From contig NZ_AP025737.1 in NCBI RefSeq assembly GCF_023734115.1, forward strand, positions 2,480,001 to 2,544,000: a DNA stretch of 64,000 bases, read 5' to 3'. The notes below the pieces were generated by a model, which saw nothing but the letters and a program-made list of their open reading frames with translations, was not told the DNA's origin and searched no databases. Positions 1 to 64,000 of the stretch are shown in pieces (positions within the stretch are counted from its first letter, which is position 1; the number at the start of each line of letters is the position of its first letter). The translations under genes and the position numbers were made by a program. The stretch is from Herbiconiux sp. L3-i23 (GTDB taxonomy: Bacteria; Actinomycetota; Actinomycetes; Actinomycetales; Microbacteriaceae).

Positions 1-699
1 GGCACCGAGCTGCTCGATGCGGCCCGCGTTCATGACGGCGACCCGGTCGGCGACGGCGAGCGCCTCCTCCTGGTCGTGGGTGACGAAGAGGGTGGTGATG
101 CCGAGCTCGAGCTGGATGAGGCGGATCTGTTCGCGCAGCTGCACGCGCACCTTCGCGTCGAGCGCCGACAGCGGTTCGTCGAGCAGGAGCACGCGGGGAC
201 GGGTCACCAGGGCGCGGGCGAGAGCGACGCGCTGCTGCTGCCCGCCCGAGAGCTGGTGCGCGAACCGCTCCCCCTTGTCGCCGAGGCCGACCAGTTCGAG
301 CGCCTCGAGCGCGCGCTGACGTCGCTCGGCCGAGGCGACCTTGCGCATCCGCAGCCCGTACTCGACGTTCGCAATCGAGGTCATGTGCGGGAACAGCGAG
401 TACGACTGGAAGACCATGCCCATGTCGCGCTTGTTCGTGGGGATGCGCGCCACATCGTCGCCGTCGATGAGGATCTCGCCCGAGTCGATGCGCTCGAGCC
501 CGGCGAGGCTGCGCAGCGCGGTCGTCTTGCCGCAGCCGGAGGGGCCGAGCAGGGCGATGAACTCGCCGGGGGCCAGCCGGAGGTCGATCCCGTCGAGCGC
601 ACGAGCTGCGCCGTAGGTCTTGACGACGCCGCGCAGCTCGACGGCGGCAGAGCGGCTCTGCGACGGCGCGGCCGAAGGGGTGGGAGTGAGAGTGGTCAC
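1..699 (-). CDS. ABC transporter ATP-binding protein (PotA/FbpC-type), partial
   Basis: This is the energy-coupling ATPase of the importer whose permeases and binding protein lie immediately upstream. It begins at GTG 699, overlapping the permease stop as GTGA, and runs off the left window edge after 233 readable residues. Walker A (GPSGCGKTT, residues 52-60), the Q-loop (FQSYSLFPH), the signature (LSGGQQQ), Walker B (LLLDEP) and the H-loop (VTHDQ) are all visible, so the nucleotide-binding domain is intact. The C-terminal regulatory domain lies outside the window. The family serves polyamines, ferric iron, thiamine or phosphonates, and the sequence does not decide which. Confidence 0.9.
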   Translation of the reverse strand, partial: MTTLTPTPSAAPSQSRSAAVELRGVVKTYGAARALDGIDLRLAPGEFIALLGPSGCGKTTALRSLAGLERIDSGEILIDGDDVARIPTNKRDMGMVFQSYSLFPHMTSIANVEYGLRMRKVASAERRQRALEALELVGLGDKGERFAHQLSGGQQQRVALARALVTRPRVLLLDEPLSALDAKVRVQLREQIRLIQLELGITTLFVTHDQEEALAVADRVAVMNAGRIEQLGA

Positions 700-1487
700 G
701 ATGTCCTTCGAGAGGTGCGGCCCGCGCCGACGCGGCCGATGACGATGAGGAGGAGGAATGCGAACAGCAGCGCCAGGAGCGTGAAGATCACGGCACCGAA
801 CGGATCCTGCTTGCTCACCACGAGCAGCGAGGTCTGCAGGTTGACGCGGCTGAGCAGCGAGGCGAACGTGAACTCGCCGAGCACGACGGCGACGGAGATG
901 AGCGCCGCGGCGAGCACCCCGCGTCGCAGGTTCGGCAGGATCACCCGCAGCAGCGTGGTCACCCACCCCGCGCCGAGCGAGCGCGACGCCTCGGCGAGGG
1001 TGGTGACATCGACCGCGTCGAGGTTCGCCTGGATGGCCCGGTAGGAGAACGGCAGCACGAGGACGACGTAGGCGAGCGCCAGGGTCCAGATCCCGGAGCC
1101 GAAGGTGCGCGACAGCACCTGGTAGATCGGCGCCAAGCCGACGACGAGCACGATGGCCGGCACCGAGATCGGCAGCAGGCAGAGGAACTCCATGATCGGG
1201 CGCACTTTCGGGAAGCGCAGCCGCACGAGCACCATGGTCGGCACGAGAAGCAGCAGCATCACGAGCACCGTGACAAGAGCGAGCACGAGCGAGTTGCCGA
1301 GGCCGCGGAAGACCGGCGTGTAGGCGCGCGCCTCCTCCGGGTCGAAGAGCGCGAGCCAGCGGTCGAGGGTGAGACCGCCCTCGAGGCCGCCGCGGAGGGT
1401 GAAGGCGATCATCCCGACGATCGGGATGGCGAAGACCAGGCCGACGAGGCCGAGGATGGCGATGCGGGTGACGCGCGAGGGGTTCAT
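696..1487 (-). CDS. ABC transporter permease (PotC/FbpB-type second permease)
   Basis: A 263-residue integral membrane protein with about six hydrophobic segments and a binding-protein-dependent transport fold; the EAA-like loop reads EASRSLGAGWVTTLLRVILPNLRRG in two short blocks (residues about 180-205). It probably pairs with the permease upstream. The start at ATG 1487 overlaps the upstream permease stop by 4 bp (ATGA), and the open frame upstream of it is only a shadow of that gene. It is the third gene of a four-gene importer operon. Substrate is unassigned. Confidence 0.88.
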   Translation of the reverse strand: MNPSRVTRIAILGLVGLVFAIPIVGMIAFTLRGGLEGGLTLDRWLALFDPEEARAYTPVFRGLGNSLVLALVTVLVMLLLLVPTMVLVRLRFPKVRPIMEFLCLLPISVPAIVLVVGLAPIYQVLSRTFGSGIWTLALAYVVLVLPFSYRAIQANLDAVDVTTLAEASRSLGAGWVTTLLRVILPNLRRGVLAAALISVAVVLGEFTFASLLSRVNLQTSLLVVSKQDPFGAVIFTLLALLFAFLLLIVIGRVGAGRTSRRTS

Positions 1488-2440
1488 CGCTGCCACCTCG
1501 ACGCCCGGCGCTGCAGCACGGCGTAGAGCGACATGACGATCGCCATGATGACGATCATCCCGAGCGCGAGTGCGCCCGCGAGGTTCGCCCGGCCGAGCAG
1601 GACCTCGCTCGACAGGGCTCCACGGATCTGCAACGGCACGATCGGCGATCCCTGGCTGATCAGCGCGGCGGCGGTGCCGTAAGCCGAGAAGGCGTTCGCG
1701 AAGAGCAGCAGCAGGCTGCCGAAGAACGACGGGGCGAGGACGGGCATGCCGATCTTCGTCCAGAAGGCGAGACGGGATCCGCCGAGCGTCGCGTTGGCCT
1801 CGGCCCACTGCGGCTTCAGCGCCTCGAGAGCGGGGAGGAACGTGATGATCATGAGCGGAATCTGGAAGTACAGGTACGGCAGCACGAGGCCCGGCAGGTC
1901 GTAGAGCCAGATGCCGCCCTCGTAGATGTCGAGGCCAGCGTCCCGCAGCAGCAGGGTGAGCACGCCCTGGGCGCCGATGACGGCGATGAAGGCGAAGGCG
2001 AGCATGACGCCCGCGAACTGCGCGAGGACACCGGATGCGGCGTCGACGAACGAGCGCAGCGCGCCGGCGGGTCGGGTGCCGACCAGTGCGTAGCAGACGA
2101 GGGCGCCGACGATGGCGCCGACGACGGCGGTGACGGCCGAGAGGAGGAGGGTATTCGAGAAGGTTTGGACGATGACCGGGTCACCGAGCGCCGCGACGTT
2201 GTCGAAGGTGAAGGCGCCCTCGGCGTCGAAGAACCCGGTGCCGACCGCCAGCAGGGTCGGCAGGGCGAGGAAGATGACCACGTAGGCGCCGAACGGCAGC
2301 AGGCCGAGGCTCGCGAGCCAGCCGCGGTTCTTGCGCGAAGCGGGAACGTCCCCGGAGGCGGGGACGTGTGCGGGCGACCCCGAGACGGGGGCGCTCACTG
2401 TGAGCACCCCCGCCGCGGTCGCGTCGGTGTTCGACGTCAC
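1484..2440 (-). CDS. ABC transporter permease (PotB-type first permease)
   Basis: A 318-residue membrane protein with an N-terminal tail rich in Ala, Ser and Pro, then about six membrane segments and a central EAA-type loop (ANATLGGSRLAFWTKIGMPVL, split here as ANATLGGS and KIGMPVL). The GTG at 2440 is chosen because it lies just past the binding-protein stop at 2460 and gives a normal family length. A longer in-frame extension to 2629 would run antisense-like through the upstream coding sequence with Arg/Pro-rich shadow composition. It forms the channel together with the next permease. Confidence 0.87.
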   Translation of the reverse strand: MTSNTDATAAGVLTVSAPVSGSPAHVPASGDVPASRKNRGWLASLGLLPFGAYVVIFLALPTLLAVGTGFFDAEGAFTFDNVAALGDPVIVQTFSNTLLLSAVTAVVGAIVGALVCYALVGTRPAGALRSFVDAASGVLAQFAGVMLAFAFIAVIGAQGVLTLLLRDAGLDIYEGGIWLYDLPGLVLPYLYFQIPLMIITFLPALEALKPQWAEANATLGGSRLAFWTKIGMPVLAPSFFGSLLLLFANAFSAYGTAAALISQGSPIVPLQIRGALSSEVLLGRANLAGALALGMIVIMAIVMSLYAVLQRRASRWQR

Positions 2441-2459
2441 TTCGTTACTGACCGGCTCG

Positions 2460-3602
2460 TTACTGAACGGCCGAGGCCCAGTTCTCGCCGAGCAGCGTTG
2501 CGGCCGCCTCGGACTGCTCCTGGGTGGGGACGACGGTCTCCTCGGGAACCTCGGGGAGCGCGTCGTAGAGGTCGGAGTCGATCGTGCCGGCCTCGACCAT
2601 GGCCTCGGCGCGGACGGGACGGGCGCCACCCTTCAGCCAGAGGTTCTGCACCTCATCGCTGTAGAGGAACTCCTGCCAGAGACGCGCGGCCGCGGGGTGC
2701 GGGGCGTTCTTGTTGATGGCCTGGTTGTAGTAGCCGGCGTAACCGGTGCCGGGCAGGACCACGACCTCCCAGTTGCGCTGACCCTCGAGCTCGGCCGTGA
2801 GACCGGCGTTCAGGTAGTCCCAGTCGAACACGACGGGGGTCTCACCCGAGGTGATCGTCGAGGTGTCGGGGTCGACCTTCAGGAAGTTGCCCGCGGCGTT
2901 CAGCTCGCTGAAGAAGTCGATTCCGGGCTGGAAGTCGTCGACCGATCCACCGTTCTGCACCGACGCGAGGCCGACGGCTGCGAAGGCGGAGCCGGCCTGG
3001 GTCGGGTCGCCGTTCAGCGCGACCTTGCCCGCGTACTCGGCGCCGAGGAGGTCCTCGAGCGACTCGGGGGCCGGCACGGCGTCGGGGTCGTAGCCGATCG
3101 ACATGTAGCCGCCGTAGTCGCCGACCCAGAGGCCCGACTGCTCCTTGAGGGCGTCGGGGATGTCGTCCCAGGTCTCTACCTGGTACGGCGCGAACATGTC
3201 GGTGTTGGCGAGCGCGACGGCGGCGCCGAGGTCGAACACGTCGGGCGCGGTGTCCTGGCCCTCGAGGTTGGTGGCGGCGTCGATCTCGTCCTGGCTCGAC
3301 CCGTCGGGGTTCGCCTCGTTGATGGTGATCTCGGGGTACTTCTCGGCGAACAGGTCGAGGATCTCGCCGTAGTTCGCCCAGTTGCGGGGCAGCGCGATGA
3401 CGTTGAGCGCGCCTTCGGCCTTGGCGGCCTCTTCGAGGGCGGCCATGTCGCCGAAGTCGGCGAGGCTGGTGGCCGTCGCCGCGGCGGTTCCGTCGGTGCC
3501 TTCGGCCGGGGTCGCCGAGCAGCCGGCGAGGGTCAGGCCGGCGACACCGAGGACGGCGAGAGAAGCGAGCGCGGTGCGCATGCTCTTCACGGGGTTCTCC
3601 AT
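2460..3602 (-). CDS. extracellular solute-binding lipoprotein of the polyamine/iron/phosphonate ABC importer
   Basis: This is the periplasmic-type binding protein, lipid-anchored outside the membrane. A signal peptide ends in the lipobox LAGC. The mature part is a type-2 periplasmic fold with blocks such as DVFDLGAAVALAN and GYYNQAINKNAPHP typical of PotD/AfuA/PhnS-like proteins. ATG 3602 is used here, but ATG 3581 (MRTALASL...) is also credible: it gives a classical signal peptide and has GGAGAA about 13 nt upstream. First gene of the importer operon. A TACGTT hexamer at 3657-3662 (minus) may be its -10. Ligand is not determinable from sequence. Confidence 0.88.
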   Translation of the reverse strand: MENPVKSMRTALASLAVLGVAGLTLAGCSATPAEGTDGTAAATATSLADFGDMAALEEAAKAEGALNVIALPRNWANYGEILDLFAEKYPEITINEANPDGSSQDEIDAATNLEGQDTAPDVFDLGAAVALANTDMFAPYQVETWDDIPDALKEQSGLWVGDYGGYMSIGYDPDAVPAPESLEDLLGAEYAGKVALNGDPTQAGSAFAAVGLASVQNGGSVDDFQPGIDFFSELNAAGNFLKVDPDTSTITSGETPVVFDWDYLNAGLTAELEGQRNWEVVVLPGTGYAGYYNQAINKNAPHPAAARLWQEFLYSDEVQNLWLKGGARPVRAEAMVEAGTIDSDLYDALPEVPEETVVPTQEQSEAAATLLGENWASAVQ

Positions 3603-3778
3603 TCTTGGCCGGCGGCTGCCCGTGCTGTGGTCGGGACGCGAACCACCGGCGGACCGAACGTAGGACCGCTCCGCTACGGCAGAGCGACGGAGAGGTGAAC
3701 ACCGGGTGCACGCTGGCGGAGCACTCGAGGCGGGGCGTCAGGGAGCGGTGTCGGGCGTCGGGTCTAGTGTCGAGCGCG

Positions 3779-5101
3779 ATGGCGACCGCAGCGGTGGAGA
3801 CGATGACGGCGGCTGCCGCGCGGCGCACCGCGCTCGCGGCGCAGGGCTTCGGCAGGCCCTCCGTGCCGCATCCGGGCACCCGTCAACTGAACGGGCTCAT
3901 CGACCGACTGGGGCTGCTGCAGATCGACTCGGTCAACGTGTTCGAGCGCAGCCACTACCTGCCGGTCTTCGCCCGTCTCGGCGCGTACGACCGCTCCCTG
4001 CTCGACCGTCAGCTGTTCTCTCCTCCCGGGCGGTACGTCGAGTACCTCGCCCACGTCGCCTGCTTCGTGCCGGTCACGAGCTGGCCGCTGTTCCGGTGGC
4101 GCATGGAGCAGTACCGCGAGAAGCACACGGCGACCGACCCGTGGGTCGCCGCGAACGGGGACATGCTCGACTGGCTGCGCGCCGAACTCGCCGCGAACGG
4201 GCCGATGGCGGCCAGCGAGATCGAGCACGACGCGAACAAGCGCCGCGGGCCCTGGTGGGGCTGGAGCGACGTGAAGGAAGGGCTCGAGTACCTCTTCTGG
4301 TGGGGCGAGGTCGTCTCCGCCGGCCGCACGCGGTTCGAGCGACGGTACGGACTGGCCGAACAGGTGCTGCCCGCAGACATCCTCGAAGTCGACATCCCCC
4401 GCGAGGACGCGTTCCGCGAACTGCTCCGCCGCGCGGCGATCGCCCACGGCGTCGGCACCGCGAAAGACCTCGCCGACTACTACCGGCTCAAGGGTCCGGC
4501 CGTGAAGACGGCGCTGCGCGAACTCGAAGACAGCGGCGAGCTGATCCCGATCGCGGTGAAGGGCTGGGAACGCGGCGGCAAGCCGCTCGAAGCCTGGCGT
4601 CACCGCGACGCTCGCGTACCTCGACGCATCGAGTCCGCTGCGCTGCTGTCCCCGTTCGATCCCGTGGTCTGGGAGCGCGACCGCACCGAGCGGATGTTCG
4701 GGTTCCGGTACCGCATCGAGATCTACACGCCCGAGCCGAAGCGCGAGTACGGCTACTACGTGCTGCCCGTGCTGATCGACGACGAGCTCGTCGCCCGGGT
4801 CGACCTGAAGAGCGACCGTCAGGCGGGGGTGCTGCGAGTCCAGTCGGCGTGGAGCGAGAACGGTGCCGCCGAACAGCATGTGGAGCGCATCGCCGCCCTC
4901 CTCGCCTCGGCGGCCGAGTGGCAGGGACTCGACCGTGTCGAGGTGATGGGCCGCGGCACTCTCGCCCCGACCCTGGCGACTGTCATCTCCCCCGCCGCCC
5001 GCCCCGCGCAGCGATACGAAGGAGCGGTGCCCCCTTCGTATCGCTTCGCGGGGCGGGGCGGCTCGGGCGGGGCTGCTAGAACTCGCCGCCGATCCGGGTG
5101 A
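3779..5101 (+). CDS. YcaQ-like winged-helix DNA glycosylase
   Basis: A 440-residue member of the HTH_42/YcaQ-AlkZ family, whose characterised members unhook DNA interstrand crosslinks and remove alkylated bases. The catalytic-type motif is QID at residues 48-50 (QxD subclass, as in E. coli YcaQ, rather than the QxQ of self-resistance enzymes). The start is ATG 3779, with TAGTGT at 3765-3770, 8 nt upstream, suggesting a nearly leaderless mRNA. Oddity: roughly the last 34 residues are encoded by a strong hairpin repeat (4998-5057), and the frame then overlaps the 3' end of the convergent htpX gene by 26 bp. That tail is probably not ancestral. Confidence 0.85.
   Translation: MATAAVETMTAAAARRTALAAQGFGRPSVPHPGTRQLNGLIDRLGLLQIDSVNVFERSHYLPVFARLGAYDRSLLDRQLFSPPGRYVEYLAHVACFVPVTSWPLFRWRMEQYREKHTATDPWVAANGDMLDWLRAELAANGPMAASEIEHDANKRRGPWWGWSDVKEGLEYLFWWGEVVSAGRTRFERRYGLAEQVLPADILEVDIPREDAFRELLRRAAIAHGVGTAKDLADYYRLKGPAVKTALRELEDSGELIPIAVKGWERGGKPLEAWRHRDARVPRRIESAALLSPFDPVVWERDRTERMFGFRYRIEIYTPEPKREYGYYVLPVLIDDELVARVDLKSDRQAGVLRVQSAWSENGAAEQHVERIAALLASAAEWQGLDRVEVMGRGTLAPTLATVISPAARPAQRYEGAVPPSYRFAGRGGSGGAARTRRRSG
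4998..5057. repeat. REP-like hairpin inside the 3' end of the glycosylase gene
   Basis: Inverted repeat with 25-bp arms (4998-5022 and 5033-5057) carrying one mismatch, and a 10-nt loop. The inner arm, GCGATACGAAGG / CCTTCGTATCGC, is the same as in the tandem elements at 58430-58686, so this is a member of that family. It lies just before the convergent end of htpX, where a bidirectional terminator would be useful. Confidence 0.85.
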
Positions 5102-5960
5102 GGCGCTTGATGCGGTCGGCGAGCGGCGGGTGGGTGGCGAAGAGGCGGGCGACGACACCGGGTTTCATCGGGTCGGCGATCCACAGGTGCGCCATAGACG
5201 AGTTCTGCCGCCGCATCGGGCGACCGTACTCCCCCAGCTTCTGCAGCGCGCTCGCCAACGCCTCGGGGTGACGGGTCGTCAGCGCGCCCGTCGCGTCCGC
5301 GAGGTACTCGCGCTGACGTGACACCGCCAGCTGCACCAGGCTCGCGACGAGCGGCGCGACGATCATCGCCGCCAGCCCGAAGATGAGCACGATCGGGTTG
5401 CTGTTGTTGTTGCGGTTGCCGCCGAAGAACGCCATCCGGGCGAGGAGGTCGGAGAGGATTCCGACCGCGACGACGAGCCCGTAGACGACCATCGAGACCC
5501 GGATGTCGTAGTTGCGAACGTGCCCGAGCTCGTGCGCCATGACGCCCTCGAGCTCGGCGTCGTCCATGATGTCGAGCAGCCCGGTGGTCGCCGCGACCGA
5601 CGCGTGCTTCGGGTCGCGGCCCGTCGCGAACGCGTTGGGGGCCGGATCGTTGACCACATAGACCTTCGGCATCGGGGTTCCCGTGGTGATCGACAGGTTC
5701 TCGACGATGCGCCAGAGGCGCGGGTTGTCCGACTTCTGGATCGGCACCGCTCCCGCCATCGACAGCGCTTCACTGCTGGCGAGGAAGTACTGGAACGCCG
5801 CGAAGCCGATGGCACCGAGCACGACGAGGATCGCGATCGAGTAGTCGCCGGGGCGCCCGTAGATGTACTGCGCGAGCAGCCCGAGTCCACCGATCAGAAC
5901 GATGAAGAACAGCAGGATGAAGACCGTGTTGCGTTTGTTCTTCGCGATCGCGCTGTACAT
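5076..5960 (-). CDS. htpX: M48 family membrane metalloprotease HtpX
   Basis: Zinc protease of the cytoplasmic membrane that degrades misfolded membrane proteins. At 294 residues it has the normal family length. Two N-terminal membrane helices (about 12-32 and 42-60) are followed by the catalytic HELGH at 143-147 and the third zinc ligand Glu218 in the REYLAD motif, with two further hydrophobic segments between them. TAGAAT at 5967-5972 lies 6 nt upstream of ATG 5960, a leaderless promoter layout. Upstream on the same strand is lemA, a very common partner. The two genes are separated by a hairpin repeat, so they may be uncoupled. Confidence 0.95.
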   Translation of the reverse strand: MYSAIAKNKRNTVFILLFFIVLIGGLGLLAQYIYGRPGDYSIAILVVLGAIGFAAFQYFLASSEALSMAGAVPIQKSDNPRLWRIVENLSITTGTPMPKVYVVNDPAPNAFATGRDPKHASVAATTGLLDIMDDAELEGVMAHELGHVRNYDIRVSMVVYGLVVAVGILSDLLARMAFFGGNRNNNSNPIVLIFGLAAMIVAPLVASLVQLAVSRQREYLADATGALTTRHPEALASALQKLGEYGRPMRRQNSSMAHLWIADPMKPGVVARLFATHPPLADRIKRLTRIGGEF

Positions 5961-6014
5961 GAGTGGATTCTATTGAGGCCGTTCACCAGGGCCGGCCGCC
6001 CCCACCGACAAGCG

Positions 6015-6068
6015 ACTCGCCCACTTCACCCCGTCTCGGCGGGCCGGGACGGGGTGAAGTGGGCGAGT
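6015..6068. repeat. H-type hairpin repeat, copy 1
   Basis: Perfect 20-bp inverted repeat (arms 6015-6034 and 6049-6068) with a 14-nt loop, between lemA and htpX. The same arms with a different 14-nt loop occur at 48412-48467. It could act as a terminator for lemA, although no T-run follows on either strand. Confidence 0.9.
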
Positions 6069-6074
6069 GAGGTG

Positions 6075-6641
6075 TTAGAACTGGACGCGGGGAGGCTCGG
6101 CGATGGCGGCCGGCTCGGAGACCTCGAAGAACTCGCGCTCGGTGAAGCCGAGGCTCTTCGCGAACAGGTTGTTCGGGAACACCTTGATCTTCGTGTTCAG
6201 CTCGCGGACGCCGCCGTTGTAGAAGCGGCGGGCGGCCTGGATCTTGTCCTCGGTGTCGACCAGCTCGCTCTGCAGCTGGAGGAAGTTCTGGCTCGCCTGC
6301 AGCTGCGGGTACGCCTCGGCGACCGCGAAGACGCTCTTCAGCGCGGCCTGCATGTGGTCCTCGGCGACGGAGGCCTGACCGGGGGTCGTCGCGGACAGCG
6401 TCTCGGCTCGCGCGGCGGTCACCGCCTCGAACACCCCGCGCTCGTGCGTGGCGTAACCCTTGACCGTCTCGATGAGGTTCGGGATGAGGTCGGCGCGACG
6501 CTTCAGCTGCACCGTGATGTCGCTCCACGCCTCGTCGACGCGGACGCCCAGCGTGACGAGCGAGTTGTAGGTCGCCCACAGGTAGATACCTGCGATGACG
6601 ACGAGCGCGACGACGATGAGGATCGGAATGAGGATCTCCAT
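6075..6641 (-). CDS. lemA: LemA family protein
   Basis: A 188-residue membrane-anchored helical protein: one N-terminal hydrophobic helix (about 5-25), then long amphipathic helices with the LemA signature (YNSLV, RRADLIPNLIETVKGY, YNGGVRELN). The cellular role of the family is poorly defined, and it often sits beside HtpX, as here. ATG 6641 has TAGGAT at 6648-6653, 6 nt upstream, indicating a leaderless transcript. The hairpin at 6015-6068 directly follows its stop codon. Confidence 0.92.
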   Translation of the reverse strand: MEILIPILIVVALVVIAGIYLWATYNSLVTLGVRVDEAWSDITVQLKRRADLIPNLIETVKGYATHERGVFEAVTAARAETLSATTPGQASVAEDHMQAALKSVFAVAEAYPQLQASQNFLQLQSELVDTEDKIQAARRFYNGGVRELNTKIKVFPNNLFAKSLGFTEREFFEVSEPAAIAEPPRVQF

Positions 6642-6726
6642 GGCGTCATCCTAGCCAAGGGACCCTCAGCGACGATCTGCGTCCCACCGCTCTCCCAGAA
6701 CGTTCCTGGTTTGCGGTGCGCGGCGG

Positions 6727-8058
6727 TCAGCTGCCGAGAACCTGCTCAAGGTAAGGGTTCGAGAAGATCCGCTGCGGGTCGAGCCGATCGCGCAGCGCGG
6801 CGAACTCCTCGAACCGCGGATAGCTCGGCTGCAGCACCTCGGCGGTGAGCGTGTGGTACTTGCCCCAGTGCGGCCGTCCGCCGAGCGCGACGCAGACCTC
6901 TTCGACCGCCGCGAAGTACTCGGCGTACGGCTCGCGGAAGTAGCGGTGCACGGCCAGGTAGCCGGTGGCGCGGCCGTTCGCGGGTGACATCCAGATGTCG
7001 TCTCCGGCCGAGAACCGGATCTCGAGCGGGAAGGAGATCCGGAAGCCGCGACGGTCGATGACGTCGCGGACCCGCTCCAGCGCCTCGGCCAGGTTCTCGG
7101 CGGGCAGCGCGTACTCCTGTTCGACGAAGCGGACGGTGCGCCGGGCGACGAACACCCGGTGGGACCGGTCGGAGTACTCCCGCTGCGCGACGGCGGAGCT
7201 CGTGAGGCGGTTCATGGTCGGCACGAGTTGCGGCGCGAGTGCACCCAGCCGGCAGAGCGCGCCGTAGACGGTGTTGCCGAGGAACTCGTCGTCGAACCAG
7301 CGCCGCGCGTCGGACGGCGGCCGCACGGTCGAGTGCCCGGGGAGGCGCGTGTTGGTCTTCACCAGGGCGCGTTCGGTATGCGGGAACCAGTAGATGTCGA
7401 GGTGGTCCGACTGCAGCGATCGCTCGTGCAGGGCGGGGATCAGCGTCGCCAGCGGCTCGTTCTGCTCTCGCGCGAGGAGGACGAATGCGGGGACGCACTG
7501 CAGCGTGACCTCGACGACGATGCCGAGGGCGCCGAGCCCGACGGCGACGGCGTGCAGCAGCTCGGGGTCGGTGCGGCGATCGGCGGTGAGCAGCTCGCCG
7601 TCGCCGGTGACGAGGGTCAAGGCCACGACCTGGGTGGCGAGCGCACCGAAACCCGAACCGCTTCCGTGCGTTCCGGTCGAGATAGCCCCCGCGATGCTCT
7701 GCTCGTCGATGTCGCCGAGATTCTCCATGGCCAACCCGTGCGGCGCGAGGAGGGCGGGGATCTCCCGCAGCCTCGTTCCTGCGGCGAAGGTGGCCGTGCC
7801 CGTCGCCGTGTCGACGGCGAGGAGGCCGCGCAGGTTCTCGAGGTCGACCTGGACGTCGACGGGGACGGCGATGGCGCTGAAGCTGTGACCGGCGCCGATG
7901 GGCTTGACCCGGCGCCCCTCGGCGGCGGCGCGGACGACCAGCTCCGACACCTCGGCGATGCTCGAGGGCGTCACGACGCTCGACGCGACGGCTCGCTGAT
8001 TGCGGGCCCAGTTGGCCCACGGCCGGTCGACCGGCGCCGCGCTCGCTCTCGCCGTCAC
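6727..8058 (-). CDS. FAD-dependent D-arabinono-1,4-lactone / aldonolactone oxidase
   Basis: A 443-residue flavoenzyme of the vanillyl-alcohol-oxidase superfamily that oxidises sugar-derived 1,4-lactones. The FAD-binding PCMH domain is at the N-terminus (KPIGAGHSF at 52-60, STGTHGSG at about 127-134) and the ALO domain at the C-terminus, with the HWGK motif near residue 397. There is no signal peptide, so it is cytoplasmic. It is the last gene of a TetR-controlled operon; its GTG start (8058) overlaps the upstream stop as GTGA. The natural substrate is uncertain: bacterial members act on gulono-, galactono-, xylono- or arabinonolactone. Confidence 0.9.
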   Translation of the reverse strand: MTARASAAPVDRPWANWARNQRAVASSVVTPSSIAEVSELVVRAAAEGRRVKPIGAGHSFSAIAVPVDVQVDLENLRGLLAVDTATGTATFAAGTRLREIPALLAPHGLAMENLGDIDEQSIAGAISTGTHGSGSGFGALATQVVALTLVTGDGELLTADRRTDPELLHAVAVGLGALGIVVEVTLQCVPAFVLLAREQNEPLATLIPALHERSLQSDHLDIYWFPHTERALVKTNTRLPGHSTVRPPSDARRWFDDEFLGNTVYGALCRLGALAPQLVPTMNRLTSSAVAQREYSDRSHRVFVARRTVRFVEQEYALPAENLAEALERVRDVIDRRGFRISFPLEIRFSAGDDIWMSPANGRATGYLAVHRYFREPYAEYFAAVEEVCVALGGRPHWGKYHTLTAEVLQPSYPRFEEFAALRDRLDPQRIFSNPYLEQVLGS

Positions 8059-9296
8059 AGGAACATCTTCCTCTCGCCGCGGTAGGTCGGAACGGTTGCG
8101 ACGACCACCCCGTCGTCGACGATGCCGAATTCGGTGAGGTGCTCGCCGAGTTCACCGGACTTCGCGTGACGGAACCACACCCGGTCGCCGAGCGCCATCG
8201 ACCTGGCCGCGGGACCGGCGAGCGGTGTCTGCACTTCACCGGCCTGCTCGTGTCGGGCGTACTCGAGGCCTTCGGGCCAGACCACTCGGGGAAGCCGGTC
8301 GGGACCCGGCGGTCCGGAGGCGATCCAGCCGCCGCCGAGGACGGTCACCCGGTCGACGCTCGGTCTCCTGACCACGTCCAACGCCCACGCGGAGGCAGGG
8401 GCCGGTTCGAAGTCGGCGAAGGAGTCGAACGTGTGGCCCGCGAGCAGTCCGCTCCCGGCTCCGATCTCGGTCACCGACGGATCGGTGCTCGTGAGATGGA
8501 GCGATCCGGTGCCACCGCCGTTGACGAACTCGAGCGGGGCGACGGCGCGCACCGCCTCGACGGCGGCACCGCGTCGCTCGAGTAGCTCGGCGAACGAGCG
8601 CTCCTGCATCGAGCGGATCACCGACGAACGCAGAGCGGCACCCCGCACCCGGTTCTGCAGTCCGGCGATCTGCGACTCGTACGCCATCATCCCGACGAGC
8701 ACGAAGCCCGCGCGCCCGGCGATGGCGCGCGCGAGCACCCGCGCATCGTCCGGATCGTGCACAGGCGACCGCCACACGCCGAGGCGCCCGAGCGTGTGCG
8801 AGCGGAACGACGCGTCGAGCTCGATCGCCACCCGGATGGTGGCTCGCTCTCGCGGCGGCAGCACCGAATCGATGAAGTCGAGGTGGTCGACCGAATCGAC
8901 CATCAGCGTGACCCGCGAGGCGAGCTCGTCCGACGATCCGAGCACGCGCAGTGCACCGCGATCGGCCGTCGGATAGCCGATGACGACGTCGTCGATGCGT
9001 CCCGCCAGCCAGATGCCTTCAGCGAGCGTGTAGGCGAGGACACCGGAGAAACCGGGCAGGGCGAGCACCGCGTCGAGCACGGCCCGGACCCGCACCGATT
9101 TCGACGCGACCCGGATGGGTGTGCCGTGGGCGCGGTCGATCATGTCGTACGCGTTGTGGGCGAGCGCCTGATGGTCGATGACACCGAGCGGAGTCTCCAG
9201 GTGCGCGGTCGCCGCAGCGAGGCTCGACCAGTACTGCGCCGGCTGCTTCCAGGGCGTGGCCGTCGGCCGGACGAGAGGAGGGATCGAGTCGCGCAT
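8055..9296 (-). CDS. PLP-dependent amino acid deaminase/aldolase (alanine racemase-like fold)
   Basis: A 413-residue protein with a fold-III PLP barrel. The Schiff-base lysine is probably Lys66 in VASKS, and a C-terminal D-serine deaminase/D-threonine aldolase-like region carries the GGG-W and FRHAKSGEL blocks. The family acts on D-hydroxy amino acids, often with a divalent metal. The start ATG 9296 overlaps the MFS gene stop as TGATG, and the stop overlaps the oxidase start, so translation of the operon is likely coupled. The link between this enzyme and a sugar-lactone oxidase is not obvious from family knowledge. Confidence 0.82.
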   Translation of the reverse strand: MRDSIPPLVRPTATPWKQPAQYWSSLAAATAHLETPLGVIDHQALAHNAYDMIDRAHGTPIRVASKSVRVRAVLDAVLALPGFSGVLAYTLAEGIWLAGRIDDVVIGYPTADRGALRVLGSSDELASRVTLMVDSVDHLDFIDSVLPPRERATIRVAIELDASFRSHTLGRLGVWRSPVHDPDDARVLARAIAGRAGFVLVGMMAYESQIAGLQNRVRGAALRSSVIRSMQERSFAELLERRGAAVEAVRAVAPLEFVNGGGTGSLHLTSTDPSVTEIGAGSGLLAGHTFDSFADFEPAPASAWALDVVRRPSVDRVTVLGGGWIASGPPGPDRLPRVVWPEGLEYARHEQAGEVQTPLAGPAARSMALGDRVWFRHAKSGELGEHLTEFGIVDDGVVVATVPTYRGERKMFL

Positions 9297-10537
9297 CAGC
9301 GCACACCTTTCACTCGGGCGACGGCGACCGCGCCGAGCACGGACAGCACGGCGGCGGCGCCGAACACGGCCCCGAACCCGCCGGTGAAGGCGACGAGCCC
9401 CGCCCCGATCAGCGGCCCGAACGCCTGTGGCACCGCCATCGCGACGTTCATGATGCCGAGGTCCTTGCCGCGCGACTCCGGGTCGGGCAGCACCTGGGTG
9501 GCGAGCGCCTGATCGACGGAGAGGAAGGCGCCGTAGCCGATCCCGAGCAGTGCGGCGGCCACGAACGCGGAGGGCAACGACGGCACCGCGATGAGGATCG
9601 CCGCGGCGATGCCCTGGAACACCGCGGCGAGCGCCACGAAGAGCCGTCGGCGTCCGAGACGATCGGACATGGCCCCTCCGATGAAGGTCGCGATGACGAG
9701 GAAGACCAGGTAGATGAGGCTGAGCAGCACGAGGTGGTCCTCGGCGTCGCGGTCTCCGAGTCCGTAGAGGAGGAAGTAGAGCAGCAGGGTCGTGCCGAGC
9801 GCGTTGCCGAGGTTCACCAGGATGCGTCCGGTGAGCGTGAGTGCGAAGTCGGGATGGGCGACGGGGTCGATCCAAAGCCCAGAGAGGAGCTGTCGGACAC
9901 CGAGCTTCGCTCGCGGCGCGTCGGCAGGGGTGTCCGGCGTGGTGAGGAGGAACGGCAGGACGAGCAGCACGAGCACCGCCGCGACGGCGAGGTACCCGCT
10001 CGTCACTCCCGTGAAGATCTCGGTCACGAGCAGGAGCCCGGCGATGGTGCCGACGGCTTGCGGCCCGCCGATCCAGGCGGAGACGCTCCCCCGGCGCTCG
10101 ACGGGGATGAGATCGCCGATCAGTGCGGTGAGCGCGGAGGACACGACGCAGAAGCCGGTGAGTGCGACGCACCAGGCGATCCCCACCCCGAGCCGGTCGT
10201 GCTGGAGCGCGAGGAGCACGAGGCCGGCGGCGAAGATCAGCGTTCCGACGGCGATCCACGGGCGACGACGCCCGAACCGCGACGTCGTGCGATCGCTGAG
10301 GGTCCCGGCGAGCGGGAAGGCGACGAGCGCGCAGAGCCCCGCGGCGCCGGAGATGACACCGAAGTCGACGACGCTGCCGAGCCAGCCGCCGCGCGCGTCG
10401 GCGTCCGCGTCGATCTGCAGGGGCAGCAGCAGTTGGATCGGGGTGAGCTGCGCCAGCCATACGCCGAGCCAGGCGACCCCGAAGAGCACCGACCACCTCG
10501 TGCCGGTGCGGCGTCCCTCGCTCACGAGACCCGTCAT
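9296..10537 (-). CDS. MFS transporter
   Basis: A 413-residue major facilitator with about 12 membrane segments. The cytoplasmic loop motif-A sequences are GTLSDRTTSRFGRRRPW (residues about 78-94) and GAMSDRLGRRRLF in the second half. It overlaps the TetR gene by 4 bp and the PLP enzyme gene by 1 bp. The RFGRRRPW loop resembles sugar-cation symporter/GPH-like and macrolide-efflux proteins, so direction of transport cannot be fixed. Operon context suggests uptake or export of the substrate of the two downstream enzymes. Confidence 0.88.
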   Translation of the reverse strand: MTGLVSEGRRTGTRWSVLFGVAWLGVWLAQLTPIQLLLPLQIDADADARGGWLGSVVDFGVISGAAGLCALVAFPLAGTLSDRTTSRFGRRRPWIAVGTLIFAAGLVLLALQHDRLGVGIAWCVALTGFCVVSSALTALIGDLIPVERRGSVSAWIGGPQAVGTIAGLLLVTEIFTGVTSGYLAVAAVLVLLVLPFLLTTPDTPADAPRAKLGVRQLLSGLWIDPVAHPDFALTLTGRILVNLGNALGTTLLLYFLLYGLGDRDAEDHLVLLSLIYLVFLVIATFIGGAMSDRLGRRRLFVALAAVFQGIAAAILIAVPSLPSAFVAAALLGIGYGAFLSVDQALATQVLPDPESRGKDLGIMNVAMAVPQAFGPLIGAGLVAFTGGFGAVFGAAAVLSVLGAVAVARVKGVR

Positions 10538-11121
10538 CGCGGGTCCACCGCCATCCGCACGATGGCGGACGTCGCCACCGCTGCCATGCGCTGCGCCGTT
10601 TCGAGGTCGCGGGTGGCGAGCCAGGCGAGCGCGATGCCGTCGTTCATGGCGACGACCATCTGGGCGATCTCGCGGGTCGGTCGATCCCAGCGTGCGCCCG
10701 TGCCGGCCACCAGCGACTCCGCGGCATCCCAGTACCTCTCGTACTGACGCTTCGCGAGAGGCTCGAGCCCCGGGGTGCGCAGCGCGTGGTGCATGAGCTC
10801 GAACAGCGCGAGTTCGGTCGTCGGCGCCTCGATGAGCAGACGGATCGACGCGAGGAACGCCTGGTAGACCCGCTCCTCCAGCGGCACCCCCTGCAACGGC
10901 AGGTCGGTCTGCACTGCCAGTTCGCGGGCGAGCGCCCGCTCGATGACTTCGGCGAGCAGCGCGTCACGCGAATCGAAGACGTAGTGGAAGCTCGCGAGAG
11001 ACATCCCCGCCTCCGCCGTGATCGCGCGGGTCGACGCGGCGCCGACGCCTTCGCGGGCGATCAGCGTCATCGCAGCGTCGAGCAGGGCGCTCTTGCGCTC
11101 CGTCGCCGCCATGCGCGCCAT
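10534..11121 (-). CDS. TetR/AcrR family repressor
   Basis: A 195-residue regulator with an N-terminal TetR helix-turn-helix (STRAITAEAGMSLASFHYVF, residues 30-49) and a helical ligand-binding/dimerisation domain. It is the first gene of the operon with the MFS transporter, PLP enzyme and lactone oxidase (4-bp overlap with the transporter). A 12-4-12 palindrome 21 bp upstream of ATG 11121 is the obvious operator, so autoregulation is likely. GGGGAG lies 6 nt before the start. An ATG three codons later (11112) is also possible. The inducer is unknown. Confidence 0.9.
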   Translation of the reverse strand: MARMAATERKSALLDAAMTLIAREGVGAASTRAITAEAGMSLASFHYVFDSRDALLAEVIERALARELAVQTDLPLQGVPLEERVYQAFLASIRLLIEAPTTELALFELMHHALRTPGLEPLAKRQYERYWDAAESLVAGTGARWDRPTREIAQMVVAMNDGIALAWLATRDLETAQRMAAVATSAIVRMAVDPR

Positions 11122-11142
11122 CCGCGTCTCCCCGACCGATCC

Positions 11143-11170
11143 GAGAAGTGGGACGAGTGTCCCACTTCTC
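11143..11170. promoter_or_regulatory. palindromic operator for the TetR operon
   Basis: Perfect inverted repeat GAGAAGTGGGAC - GAGT - GTCCCACTTCTC, 12-bp arms and 4-bp spacer, in the divergent gap between the TetR operon and the Ig-like membrane protein gene. Its size, symmetry and position fit a TetR dimer-pair operator, and it could control both directions. Confidence 0.75.
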
Positions 11171-11262
11171 CGCCATTCTGCTGTGCCCGGGGCGTCGACA
11201 CCAGGGGCGGCGCGCCGGAGATGTTTGACACTGTCGGGCGCCCCTGCGTGAATAGATCGCAG

Positions 11263-13437
11263 GTGCCCTCCTTCTTCCGCAGCGTTCTCCGGGGTCCGCT
11301 CCGTGGTGGGCGGACCACCGCGGCATGCCGCAACGGTCTCGCCGCGGCGCTCGCCGTCGCCCTGATCGGCGCGGCGGCTCTGCTGAGCGCCCCCGCGGCG
11401 GCGCTGGCGGCCGAGCAGGGCGAGGCGCCACCGACCCTCGCCCCGGCCGTTCCGGATGCGGCGCCCGACGAGCAGCTCGAGGTGCCCGACTCGCCGTCAA
11501 CCGGTGCGCCGCCCGCCGCTCCCACCGTGACCGTCGATGCGCCGCCCGTTCCGCTGACGCTGCCGACCACACTCTCGGGCACCCGGAGCGCCGACAGCGA
11601 GGTGCAGGTGCAGATCGACGACGGCTCGGGCCAGCCGCTCTGCATCGCCCCCGCCAGCTCGGACACCACGTGGACCTGCGCGATCAGTACTCTTCCGGAC
11701 GGACCGGTCCGCCTCCGGATCGTGGCGTTGCTCGACGGAACCACCGCGGTGGAGCGGGTCGACGTCGCGTGGCTCGGCGCCCCGACCATCACGTCCTCGA
11801 CCCGGGCGACCACGGCGGGCCAGGTCGGTGGATCGGCGTATCCGGGCGCCACCGTGACCGCGCGCGTCACCGGCCTCGACTCCTCGTGCACGATCACCGC
11901 CGATCCGACGGCATCGTGGACCTGCATCCTCGCCGAGCCTCTGCCCACCGGCAGCTACAGCGCCACGGCGACGCAGAGTGCCGACTTCTATCCCGGTGGG
12001 TCCCAGGTCAGCGCTGCGACGACGGTGCTCATCGACAAGGACGCACCCGCCGCTCCGACGGTCACCGCACCGGGCCGCGGAGCGACGCTCCCGCTGTCCG
12101 GGGGCACCGTGTCCGGCCGCGGCGAGGACGGCAACACCGTCATCGTCTTCGCCGGGGTGCACCCCGTCTGCCAGGCCACGGTCTCCGGTGGGACCTGGTC
12201 GTGCGTGAGCTCCCCCATCCCGGCGGGCACCTACGAGCTCACGGCGCTCCAGCTCGACCCTGCCGGCAACGCGAGCGAGAAGGCCCGCGTCGCCGGGGTC
12301 GTCTTCGACGCGTCCACTCCCAGCCCCACCCCGTCCGCGGCGGGCAGCCCGTCGTCCGCTGCGCCGGTCGCGCCCGGAACCCCGGGCGCGGCGCCGCCGA
12401 CGAACGGCGCCCCGGGCGGGCAGGCCGCACCGGTCGCGCCGGGCGGACCGTCATCACCGCCCAGTCCGTTCGTTCGCGATCTCCGCGCTCCCACCGCCAT
12501 CGGATCGGCGCTGCGCCCCCTCGGCGCCGTGCTCGCGAGCGACGTCGCCGCCGCGTTCGCCCTCTCGAGCGGCACGATGCTGCTCGTCGTGCTGCCGGGG
12601 CTCCTCGGCGCGCGCACCCTCTCCGGCCGATTCCGTCGCCCTCCGTCGATCACCGGACGCAACCGTCCCCGATACGAGCCGCGCCGCGAGAGCTCCGCGC
12701 CCGGACGTCTCGCCCAGGGCGTCGGAGCACTCGGCGTCGCCGCCATGCTCGTCGTCCTCTCGAATCCCGTCCTCGCGCAGTCGAACTACCTTCGGCTCTC
12801 GGCGGCGGTGGTGCTCGCCCTCCTCCTGGTGAACCTCGTCGGCACCACCGCGACGGTCTGGATCGGCCGACGCCTCTTCCGACTCGACGCGACCGTGCAG
12901 GTCCGACCCGGTCTGCTCGCGGTCTCCGGCGTCGCCGCCCTCCTCAGCCGGATCTTCACCCTCGCCCCGCCGATCGCCTTCGGTCAGGTGCTGGCTCCTC
13001 GGTTCGGCGAGTCCGCCTCGGCGCGGAGCCGCAGCACCTTGGCGCTCGGCCAGACCGCGGTGCTCATCGTGCTCGCCATCGGCGGGTGGCTCCTTTACGG
13101 CGCCGTCGACTCCCCCGCAACCGCTCTCGAACACTTCGTCACCGAGTTCACCTCGACGGTCACCTTCGCCGCGTCGGGCGCCGCCGCGATCTCGCTCCTG
13201 CCCACGGCGAACCTCCCCGGCCGCACGCTGCTCGAGCAGTCTCGGCTGATCTGGGCCGCGACGGCGCTGGTGACGTGGACCCTGCTGTTCACGGTCGTCA
13301 CGTCGGTCACCGGTGACGGCCATGCGACGACATGGCTCATCGGAGCCGCCGCCGCCGCACTCTTCGCCGCCTTCAGCCTGGGCACCTGGGCATGGGTGCG
13401 ATTCGTAGAGCCCGCCCTCGGCTCTGCGGAGCGCTAG
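11263..13437 (+). CDS. secreted/anchored protein with three Ig-like repeats and a C-terminal multi-span membrane domain
   Basis: About 724 residues. A signal peptide (hydrophobic stretch ending in ALA) leads to three Big/Ig-like domains. Each has a Cys ... W(T/S)C pair (LCIAP..TWTC, SCTIT..SWTC, VCQAT..TWSC), probably a disulphide per domain. A Pro/Ser/Ala/Gly-rich linker follows, then seven or eight membrane segments. The order of the membrane segments and an SLLPTANLPGR block recall actinobacterial 'FGLLP motif' membrane proteins, an impression from memory. The start is uncertain: GTG 11263 gives a normal signal peptide, ATG 11221 and GTG 11249 are in frame, and a TTGACA at 11225-11230 argues for a start downstream of it. 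Function unknown. Confidence 0.75.
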   Translation: MPSFFRSVLRGPLRGGRTTAACRNGLAAALAVALIGAAALLSAPAAALAAEQGEAPPTLAPAVPDAAPDEQLEVPDSPSTGAPPAAPTVTVDAPPVPLTLPTTLSGTRSADSEVQVQIDDGSGQPLCIAPASSDTTWTCAISTLPDGPVRLRIVALLDGTTAVERVDVAWLGAPTITSSTRATTAGQVGGSAYPGATVTARVTGLDSSCTITADPTASWTCILAEPLPTGSYSATATQSADFYPGGSQVSAATTVLIDKDAPAAPTVTAPGRGATLPLSGGTVSGRGEDGNTVIVFAGVHPVCQATVSGGTWSCVSSPIPAGTYELTALQLDPAGNASEKARVAGVVFDASTPSPTPSAAGSPSSAAPVAPGTPGAAPPTNGAPGGQAAPVAPGGPSSPPSPFVRDLRAPTAIGSALRPLGAVLASDVAAAFALSSGTMLLVVLPGLLGARTLSGRFRRPPSITGRNRPRYEPRRESSAPGRLAQGVGALGVAAMLVVLSNPVLAQSNYLRLSAAVVLALLLVNLVGTTATVWIGRRLFRLDATVQVRPGLLAVSGVAALLSRIFTLAPPIAFGQVLAPRFGESASARSRSTLALGQTAVLIVLAIGGWLLYGAVDSPATALEHFVTEFTSTVTFAASGAAAISLLPTANLPGRTLLEQSRLIWAATALVTWTLLFTVVTSVTGDGHATTWLIGAAAAALFAAFSLGTWAWVRFVEPALGSAER

Positions 13438-13548
13438 CCCGAAGCGATCAGCGGGTCCGGACGCCGCCTGGCATTGAGCGCGCACGAAGAAGCGCGGCGG
13501 TCCTGATCAGGTGCGATGCACCTCAGCAGTACCGACGCGCCGACGCCG

Positions 13549-13622
13549 TGCCCCCACGGAGATTCGAACTCCGACTGAAACGATTTTAAGTCGTCTGCCT
13601 CTGCCGGTTGGGCTATGGGGGC
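13549..13622 (-). tRNA. tRNA with UAA anticodon (Leu), class I shape
   Basis: A complete 74-nt cloverleaf on the minus strand. The acceptor stem is GCCCCCA/TGGGGGC, the D-arm has the GG pair, the anticodon arm is GACGA-CTTAAAA-TCGTT (anticodon TAA), the variable loop has 5 nt, the T-arm is CGGAG-TTCGAAT-CTCCG, and the discriminator is A. CCA is not encoded (CGG follows). Bacterial leucine tRNAs normally have a long variable arm, and this one does not. It lies 11 nt after the ndh stop on the same strand. Confidence 0.9.
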
Positions 13623-13633
13623 CCGACCAGAGA

Positions 13634-15028
13634 CTACTTCTCGGCCGGGACGGGCTGCTTCTGCGCGGGAGTCGACGACCCCTTCTGCGGCAGCGGCTCG
13701 GAGGCGGGAGCCGCCTTCGGACGCGCGGCGAAGGTCTCGAACACCTCGCGCGGGTGCTCGCGGGCCTCGATCGACGCGATGTCGCGGCCGAGGATGAATC
13801 CGAGGACCCAGTTGATGATGACGCGGATCTTGCGCTCCCACGTCGGCATCGCGAGACCGTGGTAACCGCGGTGCATCAGCCATGCGACCCACCCGGTGAT
13901 GCCGATCTTGCCGGACTGGAAGGCGCCGTAACCGGGGCCGAGGCCCGCGACCGCGCCGAGGCCCTTGTGGATGTAGTCCTTCGGCAGTTCGCCGCGGAGG
14001 GTCGCCACGAGGTTCTTCGCGAGGCGCTTTCCCTGGCGGACCGCGTGCTGCGCGTTCGGGACCGTGAAGCCGCCGACACCGCCGCCCGTGAGATCCGGTA
14101 CAGCCGAGACGTCACCGGCACCCCAGGCGTCGGCGACGATTCCGTCGTCGCCTTCGACCCGGAGGTCGGCGCGGACGCGCAGGCGGCCGCGCTCTTCGAG
14201 CGGGAGGTCGGTGTTCTTCAGCATCGGGGTCGCCATGACACCGGCGGTCCAGACGATGACGTCGGACTCGAAGCTCTCACCGGTCGACAGCTCGATGACG
14301 CCGTCGACCGCCGACTTGAGCTGCGTGTCGAGGTGGACTTCGGCGCCGCGCTCGGCGAGGTTCTTCAGCACCCAGTGGCTGGTCTTCAGCGACACCTCGG
14401 GCATGATGCGGCCCATCGCCTCGATGAGGTGGAAGTGGGTGTCGTCGAAGGTGAGCTGCGGGTACTTCTTCACCAGGTTGCTCGCGAGCGAACGCATCTC
14501 GGCGAAGACCTCGATGCCGGCGAAGCCGCCGCCGACGACCACGAAGGTCAGCAGGCGCTCGCGCTCGGGACCGGCGGGCAGGTTCGCCGCCTTGTCGAAG
14601 TTGGTGATGATCTTGTCGCGAATCGCGGTGGCCTCTTCGATCGCTTTGAGGCCGATCGCGTTGTCGGCGACACCGGGGATCGGAAAGGTGCGGCTCACGG
14701 CGCCGGCGGTGACGACGATGATGTCGTACGCCATCTCCCACGGCTCGCCCACCTCGGGGGTGATCGTCGCGGTCTTGTTCGCGTGGTCGATCTTCGTGAC
14801 CTTCGCGGTGACGACGGTGGTGGTCTTGAGGTGGCTGCGCAGCGGGACGATCGCGTGACGCGGGTCGACGTTGCCGGCGACGACCTCGGGAAGGAACGGC
14901 TGGTAGGTCATGTAGGGCAGCGGGTCGACGACGACGACCTCGGCCTCACCCTTATTGAGCTGCTTCTCGAGCTTCCATGCCGTGTAGAAACCGGCGTAAC
15001 CACCGCCGACGATCAGGATCTTGGGCAC
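13634..15028 (-). CDS. ndh: type II NADH dehydrogenase (NAD(P)/FAD-dependent oxidoreductase)
   Basis: A non-proton-pumping respiratory enzyme that passes electrons from NADH to menaquinone at the membrane's inner face. At 464 residues it has two dinucleotide-binding motifs, GGGYAG (residues 8-13) for FAD and VVGGGFAGIE (about 170) for NADH. It also has the WTAGV and WGAGDVS blocks and a C-terminal amphipathic region for membrane association. The last 35 or so residues are a Pro/Ala/Lys-rich tail. It starts at GTG 15028 with GGAGAA 8 nt upstream. The downstream tRNA may be co-transcribed. Confidence 0.92.
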   Translation of the reverse strand: MPKILIVGGGYAGFYTAWKLEKQLNKGEAEVVVVDPLPYMTYQPFLPEVVAGNVDPRHAIVPLRSHLKTTTVVTAKVTKIDHANKTATITPEVGEPWEMAYDIIVVTAGAVSRTFPIPGVADNAIGLKAIEEATAIRDKIITNFDKAANLPAGPERERLLTFVVVGGGFAGIEVFAEMRSLASNLVKKYPQLTFDDTHFHLIEAMGRIMPEVSLKTSHWVLKNLAERGAEVHLDTQLKSAVDGVIELSTGESFESDVIVWTAGVMATPMLKNTDLPLEERGRLRVRADLRVEGDDGIVADAWGAGDVSAVPDLTGGGVGGFTVPNAQHAVRQGKRLAKNLVATLRGELPKDYIHKGLGAVAGLGPGYGAFQSGKIGITGWVAWLMHRGYHGLAMPTWERKIRVIINWVLGFILGRDIASIEAREHPREVFETFAARPKAAPASEPLPQKGSSTPAQKQPVPAEK

Positions 15029-15082
15029 TTGGGAAATTCTCCACTTCGTGGGCTATGGGCGCGATCGGCCCCGACAAGGCTA

Positions 15083-16369
15083 CTACTTGCGCTGCGCGCG
15101 CCTCGCCGCACGCACCGTTCCCGCGACGGTCAGTGCCAGAAGGGCACCGAAAACTGCGAACACGGACACCGGCAGCAGCACGCCGGGGAGGAACCCGGTC
15201 GTCGGCAGCGCCTGCCGCAGCCAGACGGGGATGAAACCGTACGGGTCGGCGGGCCCCTTCGGCGCGGCGACCGGCGGTGCGCTCTGCTCCGCGGTCGGCT
15301 GCGGCGTCGGCGCGTCGGACCGGCGGTAGAGGCGGATCCACTCGGCGAGGTCGTACGGCACGGCCAGCGGGTTCGAGTCGACCGGGGCGACGTCGGCGGT
15401 GACCGCGGCGGCCGCGTCGACGAGGCCGTACCCGTAGATCGGGCCGGGGACCGGATCGCCCTTGGGCTTCGCCGTGCGGATGAGGCGCTCGATCACCGAG
15501 TCGGCATCGAGGTCCGGATGGGCGGATCGGATCAGGGCGACGACGCCCGCGACGATGGGGGCGGCACCGCTGGTGCCCGACCACAGCACGGGATCACCGC
15601 TCGGCGTCACCCCGACGAGCTCCTCGCTCGGGGCGGCGACGGCCAGCGTGATGCCCTGGCTCGAGGCGTCGAAGCTGGCGTCACCCGCGCGGTCGACCCC
15701 GGCGACGGCGACGACACCCGGGATCGTGGCGGGCGCCCCGACCTCGACCGTTCCTGCCCCCCGGTTGCCGGCGGCCGCGATGACAACGACGTCGTTCTCG
15801 AAGGCGTAGAGGAAGGCGTCGTCCCAGCTCTCGGGCCAGGTGAGCGTGTTGGTCGTCAGCGACATGTTGATGACGGTCGCTCCGTTGTCGACCGCCCAGC
15901 GGACCGCGTTCGCGATCTGGTCGTCGGTCGACGCGGCCGCCGCATCACCGAACGCCACCGAGATCGACAGCAGTTCGGCCTCCGGCGCGACGCCGATGAC
16001 ACCCGCGTCGCCGCCGTCGCCGCGCGCGGCGAGGATCGTGCCGACGAGGGTGCCGTGGCTCGACTCCTCGCCGACCGGTTCGCGCCCGTCCGGCGAGCCG
16101 ATGCCCGACACATCCGTGCCGCCGACGACCGCACCGGCCAGCTCGGAGACGTCGGCCACACCGGTGTCGATGACGGCGATGCGCTGACCGGCCCCGCGCG
16201 TGGTCTGCCACGCCTCGCGGATGCCGTAGTCGTCGAGCCAGTACTCGAGGTCGCGCACGTAGTCGGCATGCGCCGGCTGCGCGGCGCCGAACGTCGCCGC
16301 GACGACGAGAACGGCCGCGACCGACGAGATGAATCGTCGGCCGCGACCGTTCCGCGTCGCTTCGTTCAT
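15083..16369 (-). CDS. S8 subtilisin-like serine protease with LPXTG sorting signal
   Basis: A 428-residue exported protease. A signal peptide ends near AHA (residue 35). The catalytic triad is Asp68 (VIDTG), His105 (SSHGT) and Ser267 (SGTSGAAP), with the oxyanion Asn202 in AAGN. A Pro-rich linker leads to LPTTG at 388-392, a hydrophobic stretch and an RRAQRK tail, a textbook sortase signal, so it is probably attached to the wall. Mycosins have a similar layout but end in a plain membrane anchor. ATG 16369 is preferred over 16414, which would place the start inside the terminator hairpin of the upstream gene. Confidence 0.88.
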   Translation of the reverse strand: MNEATRNGRGRRFISSVAAVLVVAATFGAAQPAHADYVRDLEYWLDDYGIREAWQTTRGAGQRIAVIDTGVADVSELAGAVVGGTDVSGIGSPDGREPVGEESSHGTLVGTILAARGDGGDAGVIGVAPEAELLSISVAFGDAAAASTDDQIANAVRWAVDNGATVINMSLTTNTLTWPESWDDAFLYAFENDVVVIAAAGNRGAGTVEVGAPATIPGVVAVAGVDRAGDASFDASSQGITLAVAAPSEELVGVTPSGDPVLWSGTSGAAPIVAGVVALIRSAHPDLDADSVIERLIRTAKPKGDPVPGPIYGYGLVDAAAAVTADVAPVDSNPLAVPYDLAEWIRLYRRSDAPTPQPTAEQSAPPVAAPKGPADPYGFIPVWLRQALPTTGFLPGVLLPVSVFAVFGALLALTVAGTVRAARRAQRK

Positions 16370-16392
16370 TGTTCGATTGTCGCGGACGAAGG

Positions 16393-16428
16393 AGGGCGGC
16401 GCCCCGATCCCCATCGGAGCGCCGCCCT
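16393..16428 (-). terminator. intrinsic terminator-like hairpin after the TIG gene
   Basis: 16-bp arms (16393-16408 and 16413-16428) with one mismatch around a CCCC loop, 10 nt past the stop of the TIG-repeat gene and upstream of the protease start. No U-tract follows. It implies separate transcription of the two surface-protein genes. Confidence 0.7.
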
Positions 16429-16438
16429 GTCAGGAGGC

Positions 16439-19400
16439 TCAGTCAGCGGTGCGAGCTGCTGCGCGCCTCCATATGCCGGCGCCGATCAGTAGCGCGATGA
16501 GGGCGATCGCGCTGATGGGTCCCCCCTGAACCCCTGTCGACGCCAACCCCGACGGTCCGAACGAGGCACCCGTAGTCCCGTCCTCACCCGCCGGAGTGGT
16601 CACCGGAGGAACAGCCGCGAGCGTGTACTCGAAGGCGTCCTCGGCCGTGGTGGTCCCGTCGGGAGTGGTGACGACGACATCCACCGTTCCGACCTGACCG
16701 TAAGGAGTGATGACCGTGATCGAGTCGACCAGGGCCATGGGCACGACCTCGCCGGGGACGAACACGGGGTCCGTCGAGTCGACGATCGTGGCCGGAACCC
16801 CGCCGAAGGTCACTTCGGAGGCGTCACGCAGGCCCTCACCGGTGATGACGACGGTCGTTCCACCGGTCATCGGGCCGCTGTTCGGCGTGATCGATCCGAT
16901 GACCGGCGCCACGGGGGCGAGGTACACGAAGGGATCCGCCGCGGTCAGCGACTCCGGACCGAAGGCGACCATCACGACGGCCTCGCCGAGGTCGCCGACG
17001 GGCGTCATCACGACGACCGAGGTGCCATCGGCAGCCACATCGAGGATCTCGCCGGCCACGCCGTCGAAGAACACCTCGGTGGTGTCGTGCAGGTACTCAC
17101 CGGTGATGGTGACGGCGGTTCCACCGTTGATCGAGCCCGAGGTGGGCTCCATCCCGGTGATCGCGCGGTCCTCGAAGGCGATGTACTCGTAGGGCGCCGG
17201 AGCGGTCACCGTGGTGCCGCCCTCGAAGCCGACCACCACGGGCACGCTGCCGGTACCGGCAGGGGTCGTGACCACGATGGACGAGCCGTCGTCCGCGATG
17301 TCCTCGATCACGGCGGGCACGCCGCCGAACTCGACCGTGGTGGCCGTGCCGAAGCCCGAGCCGCCGATCGTCACCGTGGTGCCGCCGATCTCCGAGCCGG
17401 CGGCGGGAGTCATCCCGGCGATGGCCATGTCGACGAACACGTACGGTGCGGCCGCCTCGAAACGCTCACCCGACGCGTTGAGCAGCGCCAGGCTGACGGC
17501 TCCCGCCGGGTGGGCGGGCGAGGTCACGACGATCTCGGTCGCCTCCTCGTTCATCGCGACGATCGTTCCGAGCGCTCCACCGAAGTCGACGGCGGTGATG
17601 TCGTCGAATCCGTCACCGGTGATGACGACGGTGGAACCGCCCGCGGCCGGCCCGACGCCGGGCGTGAACCCGTCGATGACGCGATCGGCAGCGGTCAGGT
17701 ACTCGAAGTCGACCGGAGAGGTGAGCACGGTGCCACCGGCGAGGATGACCTCGACGTCGGCGATGCCGAGACCCGCCGGGGTGACGACGGTGACGGAGGA
17801 TCCGTCCTCGGCGACATCCACGAGGGTGCCCGCGACGCCGTCGAACTCGACGGACTCCGCGGTGGCGAGGCCTTCGCCGTCGATGACGACCGTGGTGCCA
17901 CCGAGCGACGAGCCCGCGACCGGTGCCAGGTCGAACACCTCGGTGTCGACGTAGACGAACTGGTCATCCGCCGTGAGGGTCTCCCCACCGCTGAAGGTCA
18001 CCGTCACGTCGACCGCTCCCGCAGCCGCGGCGGGTGCCTCGACCTGGATGCTCGAGCCGTCGTCCGCGACCGCGACGATGACGCCGGGGACGTCACCGAA
18101 AACCACGTCGGTCGGGTCGTTCAGGCCCTCACCGTCGATGGTGACGATGGTGCCGCCGAGCGTCGAGCCCTGAGCCGGAGCCAGGCCGTCGATGCCGCGG
18201 TCCTCGATCGCGAGGTAGGTGAACGGGGTGGCCGAGGTCAGGCTCGGGCCGCCGTCGACCGCCACGACGACCGGGACGATGCCCGTGCCGGCGGGGGTGA
18301 AGACGGTGATCGACTCGCCATCCGGAGCGACGGTGAGGTCGGTGCCGGAGACTCCGCCGAACAGCACGGCGGTGGCCGCGTCGAGTCCTTCACCGGTGAT
18401 CTGCACCAGCGTGCCGCCGAGCTCGGAGCCGGCGTTCGGCACCATGTCGGTGATCGCGGTGACCACATAGTCGAAGTACTCGTCGGCGACGATCGACTCG
18501 CCACCGCTGAAGGTCAGCGTGACGGGAACGGCCGCGGCGTCGTGAGCCGGGGTCAGGACGGTGACGGCGGTGCCGTCGGCCTCGACAGCGGTGATCGTCG
18601 CGGGGACGCCTCCGAAGTCGACGGTCGTGATGTCCTGCAGGCCTTCGCCCTCGATGGTGACCGTGGTGCCGCCGAGCGTCGAGCCGGCAGCCGGCAGGAG
18701 TTCATCGGCGTCGCGGTCGTCGAGCGCGAGGTACAGGTACGGCGCGGGGGCGACGAGCGCCGGGCCACCGGCGAGGTTCACCGAGACGGCGACCTCTCCG
18801 ACACCCGCGGGAGCGGTCGCGACGACGTACGCGCCGTCGGGGCCGATCTCGGTCACCGGGACGGTGACGCCGCCGAAGTCCACGCTCTCCGCCGTCTGCA
18901 GGCCGGTGCCGTCGATGCGGACCACCGTTCCGCCGAGCTCGGAGCCCGCGGTCGGGGTGAACGCGGTGAGCGCGGTGTCGACGTACAGGTAGTCGGTCGG
19001 CGACACGATGTCACCGCCACCCGTCAGCGACAGCACGATGTCGGCAGGACCGGCGGGGTTCGCCGGGGTGGTCACCACGACCGCGCCGGGCGTCACCGAG
19101 GTGATGGTGCCGGGCACTCCCCCGAAGGTCACCGTGGCGGCGTCCTCGAGGTTCTGGCCGGTGAGCGTCACCGAGGTCCCGCCGTCGCTCGAGCCCTGCA
19201 GAGGCGCGATGCCGGCGATGGCCGACTCGACGTAGACGTAGCTGCCGACGGCGGCGCCGGCACCGTTCGCGATGTCGATCGTCGTCGGTCCGGCGACACC
19301 CGGAGGAGTGACGACCGTGATCGCCGTTCCGGTCGGGTCGATCGCGACAACCTCGGCGGGCACGCCACCGAAGGCCACGGTGGTGTCCGGGGTGAAGCCG

Positions 19401-20170
19401 GTGCCGGCGATGGTCACCGTCTGGCCGCCCACGGTCGGGCCGTCACCGGGGGTGACGGTCGCCGCGGCGACGGCGACGAGCGGACGCTCGCAGTCGGCCT
19501 GTGCCAGCGTGATCGTGCCGGCGTCGGTCGAGAGCAGCGGGATGCCGGCGACGGTTCCCTCGATGGCGATCGACAGCTGCAGCGCCGACGAGATCGCCGA
19601 GGTCGCGGTGGTCGCTTCGACCTGCTCGAGGACGATGTCCGCCGTCACGGTCGCGAGCGGCCCCAGGTCGAGACCGATGTCGGTCAGCACCGTGGGAGTG
19701 TCCGCGTCGACGGTGACCGCCTGGCCGAGAACGGTGAGGCCCGCGAGTTCCGCATCCGCGGTCGGAGCGGCTCCGACCGGGCAGCTCGCGAACGCGCTCG
19801 CCGCTCCGACCGAAAGCAGGTCGAGACCGAGCAGGTTCACGTCGATGTCCGCGACCTCGCTCGACGCGCTGGCGCCGGTGAGATCGGACGCCGACGCGAG
19901 ATCGATGACGCCGGCGGTCGCATCGGCTCCGAGGAGCCCTGCCACGTCGACGTCGGCGAGCGTCTCGGCGTCGTTACCCGAGACGGCGCCGACATCCGCA
20001 ACGGCGTCGACCTCCAACAGGCCGAGGACATCGAGACCGAGATCGATACTCAGACCGCTGGCATTGGCGTCCCCTGGTGCCGCCGCGGCGGGTGATACAT
20101 AGAGCAGGGTGCTGGCTGCTACCAGACCTGCCGCTGTGGCGAAACCCGCCACACGTGTTCGTCGCAACAT
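16439..20170 (-). CDS. surface protein with eleven IPT/TIG repeats and LAXTG sorting signal
   Basis: A 1243-residue exported protein. Signal peptide (residues 1-31), then an N-terminal domain of about 220 residues rich in Leu, Asp and Ala with two cysteines (SCPVG, DCERP). Eleven tandem TIG domains of about 83-90 residues follow, each opening with a P..GS..GGT.V.I pattern and carrying V.FGGVP. The C-terminus has LASTG at 1209-1213, a membrane stretch and an RRAAARTAD tail, matching class E sortase (LAXTG) substrates. Repeats 3-10 alternate between two subtypes, showing growth by two-repeat duplication. It is probably a cell-wall fibre or adhesin; the ligand is unknown. Confidence 0.9.
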   Translation of the reverse strand: MLRRTRVAGFATAAGLVAASTLLYVSPAAAAPGDANASGLSIDLGLDVLGLLEVDAVADVGAVSGNDAETLADVDVAGLLGADATAGVIDLASASDLTGASASSEVADIDVNLLGLDLLSVGAASAFASCPVGAAPTADAELAGLTVLGQAVTVDADTPTVLTDIGLDLGPLATVTADIVLEQVEATTATSAISSALQLSIAIEGTVAGIPLLSTDAGTITLAQADCERPLVAVAAATVTPGDGPTVGGQTVTIAGTGFTPDTTVAFGGVPAEVVAIDPTGTAITVVTPPGVAGPTTIDIANGAGAAVGSYVYVESAIAGIAPLQGSSDGGTSVTLTGQNLEDAATVTFGGVPGTITSVTPGAVVVTTPANPAGPADIVLSLTGGGDIVSPTDYLYVDTALTAFTPTAGSELGGTVVRIDGTGLQTAESVDFGGVTVPVTEIGPDGAYVVATAPAGVGEVAVSVNLAGGPALVAPAPYLYLALDDRDADELLPAAGSTLGGTTVTIEGEGLQDITTVDFGGVPATITAVEADGTAVTVLTPAHDAAAVPVTLTFSGGESIVADEYFDYVVTAITDMVPNAGSELGGTLVQITGEGLDAATAVLFGGVSGTDLTVAPDGESITVFTPAGTGIVPVVVAVDGGPSLTSATPFTYLAIEDRGIDGLAPAQGSTLGGTIVTIDGEGLNDPTDVVFGDVPGVIVAVADDGSSIQVEAPAAAAGAVDVTVTFSGGETLTADDQFVYVDTEVFDLAPVAGSSLGGTTVVIDGEGLATAESVEFDGVAGTLVDVAEDGSSVTVVTPAGLGIADVEVILAGGTVLTSPVDFEYLTAADRVIDGFTPGVGPAAGGSTVVITGDGFDDITAVDFGGALGTIVAMNEEATEIVVTSPAHPAGAVSLALLNASGERFEAAAPYVFVDMAIAGMTPAAGSEIGGTTVTIGGSGFGTATTVEFGGVPAVIEDIADDGSSIVVTTPAGTGSVPVVVGFEGGTTVTAPAPYEYIAFEDRAITGMEPTSGSINGGTAVTITGEYLHDTTEVFFDGVAGEILDVAADGTSVVVMTPVGDLGEAVVMVAFGPESLTAADPFVYLAPVAPVIGSITPNSGPMTGGTTVVITGEGLRDASEVTFGGVPATIVDSTDPVFVPGEVVPMALVDSITVITPYGQVGTVDVVVTTPDGTTTAEDAFEYTLAAVPPVTTPAGEDGTTGASFGPSGLASTGVQGGPISAIALIALLIGAGIWRRAAARTAD

Positions 20171-20224
20171 GGCGAACGATCCCCCAATCGTTTTCCGGCC
20201 ACCTCGTCGGGCCGTGGTTGGAGG

Positions 20225-20252
20225 ACCATAGGAAAACCAAATGTCGTCGCAA
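20225..20252 (-). promoter_or_regulatory. candidate promoter of the TIG surface-protein gene
   Basis: Minus-strand -35 TTGCGA (20247-20252), 16-bp spacer, -10 TATGGT (20225-20230), giving a leader of about 50 nt with GGGGGA about 9 nt before ATG 20170. The gap 20171-20394 otherwise holds only a short CCCC-GAA-CGGGG hairpin after the DUF501 gene. Confidence 0.5.
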
Positions 20253-20394
20253 AGGTTTATCTCCCAGCGAAGCCGCGAATGAGTGCATCACTGGGTAAGA
20301 GGCTGACCACAGCCTGAGTGGCGGTCAGTAGACCGATCAGTGCACTGAACGGACGCCTCTACCCCGAACGGGGGTCACTGAAACCGGGCGACGA

Positions 20395-20904
20395 TCAGGC
20401 TTTCGCCGTGGGCGCGTCGTCTTCGGGGGCCCAGGAAGCGGCTTCGAGTGCCAGATCTCCGATGGGATTGACGCCGGGACCGGCGGCCAGAGAGTGCGCG
20501 ACGAGGGCGTGCAGGCACTTCACGCGCACCGGCATACCGCCCGCACTGATCCCGGCGAGCTCGGGCACATCGCCGACGCTCTCGCGGTCGGCGAGGTACG
20601 CCAGGTGGGCGCGCTCGTAGGCGGCGCGCAGTTCTGCATCCTCGGCCAGCCGGTCGTTGTACTCGCGCATGAGCCCGTCGGCCTCGAGCGCGGACACCGC
20701 GGCGGTGGCCGCCGGGTGCGACAGGTAGTAGAAGGTCGGGAACGGGGTGCCGTCGCTGAGGCGCGGTGCGGTGGCCACGACGGTGGGCGCTCCCCCGGCG
20801 GTGCGCGCGGCGATGCCGAGCACGTCGCGCGCGGGGCGGCCGAGCTGATCGGAGACCGCGGCGATGTCGGCGGGCTCGGGGGCGGGGTACGGCGGGGTTG
20901 TCAT
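20395..20904 (-). CDS. DUF501 domain-containing protein
   Basis: A 169-residue cytoplasmic protein. The DUF501 core includes GRPARDVLGIAARTAGG, PTFYYLSHPAATAAVS and the C-terminal VKCLHALVAHSLAAGPGVNPIGD, quoted as separate short blocks. The family is almost confined to Actinobacteria, has no established biochemical role, and is habitually located after eno and ftsB/divIC and before a Ppx/GppA phosphatase. Here that last neighbour is missing and the TIG surface gene follows. Its ATG overlaps the upstream stop as TGATG, so translation is coupled. Confidence 0.9.
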   Translation of the reverse strand: MTTPPYPAPEPADIAAVSDQLGRPARDVLGIAARTAGGAPTVVATAPRLSDGTPFPTFYYLSHPAATAAVSALEADGLMREYNDRLAEDAELRAAYERAHLAYLADRESVGDVPELAGISAGGMPVRVKCLHALVAHSLAAGPGVNPIGDLALEAASWAPEDDAPTAKA

Positions 20905-21401
20905 CAGCCCTCCTCGGGCGGCGGGGCGTCACTCAGCCCCGCGGAGAGATAGGACGAGTAGAGCGAAGCGGCCCAGTCGACCTGCGTGGTCTGCAGGTCG
21001 GCGGTCGCCGGGGCGGCTCCCTGGCCGGCGTCGAGCGGGACGTCGTCGATGATCAGGTAGGGGTATTCGCCCGGCATCACATAGAACAGGCGATCCCGCG
21101 CCTGCGCGCGGATATAGGCGGGATCGTCCCAGCGGGCGCGCTGCTCGCGGAGGTCCTCGACGTTCTGCTGCTGCTGGTCGACCGCGGCCTGCAGGTCGGC
21201 GATCTGCTGACGCTGCTCGAGCAGGGTGCGCAGTCCGGGCGCGAGCACCACGATGAAGAGGACGAGGATCACGAGGACGAGCCCCGCGAATCCCGACATG
21301 CGGATGCTGCGCAGCCACGACTGCGACTGCGACTCCTCGGGCAGCGCGACCGGGACCCGGATCTTGCGCGGTGCGCTCGGCTTCGCGGGTTTCGACGGCA
21401 T
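20904..21401 (-). CDS. septum formation initiator protein (FtsB/DivIC family)
   Basis: A 165-residue bitopic divisome protein: a basic cytoplasmic N-terminus, one membrane helix (about residues 36-57), then an extracytoplasmic coiled coil rich in Gln, Leu and Glu (RQQIADLQAAVDQQQQNVEDL) and the DivIC-type block AYIRAQARDRLFYVMPGE. It would link FtsL-like and FtsQ-like proteins during septation. ATG 21401 is chosen over GTG 21410 because AGGGG sits 8 nt before the ATG and only 1 nt before the GTG. Part of the eno-ftsB-DUF501 run. Confidence 0.9.
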   Translation of the reverse strand: MPSKPAKPSAPRKIRVPVALPEESQSQSWLRSIRMSGFAGLVLVILVLFIVVLAPGLRTLLEQRQQIADLQAAVDQQQQNVEDLREQRARWDDPAYIRAQARDRLFYVMPGEYPYLIIDDVPLDAGQGAAPATADLQTTQVDWAASLYSSYLSAGLSDAPPPEEG

Positions 21402-21436
21402 GAGCGCCACCCCTCAACGACGGTAGGTGCGTCGCC

Positions 21437-21452
21437 GAGGCGGTGGCGCCTC
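21437..21452 (-). terminator. short hairpin between eno and ftsB/divIC
   Basis: GAGGCG-GTGG-CGCCTC, 6-bp arms, 10 nt after the eno stop. Too small for a firm terminator call; it may attenuate read-through into the division gene. Confidence 0.3.
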
Positions 21453-21461
21453 AGCTACGTC

Positions 21462-22808
<1,347 letters not shown>

Positions 22809-22951
22809 CTACTGACCCGCTCGCCGCGCTCTCGTGGCAGGAACGTCCTGTAGTCCGCCCGTTCACCTGGCGGTCGCCGGGCACTTCCCGCGCGGCGACG
22901 GGCGGTGCAGGATGGGCCGGGACGGCGGGCGCGACGAGGCAGGAGAGGCGG

Positions 22952-23368
22952 ATGACGCATCCGATCATGTACGTCGAGGGCGACTTCGGTCTCGATCGGT
23001 TGCGCGAGATCTGCCTCGGCTTCCCCGAGGCCACGGAGCGGGTCTCGCACGGACGCCCCTGGTTCTTCACGAACACCGGTTTCGCCGTCTACGGCGGTGG
23101 CACGCGCGGACCCGACAAGGTCCGGTACGACAACGCGGTGCTCGTCAAGGTGGAGGACGGACACGACGAGGCCCTGCTGCAGGACTCCCGCTTCTTCCTG
23201 CCCGCCTACCTGGGCCCCGCCGGCTGGGTCGGGCTCGACCTGACAGCCGCCGAGGTCGACTGGCAGGAGGTCGCCGAACTGGTGGACGAGTCCTACCGCC
23301 TGACCGCGCCGAAGCGCTTGGTCGCGACCCTCGACCGCGACGGCGGCCCCGCCGACCGCGCCACCTGA
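22952..23368 (+). CDS. MmcQ/YjbR family protein
   Basis: A 138-residue small alpha/beta protein of the MmcQ/YjbR family, whose fold resembles the DNA-binding domain of some regulators but whose role is not established. Typical blocks are ICLGFPEATERVSHGRPWFF and a C-terminal WQEVAELVDESYRLTAPKRL, both readable. ATG 22952 has AGGAG 8-9 nt upstream. Transcribed away from eno. Its 3' end is followed directly by the A/B repeat array. Confidence 0.85.
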   Translation: MTHPIMYVEGDFGLDRLREICLGFPEATERVSHGRPWFFTNTGFAVYGGGTRGPDKVRYDNAVLVKVEDGHDEALLQDSRFFLPAYLGPAGWVGLDLTAAEVDWQEVAELVDESYRLTAPKRLVATLDRDGGPADRAT

Positions 23369-23416
23369 CCCTGACTCCCTGCTTTCGGCTCTCGGCTCTG
23401 CCCCTCTCGGCCGGAT

Positions 23417-23508
23417 CACTGACCGAATCAAGGAAAAAACGGGGTCGAGTCACACATCCATGCCGATCCGAGCCCGCCGCGCCCGAAATCTCCTTGATTC
23501 GGTCAGTG
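23417..23508 (+). repeat. A element, copy 1
   Basis: Perfect 18-bp arms (23417-23434, 23491-23508) ending in GACCGAATCAAGGA and its complement. The 56-nt interior contains the conserved core GTCGAGTCACAC ... GCCGATCCGAG. The interior is asymmetric, so the element has a direction (assigned + here). Confidence 0.92.
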
Positions 23509-23531
23509 ACCTGGCCGCATCACGGCGGGCG

Positions 23532-23621
23532 TCTGACCGAATGCAGGAGAGATTGCGCTGAGGTGCCCGAAATGGCCCCGTTTCAGCCCCCGCAGCGAAG
23601 AATCTCCTGCATTTGGTCAGA
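23532..23621. repeat. B element, copy 1
   Basis: 19-bp arms (23532-23550, 23603-23621) based on CTGACCGAATGCAGGAGA, with one G-T difference that would still pair as G-U in RNA. The interior is unlike the other B copies. Confidence 0.9.
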
Positions 23622-23655
23622 GACGCACGGCGTGCGGCTCGCGAAACCGGGCCGT

Positions 23656-23745
23656 ACTTACCAAATCAAGGAAAAAGCAAAGTCGAGTCACACGTTCATG
23701 CCGATCCGAGGCCGTGGCGCTCGAAATCACCTTGATTCGGTCAGT
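23656..23745 (+). repeat. A element, copy 2
   Basis: 16-bp arms (23656-23671, 23730-23745) with two mismatches. The core GTCGAGTCACACGTTCATG then CCGATCCGAG is nearly identical to copy 1. Confidence 0.88.
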
Positions 23746-23770
23746 GACCGGGCCGAGTCACGGCCTGTCT

Positions 23771-23858
23771 CTGACCGAATGCAGGAGAAAATGCGGCGGG
23801 AGGGCCGATTCGGGCCCATTTCGGGCTCCGACGAGCAAAATCTCCTGCATTCGGTCAG
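23771..23858. repeat. B element, copy 2
   Basis: Perfect 18-bp arms (23771-23788, 23841-23858), CTGACCGAATGCAGGAGA and complement. It ends 30 bp before the hisS stop. Confidence 0.92.
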
Positions 23859-23888
23859 GAACCGGGTCGTTGGGGCAGAGACGAGGGG

Positions 23889-25136
23889 TCAGCCGAGCTG
23901 TTTGGCCTGGCCCACGGTGCCGTCGGCGCTGACCGTGGCGAAGTGGGTCCAGCCGTCGGCGGCGAGGGTGTCGAGGAGTTTGCCCAGGTTGCGCGGGCGA
24001 CGCTCGAGTCGCACCCGCCCCGCCGTCTCGAGGGCCTGAGACTTGGCCCGCACCACCAGCGCCGGGTCGAGGTCGGCGTCGTAGACGAGCACGAGCGCGT
24101 CCTCGGCGTCGGCACCGGCGTCGGGCAGCAGCTCGAGGATGCGTTCGAAACCGATCGAGAAACCGACCGCGGGGACGTCCTGGCCGAGGAAGCGGCCGAT
24201 CATGCCGTCGTAGCGTCCGCCGCCCGCGACCGAACTGCCCGACCCGGGGTGGGCGACCTCGAAGATCGTGCCCGTGTAGTACCCCATGCCGCGCACCAGA
24301 GTCGGGTCGAACACCATCTCGGCGGACGGCACGGCGTCGCGCAGCGCGAGCAGGTGCCGGTAGGCGTCCCGGTCGAGCCATGCCGGTGGCATATCACCGT
24401 CGAGCAGCTCCCACCCGGCGGAGGTGATCTCGTTCAGCGAATCCGCGATGCCGGCAGTCTCGAAGCCCAACTCCCCCAGCTCGGCGACAACCCCGTCGAC
24501 ACCGACCTTGTCGAGCTTGTCGATCGTGATCAGGGCGCGCTCGCCGAGGTGCTGCGAGATGCCCCACGACGCGAGCAGGCCGGCGAGGATGCGACGGTCG
24601 TTGACCCGCACGCTCGCGCCCTCGATGCCGACGGCGGCGAGCGCCGCGGTCGTCGCCGTGATGAGCTCGATCTCGGCGAGCGGCGAGGCGTCGCCCAGGA
24701 TGTCGATGTCGCACTGCACGAACTGGCGGTAGCGACCCTTCTGCGGTCGCTCGGCCCGCCACACCGGACCGGTCTGCAGTGAGCGGAACACGGACGGCAG
24801 TTCGGCGCGGTGGCTCGCGTAGAACCGGGCGAGCGGCACCGTCAGGTCGTATCGCAACCCGAGGTCGGCGAGCTGCAGTGCATCGCCCGCCTCGGTCGCC
24901 GCGCGCAGATCGTCACCGTCGATGCCGCGCTTCAGGATGCTGAACGAGAGCTTCTCGTTGTCGCCGCCGAGCCCAGCGTGCAGGCGGTCGAAGTCTTCGA
25001 CGACCGGCGTCTCGATCTCGTCGAAGCCGTGCTGGGCGTAGACCCGCTTGATGACGGCGAGGACGCGTTCGCGGCGCGCCTTGTCGGCGGGAAGGAAGTC
25101 GCGCATGCCGCGCGGCGGATTGATGGGTGCAGCCAC
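23889..25136 (-). CDS. hisS: histidyl-tRNA synthetase
   Basis: Class II aminoacyl-tRNA synthetase charging tRNA-His; 415 residues. The N-terminal PPRGMRDFLP, motif 2 (GPVWRAERPQKGRYRQF), the histidine-binding block GMGYYTGTIFEV and motif 3 (VGFSIGFERI) are present, followed by an anticodon-binding domain. GTG 25136 is used as the start because it gives the family N-terminus; the upstream in-frame extension is Arg-rich shadow. A divergent ABC exporter starts 66 bp away. Confidence 0.95.
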   Translation of the reverse strand: MAAPINPPRGMRDFLPADKARRERVLAVIKRVYAQHGFDEIETPVVEDFDRLHAGLGGDNEKLSFSILKRGIDGDDLRAATEAGDALQLADLGLRYDLTVPLARFYASHRAELPSVFRSLQTGPVWRAERPQKGRYRQFVQCDIDILGDASPLAEIELITATTAALAAVGIEGASVRVNDRRILAGLLASWGISQHLGERALITIDKLDKVGVDGVVAELGELGFETAGIADSLNEITSAGWELLDGDMPPAWLDRDAYRHLLALRDAVPSAEMVFDPTLVRGMGYYTGTIFEVAHPGSGSSVAGGGRYDGMIGRFLGQDVPAVGFSIGFERILELLPDAGADAEDALVLVYDADLDPALVVRAKSQALETAGRVRLERRPRNLGKLLDTLAADGWTHFATVSADGTVGQAKQLG

Positions 25137-25202
25137 GAGGAAGCATTCTCCCAGACCGGGGCGTCTGCGCGCGGACCGGGGGCGTGCCGATAGCGTGGCC
25201 GC

Positions 25203-26165
25203 ATGACCGATTCCGCCATCGAGGTCACGGGGGTCGCGCGCAGCTTCGGAGCCGTGCACGCGGTGCGCGACGCGACCTTCACCGCCGCATACGGGTCGGT
25301 GACCGCCCTGATCGGGCCCAACGGCTCGGGCAAGACGACGCTGATGCTGATGCTCGCCTCACTGCTCACGCCCGACGCGGGCAGCATCCGGATCGCCGGC
25401 CACGACCCGGTGACGGATCCTCGCGCGGTGAGGGCTGCGATGGGGTGGATGCCCGACGTGCTCGGATCGTGGGCGTCGCTTCCCGTGCGCAAGACCCTCG
25501 AGATCACGGGGCGCCTGCACGGTCTCAGCGCACCTGCTGCCGCCGCGAGGGCCGCTGAGCTCATCGACCTGACCGGCCTGCAGCCGCTCGCCTCCCAGCC
25601 GACCCGCGTGCTCTCGCGCGGCCAGAAGCAGAAGCTGAGCCTCGCCCGCTCGCTCGTGCACGACCCGAAGGTGCTGCTGCTCGACGAACCGGCGAGCGGA
25701 CTCGATCCCGCCGCCCGCATCGAACTGCGTCTGCTCGTGCGTCGCCTCGCCGACGAGGGGCGCTCTCTTTTGATCTCGAGCCACGTGCTCGCCGAACTCG
25801 ACGAGATGGCCGACGCCGCCGTCTACGTCGAGGCGGGCGCCACCGTCAGCGCCGAACGGGTGGGCCGGGCGAAGACCAGCCTCCGACAGTGGCGGATCCG
25901 CGCCGTCGACGCCGCCACCGTCGTGCCCGCCCTCGAAGCGCGCGGCATCGAACGCGACCGGATCGGCCGCGACCATCTCGGAACGCTGGTCGCCGTCGCC
26001 TCCGAGACGGAGGCCGCCGCGGTGCTCACCGCGCTCGTCGGCGCCGGAGTCGCGGTGTCGAGCTTCGCGCCTGTCGTCGGCGACCTCGAACACACCTTCC
26101 TCGACCTGACGCGCGGCGGGGCTGGAGCTCAACCCGTCGCCGACGACACGGAGACCCTGTCATGA
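25203..26165 (+). CDS. ABC transporter ATP-binding protein (ABC-2/CcmA type)
   Basis: A 320-residue single-domain ATPase: Walker A GPNGSGKTT (38-46), signature LSRGQKQKLSLARS (a variant LSRGQ), Walker B VLLLDEPASGLD and H-loop ISSHVL, then a C-terminal extension of about 100 residues. It partners with the permease that overlaps its last codons (TCATGA). TAGCGT at 25191-25196 lies 6 nt before ATG 25203, so the operon is probably leaderless. Exporters of this type move drugs, peptides or unknown cargo. Confidence 0.9.
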   Translation: MTDSAIEVTGVARSFGAVHAVRDATFTAAYGSVTALIGPNGSGKTTLMLMLASLLTPDAGSIRIAGHDPVTDPRAVRAAMGWMPDVLGSWASLPVRKTLEITGRLHGLSAPAAAARAAELIDLTGLQPLASQPTRVLSRGQKQKLSLARSLVHDPKVLLLDEPASGLDPAARIELRLLVRRLADEGRSLLISSHVLAELDEMADAAVYVEAGATVSAERVGRAKTSLRQWRIRAVDAATVVPALEARGIERDRIGRDHLGTLVAVASETEAAAVLTALVGAGVAVSSFAPVVGDLEHTFLDLTRGGAGAQPVADDTETLS

Positions 26166-27223
26166 GCGCGTTCCTCCGCGGCATCGGCACGGTGCTCGGT
26201 CTCGAGTTGCAGCAGCGTGTGCGCACCCGCGCCTGGTACATCCTGCTCGGCGTCTTCTTCGTGGTGGTCGGTTTCGTCACCCTGCTGCTCACGGTGGCCC
26301 TCGGCGCGTTCGGCGCCGACACGGCGGGGGCCGGGATCCTGTCGACGATCATCTACTTCGTGCTGCTGCTCGGCACGCTCGTCACCCCGGCACTGTCGGG
26401 CAACGCGATCAACGGCGACCGCGCCGAGGGGACGCTCGCGACGACCCAGGTCACCCAGATCGGCACCTGGCAGCTCGTCCTCGGCAAGTTCCTCGCGGCG
26501 TGGATCGGCGCGCTCGCCTTCCTCGCGGTGTCGCTGCCCTTCATCGCGCTCTGCACGGTGCTCGGCGGCGTCCGCGTCGACACGGCCCTCGTCTCGCTGC
26601 TCGTACTCATCTTCGAGCTCGGCGTCGTCGCCGCCGTCGGCGTCGGTCTCTCCGGTCTGCTGGCCCGCCCGCTCTTCTCGATCGTGGTCACCTACCTCGT
26701 CGTCGCGGCGCTCAGCATCGGAACTCTCATCGTCTTCACCCTCGCCGGGATCGCCACGCAGAGCACGGTCACGACCACCTCCCGCTATCCCGACTACTCG
26801 CAGGCGGACCCCATCACGGGCGAGTTCGACGAGGCGTCGTGCTCGGAGTGGGAGACGACGACCTACCCGACTCCGCGGTTCGACCCGTACTGGGGCGTGC
26901 TGGCCGCGAACCCGTACGTGCTGCTCGCCGACGCGACTCCAACGCACTTCGACGCGAACGGCAACCCGGACGATCTGTTCGGCTTCGTGAAGACCGGGAT
27001 CCGGCAGGCGCAGATCCCGCCCGAGCTGGAGCAGACCTACGACGGCTGCTCGAACGAGTTCACCGACTTCGACACCCCTGAGGAGATCATCGCGAAGACG
27101 GTGCCCGGGTGGTTCGTGGGGGCGCTCATCCACCTCGTGCTCGCCGGTGGCCTGCTCACCGCCGGGTGGTCGGCGACGAGGACTCCGGCGAAGCGGCTCG
27201 CGAAGGGCAGCCGCGTCGCCTGA
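26162..27223 (+). CDS. ABC-2 type permease
   Basis: A 353-residue membrane partner of the preceding ATPase, with six hydrophobic segments. Five lie in the first 215 residues, then comes an outside-facing loop of about 125 residues with two cysteines (EASCSEW, DGCSNEF), then a last helix before a basic tail. The two cysteines probably form a disulphide. The large loop is unusual for a simple ABC-2 permease and may recognise substrate or a partner protein. Ends 18 bp from a convergent DMT transporter gene. Confidence 0.88.
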   Translation: MSAFLRGIGTVLGLELQQRVRTRAWYILLGVFFVVVGFVTLLLTVALGAFGADTAGAGILSTIIYFVLLLGTLVTPALSGNAINGDRAEGTLATTQVTQIGTWQLVLGKFLAAWIGALAFLAVSLPFIALCTVLGGVRVDTALVSLLVLIFELGVVAAVGVGLSGLLARPLFSIVVTYLVVAALSIGTLIVFTLAGIATQSTVTTTSRYPDYSQADPITGEFDEASCSEWETTTYPTPRFDPYWGVLAANPYVLLADATPTHFDANGNPDDLFGFVKTGIRQAQIPPELEQTYDGCSNEFTDFDTPEEIIAKTVPGWFVGALIHLVLAGGLLTAGWSATRTPAKRLAKGSRVA

Positions 27224-27241
27224 TCGGGCGGGAGGCGGAGG

Positions 27242-28195
27242 TCAGCCGCCCGCGCGCCGACGCAGCAGCCCGGCCGGCATTGTGAGTCGGCGTTGGGCGA
27301 AGAGGATGCCGATGAGCACGAGCACCGCGCCGACCGGCTCGTGCCAGCTCAGCGTCTCGCCGAGCACCAGCACGCCGAGGAGCACCCCGACGACGGGCGT
27401 GAGGTAGGTCACGGTGCTCACCGCGGTGGGCCCCCAGGCCATCAGGACGTCGATGTTCCAGAGGTAGGCGACTCCGGTGCCGAGCACGCCGAGCACGAGC
27501 AGGCTGAGGACGATGCCCCAGTCGAGCTCGACGGGGCTCGTGACGACCCACGGCGTGAACACGAGCACGATGACGGCGCCCGCGAAGATCTGCATGAACG
27601 CCGTCGTCCGCGCGCTGACGCCGGTCGGTGTCACGAACTTGCGCAGGTACGAGAAGGTGACGCCGTAGCAGAGCGCGGCCAGCACGCACGCGATTTGCCC
27701 CGCGAACTCGGTGAGCGGCGCGGCGGCCTCGGTGCCCGCGAAGCGCCACGGCCCGATGATGACGATGACACCCACGACCCCGAGACCGATGCCGAGCACC
27801 TGCTCGCGGGTGAGGCGTTCCACCTTGAACGCGAGGGTCACCATGAGCGCCGTCATGATCGGCGTCGTCGCGTTGAGGATGCTCGCGATGCCGGAGGTGA
27901 CGTACTGCTCGGCCCACGCGAAGAAGCCGTACGGCAGCACGCAGCCGACGAGACCGACGACGGCGAAGTGCCCCCACATCTTCGGGCTGCGCGGCAGCGG
28001 GCTGCGCGTCACCAGCATGACCGCACCGAGGGCGAGGGCCCCGAGGACGAGACGCGTCCAGAAGACCTGGACGAAGGTGGTGCCCTCGAGCGCGACCTTC
28101 ATGAAGAGGAAGCTGGCACCCCAGATCAGCCCCATGCCGACGAACTTCGCGGCGGTCGCCACGCCTCGGGTCGGCGTGGGCGTGGTGGTGGTCAT
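27242..28195 (-). CDS. DMT superfamily (EamA) transporter
   Basis: A 317-residue membrane protein with ten predicted helices as two EamA halves (GLIWGASFLFMKVALEG near residue 22 and the matching second-half block LTPVVGVLLGVLVLGE near 275). Such proteins usually export amino acids or metabolites. The start ATG 28195 is chosen over longer in-frame forms that would cross the MOSC gene. It is divergent from the MOSC gene with about 80 bp between starts. Confidence 0.9.
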   Translation of the reverse strand: MTTTTPTPTRGVATAAKFVGMGLIWGASFLFMKVALEGTTFVQVFWTRLVLGALALGAVMLVTRSPLPRSPKMWGHFAVVGLVGCVLPYGFFAWAEQYVTSGIASILNATTPIMTALMVTLAFKVERLTREQVLGIGLGVVGVIVIIGPWRFAGTEAAAPLTEFAGQIACVLAALCYGVTFSYLRKFVTPTGVSARTTAFMQIFAGAVIVLVFTPWVVTSPVELDWGIVLSLLVLGVLGTGVAYLWNIDVLMAWGPTAVSTVTYLTPVVGVLLGVLVLGETLSWHEPVGAVLVLIGILFAQRRLTMPAGLLRRRAGG

Positions 28196-28276
28196 CCGCC
28201 CATCATGGCCTGCGCCGCCGACACGCTGGAGCCCTCTCCGGCGGGCGTCCCCGACCCGGCCGGATATCGTCGGCGG

Positions 28277-28831
28277 ATGACCGAAGAGCGACGCGCGCAG
28301 CCCACCGTCGTCGCGGTGAGCGCGGACGGCGGTCACCGTTTCCGCAAGCGCCACCGCGACGTCGTCAACCTCATCGCCGGGTGGGGTGTCGCGGGCGACG
28401 CGCACGCCGGACGCACCGACCAGCATCGCTCTCATGCCCGCCGCGACCCTTCGCGCATCAACCTGCGCCAGGTGCACCTCATCCACGCCGAGCTCCTCGA
28501 CGACGTCGCCACGCGCGGCTTCGACGTCGCTCCGGGCGAGCTCGGCGAGAACCTCACCACGCGCGGTATCGACCTCCTCGCCCTGCCCCGGGGCGCACGC
28601 CTCGCCATCGGCGGCGCAGTGCTCGAGATCACCGGGCTGCGCAATCCGTGCAAACAGATCAACGGACTCGAGTCGGGCCTGCTCGCCGAGATGGTGACCC
28701 GTGGCGCCGACGGCGGCATCGAGCGACGCTCGGGCGTGATGAGCGTCGTCGTTCAGAGCGGAACGGTCCGTCCCGGCGACGCGATCGAGATCCGACTCCC
28801 CGAGACGCACGAGCCGCTGCAGCCGGTCTGA
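28277..28831 (+). CDS. MOSC domain-containing protein
   Basis: A 184-residue stand-alone MOSC domain, the sulphur-carrier module of molybdenum-cofactor sulphurases and YiiM-like reductases. The conserved cysteine is in GLRNPCKQI (about residue 125), and GELGENLTTRG is the family ligand loop. TATCGT at 28265-28270 lies 6 nt before ATG 28277 (leaderless layout). Physiological substrate unknown; YiiM-type proteins detoxify N-hydroxylated compounds together with other proteins. Ends 26 bp from the convergent mazG. Confidence 0.9.
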   Translation: MTEERRAQPTVVAVSADGGHRFRKRHRDVVNLIAGWGVAGDAHAGRTDQHRSHARRDPSRINLRQVHLIHAELLDDVATRGFDVAPGELGENLTTRGIDLLALPRGARLAIGGAVLEITGLRNPCKQINGLESGLLAEMVTRGADGGIERRSGVMSVVVQSGTVRPGDAIEIRLPETHEPLQPV

Positions 28832-28857
28832 TCCACCGTCCCGGCGCGGCGGACGGC

Positions 28858-29529
28858 TTAGCGGCCGCCCTCGGCGGAGCGGACGGCCCGGTCGAGGCCG
28901 CGCAGTGCGTCGCGGAGGGAGCGTTCGGCGTCGAGCCCGTTCTTCCGCGCGGTCACGACGAGCGCGAGAAGCTCGCGCCCGAGCGCCGCCTCATCGGCGA
29001 TGTCGACGGACGCGGTCGGCAGCGCGACGTCGATCCCGGCGCTGCGCTTCAGCATCTTGTCGGCAAGCGACAGGCTCGGCATGCCCTTCGGGATGCCGTC
29101 GAGCACGCTGGTGCGCTGCGACTTCTCCACCTTCTTGATCGCGTCCCACTGAGCCGTGATCTCGGTCGTCGTGGTGGCGTCCGAGTCTCCGAAGACGTGC
29201 GGGTGACGGGAGCGCATCTTCTCGGCGGTCGCCGCCGCGACGTCGTCGATGTCGAATCCCTCACCGGGGGTGGCAGCGGCGAGATCCGCGTGGAAGAGCA
29301 CCTGATAGAGCACGTCGCCGAGCTCCTCGCGCATCTCCTCGGTGTCGCCGGCCTCGATCGCGTCGACGAGCTCGGCGCTCTCTTCGATCAGGTAGGGCAC
29401 GAGCGATGCGTGGGTCTGCTCCGCGTCCCACGCGCACTCGCGGCGCAGCCGGTGCATCACCTCGACGAGCTCGACCAGGCCGCTCCCCCGCTCAGACGGT
29501 CCCGCTGCGCCCATCCGCGTCACCGCCAC
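28858..29529 (-). CDS. mazG: MazG-family nucleoside triphosphate pyrophosphohydrolase
   Basis: A 223-residue house-cleaning NTPase that hydrolyses non-canonical NTPs to NMPs. It has a single MazG domain with the metal-binding pattern EESAEL (about 49-54) and EELGD (68-72), followed by MRSRHPHVFGD typical of actinobacterial MazG. It starts at GTG 29529, 2 bp after the GNAT stop codon, so it is probably translated from the same message. Normal length for the short actinobacterial form. Confidence 0.93.
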   Translation of the reverse strand: MAVTRMGAAGPSERGSGLVELVEVMHRLRRECAWDAEQTHASLVPYLIEESAELVDAIEAGDTEEMREELGDVLYQVLFHADLAAATPGEGFDIDDVAAATAEKMRSRHPHVFGDSDATTTTEITAQWDAIKKVEKSQRTSVLDGIPKGMPSLSLADKMLKRSAGIDVALPTASVDIADEAALGRELLALVVTARKNGLDAERSLRDALRGLDRAVRSAEGGR

Positions 29530-29531
29530 CG

Positions 29532-30044
29532 CTAGCGGGAGACGGGAGCCGACAGAAGGGCGACGATGACGCGGCCGCCCTTCGTCTCCTGCTCGCCGAT
29601 CCGCTCGAAGCCCATGCGGCCGTGGAAGGCGAGCGACTCGGGATTCGGCGGCTCGATGTTGACCTCGCAGGTCACCTCGTCGCGACCGTCCGCCGCGGCC
29701 CGTTCGAACGCCGCCTCGTAGAAGCGGCGGCCGAGTCCTGCGCCGCGCGCGGCCTCGTCGATGACGATGCGGTCGATGTAGAGGCTGCTGCGCCCCGTCG
29801 AGGCCGCACGTTCGGAGAAGTACAGGTAGTTCTCGCTGGCGTAGTCCGCGCCCGGGTCGAGGGCGAGGAGGAAGCCGTGGGCCAGCCCGTCGTCGTCGGC
29901 GGCGACGAGGGCGAGGCTCGACAGCGCGATGAGTCCGTCGAGTTCGCTCTGTCCGACGATGGGGACCGCGGGGTAGGCGGCGTTGTTGAGGTCGACGAGG
30001 CGGGTGAGGTCGGCCTCAGCGTAGGGACGCAGGGTCAAAGGCAC
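29532..30044 (-). CDS. GNAT family N-acetyltransferase
   Basis: A 170-residue acetyl-CoA-dependent acetyltransferase. The acetyl-CoA loop is visible as DEAARGAGLGRRFYEAAF (about residues 103-120), and the C-terminal FHGRMGFERIGEQ is the usual last strand. Substrate unknown. GTG 30044 is chosen because TATTCT at 30051-30056 lies 6 nt upstream, a leaderless layout; the longer in-frame form would extend across the nhaA promoter. Co-directional with mazG. Confidence 0.88.
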   Translation of the reverse strand: MPLTLRPYAEADLTRLVDLNNAAYPAVPIVGQSELDGLIALSSLALVAADDDGLAHGFLLALDPGADYASENYLYFSERAASTGRSSLYIDRIVIDEAARGAGLGRRFYEAAFERAAADGRDEVTCEVNIEPPNPESLAFHGRMGFERIGEQETKGGRVIVALLSAPVSR

Positions 30045-30050
30045 GCGCCG

Positions 30051-30091
30051 AGAATACCGCCCCCGAATCGGCACTTCGACTCGGCTAGGAT
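30051..30091. promoter_or_regulatory. divergent -10 elements between the acetyltransferase and nhaA
   Basis: TATTCT on the minus strand (30051-30056) faces the acetyltransferase. TAGGAT on the plus strand (30086-30091) faces nhaA. The plus-strand -10 overlaps the in-frame TTG at 30091, which therefore cannot be the nhaA start; GTG 30151 with GGGAG just upstream fits. Confidence 0.5.
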
Positions 30092-30150
30092 TGTCAGCCG
30101 GTGCGTCGGGAAGTCTGGTCGACATCCGTTCGACCGACCTTGGGAGCCTT

Positions 30151-31314
30151 GTGCAGTTCGCCCGTTCCGACCGTTTCTCCGCCTTCCTGCTGCTCGGTGC
30201 CGCGGCCCTCGCGCTCGTCGTCGCCAACTCGCCGATCGGGGACGCCGTTCTCGCGGCGAACGACGCCCACCTCGCGATCCCGTGGCTGGGGCTCGACCTC
30301 TCGGTGGGTCACTGGATCAGCGACGGGCTGCTCGCGATCTTCTTCCTCCTCGTCGCGATCGAGTTGAAGCACGAGCTGACCCGCGGCGAACTGGCGAGCC
30401 CGAGCCACGCGATCGCTCCCGCGGTCGCCGCCCTCGGCGGCGTCGTCGTCCCGGCGCTCATCTACGTCGCGCTGACCGCCGGGAGCGGATACCAGGAGGG
30501 GTGGCCCATCCCCACCGCCACCGACATCGCCTTCGCCCTCGGAGTCCTCGCGGTCTTCGGCCGCGGACTGCCCGGCCGGGTGCGCGCGTTCCTCCTGGCC
30601 CTCGCGGTGCTCGATGACCTCGTCGCCATCCTGATCATCGCCGTCTTCTTCACCACCGACCCGCAGTTCGGCCTGCTGCTCGCCGGCGCCGCCGCGGTCG
30701 TCGGCTTCGGTCTGCTGAGCCGGGTGCGCCGCGGCCCTCTGACTCCGCTGATCATCGCGGCGATGATCGTCCTCGCGGTCACCGCCTGGTACTTCGTCCT
30801 GCAGTCCGGTGTGCACGCCACCATCGCCGGGGTCGCGCTCGGTCTCGCCATGAAGCGGGACCCGGCGGGGCGCCTGCGTCACGCGGTCGAACCGTATTCG
30901 AACGCCATCATCCTGCCCCTGTTCGCCTTCTCTGCGGCCCTCGTCCCACTGCCGCAGGTCTCGGTCTCGGAACTGGCCCCGCCCTTCTGGGGAATCCTCG
31001 TCGCGCTCCCGGTCGGCAAGCTGGTCGGCATCACGCTCGCCGGGGCAATCGTCACGGCGGTGGTGCGCCGGCGGTCGCGGACGGGATTGTCCACCCTCGA
31101 GCTGCTGACCGTCGCGGCGCTCGGCGGCATCGGCTTCACCGTCTCGCTGCTCATGAACGAACTCGCCTTCGAGAACTCGGCGGAGGTCGCCGACGAAGGC
31201 ACCCTCGCGGTGCTGCTCGGCTCGTCGATCTCGATCGTGCTGTCGGCGGTGCTCGTCACCCTGCTCGCCCGCCGACACCGGCGCGGGCGGGTGACTCAGC
31301 CGCCGACCGGCTGA
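30151..31314 (+). CDS. nhaA: Na+/H+ antiporter NhaA
   Basis: Membrane antiporter extruding sodium in exchange for protons, for pH and salt homeostasis; 387 residues, matching the E. coli protein. It has about 12 helices, TDIAFALG at 124-131, and the ion-binding aspartate pair VLDDL (Asp155-Asp156, equivalent to Asp163-Asp164). GTG 30151 is preceded by GGGAG at a usable distance. Stand-alone gene, divergent from the acetyltransferase. Confidence 0.95.
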   Translation: MQFARSDRFSAFLLLGAAALALVVANSPIGDAVLAANDAHLAIPWLGLDLSVGHWISDGLLAIFFLLVAIELKHELTRGELASPSHAIAPAVAALGGVVVPALIYVALTAGSGYQEGWPIPTATDIAFALGVLAVFGRGLPGRVRAFLLALAVLDDLVAILIIAVFFTTDPQFGLLLAGAAAVVGFGLLSRVRRGPLTPLIIAAMIVLAVTAWYFVLQSGVHATIAGVALGLAMKRDPAGRLRHAVEPYSNAIILPLFAFSAALVPLPQVSVSELAPPFWGILVALPVGKLVGITLAGAIVTAVVRRRSRTGLSTLELLTVAALGGIGFTVSLLMNELAFENSAEVADEGTLAVLLGSSISIVLSAVLVTLLARRHRRGRVTQPPTG

Positions 31315-31355
31315 ACACCGGTATCCTCGGTGCCCGGCACGGAAAGGCGGGCGGC

Positions 31356-32282
31356 ATGAGCGGCAGTCCTGTGTCGTCGTCGCCGTACGAGGTCCTCGGA
31401 GTGCCCCGGTCGGCGTCCGACGACGACCTGCGCAGGGCGTACCGTCGCCTGCTGCGCGAAACCCACCCCGACACCGGGGGCGACTCCGCGCGCTTCGTCG
31501 CCGTGCAGCTGGCGTGGGAGCAGATCGGTACCCCCGAAGCGCGCGCGAGCTACGACCGGGGCACGGTCACCGGCCCGGCCGGCGCGGCTCCCCGCAGCTG
31601 GGCGCCTCCCCCGCCGCGGGCCTCGGCATCGGGGTCGCGGCCGACCGCCCGCAGCTACGGGCATCCGGGCGGATGGCGACGCGAACGCTACCTGCGCCTG
31701 ATGCAGGAGTGGGTGGGCCGCGGCGTTCCCCTCGACGACCCGTACGCCCCCGAACTCGTGCATGGCGCGCCTCGCGAGCTGCGGCGGCAGCTCGCCGACG
31801 CACTCGCCGAGGAGGCCACCGCGAAAGCGCTCAGTTCGCTCGGCCTCGGCTACACCGTCTGGCACGACGTCGCGACCGGCGACCCCGACGAGAAGATCGA
31901 CCACATCGTGCTCGGTCCCACCGGCCTGTTCGCCCTCCTGTCGGAGGACTACGGCGGGCCGGTGCGGGTGCGCAAGAACGAGCTGATCGGCGACGCCGTC
32001 GACGGCGAGCGCCCTCGCGACGGGCTCGCATCCCGGGCGAAGCGAGTCGCGCGGCGCAGCCGGGTGAAGTTCAGCGGACTGCTGATCGTGCTGCCCGACG
32101 AGCACCTCGACGAGCCCGTGGTATCCCTCGGCTCCGCGTCCGGCGCCCTGGTCGCCGCGGTCCGCCGGTCGGTGCTTCCCCGCCTCATGCGCGACGGACT
32201 CGACGGGGCCCGTCCGATCGGGGGCACCGAGATCTTCGACCTGCGGAGCAGACTGCAGGCGAACATCGACCACGTCGACTGA
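31356..32282 (+). CDS. J-domain protein with C-terminal NERD-like nuclease-related domain
   Basis: A 308-residue protein. Residues 10-65 are a DnaJ domain with intact HPD (37-39) that would stimulate an Hsp70. A Pro/Ala/Ser linker (75-105) leads to a region of about 170 residues whose EKIDHIVLGPTGLFALLS block matches the NERD fold (usually DHVVVGPTGVFVIETK). The final catalytic Lys of typical NERD nucleases is not obvious, so activity is uncertain. TATCCT at 31322-31327 is a possible -10, and AAAGG precedes ATG 31356. Confidence 0.82.
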   Translation: MSGSPVSSSPYEVLGVPRSASDDDLRRAYRRLLRETHPDTGGDSARFVAVQLAWEQIGTPEARASYDRGTVTGPAGAAPRSWAPPPPRASASGSRPTARSYGHPGGWRRERYLRLMQEWVGRGVPLDDPYAPELVHGAPRELRRQLADALAEEATAKALSSLGLGYTVWHDVATGDPDEKIDHIVLGPTGLFALLSEDYGGPVRVRKNELIGDAVDGERPRDGLASRAKRVARRSRVKFSGLLIVLPDEHLDEPVVSLGSASGALVAAVRRSVLPRLMRDGLDGARPIGGTEIFDLRSRLQANIDHVD

Positions 32283-32310
32283 GGGCGAGTCGTCGCTTTA
32301 GGCTGAGCCG

Positions 32311-33006
32311 GTGACTTCGGCGACCGTGTGCATCCCCTGGCGGCCGCAGCCCTCGAGGATCGACGCGTTCGAGCGGGTGCAGGAGCACTACCGGCGCGTC
32401 CTCCCCGGCGCGAGCATCGTCCCCCTCGACACCGGTCACGTCCCGTTCAACCTCGCGGCCTGCCGCAATGAGGCGGTGCGCCGGTTCGGAGCCGACGGTG
32501 GGGTCGTGGTTCTCACTGACGCCGACACGATGCCCGAGGAGGAGCCGCTGCTCGCGGCCATCGACGGCGCCCGGACGTCGGGCCGGGTCCACCTGCCCTA
32601 TGACGAGTACCACTGGCTCGGCAGCGCGGGATCGGCGCAGTTCGCGGGCGGAGTGCCCCTCGCCGCCTGCGAGTACGAGCTGGTTCGCGGCGCCTGCTCC
32701 GGCGTCTACGTGACCACCGCCTCGACGTGGGCGGCGCATGGCGGGCAGGACGAGCGCTTCCGAGGCTGGGGCTACGAGGACGCGGCGTGGAACGTCGCGC
32801 ACACGACCCTGCTCGGCGCGCCGATCCGGCACACCGGCAGCGTCTACGCCCTGCACCACGTCGCGGAGACCCGCGCCGGAGTGCACTTCGACGCGAACGC
32901 GGCGCTGATGGAGCGCTACCGGGCGGCGAGCGGCGACCCGTCGGCGATGGCGTCGCTGCTCGACGAGCGCAGCGCCGAGAACGCCCTCTCCGCACCGGGC
33001 TTCTGA
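32311..33006 (+). CDS. GT-A fold glycosyltransferase (galactosyltransferase-related)
   Basis: A 231-residue small GT-A enzyme. It has a DTGHVPFNLAACRNEAV nucleotide-sugar region, the DxD motif TDADTMP (about residue 70), and the C-terminal acceptor/catalytic block RGWGYEDAAW that defines the GT7C/GT27-like family. Donor and acceptor are unknown. It starts at GTG 32311 with TAGGCT at 32299-32304, 6 nt upstream (leaderless). Its last 91 bp overlap the end of the convergent GT1-type gene, which is unusual. Confidence 0.82.
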   Translation: MTSATVCIPWRPQPSRIDAFERVQEHYRRVLPGASIVPLDTGHVPFNLAACRNEAVRRFGADGGVVVLTDADTMPEEEPLLAAIDGARTSGRVHLPYDEYHWLGSAGSAQFAGGVPLAACEYELVRGACSGVYVTTASTWAAHGGQDERFRGWGYEDAAWNVAHTTLLGAPIRHTGSVYALHHVAETRAGVHFDANAALMERYRAASGDPSAMASLLDERSAENALSAPGF

Positions 33007-34244
33007 GCCGCGGCGAGTCTCGTCGCGTCGAGCACCGGCCGGTCGCGATCGGCGAGCAGCCGCTGCACCGCGTCCGCGATGCGATCGACCGACGCGGAGT
33101 TCGGGTCGAGGCTGAGTCCCGCACCCGACCGCTCGACCGCCGCCGCCCCGGCGAACTGATCCGTCGAGAAGGGCAGGACGAGCATCGGGACGCCCTTCGC
33201 GAGCGACTCGGTGACGGAGTTGTTGCCCCCGTGGGTCACCGAGGCGGCGGCGCGGCCGAGCAACCGCACCTGCGGGAGGAACGCACGCACGAGCCAGTCC
33301 GACGGCAGCTTTCCGAGCGCCTCCACGGGAGTCGACCCGGCCGCGATCGCGGCACGCACGCCGATGCGTCGAAGGGCGTCGGCGACACGGCCGAGCACGT
33401 CGGCGCGCACCGACAGGAAGCTGCCGAAGCTCACGTAGACGAACGGCGCGTCGTCGCGGAGCCACTCGTCGACCTCCGCGTCGACGGCCTCGTCGCGGAT
33501 CGCCGAGCCGAGATGCACATGCTCGGGCAGGGCACGCGCGGGGTCGGCGAGCTGCTCGGCGTAGTTGTAGAGCACGACGGGACCATGCGCGGCGAACGCG
33601 TCGCGAGTCGTCGCCACCGTCGGATCCAGTTCGCTGATGGCCCGATTCCACTGGTCGGTGAAGTTCGCGGAGACGCTCTCGCACAGAGCCCGAAGCTCGG
33701 CGAGACCGGCAGTGTCAGGGCGGAGATCGGCCGGCCACGAGGGCGGGTAGCCGTAGACCTCATCACCCACGGGGAGGGCGGTGGGGTGGCCGAGCACGAC
33801 GTCGCCGTAATGCGCCCCCGCGACGGTCAGCCCGAGCCGGGCACTGTAGGCGAGGTGGTCGACGAGGATGTCGTCGGGACGGAGACGGTCGACGATGTCG
33901 ATCAGCTCGGACGCCTTGCCCACCGGATCCCACATCAGGTCGGTGAGCCTCTCGCGAGCCTGGTAGGTGAGGGTCGGCACCATTCCCTCGCGCGTCGCCT
34001 CGAAGAAGCCGTGCAGCGACGACGCTTCTTCGGCGACTTGACGCTCGGTGCGCATGACACCGGGGTTCGACCCGCGACCCAGGCTGAGCTCGATCCGCTC
34101 GTAGCCGAACGAGGAGACGATGGGCCCGGTGGAAGGGCCCGTCGCGACGACGACTCGCTCGCCGCGATCGCGCCACGCGGTGCCGAGAGTCGCGAGCGGA
34201 AGGAGGTGCGACGCGTAGTCCGGGCTGACGATGAGCAGGGTCAC
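32916..34244 (-). CDS. UDP-glycosyltransferase (GT1/MGT-like)
   Basis: A 442-residue GT-B enzyme of the antibiotic/lipid glucosyltransferase type. The N-terminal half begins with LLIVSPDYASHLLPL. The C-terminal donor-binding region has VYVSFGSFLS and the PSPG-like box THGGNNSVTESLAKGVPM plus DQFAG. Its GTG start overlaps the HEAT-GT4 stop as GTGA, so the two glycosyltransferases are co-translated. The 3' end overlaps the convergent small GT by 91 bp. The acceptor could be a carotenoid, lipid or small molecule. Confidence 0.85.
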   Translation of the reverse strand: MTLLIVSPDYASHLLPLATLGTAWRDRGERVVVATGPSTGPIVSSFGYERIELSLGRGSNPGVMRTERQVAEEASSLHGFFEATREGMVPTLTYQARERLTDLMWDPVGKASELIDIVDRLRPDDILVDHLAYSARLGLTVAGAHYGDVVLGHPTALPVGDEVYGYPPSWPADLRPDTAGLAELRALCESVSANFTDQWNRAISELDPTVATTRDAFAAHGPVVLYNYAEQLADPARALPEHVHLGSAIRDEAVDAEVDEWLRDDAPFVYVSFGSFLSVRADVLGRVADALRRIGVRAAIAAGSTPVEALGKLPSDWLVRAFLPQVRLLGRAAASVTHGGNNSVTESLAKGVPMLVLPFSTDQFAGAAAVERSGAGLSLDPNSASVDRIADAVQRLLADRDRPVLDATRLAAAQKPGAERAFSALRSSSSDAIADGSPLAAR

Positions 34245-36409
34245 GGCAGCAGGGCGCCTTCCGCTCGCAGCGCCCGCTCGGTGCCGGTGACCGACGAGTA
34301 GACGCCGCCGAGCGCGCGTCCCATCGCCTCGATGGTGAACCGGTCGGCGACCGTCGCGCGAGATACCGCCGCCCGGGATCCGTCGGTCTCGCCGGTCGAG
34401 ATCGTGAGCGCCCGCGCCACCCCGTCGGCCAGCCGGTCCTCGTCCCACGTCGCGGTGAGCAGACCCGTCTCGCCGTCGCGCACATAGGTGGCCGGGCCGG
34501 CGCCGTCGGGCGCGACGACGAAGAGGCCCGCGCCCATCGCCTCGAGCAGAGCGATGCCGAACTCCTCTTTGAGGCTCGCGCACACGTAGAGACCGCCCGC
34601 CGCGTTCACCCCGGGAACCCCTTCGCGCACCAGGGCCAGCCACTGGGCGGCGACGTCGTTGGGGCGGTGGCCCGGAAGGAGCAGACCGGATCGACGCCAC
34701 GCGACGGGCGGGATCACCTCCCTGATGGCGTCGAGCTGCTCCCGCTCGTCGGCCGACGGCGTCTCGACGTCGCCGCCGACGATGAGGAGGTTGGCCCGCT
34801 CACGGAGGTCGGACCGAGCCCACGCCGACACCAGGGTCGCCATCCCCTTCACCCGGTGCAAGCGGCCGACGCTGACGATGACCGGCAGCTCGCGCCGCTC
34901 GGGAGGGAGGGTCTCGAGGAGCCGGATGAACTCGGCCTGGGCGGGCGACGCGGCGGCGCCGTCGCGCAGCTGGACGCCCGCGGCGACGGCGGCGTCGAGG
35001 ACGTCGAGGTCGACGCCTTCGGGGATGACGCTGTGCCGCTCGGCGTGTCTCGTGATGTCGATGCCCACCAGGGAGCGCATGTCCTCTTCGAGCCGCGGCC
35101 GTGGGAACAGGACGGTGTGCGACGCGTTGGCGGCCAGCTGTCCGACGAGACCGCAGCGGAACCAGAAGTGCTCGACGAGGTCCGTCTCGCCGAACCCCTC
35201 GCGGGTGAGCCGCCCCGAGAGGTCGAGCGACTGGATCACGGCGTGCGGGTCGGGAGCGACCGTGAAGATCACCGGGATGTCGAGCTCGCGGGCGACGTCG
35301 GCGGCGGCGAGGCTGCCGACGTCCGCCATCCGCAGGTGGATGAGGTCGACCCGCCCCGCCGCCTTGAGGATGCGGCGGATGCCACGACGCGCGGCGACCC
35401 GCAGCCCCCAGGCTTTGGGCGACGGGACCGGCTTGGACAGCAGCGGCACCCGCCCGAACACATGGCCGTCGGCTCCCGACCGGAGACGGGTCAGGTCGTC
35501 GGCGGCGTGCACGATCGAGCCGCGCGACAGGGTCAGCACCCGGTCGACCGGGGTGCTCGGGTCGGCGATCAGGGCGTCGCCCAGCCGCACCAGCAGCGTC
35601 GCGATGCCGCCGTTGTCCCCCGCGCCGACCGCGGTGAGGCCCGCGTCGATGTCGGCGTGCAGGAACAGTTGGGCGACGGTCAGGCCGGCCGCGTCGTCGC
35701 GGTCGTCCAAGTCCGGCAGCGGCAGACCGCCGTGCAGATCGCCGAGCGAGAGCCGGGCGACGTCGGCCAGGTAGTCTCCGCCCATCGACAGTTCGAGCAG
35801 CGCCGACTCGACCGCGGCCTCGCCGGGACGCTGTCCGAGCGCCGCGGTCGCCGCCACCCGCACCCGCTCGTGCTCGTCGACGTCGCACGCGACAGCGATG
35901 AGCGTGCGCAGCACGATCCGACTGCGGACCAGCCCGAGCGTCTCGACGAGACGCGCCCGCGGACCCGCCGCGCTCACCCCGACCAGCGCCGATTCGAGCG
36001 CGACCGCGAGCGAGTCGGACGCCGCCGACGACCACAGCTCGAGGGTGCGCTGCGCGAGCATCCCGGTGAACCCGCCGTCGGCGACGAGGGCGATCAGTCG
36101 ACCGACCGCCTCGAGGCGGGGAAGCGACGAGCCGAGCGCCCACGCCGCGTGCTCCCGCACGAAGGGGCGCGCGTCGGAGAGGAGGCCAGTGAGGACTCGG
36201 CCGGCCTCATCGTCGTGCACCGCGGCGAGGGCATGCACGGCCGAGATCACCGCGACCGTGTCGTCGCCGCGCAGAGCGCGCGACAGCACGCGGATCGTGC
36301 GGGGTCCCGGATCGCGCGACGCCTCGAAGGCGAGGTCGTCGGCGAGGCGGAGAGCGTCGACGATGCGGTCGGCCGCGAGCAGCGCGTCGAGCGAGGTCTG
36401 TATTCCCAC
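34241..36409 (-). CDS. HEAT-repeat / GT4 glycosyltransferase fusion
   Basis: A 722-residue two-part protein. Residues about 1-230 are helical repeats of HEAT type (AISAVHALAAVHDDEAG, ARPFVREHAAWALGS, ERVRVAATAALGQ). Residues about 240-720 are a GT-B, GT4-type transferase with VSVGRLHRVKGMATL and the retaining E-x7-E block EEFGIALLEAMGAG (about residue 640). There is no signal peptide, so it acts in the cytoplasm. The helical half may be a scaffold for a partner or polymer. It heads a two-gene unit with the GT1-like gene and is divergent from the pyruvyl-transferase-like gene. Confidence 0.85.
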   Translation of the reverse strand: MGIQTSLDALLAADRIVDALRLADDLAFEASRDPGPRTIRVLSRALRGDDTVAVISAVHALAAVHDDEAGRVLTGLLSDARPFVREHAAWALGSSLPRLEAVGRLIALVADGGFTGMLAQRTLELWSSAASDSLAVALESALVGVSAAGPRARLVETLGLVRSRIVLRTLIAVACDVDEHERVRVAATAALGQRPGEAAVESALLELSMGGDYLADVARLSLGDLHGGLPLPDLDDRDDAAGLTVAQLFLHADIDAGLTAVGAGDNGGIATLLVRLGDALIADPSTPVDRVLTLSRGSIVHAADDLTRLRSGADGHVFGRVPLLSKPVPSPKAWGLRVAARRGIRRILKAAGRVDLIHLRMADVGSLAAADVARELDIPVIFTVAPDPHAVIQSLDLSGRLTREGFGETDLVEHFWFRCGLVGQLAANASHTVLFPRPRLEEDMRSLVGIDITRHAERHSVIPEGVDLDVLDAAVAAGVQLRDGAAASPAQAEFIRLLETLPPERRELPVIVSVGRLHRVKGMATLVSAWARSDLRERANLLIVGGDVETPSADEREQLDAIREVIPPVAWRRSGLLLPGHRPNDVAAQWLALVREGVPGVNAAGGLYVCASLKEEFGIALLEAMGAGLFVVAPDGAGPATYVRDGETGLLTATWDEDRLADGVARALTISTGETDGSRAAVSRATVADRFTIEAMGRALGGVYSSVTGTERALRAEGALLP

Positions 36410-36500
36410 GGTGTGCCCTTCGAACAGGCCGCCCGTGAGCGGCAGTCCCGAGCCTAGCGAGAACGTTCCTGAAAACCAGCTGCAGCTTTTTCGGGTGGGT

Positions 36501-36538
36501 TATGGTTGCCCGCGGCCGGAGCGGCGACGAACGGAAGG
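36501..36538 (+). promoter_or_regulatory. promoter -10 and ribosome-binding site of the pyruvyltransferase-like gene
   Basis: TATGGT at 36501-36506 and GGAAGG at 36533-36538, the latter 6 nt before ATG 36545. The -10 overlaps an in-frame TTG at 36506, which rules that start out. Confidence 0.5.
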
Positions 36539-36544
36539 TGCACG

Positions 36545-37702
36545 ATGCGACTCGTGATGATCGGCGACATCGGCGTCCGCGACGAGATGATCCACATCGG
36601 CGACGAGGCCATGTTCGAGACGTTCGCGCGCGAGCTCGGGCGGCACGGATTCGACATCACCGCGCTGTCGTCGGCGCCAGAGGAATCGGCGGCGCGGTAC
36701 GGCGTCGACGCGGTCGCGCGGATCGGGTTCGACCTCAGCCTCGGACGGGACGCCGCGCGCACGCGACTGGGCCAGGTGCTCGACGGCTCCCTCCCCGCGG
36801 ACGATCCCGCGCACGCCGTGGTCGCGGCCGTCGAGTCGTCGGACGGCGTCGCCATCGCGGGCGGTGGCAACATGGCGTCGACCTGGCCGACGCACATCTA
36901 CGAGCGCGCCGCGCTCGCCGCACTCGCCGCACGGTCGGGAGTCCCGCTCGTCGTCAGCGGCCAGACCCTCGGCCCCTGGCTTGAGGACGAGGACCGCGAG
37001 CTCCTCCGCGGACTGCTCGGCGCGGCCGCACTCGTCGGCGTCCGCGAAGGCGCCTCATTCGCCCTCGCCGGTGGACTGGGGCCGACGGAACGGACGCGGA
37101 GGACGGTCGACGACGCCTCCTTCCTCGTCGACTCCCCCGTCGCACGCGAGGACTACGCCCTCGTCAGCCTGTCGACGCATCTCGGCGCCGTCCCGCACGA
37201 AGAGGGCGTCTCATCCATCGCCCGCCTGCTCGACCGGGTCGCCCTGACCACCGGGCTCCCGGTGCTCTTCCACGCGCATTGGGCGAGCCTCGACCCCGAT
37301 CAGGTCCGCGGCGACACCGTCCTGCACGAGGAGGTCCGTGCCGCCATGACCTCGCCGTCGGGAGTCGTCCCCACGCGCAGCTCGGCCCATTCGGCCCGCA
37401 TCGCCCGGGCCGCATCCATGGTCGTCACCAGCCGCTACCACCCTGCCGTGTTCGCCGCCCCGGCGGGCGTGCCGATCCTCGGCATCCCGGTCGACGACTA
37501 CACGACGATCAAGCTCACCGGAGCTCTCGGCAACTTCGGACAGGTGGGGGTCGCACCCCTCGCATCCCTCGACGACGCCCCTGTCGCCGACCTGTGGGGT
37601 CAGCGTGAGGCCATCGGGGCGCGGGCCGCCGCGATCACCGTCGCCGAGCGGGCGCGCGCCGCCGCGTGGTGGGACCGGATCGCCGGCATCTACGCCGGCT
37701 GA
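36545..37702 (+). CDS. polysaccharide pyruvyl transferase family protein
   Basis: A 385-residue member of PF04230 (CsaB/WcaK type), enzymes that add ketal-pyruvate to cell-wall or capsular sugars. It shows the N-terminal GD.G..DE...GDEAM pattern, a central SGQTLGPW block, and the C-terminal VTSRYHPAVFAAPAGVPILGIP with the conserved RYH. No signal peptide. With the divergent glycosyltransferases it suggests a small cell-surface polysaccharide-modifying cluster; CsaB-like activity would create SLH-domain binding sites, but no SLH protein is in view. Confidence 0.85.
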   Translation: MRLVMIGDIGVRDEMIHIGDEAMFETFARELGRHGFDITALSSAPEESAARYGVDAVARIGFDLSLGRDAARTRLGQVLDGSLPADDPAHAVVAAVESSDGVAIAGGGNMASTWPTHIYERAALAALAARSGVPLVVSGQTLGPWLEDEDRELLRGLLGAAALVGVREGASFALAGGLGPTERTRRTVDDASFLVDSPVAREDYALVSLSTHLGAVPHEEGVSSIARLLDRVALTTGLPVLFHAHWASLDPDQVRGDTVLHEEVRAAMTSPSGVVPTRSSAHSARIARAASMVVTSRYHPAVFAAPAGVPILGIPVDDYTTIKLTGALGNFGQVGVAPLASLDDAPVADLWGQREAIGARAAAITVAERARAAAWWDRIAGIYAG

Positions 37703-37720
37703 CCCGATCCGATCCCCGGC

Positions 37721-40700
37721 TCAGCCGGCGGCGACCTTCGGGGCCTGCTCGGTCACGAAGATCGCCTCGAGCAGGTCGCGGACCCACCCGATCAGATCCT
37801 CGTCGGCGGGCGGCTCCCCGTTGATGACGGGCACCGGGATCAGCGCCGTTCCGCTCTGCTGCAGGATGCGCGACTTCGGATACATGCGCTGCAGACGGAT
37901 CTGCCGCGAGTCGGCCAGCTCGGCTGGCGAGACCCGCAGGTTGGGCCCCACGATGACGACCTCCGACAGCCCCGCCTTCTGAGCGAGCCGCCGCAGCCGC
38001 GAGACGGACATCAGCGCGAGCACCTCGGCGGGAGGCTCGCCGTACCGGTCGGTGAGCTCCTCGAGCACCGACTCGAGCGCACCGTCGTCGGCCTTCGGCG
38101 CGCTCGCCGCCGACAGCTTCTGGTAGGCCTCGAGCCGCAGCCGCTCGCTGTCGACGTACGTCTCGGGGATGCGTGCATCGACGGGCAGCTCGAGCCGCAG
38201 CTCGGTCTGCCCCTCGGCGACATCGCCGCGGAAGTCGCTGACGGCCTCGCCGATCATCCGCAGGTAGAGGTCGAAGCCGACCCCGGCGATGTGACCGGAC
38301 TGCTCGCCGCCGAGCAGGTTGCCCGCGCCGCGGATCTCGAGATCCTTCAACGCCACCTGGATGCCGGAGCCGAGGTCGTTGTTCGCGGCGATGGTCGACA
38401 GACGGTCGTGCGCGGTCTCGGACAGCGGCTTCGTCTCGTCCCAGAGGAAGTAGGCGTAGGCACGCTCGCGCCCACGCCCGACACGACCGCGCAACTGGTG
38501 CAGCTGGCTGAGGCCGTACTTGTCGGCCCGGTCGATGATGAGTGTGTTCGCGTTGGGGATGTCGAGGCCGGTCTCGATGATCGTCGTCGAGACGAGCACG
38601 TCGAACTTGCGCTCCCAGAAGTCGACGATGACCTGCTCGAGCGTGTGCTCGTTCATCTGCCCGTGCGCGACGGCGACGCGGGCCTCGGGCACCATCTCGG
38701 CGATCTGCGCTGCGATGCGGTTGATGCTCGACACCCGGTTGTGCACGTAGAAGACCTGGCCTTCGCGCAGCAGCTCGCGGCGGATCGCAGCCCCCACCTG
38801 CTTGTCGGAGTAGGGGCCCACGAAGGTGAGGATGGGGTGCCGGTCCTCGGGCGGGGTCGCGAGGGTCGACATCTCGCGGATGCCGGTGACCGCCATCTCG
38901 AGGGTGCGCGGGATCGGCGTCGCGCTCATCGCGAGCAGGTCGACGTTGGTCTTGAGCTTCTTGAGGGCGTCCTTATGCTCGACGCCGAAACGCTGCTCCT
39001 CGTCGATGATGACGAGGCCGACGTCCTTGAACGAGATCGCATCGGTGAGGATGCGATGCGTGCCGATCACCATGTCGATGGTGCCGTCTTCTAGGCCCTT
39101 CGCGATCTCCTTCGCCTCCTTCGCGCTCTGGAACCGGCTGAGGGCGCGGACCTTCACCGGGAACCCGGCGAAGCGTTCGGTGAAGGTCTCGAGGTGCTGG
39201 CGCACCAGCAGGGTCGTGGGGACGAGCATCGCGACCTGCTTGCCGTCCTGGATCGCCTTGAACGCGGCGCGGACAGCGACCTCGGTCTTGCCGAAACCGA
39301 CGTCGCCCGCGAGCAGGCGGTCCATCGGGATGGGCCGCTCCATGTCGGCCTTGACCTCGTCGATCGTCGTCAGCTGGTCGGGGGTCTCGGCGTAGGGGAA
39401 CGCCTCTTCGAGTTCGCGCTGCCACGGGGTGTCGGGTGGGAACGAATGCCCCTTCGACGCCATGCGCGCCGAGTAGAGCTTGACGAGCTCGACGGCGATG
39501 TCACGGACCGCCTTGCGGGCGCGTCCCTTCGCGGCGGCCCAATCGCTGCCGCCCATCTTCGACAGCTGCGGCGCCTCGCCGCCGACGTACCTCGTGAGCA
39601 GGTCGAGCTGGTCGGTGGGCACGTAGAGCTTGTCGCCCGGGTAGCCGCGCTTACTGGGCGCGTACTCGATGAGGAGGAACTCGCGGCTCGACTTCACCGC
39701 GTTGCGGCCGCCAGAGCTCACCTCGCGTGAGACGAGCTCGACGAACCGGCCGATGCCGTGGGTCTGGTGCACGACGTAGTCGCCGGCCTTCAGTTGCAGC
39801 GGGTCGACGACGTTCTTGCGGCGGCTCGCCAGCTTCTTGACCTGGCGACCGTCGTATCCGGCGCTGCGGCCGAAGAACTCGCGTTCGCTGATGAGGGCGA
39901 GCTTCGCCTCGGGCTGCTCGAAGCCGACGTCGATCGCGCCCTTCACGAGGTAGGCGACGCCCGGCTCGGGGTCGGCGGGGAACTCGTCGACCATGCGCCC
40001 CGCGAGTTCGCGGTCGGAGAGCAGATCGCGGCTGCGTTCGACGAGGCCCTGCCCGCCCGCGGCGATCGCGAGGCTCCATCCCTGCGACAGCAGCGAAGCG
40101 ACGTGCTCGAGCGCTCCGCCCTGGACGGCGGGCACCGCGTCGCCGCGCACCCGCTGGTACTCGGCCATCTCGACGGCCGACGCGTCGTCGTCGGGCATCG
40201 CCTCGAAGGTCGACAGAGTCCACCAGGCCCGGTCGCCTGCGGCGGCGCGCAGCTGGTTGACGGTCATGTAGTCGCCGCTGGCGAGGTCGATGGGGGCCGC
40301 GGCTCCGGCGGTGGCCGCACTCCACGCGGCGTCGAGGAACTCGCGGTTCGTCTCGGCGAGATCGACGGCACGGCTGGCGACCCGCTCGGGCTGCACGATC
40401 GCGACCGCGGATCCCGGCGGCAGATACGAGGTGACCGGCACGAGCCGGTCGACGAGCGCGGGGCTGAGCGACTCCATGCCCTCGACAGGGATGCCCTCGG
40501 CGATCTTCGCCAGCATGCCGGCGAGCGAGGGGAACTCGTGCTGCATCTCGGCGGCGCGCTGGCGCACCTGCTCGTCGAGCAGCAGCTCTCGGCTCGGCGG
40601 CAGCTCGACCTCGGCGACCTCGCCCTCGATGGAGCGCTGATCGGCGACCGAGAACTGCCGGATGCTGTCGACCTCGTCGCCGAAGAAGTCGACGCGCACC

Positions 40701-41290
40701 GGGTGCTCGGCGACGGGCGGGAAGACGTCGAGGATGCCGCCGCGCACCGCGAACTCGCCGCGGCGGGTCACCATGTCGACGCGGGCGTAGGCGAGCTTCG
40801 GCAGGGTCGAGGAGACCTCGGTCAGCGAGATCCCGCGCACACCGCTCGCCAGCACGATGGGGTCGTGGTCGACGAGACCCTGCGCGATCGGCTGCAGGGC
40901 GGCGCGGACGGAGCTCGAGACGATGAGGGGCCGCTCGCCGTTCCAGTCGCGCAGGCGTCGGAGGGCGTGGATGCGATGTCCGACGGTCTCGGCCGACGGG
41001 CTGAGACGCTCGTGCGGCAGCGTCTCCCAGGCCGGGAAGTCGAGGATCTCGGCGTCCGGCAGCAGGCAGCCGAGCGCCACTCGGAGCGCTTCGGACTCGC
41101 GTCCGGTGGGCGACACGGTGAACAGCACGGCGGGCTTGCCCGCGGCGACGCGCGCCTGGAGGAGGGCGGCCAGCAGTGGCGGTTGCAGCCCCGGCGTCGC
41201 CGAGAAGTCGGCGTCGCGCCCGATGGCGCGGGCAGCGGTGGCGAACGATTCTGCGCGCGTCAGGGCGCGCGTCATCCCCTGCAAACTCAC
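37721..41290 (-). CDS. mfd: transcription-repair coupling factor
   Basis: A DNA translocase that removes stalled RNA polymerase and recruits UvrA. About 1189 residues: UvrB-homology region, RNA-polymerase-interacting region (DYVVHQTHGIGRF), SF2 motor with Walker A GDVGFGKTEVA and the DEEQ box, QLRGRVGRGRERAYAYF (motif VI), and the C-terminal TRCF domain. GTG 41290 is chosen because TAGACT (41298-41303) lies 7 nt upstream, the same leaderless layout as several neighbours. GTG 41311 and ATG 41275 are alternatives. Confidence 0.97.
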   Translation of the reverse strand: MSLQGMTRALTRAESFATAARAIGRDADFSATPGLQPPLLAALLQARVAAGKPAVLFTVSPTGRESEALRVALGCLLPDAEILDFPAWETLPHERLSPSAETVGHRIHALRRLRDWNGERPLIVSSSVRAALQPIAQGLVDHDPIVLASGVRGISLTEVSSTLPKLAYARVDMVTRRGEFAVRGGILDVFPPVAEHPVRVDFFGDEVDSIRQFSVADQRSIEGEVAEVELPPSRELLLDEQVRQRAAEMQHEFPSLAGMLAKIAEGIPVEGMESLSPALVDRLVPVTSYLPPGSAVAIVQPERVASRAVDLAETNREFLDAAWSAATAGAAAPIDLASGDYMTVNQLRAAAGDRAWWTLSTFEAMPDDDASAVEMAEYQRVRGDAVPAVQGGALEHVASLLSQGWSLAIAAGGQGLVERSRDLLSDRELAGRMVDEFPADPEPGVAYLVKGAIDVGFEQPEAKLALISEREFFGRSAGYDGRQVKKLASRRKNVVDPLQLKAGDYVVHQTHGIGRFVELVSREVSSGGRNAVKSSREFLLIEYAPSKRGYPGDKLYVPTDQLDLLTRYVGGEAPQLSKMGGSDWAAAKGRARKAVRDIAVELVKLYSARMASKGHSFPPDTPWQRELEEAFPYAETPDQLTTIDEVKADMERPIPMDRLLAGDVGFGKTEVAVRAAFKAIQDGKQVAMLVPTTLLVRQHLETFTERFAGFPVKVRALSRFQSAKEAKEIAKGLEDGTIDMVIGTHRILTDAISFKDVGLVIIDEEQRFGVEHKDALKKLKTNVDLLAMSATPIPRTLEMAVTGIREMSTLATPPEDRHPILTFVGPYSDKQVGAAIRRELLREGQVFYVHNRVSSINRIAAQIAEMVPEARVAVAHGQMNEHTLEQVIVDFWERKFDVLVSTTIIETGLDIPNANTLIIDRADKYGLSQLHQLRGRVGRGRERAYAYFLWDETKPLSETAHDRLSTIAANNDLGSGIQVALKDLEIRGAGNLLGGEQSGHIAGVGFDLYLRMIGEAVSDFRGDVAEGQTELRLELPVDARIPETYVDSERLRLEAYQKLSAASAPKADDGALESVLEELTDRYGEPPAEVLALMSVSRLRRLAQKAGLSEVVIVGPNLRVSPAELADSRQIRLQRMYPKSRILQQSGTALIPVPVINGEPPADEDLIGWVRDLLEAIFVTEQAPKVAAG

Positions 41291-41413
41291 TCGCACGAGT
41301 CTAGGCAGCACAGCCGACAGAGCCCCGCGAGTTCGCCCACAGCGGCCCGACGAGCTGCCCCTGCATCGCCTGGGAGCGGGAATGCCGCCCGCACCCGCCC
41401 GGTTCGAGCCAGC

Positions 41414-42436
41414 ATGCGATCGATCGTCTACTCGGAACGCGGCAGTTCATCAGTCCTCGGGCTCGTGGAACGGGACATCCCCGATCCCGGCCCCGGCGAG
41501 ATCCGTGTGCGCGTCGCGGTGTCGGGCGTGAACCCGACCGACTGGAAGGCGCGCGCGGGCACCACACCGATGGGGTTCCCCGAGATCACCCCGAACCAGG
41601 ACGGCGCCGGCGTGGTCGACGCGGTCGGCGAGGGTGTCGACGACTTCGCTCCCGGCGACCGGGTGTGGCTCTGGCTCGCAGCGCACGAACGCCCGACGGG
41701 CACCGCGCAGGAGTACACGGTCGTTCCCGTGACCCGCGCCGCGAAGCTTCCCGAGGGCATCTCGTTCGAGACGGGCGCCTCGCTCGGCGTGCCGGCGATG
41801 ACGGCGCACCGAGCACTGACCGTCCACGAGAACGGGCCCGCGCATCTCTCGCCCGGATCCCTCGACGGGCGGGTCGTGCTCGTCGCCGGAGGTGCGGGAG
41901 CGGTCGGGCACGCCGCGATCCAGCTCGCCGCGTGGGCGGGCGCCACCGTCATCGCGACGGTCAGCAGCGACGAGAAGGCGGCGCTCGCCGCGGCGGCCGG
42001 CGCCCACCACACGGTCAACTACCGCGACGCCGATGCCGCTGACCAAATCCGGCGGATCGCCCCGAACGGCGTCGACCAGATCGTGGAGGTGTCGATCGCG
42101 GCGAACGCCGAGCTCGATGCGGCCGTCGTCGCCAACCACGCCTCGATCGGGTACTACGCCGATGACGGCGGCGACACCTTCTCGATGCCGATCCGGCCCG
42201 CCTTCGCGAACAACGTCCGCGTGCAGGGCCTGCTGCTCTACACCGTCGGCGCGGCACCGCTGCGTGCGGCGGCGGAGGACATCACGGCGGCGCTCCGGGA
42301 CGGCGCGCTCCCGGTGGGCGAGAGCGCAGGTCTGCCCCTGGTGTGGTTCGACCTCGAGGACACGGCGGCCGCCCACGACGCGGTCGAGCAGTCGACGGTC
42401 GGCAAGGTCCTGATCCGCGTCGCCGACCTCGGCTGA
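41414..42436 (+). CDS. NADPH:quinone reductase-like zinc-independent oxidoreductase
   Basis: A 340-residue medium-chain dehydrogenase/reductase of the QOR/zeta-crystallin type. The GroES-like half has GVNPTDWKARAG, and the Rossmann half has VAGGAGAVGHAAIQLA (about 156-171) for NADPH. The zinc-binding cysteines of alcohol dehydrogenases are missing, which fits QOR. It reduces quinones or enones. ATG 41414 is preceded by no clear Shine-Dalgarno. The second A/B array begins 30 bp after its stop. Confidence 0.9.
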   Translation: MRSIVYSERGSSSVLGLVERDIPDPGPGEIRVRVAVSGVNPTDWKARAGTTPMGFPEITPNQDGAGVVDAVGEGVDDFAPGDRVWLWLAAHERPTGTAQEYTVVPVTRAAKLPEGISFETGASLGVPAMTAHRALTVHENGPAHLSPGSLDGRVVLVAGGAGAVGHAAIQLAAWAGATVIATVSSDEKAALAAAAGAHHTVNYRDADAADQIRRIAPNGVDQIVEVSIAANAELDAAVVANHASIGYYADDGGDTFSMPIRPAFANNVRVQGLLLYTVGAAPLRAAAEDITAALRDGALPVGESAGLPLVWFDLEDTAAAHDAVEQSTVGKVLIRVADLG

Positions 42437-42465
42437 CTCCGCTCCGCCGACTGGCCCCGGCGCTG

Positions 42466-42555
42466 ACTGACCGAATCAAGGAAAAACCGGGGTCGAGTCA
42501 CACGTTCACGCGGATCCGGGCCCGTTGACGCCGAAATCTCCTTGATTTCGTCAGT
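42466..42555 (+). repeat. A element, copy 3
   Basis: 17-bp arms (42466-42482, 42539-42555) with two mismatches. The core GTCGAGTCACACGTTCACG then CGGATCCGGG matches the other A copies. Confidence 0.9.
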
Positions 42556-42580
42556 CGCCCGTGCCTCCCAGCCCGGGTGC

Positions 42581-42668
42581 CTGACCAAATGCAGGAGAAA
42601 CTGCATGCGACGCCTCGAAAACGGCCCTCTGACCGCCTCTGCGGCCAGAATCTCCTGCATTCGGTCAG
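42581..42668. repeat. B element, copy 3
   Basis: 18-bp arms (42581-42598, 42651-42668) with one mismatch. Outer sequence CTGACC(A/G)AATGCAGGAGA. Confidence 0.9.
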
Positions 42669-42682
42669 CAGCGCGCGGGTGG

Positions 42683-42772
42683 ACTGACCGAATCAAGGAG
42701 AAAGCAGGGTCGAGTCACACGTTCATGCGGATCCGAGCCCGTTGACCTCGAGATCTCCTTGATTTGGGAAGG
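42683..42772 (+). repeat. A element, copy 4
   Basis: The inner 13 bp of the arms pair with one mismatch (42688-42700, 42755-42767); the outer right arm is decayed. The core GTCGAGTCACACGTTCATG then CGGATCCGAG is intact. Confidence 0.85.
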
Positions 42773-42797
42773 ACGGACCGGCTCACCGCCGGTGGCT

Positions 42798-42885
42798 CCG
42801 ACCGAATGCAGGAAAAACTGACACGCGCGCGTCGAATGACGGCGTTTCGGGACTGTTCCGGCCGAAATCTCCTGCATTCGGTGAG
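42798..42885. repeat. B element, copy 4
   Basis: Perfect inner 13-bp arms (42801-42813, 42870-42882), ACCGAATGCAGGA and complement; outer bases decayed. It ends 17 bp before the pth stop. Confidence 0.87.
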
Positions 42886-42901
42886 GAAGGCGGAGGGAGG
42901 G

Positions 42902-43492
42902 TCAGTCCTTCGGGGAGTGGAAGCGCTGTTGGGCGGCTTCGAGGCCTTGGGTGATCACCAGTTCGACCGCGTCGGCGGAGTCTTCGAGGAGGTTCGGCAG
43001 CGCCTCGCGCTCCGTCGAAGCGAAGTCGCGGAGCACGAAATCGGCGGCCTGCATCCGGCCCGGCGGGCGGCCGATGCCCACCCGCACGCGCACGAAGTCG
43101 CCGCTCCCAGCCGCGGCGGCGATGTCCCGGATGCCGTTGTGTCCGCCATGCCCGCCCCCGCGTTTCAGCTTCACGGTGTCGAACGGGATGTCGAGTTCGT
43201 CGTGCACCACGATCAGCCGGTCGACATCGAGTCCGTAGAACGCGAGCAGCTGCGAGGTCGGGCCGCCGGAGAGGTTCATGAACGAGTTCGGCTTCGCGAG
43301 CACGAGCCTCGGCCCGCCCGGCGCGGTGCGTCCTTCGGCGACGCTCGAGTTCGTCTTGTGGCTCTTGAACCGTGCACCGATGCGGTCCGCGAGCACGTCG
43401 AGGGCCATCTGCCCGACGTTGTGCCGGTTGCCCGCGTACTGCTGCCCGGGGTTGCCGAGCCCGACGACGAGCCACGGATCATCCATTGCCAC
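42902..43492 (-). CDS. pth: peptidyl-tRNA hydrolase
   Basis: Releases peptides from prematurely dropped peptidyl-tRNA; 196 residues. The active-site histidine is in GNRHNVG (His24), followed by [10 protein letters not shown], the aspartate in [10 protein letters not shown] and the [11 protein letters not shown]-like glycine loop ([11 protein letters not shown]). GTG 43492 is chosen because GAGGAA lies 6 nt upstream; ATG 43486 is two codons later. It follows rplY on the same strand, a common actinobacterial order. Confidence 0.96.
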
Positions 43493-43533
43493 GTTTCGTT
43501 CCTCTTTCCGCCGAGCGCTCTCAGCATGCACGA

Positions 43534-43565
43534 ACGGCCGCGCTCCCAGCGGGATGCGCGGCCGT
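43534..43565 (-). terminator. terminator-like hairpin after rplY
   Basis: Perfect 10-bp arms ACGGCCGCGC (43534-43543) and its complement (43556-43565) around a 12-nt loop, 15 nt after the rplY stop. No U-tract. It probably reduces read-through into pth. Confidence 0.6.
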
Positions 43566-43580
43566 CCGTGTGACGCGGTC

Positions 43581-44201
43581 TTACTCGGCCGACTCGTCGG
43601 TGGCCTCGGCCTCGGCCTCGGCGGGCGTCTCGCCCTCGGCGGCCTCTTCGGCCTCCTCGGACTCTTCGGCCGGGGTCGTCATGACGCCGACGATGAGCAG
43701 CTCCGGGTCGCTCGCGAGAGCGGCGCCCTCGGGCAGGGTGACGTCGGCGGCGGTGATCTGCGCGCCTTCCTCGAGGCCCTCGACGCTGACGACGACGCTC
43801 TGCGGGATGTGCGTCGCCTCGACGAGCAGCGAGATGGTGGTCGCGTCGAGGTTCGCGATGGTGCCGGCGGCGGGCTCGCCCTCGACGTGCACGGGCACCT
43901 CGACGGCGACCTTCTCACCGCGGCGGATGATGACGAGGTCGATGTGCTCGATGATCTGGCGCACCGGGTCCTTCTGCACGTCCTTGACGAGCACCAGCTG
44001 CGACTTGCCGGCGATGTCGAGGTCGAGCACCGCGTTCGCGCGGCGCAGGATCAGGGCGACCTCGTGGCCGGGCAGCGTGACGTGCTGCGGCTCGGTGCCG
44101 TGGCCGTAGATGACGGCGGGGATCTTATTCGCGGCGCGGATCTTGCGCGCCGCGCCCTTGCCGAACGATTCGCGCAGTTCTGCGGTGATCTTGTCAGCCA
44201 T
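43581..44201 (-). CDS. rplY: 50S ribosomal protein L25 / general stress protein Ctc
   Basis: 5S rRNA-binding ribosomal protein of the long Ctc form; 206 residues. It has an N-terminal L25 domain ([24 protein letters not shown]), the C-terminal TL5-type beta domain ([12 protein letters not shown]), and a very acidic Glu/Ala-rich tail of about 35 residues. GAAGAGG precedes ATG 44201. The acidic tail is common in high-GC Actinobacteria. Confidence 0.96.
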
Positions 44202-44498
44202 GTCGGCCTCTTCCCGCGGGACGACCCAAAGGCGTCCCGACTTGTCTGGCGGACCGTGCGGCCCGACGTGTTCTGTTCAACTCGAACGGCGGTGCCGGTG
44301 GGCACCCGCGCGTGAGGAAGAGCCGTAGCCATCCACCGCGTCGATCACGGACGCACCGGAGCGCGTCCCTCGCCGAAGTTCAGTGCAACAGCCTACTCGA
44401 CGCCGAGCGCCTCCGCGACTTCCCGCCCGAGTGCGCTCACCCCGGAACGCGCTCGACGGACGGCCCGACGGACGGACGGACGGCCGACCGTGGCGACC
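44202..44498. other. non-coding gap upstream of rplY
   Basis: 297 bp between the rplY start and the end of the hypothetical gene at 44499. It should contain the rplY promoter, but no convincing -35/-10 pair stands out. A short tandem GGAC/GACG run lies near 44450-44490. No gene seen. Confidence 0.5.
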
Positions 44499-45059
44499 CT
44501 AGCCGCGGGCGCGGACTGCGCGCACGATCCGGACGAGGCCCCATCCGGCGAGCACGTACGGCGCCACGAAGAGCACCGGGTCGAGCCACGAGTGCCGCAC
44601 GTCGACACGGCCGGCGCGCGAGCGGATGCCGTGACGTCTGCCTTCGCTCAGCACACCGGTCTCGGTCAGCGGGTTGTCCGGACGTCCACGCAGCAGCGCG
44701 AGGGAGTGCGACTCCACCACGTCGACGCGGTCGGCGGCGATCAGGAGCAGCCAATGCGCCGCGCGGCCCTCGCTGAAGCGCGCGTAGGCGAAGCGCCGGA
44801 TCGCACCCGACGCTCCGCGCAGGGGTTGCGCGGTTCCGAAGACCGGAGTGAGCTCGGCGTGCTCGTTGCTGCGCTCTCGGCCGGCACGATTCGGCTGGTC
44901 GGGCGGCAGCTCCCAGTGCGCGCCGGACTCGAGGTCGCGGCGCTCACGCGGGAACGACGGGCGGTCTTCGGGATCGAGGTCGGCACCCCACCCGGGGATG
45001 CGCGCCCGGAGCTCGTCGGCGCTCGGCGCCGGTGTCTGCTTCTCTGCGGGATAGGCCAT
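44499..45059 (-). CDS. hypothetical protein with C-terminal hydrophobic segment
   Basis: Not recognised. 186 residues: a charged, Pro-rich N-terminal half (GWGADLDPEDRPSFPRERRD), a middle region with a WLLLIAADRVDVVESHS strand, and a C-terminal hydrophobic stretch (LDPVLFVAPYVLAGWGLV) before a basic end, which may be a membrane anchor facing the cytoplasm. AGGAG precedes ATG 45059. It lies 9 bp after the alcohol dehydrogenase stop and is surely co-transcribed with it, so an accessory role is possible. Confidence 0.75.
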   Translation of the reverse strand: MAYPAEKQTPAPSADELRARIPGWGADLDPEDRPSFPRERRDLESGAHWELPPDQPNRAGRERSNEHAELTPVFGTAQPLRGASGAIRRFAYARFSEGRAAHWLLLIAADRVDVVESHSLALLRGRPDNPLTETGVLSEGRRHGIRSRAGRVDVRHSWLDPVLFVAPYVLAGWGLVRIVRAVRARG

Positions 45060-45068
45060 CTGCGTCTC

Positions 45069-46220
45069 CTAAGCGGCGCTCTCGGGGATGACGACGGTCT
45101 TGATGCAGCCGTCGAGCTTGGACGAGAACATGTGGTACCCCTCGGCGATGTGCTCGAGAGGGATGCGGTGGGTGATCATGTCACTCGGTTTGATGTAGCC
45201 GTTCCTGATGTGCTCGAACAGGCGCGGCCACTGGCGCTTCACCGGCGCCTGATTCATCCGCAGCGTGAGCCCCTTGTTCACGGCGTCGCCGAACTTGACG
45301 AGGCTGAAGATGGGCCCGTATGCGCCCATGACGGACACGGTGCCGCCCTTGCGGACACCGTCGATCGCCCAGTTCAGCGCGATCGGGGATCCGCCCTGCA
45401 GCTTCAGCTTCGCGCCGGTGATGTGCTGCAGCAGGTTGCCGTCGGCCTCGGCGCCGACCGCATCGATCGCCACGTCGGCGCCGAGGTTGTCGGTCTGCTT
45501 CTTCAGCTCGACGATGATGTCGTCGTACTCGGTGAAGTTCAGCGTCTCGGCGTGCGCCATGGTGCGCGCCTTCTCGAGCCGGTAGTCCAGGTGGTCGACG
45601 ACGATGACGCGGCCCGCGCCCATCAACCATGCCGACGAGGCGGCGGCGAGACCGACGGGTCCGGCACCGAACACGACGACGGTGTCCCCCTCGACGATGT
45701 CGCCGAGCTGCGCACCGAAGTACCCGGTCGAGAACGCGTCGGTGAGCATCAACGCGTCCTCGTCATCGAGCCAGTCGGGGATGATCGAGGGCCCGACGTC
45801 GGCGAACGGCACCCGGACGTACTCGGCCTGGCCGCCGTCGAACCCGCCCGCGGTGTGGGAGTAGCCGTAGATGCCGCCGACCGCCGTCGCGTTCGCGTTG
45901 ACGTTGTGGCAGTTCGAGTAGAGGCCGCGGGCGCAGAAGAAGCAGGAGCCGCAGTAGATGTTGAACGGCACCATCACCTTGTCGCCGCGCTTCAGGTTCT
46001 GCACGCTGCTGCCGACCTGCTCGACCACTCCGATGAACTCGTGTCCGAACGTGTGGCCGACGCGGAGGTCGGTCATCAGCCCGTGATAGAGGTGCAGGTC
46101 GGAGCCGCAGATCGCCGCCCGGGTGACCCTGACGATGGCATCGTTCGGATGCTCGATGCGCGGCATGTCCTTCTCTTCGACTCGCACCCGGAAGGGGCCT
46201 CGATAGGTCATCGCTCGCAC
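45069..46220 (-). CDS. zinc-dependent alcohol/formaldehyde dehydrogenase
   Basis: A 383-residue zinc MDR enzyme close to the glutathione-independent formaldehyde dehydrogenase group. The catalytic zinc ligands are Cys38 (ICGSD) and His60-Glu61 (GHEF), the structural zinc four-Cys loop is YCGSCFFCARGLYSNC, and the NAD motif is VFGAGPVGLAA. It starts at GTG 46220 with GGAG 6 nt upstream; ATG 46211 is an in-frame alternative. It acts in aldehyde detoxification or alcohol oxidation. Confidence 0.9.
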   Translation of the reverse strand: MRAMTYRGPFRVRVEEKDMPRIEHPNDAIVRVTRAAICGSDLHLYHGLMTDLRVGHTFGHEFIGVVEQVGSSVQNLKRGDKVMVPFNIYCGSCFFCARGLYSNCHNVNANATAVGGIYGYSHTAGGFDGGQAEYVRVPFADVGPSIIPDWLDDEDALMLTDAFSTGYFGAQLGDIVEGDTVVVFGAGPVGLAAASSAWLMGAGRVIVVDHLDYRLEKARTMAHAETLNFTEYDDIIVELKKQTDNLGADVAIDAVGAEADGNLLQHITGAKLKLQGGSPIALNWAIDGVRKGGTVSVMGAYGPIFSLVKFGDAVNKGLTLRMNQAPVKRQWPRLFEHIRNGYIKPSDMITHRIPLEHIAEGYHMFSSKLDGCIKTVVIPESAA

Positions 46221-46348
46221 AGGTCGCTCCGTTCCCGCCGACGTCCGGCGACCGCATCAGAGTGCGACGCCCGACTGGGCGTAACCTGCCGTCGACGTGG
46301 GCGGCGGCTGGCGTGGCGCTGGGAAAGATCGGTGCGGACGACGCGGGG

Positions 46349-46861
46349 TCAGCCGGCCGGATGCAGAGCGGCCGCAGCGGAGGCGGCGAGCGCCGCCGCG
46401 TCGTCGGCGATGTCGAGCGTGATGCCGTCCTCGCCCTCCTGGAGGCGCTCGAGGGTGCCGAGCTGCGAGTCGAGCAGCGACGACGGCATGAAGTGGCCCG
46501 TGCGGTCGGCGAGCCGTCGTTCGAGCAGTTCGCGCTCGCCGTCGAGGTGCACGAAGAAGACCGGCCCGTCGGCCGCCGAGCGCAGGGCGTCGCGGTACGC
46601 GCGCCGCAGCGCCGAGCAGGCCACGACGACGCCGCGCCCCGCCTCCGTCTCGGCCTTCATCGCCTCGCCCACGCGCGCGAGCCACGGCCAGCGGTCGTCG
46701 TCGGTCAAAGGGATTCCGGATCCCATCTTCGTCTTGCTCGCGTCGCTGTGCAGGTCGTCGGCGTCGATGAAGTCGACCTGCAGGTCACGGGCCAGCAGCT
46801 CGCCGACCGTCGACTTGCCGCTGCCGGAGACACCCATCACTACCACCGCGCCAGCACTCAT
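46349..46861 (-). CDS. gntK: gluconokinase
   Basis: Phosphorylates gluconate to 6-phosphogluconate; 170 residues. P-loop GVSGSGKST (10-18), DADDLHS, and TGHFMPSSLLDSQLGTLE, the family signature. TAGCCT at 46868-46873 lies 6 nt before ATG 46861, a leaderless layout. Divergent from gnd, so kinase and next enzyme share a 90-bp control region. Confidence 0.94.
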   Translation of the reverse strand: MSAGAVVVMGVSGSGKSTVGELLARDLQVDFIDADDLHSDASKTKMGSGIPLTDDDRWPWLARVGEAMKAETEAGRGVVVACSALRRAYRDALRSAADGPVFFVHLDGERELLERRLADRTGHFMPSSLLDSQLGTLERLQEGEDGITLDIADDAAALAASAAAALHPAG

Positions 46862-46867
46862 CGCTCC

Positions 46868-46916
46868 AGGCTATCGATCCCGCCGATGGAAGCGTCGGGG
46901 CGGGCGGCGCTAGATT
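46868..46916. promoter_or_regulatory. divergent -10 elements between gntK and gnd
   Basis: TAGCCT (46868-46873, minus strand) faces gntK, and TAGATT (46911-46916, plus strand) faces gnd. The gnd message would have a leader of about 28-30 nt with an AGGA site. No palindromic operator was seen. Confidence 0.45.
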
Positions 46917-46951
46917 CCTTGGAGGACCGACTGCGAGTGAGGACGAACGGC

Positions 46952-48406
46952 ATGGCTGAAGAAGCGGCGAAGGCGAACATCGGCGTGGTGGGACTGGCGG
47001 TGATGGGATCGAATCTCGCCCGCAACCTCGCCAGCCGGGAGGGCAACACGGTCGCCGTGTTCAACCGCTCGCCCGAGAAGACGGACACTCTTCTCGAGGA
47101 GCACCCCGAGGCGGAGTTCATCGGCACCAAGAGCTACGAGGAGTTCGCGGCGTCGCTCAGCACGCCGCGCACCGCGATCATCATGGTGAAGGCGGGGCGC
47201 GGTACCGACGCGGTCATCGACGAGCTGGTGAGCGTCTTCGAGCCGGGCGACATCATCGTCGACGGCGGCAACGCGCTCTTCACCGACACCATCCGCCGCG
47301 AGAAGGCGGTGCGCGAGACGGGCATCAACTTCGTCGGCGCCGGCATCTCGGGCGGCGAGGAGGGCGCCCTCAAGGGGCCGTCGATCATGCCCGGCGGCTC
47401 CGCCGAGGCGTGGGAGACGCTGGGCCCGATCCTCAAGTCGATCGCCGCGGTCGCCGAGGGCGAGCCCTGCGTCACCCACGTGGGCACCGACGGCGCCGGC
47501 CACTTCGTCAAGATGATCCACAACGGCATCGAGTACGCCGACATGCAGCTCATCGCCGAGGCGTACGACCTGATCCGCCGCGGCACCGGCAAGACGCCCG
47601 CCGAGATCGCCGACATCTTCGCCGAGTGGAACACGGGCGAGCTCGAGAGCTACCTCATCGAGATCACCGCCGAGGTGCTGCGCCAGGTGGATGCCGAGAC
47701 GGGCAAGCCCCTCGTCGACGTGATCGTCGACCAGGCCGGAGCCAAGGGCACGGGAGCGTGGACGGTGCAGACCGCACTCGACCTCGGCATCCCCGTCTCG
47801 GGCATCGCCGAGGCGGTCTTCGCCCGGTCGCTGTCGTCGAAGCCCGCCCAGCGCGCCGCGTCGTCCGACCTGCCGGGTCCCGCCGAGGCGTGGACCGTCG
47901 ACGACACCGACGGCTTCATCGAGGATGTCCGCCTCGCCCTCTACGCGTCGAAGATCATCGCCTACTCGCAGGGCTTCGACGAGATCGTCGCCGGCGCCGA
48001 GCAGTACGGCTGGGACATCCAGAAGGGCGAGATCGCGAAGATCTGGCGCGGCGGCTGCATCATCCGCGCCCAGTTCCTCAACCGCATCACCGAGGCGTAC
48101 GCCGACCAGCCGGGCCTCGTCGCCCTGCTGACGGCGCCGTACTTCCGGGACGCGCTCACGCAGGCCGAGCAGGCTTGGCGCCGCGTCGTCATCGCCGCGG
48201 TGCAGGGCGGAATCCCCTCCCCCGCGTTCTCGTCCTCGCTCGCCTACTACGACGGCCTCCGCGCCGACCGGCTGCCGGCCGCGCTCGTGCAGGGACAGCG
48301 CGACTTCTTCGGCGCGCACACCTACAAGCGCATCGACAAGGAGGGCACCTTCCACACGCTGTGGAGCGGTGACCGCACCGAGATCGAGGCCGTCGACACC
48401 CACTGA
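46952..48406 (+). CDS. gnd: 6-phosphogluconate dehydrogenase, decarboxylating
   Basis: Oxidises 6-phosphogluconate to ribulose 5-phosphate and CO2, producing NADPH; 484 residues, the long form. Rossmann GLAVMGSNLARN, IIVDGGNALFTDT, the substrate loop GAGISGGEEGA, the catalytic GHFVKMIHNGIEY, and the C-terminal tail YKRIDKEGTFHTLW are present. It directly consumes the gluconokinase product. The second H-type hairpin lies 5 bp after its stop. Confidence 0.97.
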   Translation: MAEEAAKANIGVVGLAVMGSNLARNLASREGNTVAVFNRSPEKTDTLLEEHPEAEFIGTKSYEEFAASLSTPRTAIIMVKAGRGTDAVIDELVSVFEPGDIIVDGGNALFTDTIRREKAVRETGINFVGAGISGGEEGALKGPSIMPGGSAEAWETLGPILKSIAAVAEGEPCVTHVGTDGAGHFVKMIHNGIEYADMQLIAEAYDLIRRGTGKTPAEIADIFAEWNTGELESYLIEITAEVLRQVDAETGKPLVDVIVDQAGAKGTGAWTVQTALDLGIPVSGIAEAVFARSLSSKPAQRAASSDLPGPAEAWTVDDTDGFIEDVRLALYASKIIAYSQGFDEIVAGAEQYGWDIQKGEIAKIWRGGCIIRAQFLNRITEAYADQPGLVALLTAPYFRDALTQAEQAWRRVVIAAVQGGIPSPAFSSSLAYYDGLRADRLPAALVQGQRDFFGAHTYKRIDKEGTFHTLWSGDRTEIEAVDTH

Positions 48407-48411
48407 CGCCT

Positions 48412-48467
48412 GACTCGCCCACTTCACCCCGTATCCGGCCGCCGGGACGGGGTGAAGTGGGCGAGTC
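48412..48467. repeat. H-type hairpin repeat, copy 2
   Basis: Perfect 21-bp arms (48412-48432, 48447-48467) with a 14-nt loop, right after gnd. The arms contain the same sequence as 6015-6068 (CTCGCCCACTTCACCCCGT); only the loop differs. Confidence 0.9.
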
Positions 48468-48522
48468 GGTCTCCCAGTCGTAGGACAGGATTCGCGCAGA
48501 CCGCGTCGATAGCGTTCCCGGA

Positions 48523-49536
48523 ATGAGCGCAGCGCGAGTAGCAGTCGTCACAGGAGGCAGCGCGGGTCTCGGCCGCGCGATCGTGCGGGAGTTCGCCGAC
48601 CGCGGCTGGGATGTCGCCGTCCTCGCCCGCGGCGAGGACGGGCTCGCCGCCACTGTCGCTGAAGTGAAGGCGAAGGGCCGCCGCACCATCGGGATCCCCA
48701 CCGACGTCGCCGACCCGGCCGCGGTCGAGGCGGCCGCCGCCGAGATCGAAGCCGAGCTCGGCCCCATCGACGCCTGGGTGAACAACGCCATGACGTCGGT
48801 CTTCGCCGAGTTCCTCGACGTCGAGCCCGCCGACTTCGAGCGGGCGGTGCAGGTCGACTTCTTCGGGTACGTGAACGGCACCCGCGCCGCCCTGAAGCGC
48901 ATGAAGCCGCGGGATGCGGGAACGATCGTGCAGATCGGATCCGCGCTCGCCCACCGAGGGATCCCGCTGCAGTCGGCGTATTGCGCCTCAAAGCACGCGA
49001 TCACCGGCTTCAGCGAGAGCGTCGTCACCGAGCTGCTGCACGCGAAGTCCAAGGTCACCGTCTCGCAGGTGGACATGCCGGCCATGAACACACCGCAGTT
49101 CGGCTGGGTGAAGACGGACCTCGGCGACCACCCTCAGCCGGTGCCGCCCATCTACCAGCCGGAGCTCTGCGCCGCGGTCGTCGTCGACGTCGCCGAGAAG
49201 CCCCGCCGTCGCACCTGGGTCGGCGAGTCGAGCGTCTTCACCATCCTCGGCAACCGTTTCGGCAGCCGCATCGCCGACTGGCGTCTCGGCAACACGGGAG
49301 TCGACGGGCAGCAGGCGCCCGATGTGGATGCGCCGATGGATCCGCCGAACCTGCACTCCCCCGTGGCCGGTGACCACGGTGCGCACGGCGTCTTCGACGA
49401 CCGGGCCCGCACCTGGTCGCCGCAGATCTGGGCGATCCGCAATCGCCCGATCGCCTACGCGGGAGCCGCCGTGACCGCCGTCGCCGGTATCGCCGCGACG
49501 GTCGCGCACTTCGCGTACCACTCGAAGCGGCGCTGA
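48523..49536 (+). CDS. SDR family oxidoreductase
   Basis: A 337-residue short-chain dehydrogenase: TGGSAGLGR cofactor motif, NNAMTS, the catalytic Ser-Tyr-Lys (IGSALAHRG, YCASK), then a C-terminal extension of about 120 residues ending in a hydrophobic helix (AGAAVTAVAGIAATVAHFA), possibly a membrane anchor. Such long SDRs occur widely in Actinobacteria, usually without known substrate. TAGCGT at 48510-48515 lies 7 nt before ATG 48523 (leaderless). Confidence 0.9.
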   Translation: MSAARVAVVTGGSAGLGRAIVREFADRGWDVAVLARGEDGLAATVAEVKAKGRRTIGIPTDVADPAAVEAAAAEIEAELGPIDAWVNNAMTSVFAEFLDVEPADFERAVQVDFFGYVNGTRAALKRMKPRDAGTIVQIGSALAHRGIPLQSAYCASKHAITGFSESVVTELLHAKSKVTVSQVDMPAMNTPQFGWVKTDLGDHPQPVPPIYQPELCAAVVVDVAEKPRRRTWVGESSVFTILGNRFGSRIADWRLGNTGVDGQQAPDVDAPMDPPNLHSPVAGDHGAHGVFDDRARTWSPQIWAIRNRPIAYAGAAVTAVAGIAATVAHFAYHSKRR

Positions 49537-49576
49537 CCGCGGTCCTGCGCGCGCGTACGCGGCGCGCAGACATGCA

Positions 49577-49610
49577 GAAGGGCCCGGCCGCCGAAGCGAC
49601 CGGGCCCTTC
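49577..49610. terminator. bidirectional terminator between the SDR and sugar-binding protein genes
   Basis: Perfect 11-bp arms GAAGGGCCCGG (49577-49587) and complement (49600-49610), 12-nt loop, in the 90-bp convergent gap. Works as a hairpin on both strands. Confidence 0.75.
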
Positions 49611-49626
49611 CGTCGAGCTGCTCGGA

Positions 49627-50730
49627 TTACTTGGTGAGCGGCGCGAGCTTGTCGTTGTCCGCGTAGACCTCGACGGCGTTCGCGGCGGTGACGACCACCG
49701 GGTCGAGGTAGAACGTGGGGACCTCGGTGGAGCCGTTGTCCTCGTCCGCGTTCGTCTCGGGCGTCTCGCCGGCGGCGAGGGCCTTGATCATGTCGACCGT
49801 CTGCGCGATGAGCTTGCGCGTGTCCTTGTAGATGGTCATGTACTGCTCACCCGACATGATGAGCGGGATCGACGCGGCCTCGGAGTCCTGACCGGTGACG
49901 ACGATCGGGCCCTTCTTCGCGTCGGTGACCGACTGCAGCGCCGCGCGGGCGAGGGTGTCGTTCGGGGAGAGCACGCCGTTGATGTTCGTGTCGCCCTGGT
50001 AGAAGCCCTGGAGCACGGTGTCCATGCGGGACTGGGCGTTCGCCGGGTCCCACTTGTCGGTCTGGACCTGCTCGAAGGTGGTCTGACCCGAGACGACGTT
50101 CAGGGTGCCGTCGTCGATCTTCGGCTGCAGGATGTCCATCGCGCCGTCGAAGAAGACGGTGGCGTTGGGGTCGGTCGCGGCACCGGCGATCAGCTCGATG
50201 TTCCACGAGGTCTGGTCGGGGTAGCGCTCGGCGAGGCCGTCGAGCAGCGCCTGGCCCTGGTCCTGGCCCACCTTGAAGTTGTTGAACGCGACGTAGTAGT
50301 CGACGTTGTCCGTGTCCGAGATGAGGCGGTCGTAGGCGATGATCGTGACGCCCTGCTCGCGCGCCTCGGCGACCTGCGCGCCGAGCTGCTTGGCGTCGTT
50401 GGCACCGATGACGATGACCTTCGCGCCGTCCTGGATCATGGTGCTGATCTGCGACTGCTGGTCGGGCACCGGCGAGGTGGAGCCCGCGTACTGCACGTTG
50501 GGCTCGTAGCCGGCCTCGGTCAGCGAGTCGGTGAAGATCTCACCGGCGATGGTCCAGTTCTCACTGGTCTTGTCGGGCAGGGCGACACCGATGACGGAGC
50601 CTTCCTCGAATCCGGCTGCGGCGTCGCCTCCGGCGTCGCCTCCACGGCCACCGCTGTCGCTGGAGCAGCCGGCGAGGGCGAACACGGCGGCGGCGGCGAT
50701 CGCCGTTCCCGTGATCATGAATTTGCGCAT
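49627..50730 (-). CDS. monosaccharide ABC transporter substrate-binding lipoprotein (ChvE/XylF-like)
   Basis: A 367-residue lipoprotein with lipobox LAGC (Cys22) and a type-1 periplasmic sugar-binding fold. Blocks IAYDRLISDTDNVDYY, GAATDPNA and GQDSEAA with SGEQYMTIYK are typical of xylose/multiple-sugar binding proteins. It captures aldoses and delivers them to the permease encoded just upstream. Third gene of the ATPase-permease-binding protein operon. Clearly paralogous to the protein at 55213 (same IAYDR, GQD and YTIYK-type blocks). Confidence 0.92.
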   Translation of the reverse strand: MRKFMITGTAIAAAAVFALAGCSSDSGGRGGDAGGDAAAGFEEGSVIGVALPDKTSENWTIAGEIFTDSLTEAGYEPNVQYAGSTSPVPDQQSQISTMIQDGAKVIVIGANDAKQLGAQVAEAREQGVTIIAYDRLISDTDNVDYYVAFNNFKVGQDQGQALLDGLAERYPDQTSWNIELIAGAATDPNATVFFDGAMDILQPKIDDGTLNVVSGQTTFEQVQTDKWDPANAQSRMDTVLQGFYQGDTNINGVLSPNDTLARAALQSVTDAKKGPIVVTGQDSEAASIPLIMSGEQYMTIYKDTRKLIAQTVDMIKALAAGETPETNADEDNGSTEVPTFYLDPVVVTAANAVEVYADNDKLAPLTK

Positions 50731-50798
50731 CGTTGCATCTCTTTCGTTATCTCTGGTGAGGGATAGGTGGGACTTAGCGCCCCAGGGCCAAGCCGGAC

Positions 50799-52196
50799 TC
50801 AGGGAGTCGGCTCGGTGCTCGCGGGCCGAGACGACGCCTCGGCGGAGTTGCCGGCGGGCGCCACATCGGGGCGATCGTCGACGGACGGGGCCAGGTCGCC
50901 GCCGGGACGGCGGAACCGGGCGATGAGGGAGAGACCGCCGGAGCGCTTGCTCAGCACGTCGAGGGCGACGGCGATCAGCAGGACGAGGCCCTTGATGATC
51001 TGCACCTGGTCGCTCGACACGCTCATCAGCTGCAGACCGTTGTTGAGGACCGCGATGACGAGACCACCGATGATCGACCCGATGACGGTTCCGATACCGC
51101 CCGAGACCGCGGCGCCACCGATGAACACGGCCGCGATCGCGTCGAGCTCCCACCCGGTTCCGTCACCGGGGCCGGTGGCCAGGGAGCGGGAGACGAAGAT
51201 GACACCGGCGAGAGCGGCCAGCACCGACATGTTCATCATGACGAAGAAGTTGGTGCGGCGGATGTTCACGCCGGACAGCTCGGCCGCGTGCCAGTTGCCA
51301 CCCACGGAGTAGATGTGGCGACCGGTGACGGTGTTGTTCGTGATGAACGAGTACAGCAGCACCAGGATCACCAGGATGATGCCGGGAATCGGGAAGCTGG
51401 TGCCCGGACGGCCGGTGCCGAACAGGTAGGTGGCGTAGGCGATGACGGCGACGAGCAGCACGATCTTCGTGATGCTGACCCACTGCGGCGCCATGACGGC
51501 GTTCATCTCGCGCTGACGGCGGCGCAGGCGCAGCTCGTTCCAGATGACCGCGACGGCGGCGATGATGCCGAGGATGACGGTGCCGTTGCTGAAGGGCAGG
51601 TATGGCGGGAAGTCGGGGATGTAGCCGCCACCGATGTAGTTCAGGTAATCGGGCACGGTCTGCGGGGTCGAGCGGCCGACGAACTGGTTCGCTCCGCGGA
51701 AGATGAGCATGCCGGCCAGGGTCACGATGAACGCCGGTACCCCGACGTAGGCGACCCAGAACCCTTGCCACGCACCGACCAGCGCTCCGATCGCGAGGGC
51801 GATGACGATCGCGAGCAGCGACATGATCACGCCCTTGGTGATCTCCTCGCCTTCGCCTGCGACCACCCATCCGGCGTCGATCTGCTTGATCGCCATCACG
51901 GTGACGATGTTCGAGAACGCGGCCACCGATCCGACGGAGAGGTCGATGTGACCGGCGACGATCACCATGACCATGCCGATGGCGAGGATCAGGACGTACG
52001 CGTTGGCGCGCACGATGTTGATCACGTTGCCGGGGTCGAGCGTCTTGCCGCCCGTGAGGATCTGGAAGATCACGATGATCAGCACCAGGGCGCCGAGGAT
52101 GCCGAACTGGCGCAGCCCGGAGGTGCTGCCTCCGAACATCTTGCCGAGGTCGCGGATGCCCCCCGACTTCTTCTCGGTGGTGGTCGTGTCGGTCAT
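50799..52196 (-). CDS. mmsB: monosaccharide ABC transporter permease (MmsB/GguB-like)
   Basis: A 465-residue RbsC/XylH-family permease with about ten to twelve helices. Hallmarks are AGHIDLSVGSVAAFS, GVPAFIVTLAGMLIFRG, SVGGNWHAAELSGVNI and AVFIGGAAVSGGIGTVIG. The long C-terminal tail (about 45 residues, Ser/Pro/Ala) is cytoplasmic and not conserved. Its ATG overlaps the ATPase stop by 1 bp. The symbol is given for family resemblance (multiple-monosaccharide transporter). Confidence 0.9.
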   Translation of the reverse strand: MTDTTTTEKKSGGIRDLGKMFGGSTSGLRQFGILGALVLIIVIFQILTGGKTLDPGNVINIVRANAYVLILAIGMVMVIVAGHIDLSVGSVAAFSNIVTVMAIKQIDAGWVVAGEGEEITKGVIMSLLAIVIALAIGALVGAWQGFWVAYVGVPAFIVTLAGMLIFRGANQFVGRSTPQTVPDYLNYIGGGYIPDFPPYLPFSNGTVILGIIAAVAVIWNELRLRRRQREMNAVMAPQWVSITKIVLLVAVIAYATYLFGTGRPGTSFPIPGIILVILVLLYSFITNNTVTGRHIYSVGGNWHAAELSGVNIRRTNFFVMMNMSVLAALAGVIFVSRSLATGPGDGTGWELDAIAAVFIGGAAVSGGIGTVIGSIIGGLVIAVLNNGLQLMSVSSDQVQIIKGLVLLIAVALDVLSKRSGGLSLIARFRRPGGDLAPSVDDRPDVAPAGNSAEASSRPASTEPTP

Positions 52197-53764
52197 CAGG
52201 CGACGTCCTTCTTCCGGTTCGAGGTCATGCTCTTCATGAGGGTTTCGGGATCGGCCTGGCCGACCGGCAGTTCATCGGTGATCTGCCCCTCGAAGATCGT
52301 GTAGATGCGGTCGGCGACGCCGAGCAGCTCGGGCAGCTCGGATGAGATGAGGATCACGCCGGCGCCGCTCTCGGCGAGCTTGCGGATGATCTGGTAGATC
52401 TCGGTCTTCGCACCGACGTCGATGCCGCGGGTGGGCTCGTCGAGGATCAGCAGGCGCGGGTCGGTGAACATCCACTTCGCCAGCACGACCTTCTGCTGGT
52501 TGCCGCCCGAGAGCTTGCCGACGCCCTCGTCGACGGTCGGGGTCTTGATGCGCAGCGACTGCCGGTACTCGTCGGCGACCGCGTGCTCCTTGAAGGGGTT
52601 GATGCTGCCGAGGCGCTTGGTGGCGATCTTCGACAGCTTCGCCGAGACGATGCTCGTCTTGATGTCGTCGAGGAGGTTCAGGCCGAGCGCCTTGCGGTCC
52701 TCGCTGACGTACGCGATGCGGTTCTTGATCGCGTCCTGGACGTTCTTGATGTCGACCACCTGGCCGTCGATCAGGATCTCGCCCGACACCTTCGTGCCGT
52801 AGGACTGGCCGAAGATGCTCATCGCGAGCTCGGTGCGCCCGGCACCCATGAGTCCGGCGAACCCGACGACCTCGCCGGCGCGGACGGTGAAGTTGGAGTG
52901 CTTGGCGACGAGACGCTCGGCGACGAGCGGGTGGCGCACGGTCCAGTCGCGGACCTCGAAGAACACGTCTCCGATCGAGGAGCCGTCGTGCTCGGGGAAG
53001 CGGTTCTCGAGCACGCGACCGACCATGCCGCGGATGATGCGGTCCTCGTCGACGCCGCCGCCCGCCACGTCGAGCGTCTCGATGGTGTGCCCGTCGCGGA
53101 TAATCGTGATCGAGTCGGCGATCGCCTCAATCTCGTTGAGCTTGTGGCTGATCATGATCGAGGTGATGCCGCGACCCTTGAGTCCGCGCAGCAGGTCGAG
53201 CAGGTGCTGCGAGTCGCCCTCGTTGAGCGCGGCGGTCGGCTCATCGAGGATGAGCAGCTTCACGTTCTTGTTGAGGGCCTTGGCAATCTCGACGAGCTGC
53301 TGCTTGCCGACGCCGATGCTCTTGATCTTCGTGTCGGGGTCGTCGGTGAGGCCGACACGGGCGAGGAGCTCGACGGCGCGTTCGTGCGCGGTGCGCCAAT
53401 CGATCGATCCGCGGCCGTTCCGACCCTTGCGCGGCTCGTTGCCGAGGAAGATGTTCTCGGTGATCGACAGCTCGGGGATGAGCGCGAGCTCCTGGTGGAT
53501 GATCACGATGCCGTCGGCTTCGCTCTGCTTGATGCCGCTGAACTGCACGGTGTCGCCGTTGTAGACGATGTCGCCCTCGTAGGTGCCGAACGGGTAGACC
53601 CCGGAGAGCACCTTCATCAGCGTCGACTTGCCCGCACCGTTCTCGCCGCAGATCGCGTGGATCTCGCCCCGCTTGACGACGAGGTTGACCTGGTCGAGCG
53701 CGATGACGCCGGGGAAGCGCTTGGTGATGTCTCGCATCTCGAGGATTGCGGGCGCGTCTGCCAT
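52196..53764 (-). CDS. mmsA: monosaccharide ABC transporter ATPase, double NBD (MmsA/GguA-like)
   Basis: A 522-residue tandem ATPase. The first domain has Walker [22 protein letters not shown] and [11 protein letters not shown]. The second has the degenerate Walker [10 protein letters not shown] and the signature [14 protein letters not shown], as usual in sugar ATPases of the RbsA/XylG class. GGAGG sits 6-7 nt before ATG 53764, a strong site. First gene of the operon, driven by the TTGACG/TACCGT promoter and divergent from the ROK regulator. Confidence 0.93.
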
Positions 53765-53824
53765 CGAGACCTCCTTGTCGCGGGTGTTACGGGCGGTGCG
53801 AGTCGTGAATCCACGACCGATGAG

Positions 53825-53867
53825 ACGGTAGTTGGCCGACCCCTTGGCGTCAAGTCTTGAACTCAAG
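53825..53867 (-). promoter_or_regulatory. promoter and candidate operator of the mmsA operon
   Basis: Minus-strand -35 TTGACG (53848-53853), 17-bp spacer, -10 TACCGT (53825-53830). A small palindrome CTTGA-AC-TCAAG (53856-53867) lies just upstream of the -35. TTGGCGTCAA occurs at 53844-53853 and again at 53908-53917, 64 bp apart (about six helical turns). This suits control by the neighbouring ROK regulator. Confidence 0.6.
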
Positions 53868-54005
53868 GGGGTGCGTTGAGTGACGTTACGCCCTCTTAGG
53901 CCCCATTTTGGCGTCAACTAATCAATCCAGAATAACGATCCGATCACGCCCCCGACAGACGGGCCGGATCGCCCCTCCGACGGGCGCGGAAGGGGCCCGC
54001 GACGG

Positions 54006-54011
54006 TATGCT
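54006..54011 (+). promoter_or_regulatory. -10 element for a leaderless ROK regulator message
   Basis: TATGCT preceded by GG (extended -10), 6 nt before GTG 54018. No -35 is recognisable. Transcription should begin at or next to the start codon. Confidence 0.5.
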
Positions 54012-54017
54012 CCTCGC

Positions 54018-55208
54018 GTGACGAGTCGACGGCCGACCCCCGGGTCTCAGACGTCACTGCGCGAAGCGAACCGCGCGCGCATCGTCGACTCGCTGAAGCT
54101 GCACGGCCGACTAACCCAGGTCGAACTCGCCGGCGTCACCGGCCTCTCCCCCGCCACGGTGTCGAACATCGTGAAGGAGCTCTCGGGTTCCGGGGTGCTC
54201 GCGACCTCGGCCGCATCGCGCAGCGGTCGGCGGGCCGTCGAGGTCTCGCTCGCCCGTCAGCTCGGCCTCGTCGTCGGACTGCACTTCTCCTCCCGTCATC
54301 TGCGGATCGCGGTCGCCGACGTCGCCCGCACGGTCGTCGCCGAGAACACGGTGCCGCTGGCGCTCGAGCACCGCTACGACCGCGAGCTCGACCGGTCGGC
54401 GCTGCTCCTCAGCGACATGCTCGACACCGTCGGCGCGTCGACCTCCGACATCCTCGCCGTCGGCCTCGCGCTGCCCGCCCCCATCGACCAGGAGACCGGC
54501 ACCGTCTCGGCGCCTGGAACCCTCCGCGGCTGGGAGAACGCCCGCATCCGCGAAGAGCTCGAATCACGTCTGCAGCGGCCCGTGCACGTCGACAGCGACG
54601 CGAACACCGGGGCACTCGCCGAGTACCGCTTCGGTGCCGGCGTCGGTGCGCGCGGTATGGCGTACCTGCGCGTCGGCCACACCATCAGCGGCGCCCTCGT
54701 CATCGGCGGCGAGATCTTCCGCGGCACCACCGGCAAGGCCGGTCAGATCGGCCACGTCAGCATCGACGAGAACGGCCCCATCTGCCGATGCGGCTCGCGC
54801 GGCTGCCTCGAGACCCTCGCGGGCGGCCCGGCTCTGCTCGAACTGTTCCGGGGCGACCCCGGCATGCAGCGCCTCCGCGACCTGCTCGCGCGCGCCGAGG
54901 CCGGCGATGCGAGCTCGCGTCGCGTGATCGCCGATGCCGGCCGACACATCGGCATCGCCGCCGCCAACCTCGCGAACCTCGTCGACCCCGACGTCATCGT
55001 CATCGGAGGCGAGCTCGCGGGGGCGGGCGAGACCCTGATCGCGCCGCTGCGGCACGCCCTCGAGCGCTCGGCGCTCACCGGCCTCGACGAGGGGCCCAAC
55101 ATCGTCCAAGGCACGCTCGGTGAGAGGGCGGAGCTGCTCGGCGCGCTCGCGCTCGCCATCGACAACGTCGGCGTCGGAGAGCCCCTGGTCTCGACCCTGG
55201 GTGCGTGA
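54018..55208 (+). CDS. ROK family transcriptional regulator
   Basis: A 396-residue NagC/XylR-type sugar-responsive regulator. N-terminal winged helix-turn-helix (LTQVELAGVTGLSPATVSNIV, two halves at about 32-52), then the ROK domain with the zinc motif CRCGSRGC at 256-263. It sits between two paralogous sugar importers and is divergent from one and leads the other, so it probably controls both. Inducer likely a monosaccharide. Binding-protein start lies 4 bp after its stop. Confidence 0.92.
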   Translation: MTSRRPTPGSQTSLREANRARIVDSLKLHGRLTQVELAGVTGLSPATVSNIVKELSGSGVLATSAASRSGRRAVEVSLARQLGLVVGLHFSSRHLRIAVADVARTVVAENTVPLALEHRYDRELDRSALLLSDMLDTVGASTSDILAVGLALPAPIDQETGTVSAPGTLRGWENARIREELESRLQRPVHVDSDANTGALAEYRFGAGVGARGMAYLRVGHTISGALVIGGEIFRGTTGKAGQIGHVSIDENGPICRCGSRGCLETLAGGPALLELFRGDPGMQRLRDLLARAEAGDASSRRVIADAGRHIGIAAANLANLVDPDVIVIGGELAGAGETLIAPLRHALERSALTGLDEGPNIVQGTLGERAELLGALALAIDNVGVGEPLVSTLGA

Positions 55209-55212
55209 TCCG

Positions 55213-56256
55213 ATGTCGACTCCCCTGGGGCGCACGGCGCTCGTACTCGTCCTCGCCCTTCTCGCGACCCTCACCGGCTGCGCGCCGGCCGACACGCGCA
55301 CGACCATCGCGCTGCTGCTGCCCGAGTCGAAGACGACGAGATACGAGGCCGTCGACCGACCGGTGTTCGAGTCGCGGCTGCAGGAGCTCGGCGACTACAA
55401 GGTGCTGTACTCCAACGCCGACCAGGACGCCGCGAAGCAGCAGTCGCAGGCCGAGGCGGCGCTCGCGTCCGGCGCGGCGGTCCTGGTGCTCGACCCCGTC
55501 GACGCCGAGGCGGCGCGCAGCATCGTCGCAGCCGCGAACGCGCAGGATGTTCCGGTGATCGCCTACGACCGACTGCCCTCCGGCGGCGGCCTCGCCTACT
55601 ACGTCTCGTTCGACAACGAACGCATCGGCGAGCTGCAGGGGTCCGCCTTCGCCGACGTCGTCGGATCCACTCCGGGCGACAGCGGCATCCTGATGGTCAA
55701 CGGCTCCCCCACCGACCCCAACGCGCGCGAGTTCGAGACGGGTGCGCTGCGCGAGATCGAGGAGGCCGGCCTCACGGTGCTCGCCTCCTTCGACACCCCC
55801 GATTGGAGTCCCGATCAGGCGCAGAACTGGACCGCAGGTCAGATCACCCGCTTCGGTTCGCGCATCGTCGGCGTCTACGCGGCGAACGACGGCACCGCCG
55901 GTGGCGCGATCGCCGCGCTGCGGGCCGCGAACGTGTCCCCGATGCCGGTGGTCTCGGGGCAGGACGCCGAACTGGCCGGCCTGCAGCGCATCGTGACCGG
56001 CGACCAGTACCTCACCATCTACAAGGCGATGCGCACGCAGGCGCGGCTCGCCGCCGAGGCCGCCGTCGCGTTGGCGAACGGCGAGGAGGTGGACGCCGAG
56101 ACGACCGTCGACGGCACTCCGGCCACGATCCTGCCCGCGAGCGTCGTGACGGTCGACACGATCATGAGCACCGTCGTCGAGGACGGCGTGTACACGATCG
56201 ACCAGATCTGCACGAGCGACTACGCGGCCGCCTGCGCCGCCGCGGGGCTCCAATGA
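55213..56256 (+). CDS. sugar ABC transporter substrate-binding lipoprotein (second system)
   Basis: A 347-residue lipoprotein with lipobox LTGC (Cys23) and the XylF-type fold: IAYDRLPSGGGLAYYVSFDN, GSPTDPNA, SGQDAELAG and TGDQYLTIYKAM. Paralogue of the protein at 49627, though its N-terminal mature region is shorter. ATG 55213 is preferred; GTG 55201, four codons upstream, overlaps the regulator's stop region. Genes for an ATPase and permease follow with 4-bp overlaps. Confidence 0.9.
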   Translation: MSTPLGRTALVLVLALLATLTGCAPADTRTTIALLLPESKTTRYEAVDRPVFESRLQELGDYKVLYSNADQDAAKQQSQAEAALASGAAVLVLDPVDAEAARSIVAAANAQDVPVIAYDRLPSGGGLAYYVSFDNERIGELQGSAFADVVGSTPGDSGILMVNGSPTDPNAREFETGALREIEEAGLTVLASFDTPDWSPDQAQNWTAGQITRFGSRIVGVYAANDGTAGGAIAALRAANVSPMPVVSGQDAELAGLQRIVTGDQYLTIYKAMRTQARLAAEAAVALANGEEVDAETTVDGTPATILPASVVTVDTIMSTVVEDGVYTIDQICTSDYAAACAAAGLQ

Positions 56257-57068
56257 CCCGGGGCGGCGAGACCTCGGCGCGGCCGTTCACGGTCGCGGAG
56301 CCGGGCCAGCATCCCGATCGCATCCTGTCGCTGCGGGGCATCACGAAGCGCTTCGGCGCCGTCCGCGCGCTCGCGGGCGTCGACCTCGACGTGCACGCCG
56401 GCGAAGTCGTCGCCATCGTCGGTGACAACGGCGCCGGCAAGTCGACCCTCGTCAAGATCCTCGCGGGCGTCTACCCACCCGATGCGGGCACCATCCGCTT
56501 CTTCGGATCGCTCACCGACATCGCCTCCCCCACCGAGTCGCTCGACCTCGGCATCGCGACCGTCTTCCAGGACCTCGCCCTGAGCGACAGCCTCGACGTC
56601 GTCTCGAACCTGTGGCTCGGACGCGAGCTGACCCGCGGCGTCGGGCTCGACGAGGTCGAGATGGAGAAGCGGTCGTGGGAGCTGCTGCGCGAGCTGCACG
56701 CCCGCATCACCGACGTGCGGATGCCGGTCGCCTCCCTATCGGGCGGTCAGCGGCAGACCGTCGCCATCGCCCGGGCCCTCATCGGCGACCCGCACGTCGT
56801 CGTGCTCGACGAGCCCACCGCGGCGCTCGGCGTCTCGCAGACCGCCGAGGTGCTGAACCTGATCGAGCGACTGCGTGACCGGGGGCTCGGAATCATCCTC
56901 GTCAGTCACAACATCACCGACGTGCTCGCGGTCGCCGACCGCGTCGCCGTGCTGCGGCTCGGGCGCAACAACGGCGACTTCCGCGCCGCATCGACCACGA
57001 GCGACCTGCTGATCGCCGCGATCACGGGCGCCGTCGACCACTCCCGACGGTCCGGAGACGACGAGTGA
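56253..57068 (+). CDS. sugar ABC transporter ATPase, single NBD (FrcA-like)
   Basis: A 271-residue single nucleotide-binding domain: Walker A GDNGAGKST, FQDLALSDSLDVVSNLWLG, signature LSGGQRQT, Walker [13 protein letters not shown]-loop VSHNI. Unlike the double-domain ATPase of the divergent operon it must work as a homodimer, as in FrcA-type (fructose/ribose/mannose) importers. Starts at ATG 56253 inside the binding-protein stop (ATGA) and ends overlapping the permease start. Confidence 0.9.
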   Translation: MTRGGETSARPFTVAEPGQHPDRILSLRGITKRFGAVRALAGVDLDVHAGEVVAIVGDNGAGKSTLVKILAGVYPPDAGTIRFFGSLTDIASPTESLDLGIATVFQDLALSDSLDVVSNLWLGRELTRGVGLDEVEMEKRSWELLRELHARITDVRMPVASLSGGQRQTVAIARALIGDPHVVVLDEPTAALGVSQTAEVLNLIERLRDRGLGIILVSHNITDVLAVADRVAVLRLGRNNGDFRAASTTSDLLIAAITGAVDHSRRSGDDE

Positions 57069-58303
57069 GCATCGGACCCCACCGTCTCGTCGACGCCGCG
57101 GAGCCGCCCCGTCGCACCGTCCGCGAATTCGTCGACTCCGGCGTGCAACGCGTTCGCGCCGGCGACCTCGGCTTCGCCCCCGTCCTGCTGGGACTGGCGA
57201 TCATCTGGGCCGTCTTCGCGATCCTGAACCCGGTGTTCCTCAGCCCGACGAACCTGGTGAACCTCACCATGCAGGCCGCCCCCACCGGCGTCATCGCGAT
57301 CGGCATCGTGCTCCTGCTCCTCATCGGCGAGATCGACCTGTCCGTCGGATCGGTCAGCGGACTGGCCGGAGCGATCCTCGCGGTGGGCAGTGTGCAACTG
57401 GCTTTGCCACTGCCGCTGGTGATCCTCGCGGCGCTCGCCTGCGGACCGATCGTCGGCCTCGTCTACGGGTTCATCTACACCCGCTTCGGCGTGCCCGGAT
57501 TCGTGCTCACCCTGGCGGGGCTGCTCGCCGCGCTCGGAGTTCAGTTGCGGGTGCTCGGCACCGCCGGCTCGGTCACCATCCCGTTCGACTCGGTCATCGT
57601 GCAGTTCGGGCAGCAGATGTTCGTGCCCGCGCCGGTCATGTACGCGCTCGACGCGGTCGTGATCGCCGCGGTCGCGTGGCGGCTGATCTCCGAGTCGCGC
57701 CGCCGCGCCCAGGCGGGCCTGTCGACGCGGTCGCCGCTGTCGATCGGGCTGCGGGTGGGCGCGCTCGCCGCGATCCTGCTGCTGTGCACCTGGTATCTCG
57801 GTTCCGGGGCGGGGCGCGGTGTCGGCGCGATGGTGCTGCTGTTCGTCGCCCTGGTCGCGGGTACCCACGTCCTGCTCACCCGGACCCGTTTCGGTCGGGC
57901 AGTGTACGCGGTCGGCGGCAGCGTCGAGGGGGCCCGTCGGGCGGGCATCCGCGTCGCTCGGGTGCAGATCACCCTGTTCGTGATGTGTTCGACGTTCGCG
58001 GCGCTCGGCGGCATCCTCGCGGCCGCCCGGCTCGCGGGGGCGAATCAGTCGAGTGGCGGCGGCGACGTGTTCTTGAACGCGATCGCGGCGGCGGTCATCG
58101 GCGGCACCAGCCTGTTCGGCGGTCGCGGTTCCGCGTTCGCGGCGCTGCTCGGGGTGCTGGTGCTGACGTCGATCTCGGTGGGGTTGACGCTGCTCTCGCT
58201 CGACTCGTCGGTGCGGTACATGGTGACGGGCGCGGTGCTGGTGCTCGCGGTGGTGATCGACTCGATCTCGCGCCGCTCCCGCGCCGCCGCCGGCAAGGCC
58301 TAG
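57065..58303 (+). CDS. sugar ABC transporter permease (second system)
   Basis: A 412-residue RbsC/XylH-family permease: IGEIDLSVGSVSGLAGA, GVPGFVLTLAGLLAALG, AVGGSVEGARRAGIRV and AAVIGGTSLFGGRGSA mark the family, with about ten helices. Start GTG 57065 overlaps the ATPase stop. Last gene of the ROK-binding protein-ATPase-permease unit; its stop is followed by the 189/190-bp tandem repeat. Confidence 0.92.
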   Translation: MSIGPHRLVDAAEPPRRTVREFVDSGVQRVRAGDLGFAPVLLGLAIIWAVFAILNPVFLSPTNLVNLTMQAAPTGVIAIGIVLLLLIGEIDLSVGSVSGLAGAILAVGSVQLALPLPLVILAALACGPIVGLVYGFIYTRFGVPGFVLTLAGLLAALGVQLRVLGTAGSVTIPFDSVIVQFGQQMFVPAPVMYALDAVVIAAVAWRLISESRRRAQAGLSTRSPLSIGLRVGALAAILLLCTWYLGSGAGRGVGAMVLLFVALVAGTHVLLTRTRFGRAVYAVGGSVEGARRAGIRVARVQITLFVMCSTFAALGGILAAARLAGANQSSGGGDVFLNAIAAAVIGGTSLFGGRGSAFAALLGVLVLTSISVGLTLLSLDSSVRYMVTGAVLVLAVVIDSISRRSRAAAGKA

Positions 58304-58310
58304 CGTCGCC

Positions 58311-58499
58311 GGTCGCTGAGGAGGCCCGCCAGGGCCGTCGCGATGCGACACGAGCCCCGGGTTCGCCGCTGTGAGCGCGTCATTTCGCGACGAACTTCGT
58401 CCTCCTCAATGACCAGGAGAGCCGGCCGCTCGTTGAGCGAAGCGATACGAAGGCGACGCGCAGAACCCCTGCGTGTCGCTGCGCTCAACGGGCGGACCC
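58311..58499 (+). repeat. tandem REP-like unit 1 (189 bp)
   Basis: Starts GGTCGCTGAGGAGG (58311-58324), closed by CCTCCTCAATGACC (58401-58414), 14-bp arms with two mismatches. This is followed by a second hairpin beginning CGTTGAGCGAAGCGATACGAAGG, whose right arm (GTGTCGCTGCGCTCAACG) is partly decayed in this copy. Confidence 0.88.
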
Positions 58500-58689
58500 G
58501 GTCGCTGAGGAGGCCCGCCAGGGCCGTCGCGATGCGACACGGGCCGCAGATTCGCCGCTGTGAGCGCGTCATATCGCGACGGACTTCGTCCTCCTCAATG
58601 ACCAGGAGAGCCGGCCGCTCGTTGAGCGAAGCGATACGAAGGCACCTCGGAGAACCCCCTTCGTATCGCTTCGCTCAACGGGCGGGCCT
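58500..58689 (+). repeat. tandem REP-like unit 2 (190 bp)
   Basis: First hairpin arms 58500-58513 and 58590-58603. Second hairpin arms of 28 bp (58615-58642, 58658-58685) with a single mismatch and a 15-nt loop. An inner CCGTCGCGAT / ATCGCGACGG pair is nested in the first hairpin. The best-preserved copy. Confidence 0.92.
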
Positions 58690-58796
58690 GGTCGCTGAGG
58701 AGGCCCGCCAGGGCCGTCGCGATGCGACACGAGTCCCAGATTCGCCGCTGCCAGCGACGCGGGAGTCACGTCATGTCGCGACGGACTTCGTCCTCA
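58690..58796 (+). repeat. tandem REP-like unit 3, truncated
   Basis: First half only, with a 12-bp-larger interior than unit 2. It stops within CGTCCTCA, exactly where the prs stop codon (58794-58796) lies. Confidence 0.85.
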
Positions 58797-59774
58797 GGCG
58801 GCGCCGTCGAACATCGAGGTCACCGAGCCGTCGCCGAAGACCTCCTTGATGGCCCGGCCGATCAGCGGGGCGATCGGCAGGATCGTCAGCTTGTCCCACC
58901 GCTTCTCCGCCGGCAGCGGAAGCGTGTCGGTGACGATCACCCGGTCGATATCGGGCGACTGCAGCAACTCCACGGCCGGGTCGGAGAACACGGCGTGCGT
59001 CGCGGCGACGATCACGCCGATGGCGCCGTTCGCCTTCAACGCGGCGGCCGCCTTGGCGATCGTGCGTCCGGTGTCGATCAGGTCGTCGACGAGCAGACAC
59101 ACGCGCCCGTCGACCTCGCCGACGATCTCGTGCACCGAAACCTGATTCGCGACCTTCGGGTCGCGGCGCTTGTGGATGATCGCGAGCGGAGCACCGAGCT
59201 TGTCGCTCCAGATGTCCGCCACCCGCACGCGACCCATGTCGGGCGAGACGACGGTGAGCTTGTCCCGGTTCTCGGTGGTCTTCGCGATGTGGTCGAGCAG
59301 CACCGGCATGGCGAACAGGTGGTCGACGGGGCCGTCGAAGAAACCCTGGATCTGCGCGGCGTGCAGGTCGACCGACATGATGCGGTCGGCGCCCGCCGCG
59401 GCGTACAGGTCGGCGACGAGACGGGCCGAGATCGGCTCGCGTCCGCGCCCCTTCTTGTCCTGACGGCCGTACGGGTAGAACGGCGAGACCACGGTGATGC
59501 GCTTCGCGGACGCCCGCTTCAGCGCGTCGACCATGATGAGCTGCTCCATGAGCCACTCGTTGATGGGCGCCGTGTGCGACTGGATGACGAACGCGTCAGC
59601 ACCGCGGACGCTCTCGTCGTACCGGGCGTACAGCTCACCGTTCGCGAAGGTGCGCGCGTCGGTGGGCACGACCGTCGTGTCGAGTTCGGCGGCGATCTGT
59701 GCGGCGAGCTCCGGATGCGCGCGCCCGCTCACGATGACGAGGCGCTTCTCTCCGGTGGTCTTGATGCCGGTCAA
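58794..59774 (-). CDS. prs: ribose-phosphate pyrophosphokinase
   Basis: Makes PRPP from ribose 5-phosphate and ATP; 326 residues, normal. FANGEL, FYPYGRQDKKGRGREPIS, the PRPP loop VCLLVDDLIDTGRT and SVDLHAAQIQGFF are present. The start is taken as TTG 59774, which overlaps the glmU stop as TTGA with GGGAG just upstream; the longer in-frame form would read through the end of glmU. Co-transcribed with glmU, as usual in Actinobacteria. Confidence 0.95.
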   Translation of the reverse strand: MTGIKTTGEKRLVIVSGRAHPELAAQIAAELDTTVVPTDARTFANGELYARYDESVRGADAFVIQSHTAPINEWLMEQLIMVDALKRASAKRITVVSPFYPYGRQDKKGRGREPISARLVADLYAAAGADRIMSVDLHAAQIQGFFDGPVDHLFAMPVLLDHIAKTTENRDKLTVVSPDMGRVRVADIWSDKLGAPLAIIHKRRDPKVANQVSVHEIVGEVDGRVCLLVDDLIDTGRTIAKAAAALKANGAIGVIVAATHAVFSDPAVELLQSPDIDRVIVTDTLPLPAEKRWDKLTILPIAPLIGRAIKEVFGDGSVTSMFDGAA

Positions 59775-61198
59775 CTGCTCCCGCTCTCCGCCGCGGCTCT
59801 GGCGGCATCGGTGCCAGGCCGATTGACGGCGACCCAACCTTCGATATTGCGTTGTGGGGCGACGTTGAGGGCGAGGGCCCCCGATGGCACGTCCTTGCGG
59901 ACGACGGTTCCGGCCCCTGTATACGCTCCGTCTCCGATTGTAACCGGGGCGACGAACACGTTGTGCGAGCCGGTGCGCACGAACGATCCGACGGTGGTGC
60001 GGTGCTTGTTCACGCCGTCGTAGTTCGCGGTGATGGTGCCGGCGCCGACGTTCGCCCCCTCACCCACCTCGGTGTCGCCGATGTAGGAGAGGTGCGGCAC
60101 CTTCGAACCGGCGCCGATCGTGGCGTTCTTCGTCTCGACGAAGGTGCCGATCTTGCCGTCGGCGGCGAGGACGGTGCCGGGACGCAGATACGAGAACGGT
60201 CCGACGCTCGCTCCGGCGCCGATGACCGCGAGGGTGCCGTCGGTGCGCTTCACGGTCGCTCCCTCGCCGATCTCGCAGTCGACCAGGGTGGTGTCGGGTC
60301 CGACGATCGCGCCGGTGGCGACGGTGGTCGCGCCCTTCAGCTGCGTGCCGGGCAGGATGGTGACATCGGGCGCGAGCGTGACCTTGATGTCGATCCACGT
60401 GGTCGCGGGGTCCTGCACGGTGACACCGGCGAGCTGCCATCCGCGCACGATCAGCGCGTTCAGGCGGGCGGCCGCGGCGGAGAGCTGGGCGCGGTCGTTG
60501 ATGCCCTCGACGATCCACGACTCGTTGACGGGAACGGCGCTGACCTCGCTTCCCGCGGATCGCAGCACCGCGACCATGTCGGTGAGGTACTTCTCGCCCT
60601 GCGCGTTGTCGAGCGACAGGGAGGCGAGGTGGTCGCGGAGCTCGTTCACGCCGAAGACGTAGACGCCGGCGTTGATCTCGGGGATGGCGAGGACGTCGTC
60701 GTCGGCGTCCTTCTGCTCGACGATGCGGTCGACTCCCCCGTCGGCGGTGCGCACGATGCGGCCGTACCCGGTCGGGTCGGGCAGGACCGCGGTGAGGATG
60801 GTGGTCGTCGCGGTGTGGTCGCGGTGGCGGGCGAGCAGCGACGCGAGGGTGCCCGCGTTGAGCAGCGGCACATCGCCGTTGAGGATGAGGACGTCGCCGT
60901 CGAAGTCGGCGGGCAACGCGGCGACCGCCTGCTCCACCGCGCGGCCGGTGCCGGGCACCTCGTCCTGGTCGACGATGATCGCCTCGGGCAGTTCGGCCGA
61001 GATCACCTCGACGAGCCGGTCCCGCTCGTGCCGCACCACGGCGACGATGTGCTCGGCGCCGAGCGCGCGGGCGGTGGCGAGGACGTGTCCGACGATCGGC
61101 GCCCCGGCGAGCGGGTGCAGCAACTTGGGCGTCGCGGACTTCATCCGCGTGCCCTGCCCTGCGGCGAGGATGACGACGGCGAGACGGGGATCGGTCAC
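59771..61198 (-). CDS. glmU: bifunctional GlcNAc-1-P uridyltransferase / GlcN-1-P acetyltransferase
   Basis: Produces UDP-GlcNAc for peptidoglycan; 475 residues. The N-terminal pyrophosphorylase has LAAGQGTRMKSATPKLLHPLAG, and the C-terminal left-handed beta-helix acetyltransferase has repeated hexapeptides and VGAGTITANYDGVNKHRT. GTG 61198 is selected: GGGAG lies 7 nt upstream and it gives the family N-terminus. TACGCT near 61250 is a possible -10. Confidence 0.96.
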   Translation of the reverse strand: MTDPRLAVVILAAGQGTRMKSATPKLLHPLAGAPIVGHVLATARALGAEHIVAVVRHERDRLVEVISAELPEAIIVDQDEVPGTGRAVEQAVAALPADFDGDVLILNGDVPLLNAGTLASLLARHRDHTATTTILTAVLPDPTGYGRIVRTADGGVDRIVEQKDADDDVLAIPEINAGVYVFGVNELRDHLASLSLDNAQGEKYLTDMVAVLRSAGSEVSAVPVNESWIVEGINDRAQLSAAAARLNALIVRGWQLAGVTVQDPATTWIDIKVTLAPDVTILPGTQLKGATTVATGAIVGPDTTLVDCEIGEGATVKRTDGTLAVIGAGASVGPFSYLRPGTVLAADGKIGTFVETKNATIGAGSKVPHLSYIGDTEVGEGANVGAGTITANYDGVNKHRTTVGSFVRTGSHNVFVAPVTIGDGAYTGAGTVVRKDVPSGALALNVAPQRNIEGWVAVNRPGTDAARAAAESGSS

Positions 61199-61334
61199 GA
61201 ACGGCTCCCTGAGAACGAGAAGAGGACGGCACCGGTCCGATGCCCTCCTCAGCGTAGCGAAGCGTGCGTCCGCGCTCCCGAGACTGCGCATTCCCGAGAC
61301 TGCGCCGTCGCCGAAGCGACTAGCGTCGACGGCG

Positions 61335-62126
61335 ATGGATCTTCTGCCGCCGCGCCCCGAGCCGGTGTTCGTTGTGTCGGGCGACCGCCTCAAGCTGGCG
61401 AGCTACGACCACGGCGGCGACCCCGATGCTCCCGTCGTGCTCGCGGTCCACGGGTTCGCTTCCAACGCGTACTCGAACTGGGTGGTCACCGGATGGGTGC
61501 GCGAGCTGCAGCGCGCCGGGTACCGGGTGATCTCGTTCGACCAGCGCGGACACGGCAGCAGCGACAAGCCGCACGACCCGCGCTCCTACTCGATGCCTCT
61601 CCTCGTCGCCGACGCCCTGTCGGTGATCGACACCTACCTCCTCGACGAGGTGATCTGGGTCGGCTACTCGCTCGGCGCCCGCGTCGGCTGGCACGCCGCC
61701 CTCGAGCTCCCCCACCTCGTGAGCGCTGGAGTGCTCGGCGGCATCCCGGACGGCGATCCGCTCACGCGGTTCGATGTGGCGCAGGCGAAGGACAACATCG
61801 AGAACGGCGCCGAGGTGACGGATCGTCTGACCGCCGGCTATCTCACGATGGCGAGCGGCTTCAAGGGCAACGACCTCCGCGCGCTCGTGGCACTCGTCGA
61901 GGGCATGCGCGGGGGCCCGCAGCCCGACCGCGCGAATCCGCCCGCTCAGCCGCTGCTGTTCGCGACCGGTTCGAAGGACCGCATCCTCGATGCGTCGCGC
62001 GAACTCGCGGAAGCGACTCCACGCGGAGAGTTCTTCGAGATCCCCGGCCGCAACCACTTCAACGCGCCCACCGCGTCCGCGTTCCGGTCCAACGCTCTCG
62101 AGTTCCTCGGCCGCCTCCCGCGGTGA
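61335..62126 (+). CDS. alpha/beta fold hydrolase
   Basis: A 263-residue serine hydrolase: oxyanion HGFASN, nucleophile elbow GYSLGA (Ser about 112), Asp in GSKDRILD and His in GRNHF. No signal peptide. Substrate unknown. TAGCGT at 61321-61326 lies 8 nt before ATG 61335, giving a near-leaderless mRNA. Stand-alone gene divergent from glmU. A short direct repeat CCCGAGACTGCGC occurs twice just upstream (about 61278-61307). Confidence 0.9.
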   Translation: MDLLPPRPEPVFVVSGDRLKLASYDHGGDPDAPVVLAVHGFASNAYSNWVVTGWVRELQRAGYRVISFDQRGHGSSDKPHDPRSYSMPLLVADALSVIDTYLLDEVIWVGYSLGARVGWHAALELPHLVSAGVLGGIPDGDPLTRFDVAQAKDNIENGAEVTDRLTAGYLTMASGFKGNDLRALVALVEGMRGGPQPDRANPPAQPLLFATGSKDRILDASRELAEATPRGEFFEIPGRNHFNAPTASAFRSNALEFLGRLPR

Positions 62127-62163
62127 CCCGCGCCCCACTTTCACCGATTCGGTCGGGTGGGGG

Positions 62164-62203
62164 TTGACTCCGTCGGATCGCTCGCTATGTTTTCTGTTAA
62201 CAG
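62164..62203 (+). promoter_or_regulatory. promoter and operator of the GntR gene
   Basis: -35 TTGACT (62164-62169), 16-bp spacer, -10 TATGTT (62186-62191), followed at once by the perfect palindrome CTGTTAACAG (62194-62203) at the expected transcription start. This is the best sigma-70-type promoter in the window, and the palindrome fits autoregulation by a GntR/FCD protein. Confidence 0.65.
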
Positions 62204-62236
62204 TTTTCAGTCGACATCGACAGTGAGCGGAACAAC

Positions 62237-62929
62237 GTGGTTTCTCCCATTCCCCCCGTACGTGCAGTGGCCCTCGGCGAGCAGGTCGCCCGCCAGCTCC
62301 GCGTCGCCATCATCACGGGCCAGCTGACGAGCGGGCAGCACCTCGCCGAGGAAGAGCTCGCCGCCCAGTACCAGGTCAGCCGTGGCCCGGTGCGCGATGC
62401 GCTCAAGATCCTCGTCAAAGAAGGCCTCGTCGAGCAGCAGCGCACCCGCCTCTACGCCCGCGGGTTCACCCTGCAGGACATCGACGAGCTCTACGGCATC
62501 CGCGAGCTGATCGAGGTCGCCGCCGCCAAGGCTGCTTTGCAGCGCGCGGGCACCCGCGATTGGGAGAGCGGCTTCGCGATCATCGACGAGATGCGCGCCG
62601 CCGCCGACGCCGGCGACGAGGCGCGGTTCACCGCCGCGGACACGGCGTTCCACCAGCTGTTCTACACACTGTCCGGCAACCGCCGGCTCGCCGAGGTCTG
62701 GCATCAGTTCGAGGGCACCTTCGAGGTGCTCTTCGAACTGTCGAACACCTTCGATCTCGGTGCCGCCGTCGACGACCACCGGCACATCCTCGAGCTGTTC
62801 GCCTCCGGCGACGGCGATGCCGCTCTCAAAGAGGTGCACAACCACCTCCAGCGAGCCAGGGCTCACATCCGCGACGTGGTCAGATCGGCCGCCAGCGATG
62901 AGGCGCTCGCCGTCGACGACGTCGGCTGA
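62237..62929 (+). CDS. GntR family regulator (FadR/FCD subfamily)
   Basis: A 230-residue regulator: N-terminal winged helix (LAEEELAAQYQVSRGPVRDALKIL, in two parts at about 34-58) and a helical FCD ligand-binding domain with metal-type residues (ADTAFHQLFY, DDHRHIL, VHNHL). FCD regulators typically sense small organic or sugar acids. Starts at GTG 62237. It precedes a 2-hydroxyacid dehydrogenase gene, which suggests control of an acid-utilisation operon that continues beyond the window. Confidence 0.92.
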   Translation: MVSPIPPVRAVALGEQVARQLRVAIITGQLTSGQHLAEEELAAQYQVSRGPVRDALKILVKEGLVEQQRTRLYARGFTLQDIDELYGIRELIEVAAAKAALQRAGTRDWESGFAIIDEMRAAADAGDEARFTAADTAFHQLFYTLSGNRRLAEVWHQFEGTFEVLFELSNTFDLGAAVDDHRHILELFASGDGDAALKEVHNHLQRARAHIRDVVRSAASDEALAVDDVG

Positions 62930-62994
62930 CCCGCTCTCCTCCTTCCTCTTTCTCCCTCTTTCTTGACTCTTCGAGCCGAACGCGAGCTACTGCT

Positions 62995-64000
62995 ATGCCC
63001 ATTTCTTCCGGAAACACTGTCGCTGGAAGGACCGTGCTCATCGGTCCCGCCGACTACGCCGCCTACTGCCCTCAGGGGCGGGCGATGCTGCTCGAGGCGG
63101 GTTGCCGGCTCATCGAGAACCCCCACGACCGCCCCTACACACCCGAGGAACTGCTCGCCCTCGTCCCCGAGATCGACGCGGCCGTGGTCGGCGTCGAGGT
63201 GTGGGATGACGAGCTCATCTCGGCGGCGCCGGGTCTGAAGGTGCTGACCAAGCTCGGCGTCGGTGTCGACAACATCGATCAGGCCGCTGCGACTGCGAAC
63301 GGAGTGGCCGTCTGCAACGCCCCCGGCGGCAACGCCAACGCGGTCGCAGAACTCACCATCGGCCTCATCATCTCGGGCTTCCGCCGCATCCCCACCATGG
63401 ACGCCGTCGTGCGGTCCGGCAGCTGGATGCGCGTCGTCGGCCCCGAGATCCGCGGCAAGCGGGTCGGCGTGATCGGCTTCGGCATGATCGGCCAGCTCGT
63501 CGCCTCGAAGCTGCGCGGGTTCGACTGCGAGGTCGTCGCGTACGATCCGTTCCCGCTCGAGGGCCGCGACGCGCAGTTCGGAGCCCGATACATCGGCCTC
63601 GACGAACTGCTCGCCACCTCCGACGTGCTGAGCCTGCACCTGCCGAGCCTCCCGTCGACGCGGCACTTCGTGAACGACGACCTCCTCGGTCGCGTGAAGC
63701 CCGGAGCGTTCTTCGTCAACACCGCCCGCGGCGCCCTCGTCGACGAGACCGCGCTCGTACGGGCGCTGCAGTCCGGCCGCCTCTCGGCCGCCGCGCTCGA
63801 CGTGTTCGAGCAGGAGCCCGTCGACCCGGCGAACCCGCTCCTCACCCTTCCCAACGTCGTGGTCACCACCCATGCCGCCGCCGACACCTTCGAGGCCTAC
63901 GAGGCCATCGGAGTGACCAACGCGAACGACATCATCGACGCCTTGAACGGCGTCGTCCCCCGCAACCGCCTGAATTCCATTCCCACCCCCGAGCAGGGCG
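62995..64000 (+). CDS. D-2-hydroxyacid dehydrogenase (phosphoglycerate dehydrogenase-like), partial
   Basis: An NAD(P)-dependent dehydrogenase of 2-hydroxyacids; 335 codons are visible and the 3' end is cut by the window edge. Rossmann GFGMIG at 161-166 and the catalytic Arg245 (NTARGAL), Glu274 (EQEPVD) and His293 (TTHAA) are all present. No ACT-type extension is visible yet. The spacer from gntR (62930-62994) is a C/T-rich tract and lacks a Shine-Dalgarno. The substrate may be a sugar acid or glyoxylate-type compound; context with GntR supports catabolism rather than serine synthesis. Confidence 0.85.
   Translation, partial: MPISSGNTVAGRTVLIGPADYAAYCPQGRAMLLEAGCRLIENPHDRPYTPEELLALVPEIDAAVVGVEVWDDELISAAPGLKVLTKLGVGVDNIDQAAATANGVAVCNAPGGNANAVAELTIGLIISGFRRIPTMDAVVRSGSWMRVVGPEIRGKRVGVIGFGMIGQLVASKLRGFDCEVVAYDPFPLEGRDAQFGARYIGLDELLATSDVLSLHLPSLPSTRHFVNDDLLGRVKPGAFFVNTARGALVDETALVRALQSGRLSAAALDVFEQEPVDPANPLLTLPNVVVTTHAAADTFEAYEAIGVTNANDIIDALNGVVPRNRLNSIPTPEQG

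Follow-up and report, generated by a model that had tools for sequence, protein, structure and literature searches.

What are the four palindromic units found between two converging genes of Herbiconiux sp. L3-i23, and by which enzyme, if any, are they spread?

Array 1 and the dispersed A and B families

The window, i.e. the whole 64,000-nt stretch of DNA analysed, hosts at positions 23420-23857 two related inverted-repeat elements in the order A-B-A-B (array 1), as the original prediction had described. Element A1 (23420..23505, + strand) has inverted half-sites 71 bp apart. It is followed by B1 (23534..23619, no strand assigned), by A2 (23658..23743, + strand), the left half-site of which is degenerate, and by B2 (23772..23857, no strand assigned); both B units were delimited by element parsing. 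The alignment of 34 A elements places a conserved asymmetric centre at 23449..23470 (+) in A1 and at 23687..23708 (+) in A2. B starts 114 bp after A, and the A-B pair has a period of 238 bp; the values first given, 115 and 239 bp, have to be corrected by one base each. As claimed, A1 and B2 have perfect 18-bp arms, folding pairing at least that many bases in both. All four elements fold beyond chance when compared to shuffled sequences, with z values of -6.47 (A1), -9.19 (B1), -3.95 (A2) and -7.54 (B2); 0, 0, 1 and 0 of 200 shuffles, respectively, folded equally well.

The array lies between a left reading frame (22952..23368, + strand, stop at 23368) and a right one (23889..25106, - strand, stop at 23889), which from their translations we take to be YjbR/MmcQ-like and HisS-like, respectively. 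The HisS-like frame has one single best match per genome in 8 genus genomes. The array was said to fill the whole gap: the elements do occupy most of the 520 bp between the converging frames, and 51 and 31 bp remain outside them. A 14-base inverted repeat located outside the array (23391-23404 and 23872-23885) was considered and is taken as a chance match, since 12 of 14 positions are reached at 2 of 28 clusters, and by shuffled pairs in 6.9% of cases. A second ABAB array is found in the window at 42468-42884, made of A elements at 42468..42553 and 42685..42770 (both +) and B elements at 42582..42667 and 42799..42884 (no strand assigned).

Further copies, on which the original prediction depended, are dispersed in the 3.18 Mb host genome, where 67 elements (34 A and 33 B) have been parsed in 28 clusters; one AB row at 763644 was left out of the counts because it overlaps a BB row. 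A DNA search of this genome gave 62 matches, and among the matches listed for covariance models of A and B all fall on parsed elements. With at most two mismatches, 90 genomic occurrences of TGACCGAATCAAGG were counted, versus one of the reversed-pattern control. Most elements measure 86 bp (57 units), the others 87 bp (5) or 85 bp (5). Half-site starts are spaced 70-72 bp in 67/67 parsed elements, within a parsing window that allowed 64-80 bp. The half-site is TGACCRAATCAAGGA in A and TGACCRAATGCAGGA in B, and is inverted in each element. The interior of A carries the asymmetric centre GTCACACGTTCATGCSGATCSG; that of B is variable in sequence and nearly constant in length. As dispersed intergenic inverted doublets, the elements have the REP-like character that had been anticipated. 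Neither a GTAG nor a CGTC tag is present in the conserved arms of A and B upon inspection of the consensus. The arms are inverted, and no target-site duplication was noticed in element flanks read by eye. Several copies of another repeat (e.g. unit GTCGTCGAGTAGGCGCGCCAGCGCCGTATCGAGACGG) lie upstream of a B element (L031:890-1520).

Both families extend to relatives, again in line with the original prediction. The A covariance model matched 8 of 60 genomes, host included; two of these belong to other genera, and the remaining six are among the 9 genus members. The B model matched 9 of 15 hand-chosen genomes. Elements of the same architecture and with other arms were found in relatives, as TTCCCRAATCACGGAGA and CTGACCGAATGAAGGAGA in the uncultured Naasia MAG G008, GGCGTGACGAATCAAGGAGA in G003 and TTGCAAATTTGAAGGAGA in G012. 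Palindromy, length, an inner GGAGA and often a CATGCSGATC centre are kept across genomes. In G002, which has no elements by the A or B model, the same two genes that flank array 1 converge with 7 bp between their stops, versus 520 in the host; the extra host stretch exceeds array 1 in length. Array 2 is also missing from G002, but the left neighbour differs there by eye. Palindromes of another type, with arms similar to GCCACTTG/CAAGTGGC, are located in gene-end gaps beside hisS/pth in G004, G006 and G003 (L160, L223 and L224, respectively).

A DUF559 nuclease gene enclosed by B elements

REP-like repeats could be expected to accompany a RAYT/TnpA-REP transposase gene. The corresponding profile PF01797 has no match in the host genome; the control search was positive in 5 of 14 known genomes. 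A different gene is enclosed by two B elements at one host locus (L032, G000:C1:1039832-1040980). One of the two B elements ends in the TGA that stops this gene (L032:1616-1618); at G000:C1:1006136-1006138, too, a neighbouring frame is stopped by the terminal TGA of an element. The encoded protein, analysed as P0001 with one codon ahead of the likely GTG start, matches Pfam DUF559 (E 8.7e-10). The AbiEi_4 profile was matched by 10 of 22 proteins at E up to 0.01, the P0001 match being weak and below the Pfam cut-off, and the PADLOC AbiEi profile gave a weak sequence match (E 0.0015).

The structure of the Naasia aerilata protein was predicted by AlphaFold2 from an alignment including 12 relatives (pLDDT 91.2, pTM 0.86). 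Residues E197, D224, E234, H241 and D247, invariant in the alignment, presumably form an EDxHD-type active site. The prediction for the modelled DUF559 protein is an AbiEi-antitoxin-like part fused to a nuclease domain resembling those of I-Bth0305I and Vsr, the latter being a mismatch-repair nuclease (very-short-patch repair endonuclease). Four Foldseek matches were obtained up to E 0.001: the I-Bth0305I catalytic domain (two chains), an AbiEi antitoxin and an endonuclease-like protein. The top match is I-Bth0305I (PDB 3r3p), with a TM of 0.76 over the PDB domain; Vsr (PDB 1cw0) was matched at E 0.011. The AbiEi fold match (6y8q) superposes poorly, with an rmsd of 10.9, another chain giving 5.9 at E 0.0028.

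Close homologues of the gene (54-60% identity) were found in 4 of 9 genus members, i.e. the host (G000), N. lichenicola (G001), N. aerilata (G006) and, twice, G008, all of which have elements. The five genes pass the two-sided palindrome test, the one at G008:C17 only at threshold, and in G008 a gene of 60% identity is enclosed by two elements native to that genome. Neither elements nor a close nuclease homologue were found in G002, G004 and G007. Elements are present in G003 and in the 68%-complete G005, and no close homologue was found in either. The A arms correspond to the arms flanking the nuclease genes of N. aerilata and N. lichenicola; no close nuclease for A was found in the host genome, and A's own gene seems to be missing there. 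A matching nuclease was similarly not found for the elements of G003, G012 and G024, where the arms of dispersed elements are unlike the arms beside the DUF559 genes detected.

The gene does not interrupt its own target site, full elements being present on both sides. In G000, G006 and G008 the close nuclease gene lies beside dapA; a clean empty site is not available at dapA, because the other neighbour differs in genomes devoid of the nuclease. Beside dapA, G001 hosts a different DUF559 gene (40% identity; L148, L114; G001:C2:63065-64997), around which no palindromes were found. A second host DUF559 gene (L121, G000:C1:1237098-1237943) is flanked by palindromes with arms TGCACGGATCAGGA. Allowing one mismatch at most, 114 copies of this half-site were counted genome-wide, versus 0 for the control; a frequent arrangement is a direct pair, spaced 19 bp, that faces an inverted pair. 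A third host DUF559 gene, of another type (L225, G000:C1:1551696), has no such palindromes within 4.3 kb. Two B elements also enclose an SRPBCC-like frame that looks broken (L031:1532-2163; G000:C1:1020131-1020762); it was weighed as a partner, and set aside.

The pairing was scored at DUF559 loci as the presence of same-arm palindromes on both sides, found at 28 of 42 loci, or at 24 of 38 when four loci fetched twice are counted once. The scored loci stem from 29 of 34 matches of one search and 13 of 14 of another; L129 (a fragment), L143 (partial) and four matches without a locus were left out, and the 12 genomes behind the 34 matches had been chosen mostly for having elements. None of 200 random 850-bp stretches, all taken from the host window, reached the score, palindromes unlike each other being found on both sides in 7 of the 200. 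The dapA and hisS loci were similarly negative (0/16). Two-sided palindromes are missing at 14 of the 38 loci, three of which (L136, L137, L142) belong to the close subfamily. In a Microbacteriaceae family sample (30 loci of 82 matches), 9 loci scored, and 7 further loci had palindromes on at least one side, below score; five of the 30 were already in the first set, two of these being the host's. Only 3 of 30 loci scored in a class-wide sample, one of them the host's own, with 8 of the 30 shortened by contig ends. From the family and class-wide samples, the pairing is strong in part of the Microbacteriaceae, and is not general. In G116, a DUF559 gene (L182) has arms CCAAGTGGC at one of its sides.

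Arms sort by protein group. Loci of the P0001 group carry AAATGCAGG or AAATCAAGG, those of the second group TCAGCAGG or TCAACAGG, those of the third GGATCAGG or GGATCCGG. Arm and protein relatedness are correlated (Mantel r 0.59, equalled by 0/20,000 permutations) in a set of arms hand-picked from 27 loci, three of which had failed the two-sided score. Within the family, the association of nuclease and elements is well supported.

Array organization, the proposed mechanism and its rivals

Where neighbouring elements lie less than 100 bp apart, A is followed by B or B by A in 38 of 39 cases, a figure equalled by 0/20,000 label shuffles, and A elements face the same way in 10/10 arrays holding at least two of them. 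Elements are separated by 8, 14, 16-19, 27-29, 38 or 93 bp, that is, in steps of about 10 bp. The phasing is marked (Rayleigh R 0.86 at 10.5 bp; the observed maximum was reached by 0/20,000 random sets), and the linker sequences are mostly unrelated. We read these steps as reflecting proteins that sit, on adjacent elements, on one face of the helix.

We think it somewhat more probable than not that array 1 is a hybrid cluster of two short non-autonomous REPIN-like families, each cognate to an AbiEi-like/Vsr-EDxHD (DUF559) nuclease whose own gene lies between copies of the element. The whole suggests a selfish repeat system like those of other bacteria, tied to a different enzyme, and we infer that the elements are moved by the nuclease. 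As a dimer, this enzyme would read both inverted half-sites, and cut or nick at or near them; repair or recombination may then copy the elements into intergenic sites beside gene ends, the copying being conjectural. B would be served by the host's own nuclease. A may have lost its own gene in the host, or may be served in trans. Arrays would grow where A- and B-bound complexes stand adjacent in helical phase. The broader proposal is put forward tentatively, at a confidence somewhat short of even. These would be new miniature mobile palindromes: 86-bp doublets that flank the gene of a Vsr/EDxHD nuclease with an AbiEi-like part and are spread through Microbacteriaceae by that nuclease, an enzyme of neither the HUH nor the DDE kind; arms and protein would coevolve, two families would build phased A/B arrays, and the system would be a convergent counterpart of RAYT and REPINs, down to the 71-bp spacing.

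Should the palindromes be host elements with a function of their own, e.g. sites for a chromosome-organising protein, the nuclease gene would be a parasite of the homing type, inserting into or next to them and not spreading them. Alternation and helical phasing do resemble a nucleoprotein array, the nuclease gene is placed inside an element pair, and the gene-less A family keeps its half-sites just as well as B does (mismatches per 15: 0.43 in A, 0.45 in B). However, arms vary by species and track the nuclease subfamily, even among the several nucleases of one genome, and genus members free of elements exist (G002, G004 and G007), so that we regard this explanation as unlikely. A classical REP/RAYT or MITE family, of which only remnants survive and whose transposase was lost or escaped recognition, would equally account for REPIN-like inverted doublets 71 bp apart and dispersed between genes, and REPs of RAYTs are known to form hybrid clusters. 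Such an origin is very improbable, given that the one transposase domain searched for, Y1_Tnp, was not found in the host genome, that the arm consensus lacks GTAG, and that host and relatives alike have a DUF559 nuclease gene as the enclosed gene.

The elements might instead work at the RNA level at gene ends, either terminating transcription in both directions or acting as hairpins that stabilise 3' ends, and their arms can in fact form strong stems. Gene context was derived from a simple home-made codon-based caller, which missed a frame at cluster 2522468; this cluster was therefore reassigned manually from '--' to '+-'. Two clusters fall inside predicted frames and 26 of 28 are intergenic, in convergent (10), tandem (13) or divergent (3) gaps. 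The convergent setting noted at first is thus true of array 1 and is no rule (10/26, the moved cluster included). A gene 3' end is present on at least one side of 23 of the 26 intergenic clusters, again with the one moved by hand, and divergent gaps are under-used (3/26 clusters versus 8/19 window gaps >100 bp; p 0.033). Both features would suit RNA elements. Against them, A elements show no uniform orientation with respect to the upstream gene, and terminator-like sites are at chance (1 versus 0.6 expected). A interiors fold like shuffles (mean z 0.13, one element at -5.7), B interiors slightly better than shuffles (mean z -0.91). Pairing across the dyad matches the column-level expectation except at position 12 of A, with one double change, and at position 1 of B, where pairing is mildly in excess; interior pairing in the A and B alignments gives no support to compensatory changes keeping a hairpin. 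At the variable arm position 6, 17 G-C, 24 A-T, 15 G-T and 11 A-C combinations were counted, with no significant association (Fisher p 0.087). As interior base pairing is apparently not conserved, the term hairpin used in the original prediction suits the arms only. An Rfam search of the window returned one tRNA and nothing else above threshold, so none of the elements matches a named RNA family there; a permissive search (E up to 1) of L001, L062 and L097 gave one weak overlap with an element, RT-13, at 22.3 bits versus a cut-off of 69.1. Recognition of the half-sites by a protein, on double-stranded DNA, fits better than a conserved RNA, a weak pairing association being possible, and an RNA-level role looks even less probable than a lost transposase.

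Comparison with known systems

Of the ways in which REP-like palindromes spread, that of the HUH-type RAYT enzymes has been studied best. If the nuclease reading is true, a REP-like lifestyle has evolved more than once, via a nuclease of another fold. DUF559/MTES_1575 proteins would gain a candidate role, many naturally matched protein-site pairs would become available for tests of DNA recognition, and otherwise puzzling intergenic palindromes of Microbacteriaceae would be accounted for. In the titles and abstract openings of the open-access literature searched, no pairing of DUF559 or Vsr-like proteins with dispersed palindromes was found, and none of the articles mentioning DUF559 is, by title or abstract opening, about repeats.

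Single traits recall three groups of proteins. Vsr (PDB 1cw0) has a related predicted catalytic fold (Foldseek E 0.011), but the gene described here is enclosed by palindromes. The predicted catalytic fold is shared also with I-Bth0305I (PDB 3r3p), for which dimerisation on a target close to 60 bp long has been described (PMC3943268). In contrast, the present gene lies outside introns and splits no single site, being located between full copies of a dispersed palindrome. The type IV antitoxins AbiEi and Rv2827c resemble the AbiEi-like N-terminal part, on weak profile and fold matches. According to PMC7319586, AbiEi binds 23-bp inverted repeats 3 bp apart, and the Rv2827c repeat pairs are 13 bp apart; here the AbiEi-like part is joined to a nuclease, and half-sites are 71 bp apart and found genome-wide.

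The closest likeness is to REP/REPIN-RAYT systems and BIMEs (PMC2817692, PMC3116915, PMC3733652, the last also treating RAYT-REP families). Dispersed intergenic palindromes and inverted doublets at fixed spacing are common to both, and in GI REPINs invariant half-sites similarly start 71 bp apart (PMC3116915). An enzyme gene enclosed by repeats, the covariation of arms and enzyme, and hybrid clusters of two families are also shared. The present elements have REPIN-like anatomy, but stand outside the REP/RAYT group, because they lack a Y1 transposase and a GTAG tag. Compensatory pairing of the interior is not a feature of the present elements; the associated enzyme is a DUF559 nuclease of the Vsr/EDxHD type instead of a Y1 HUH transposase, and two element families alternate in helical steps.
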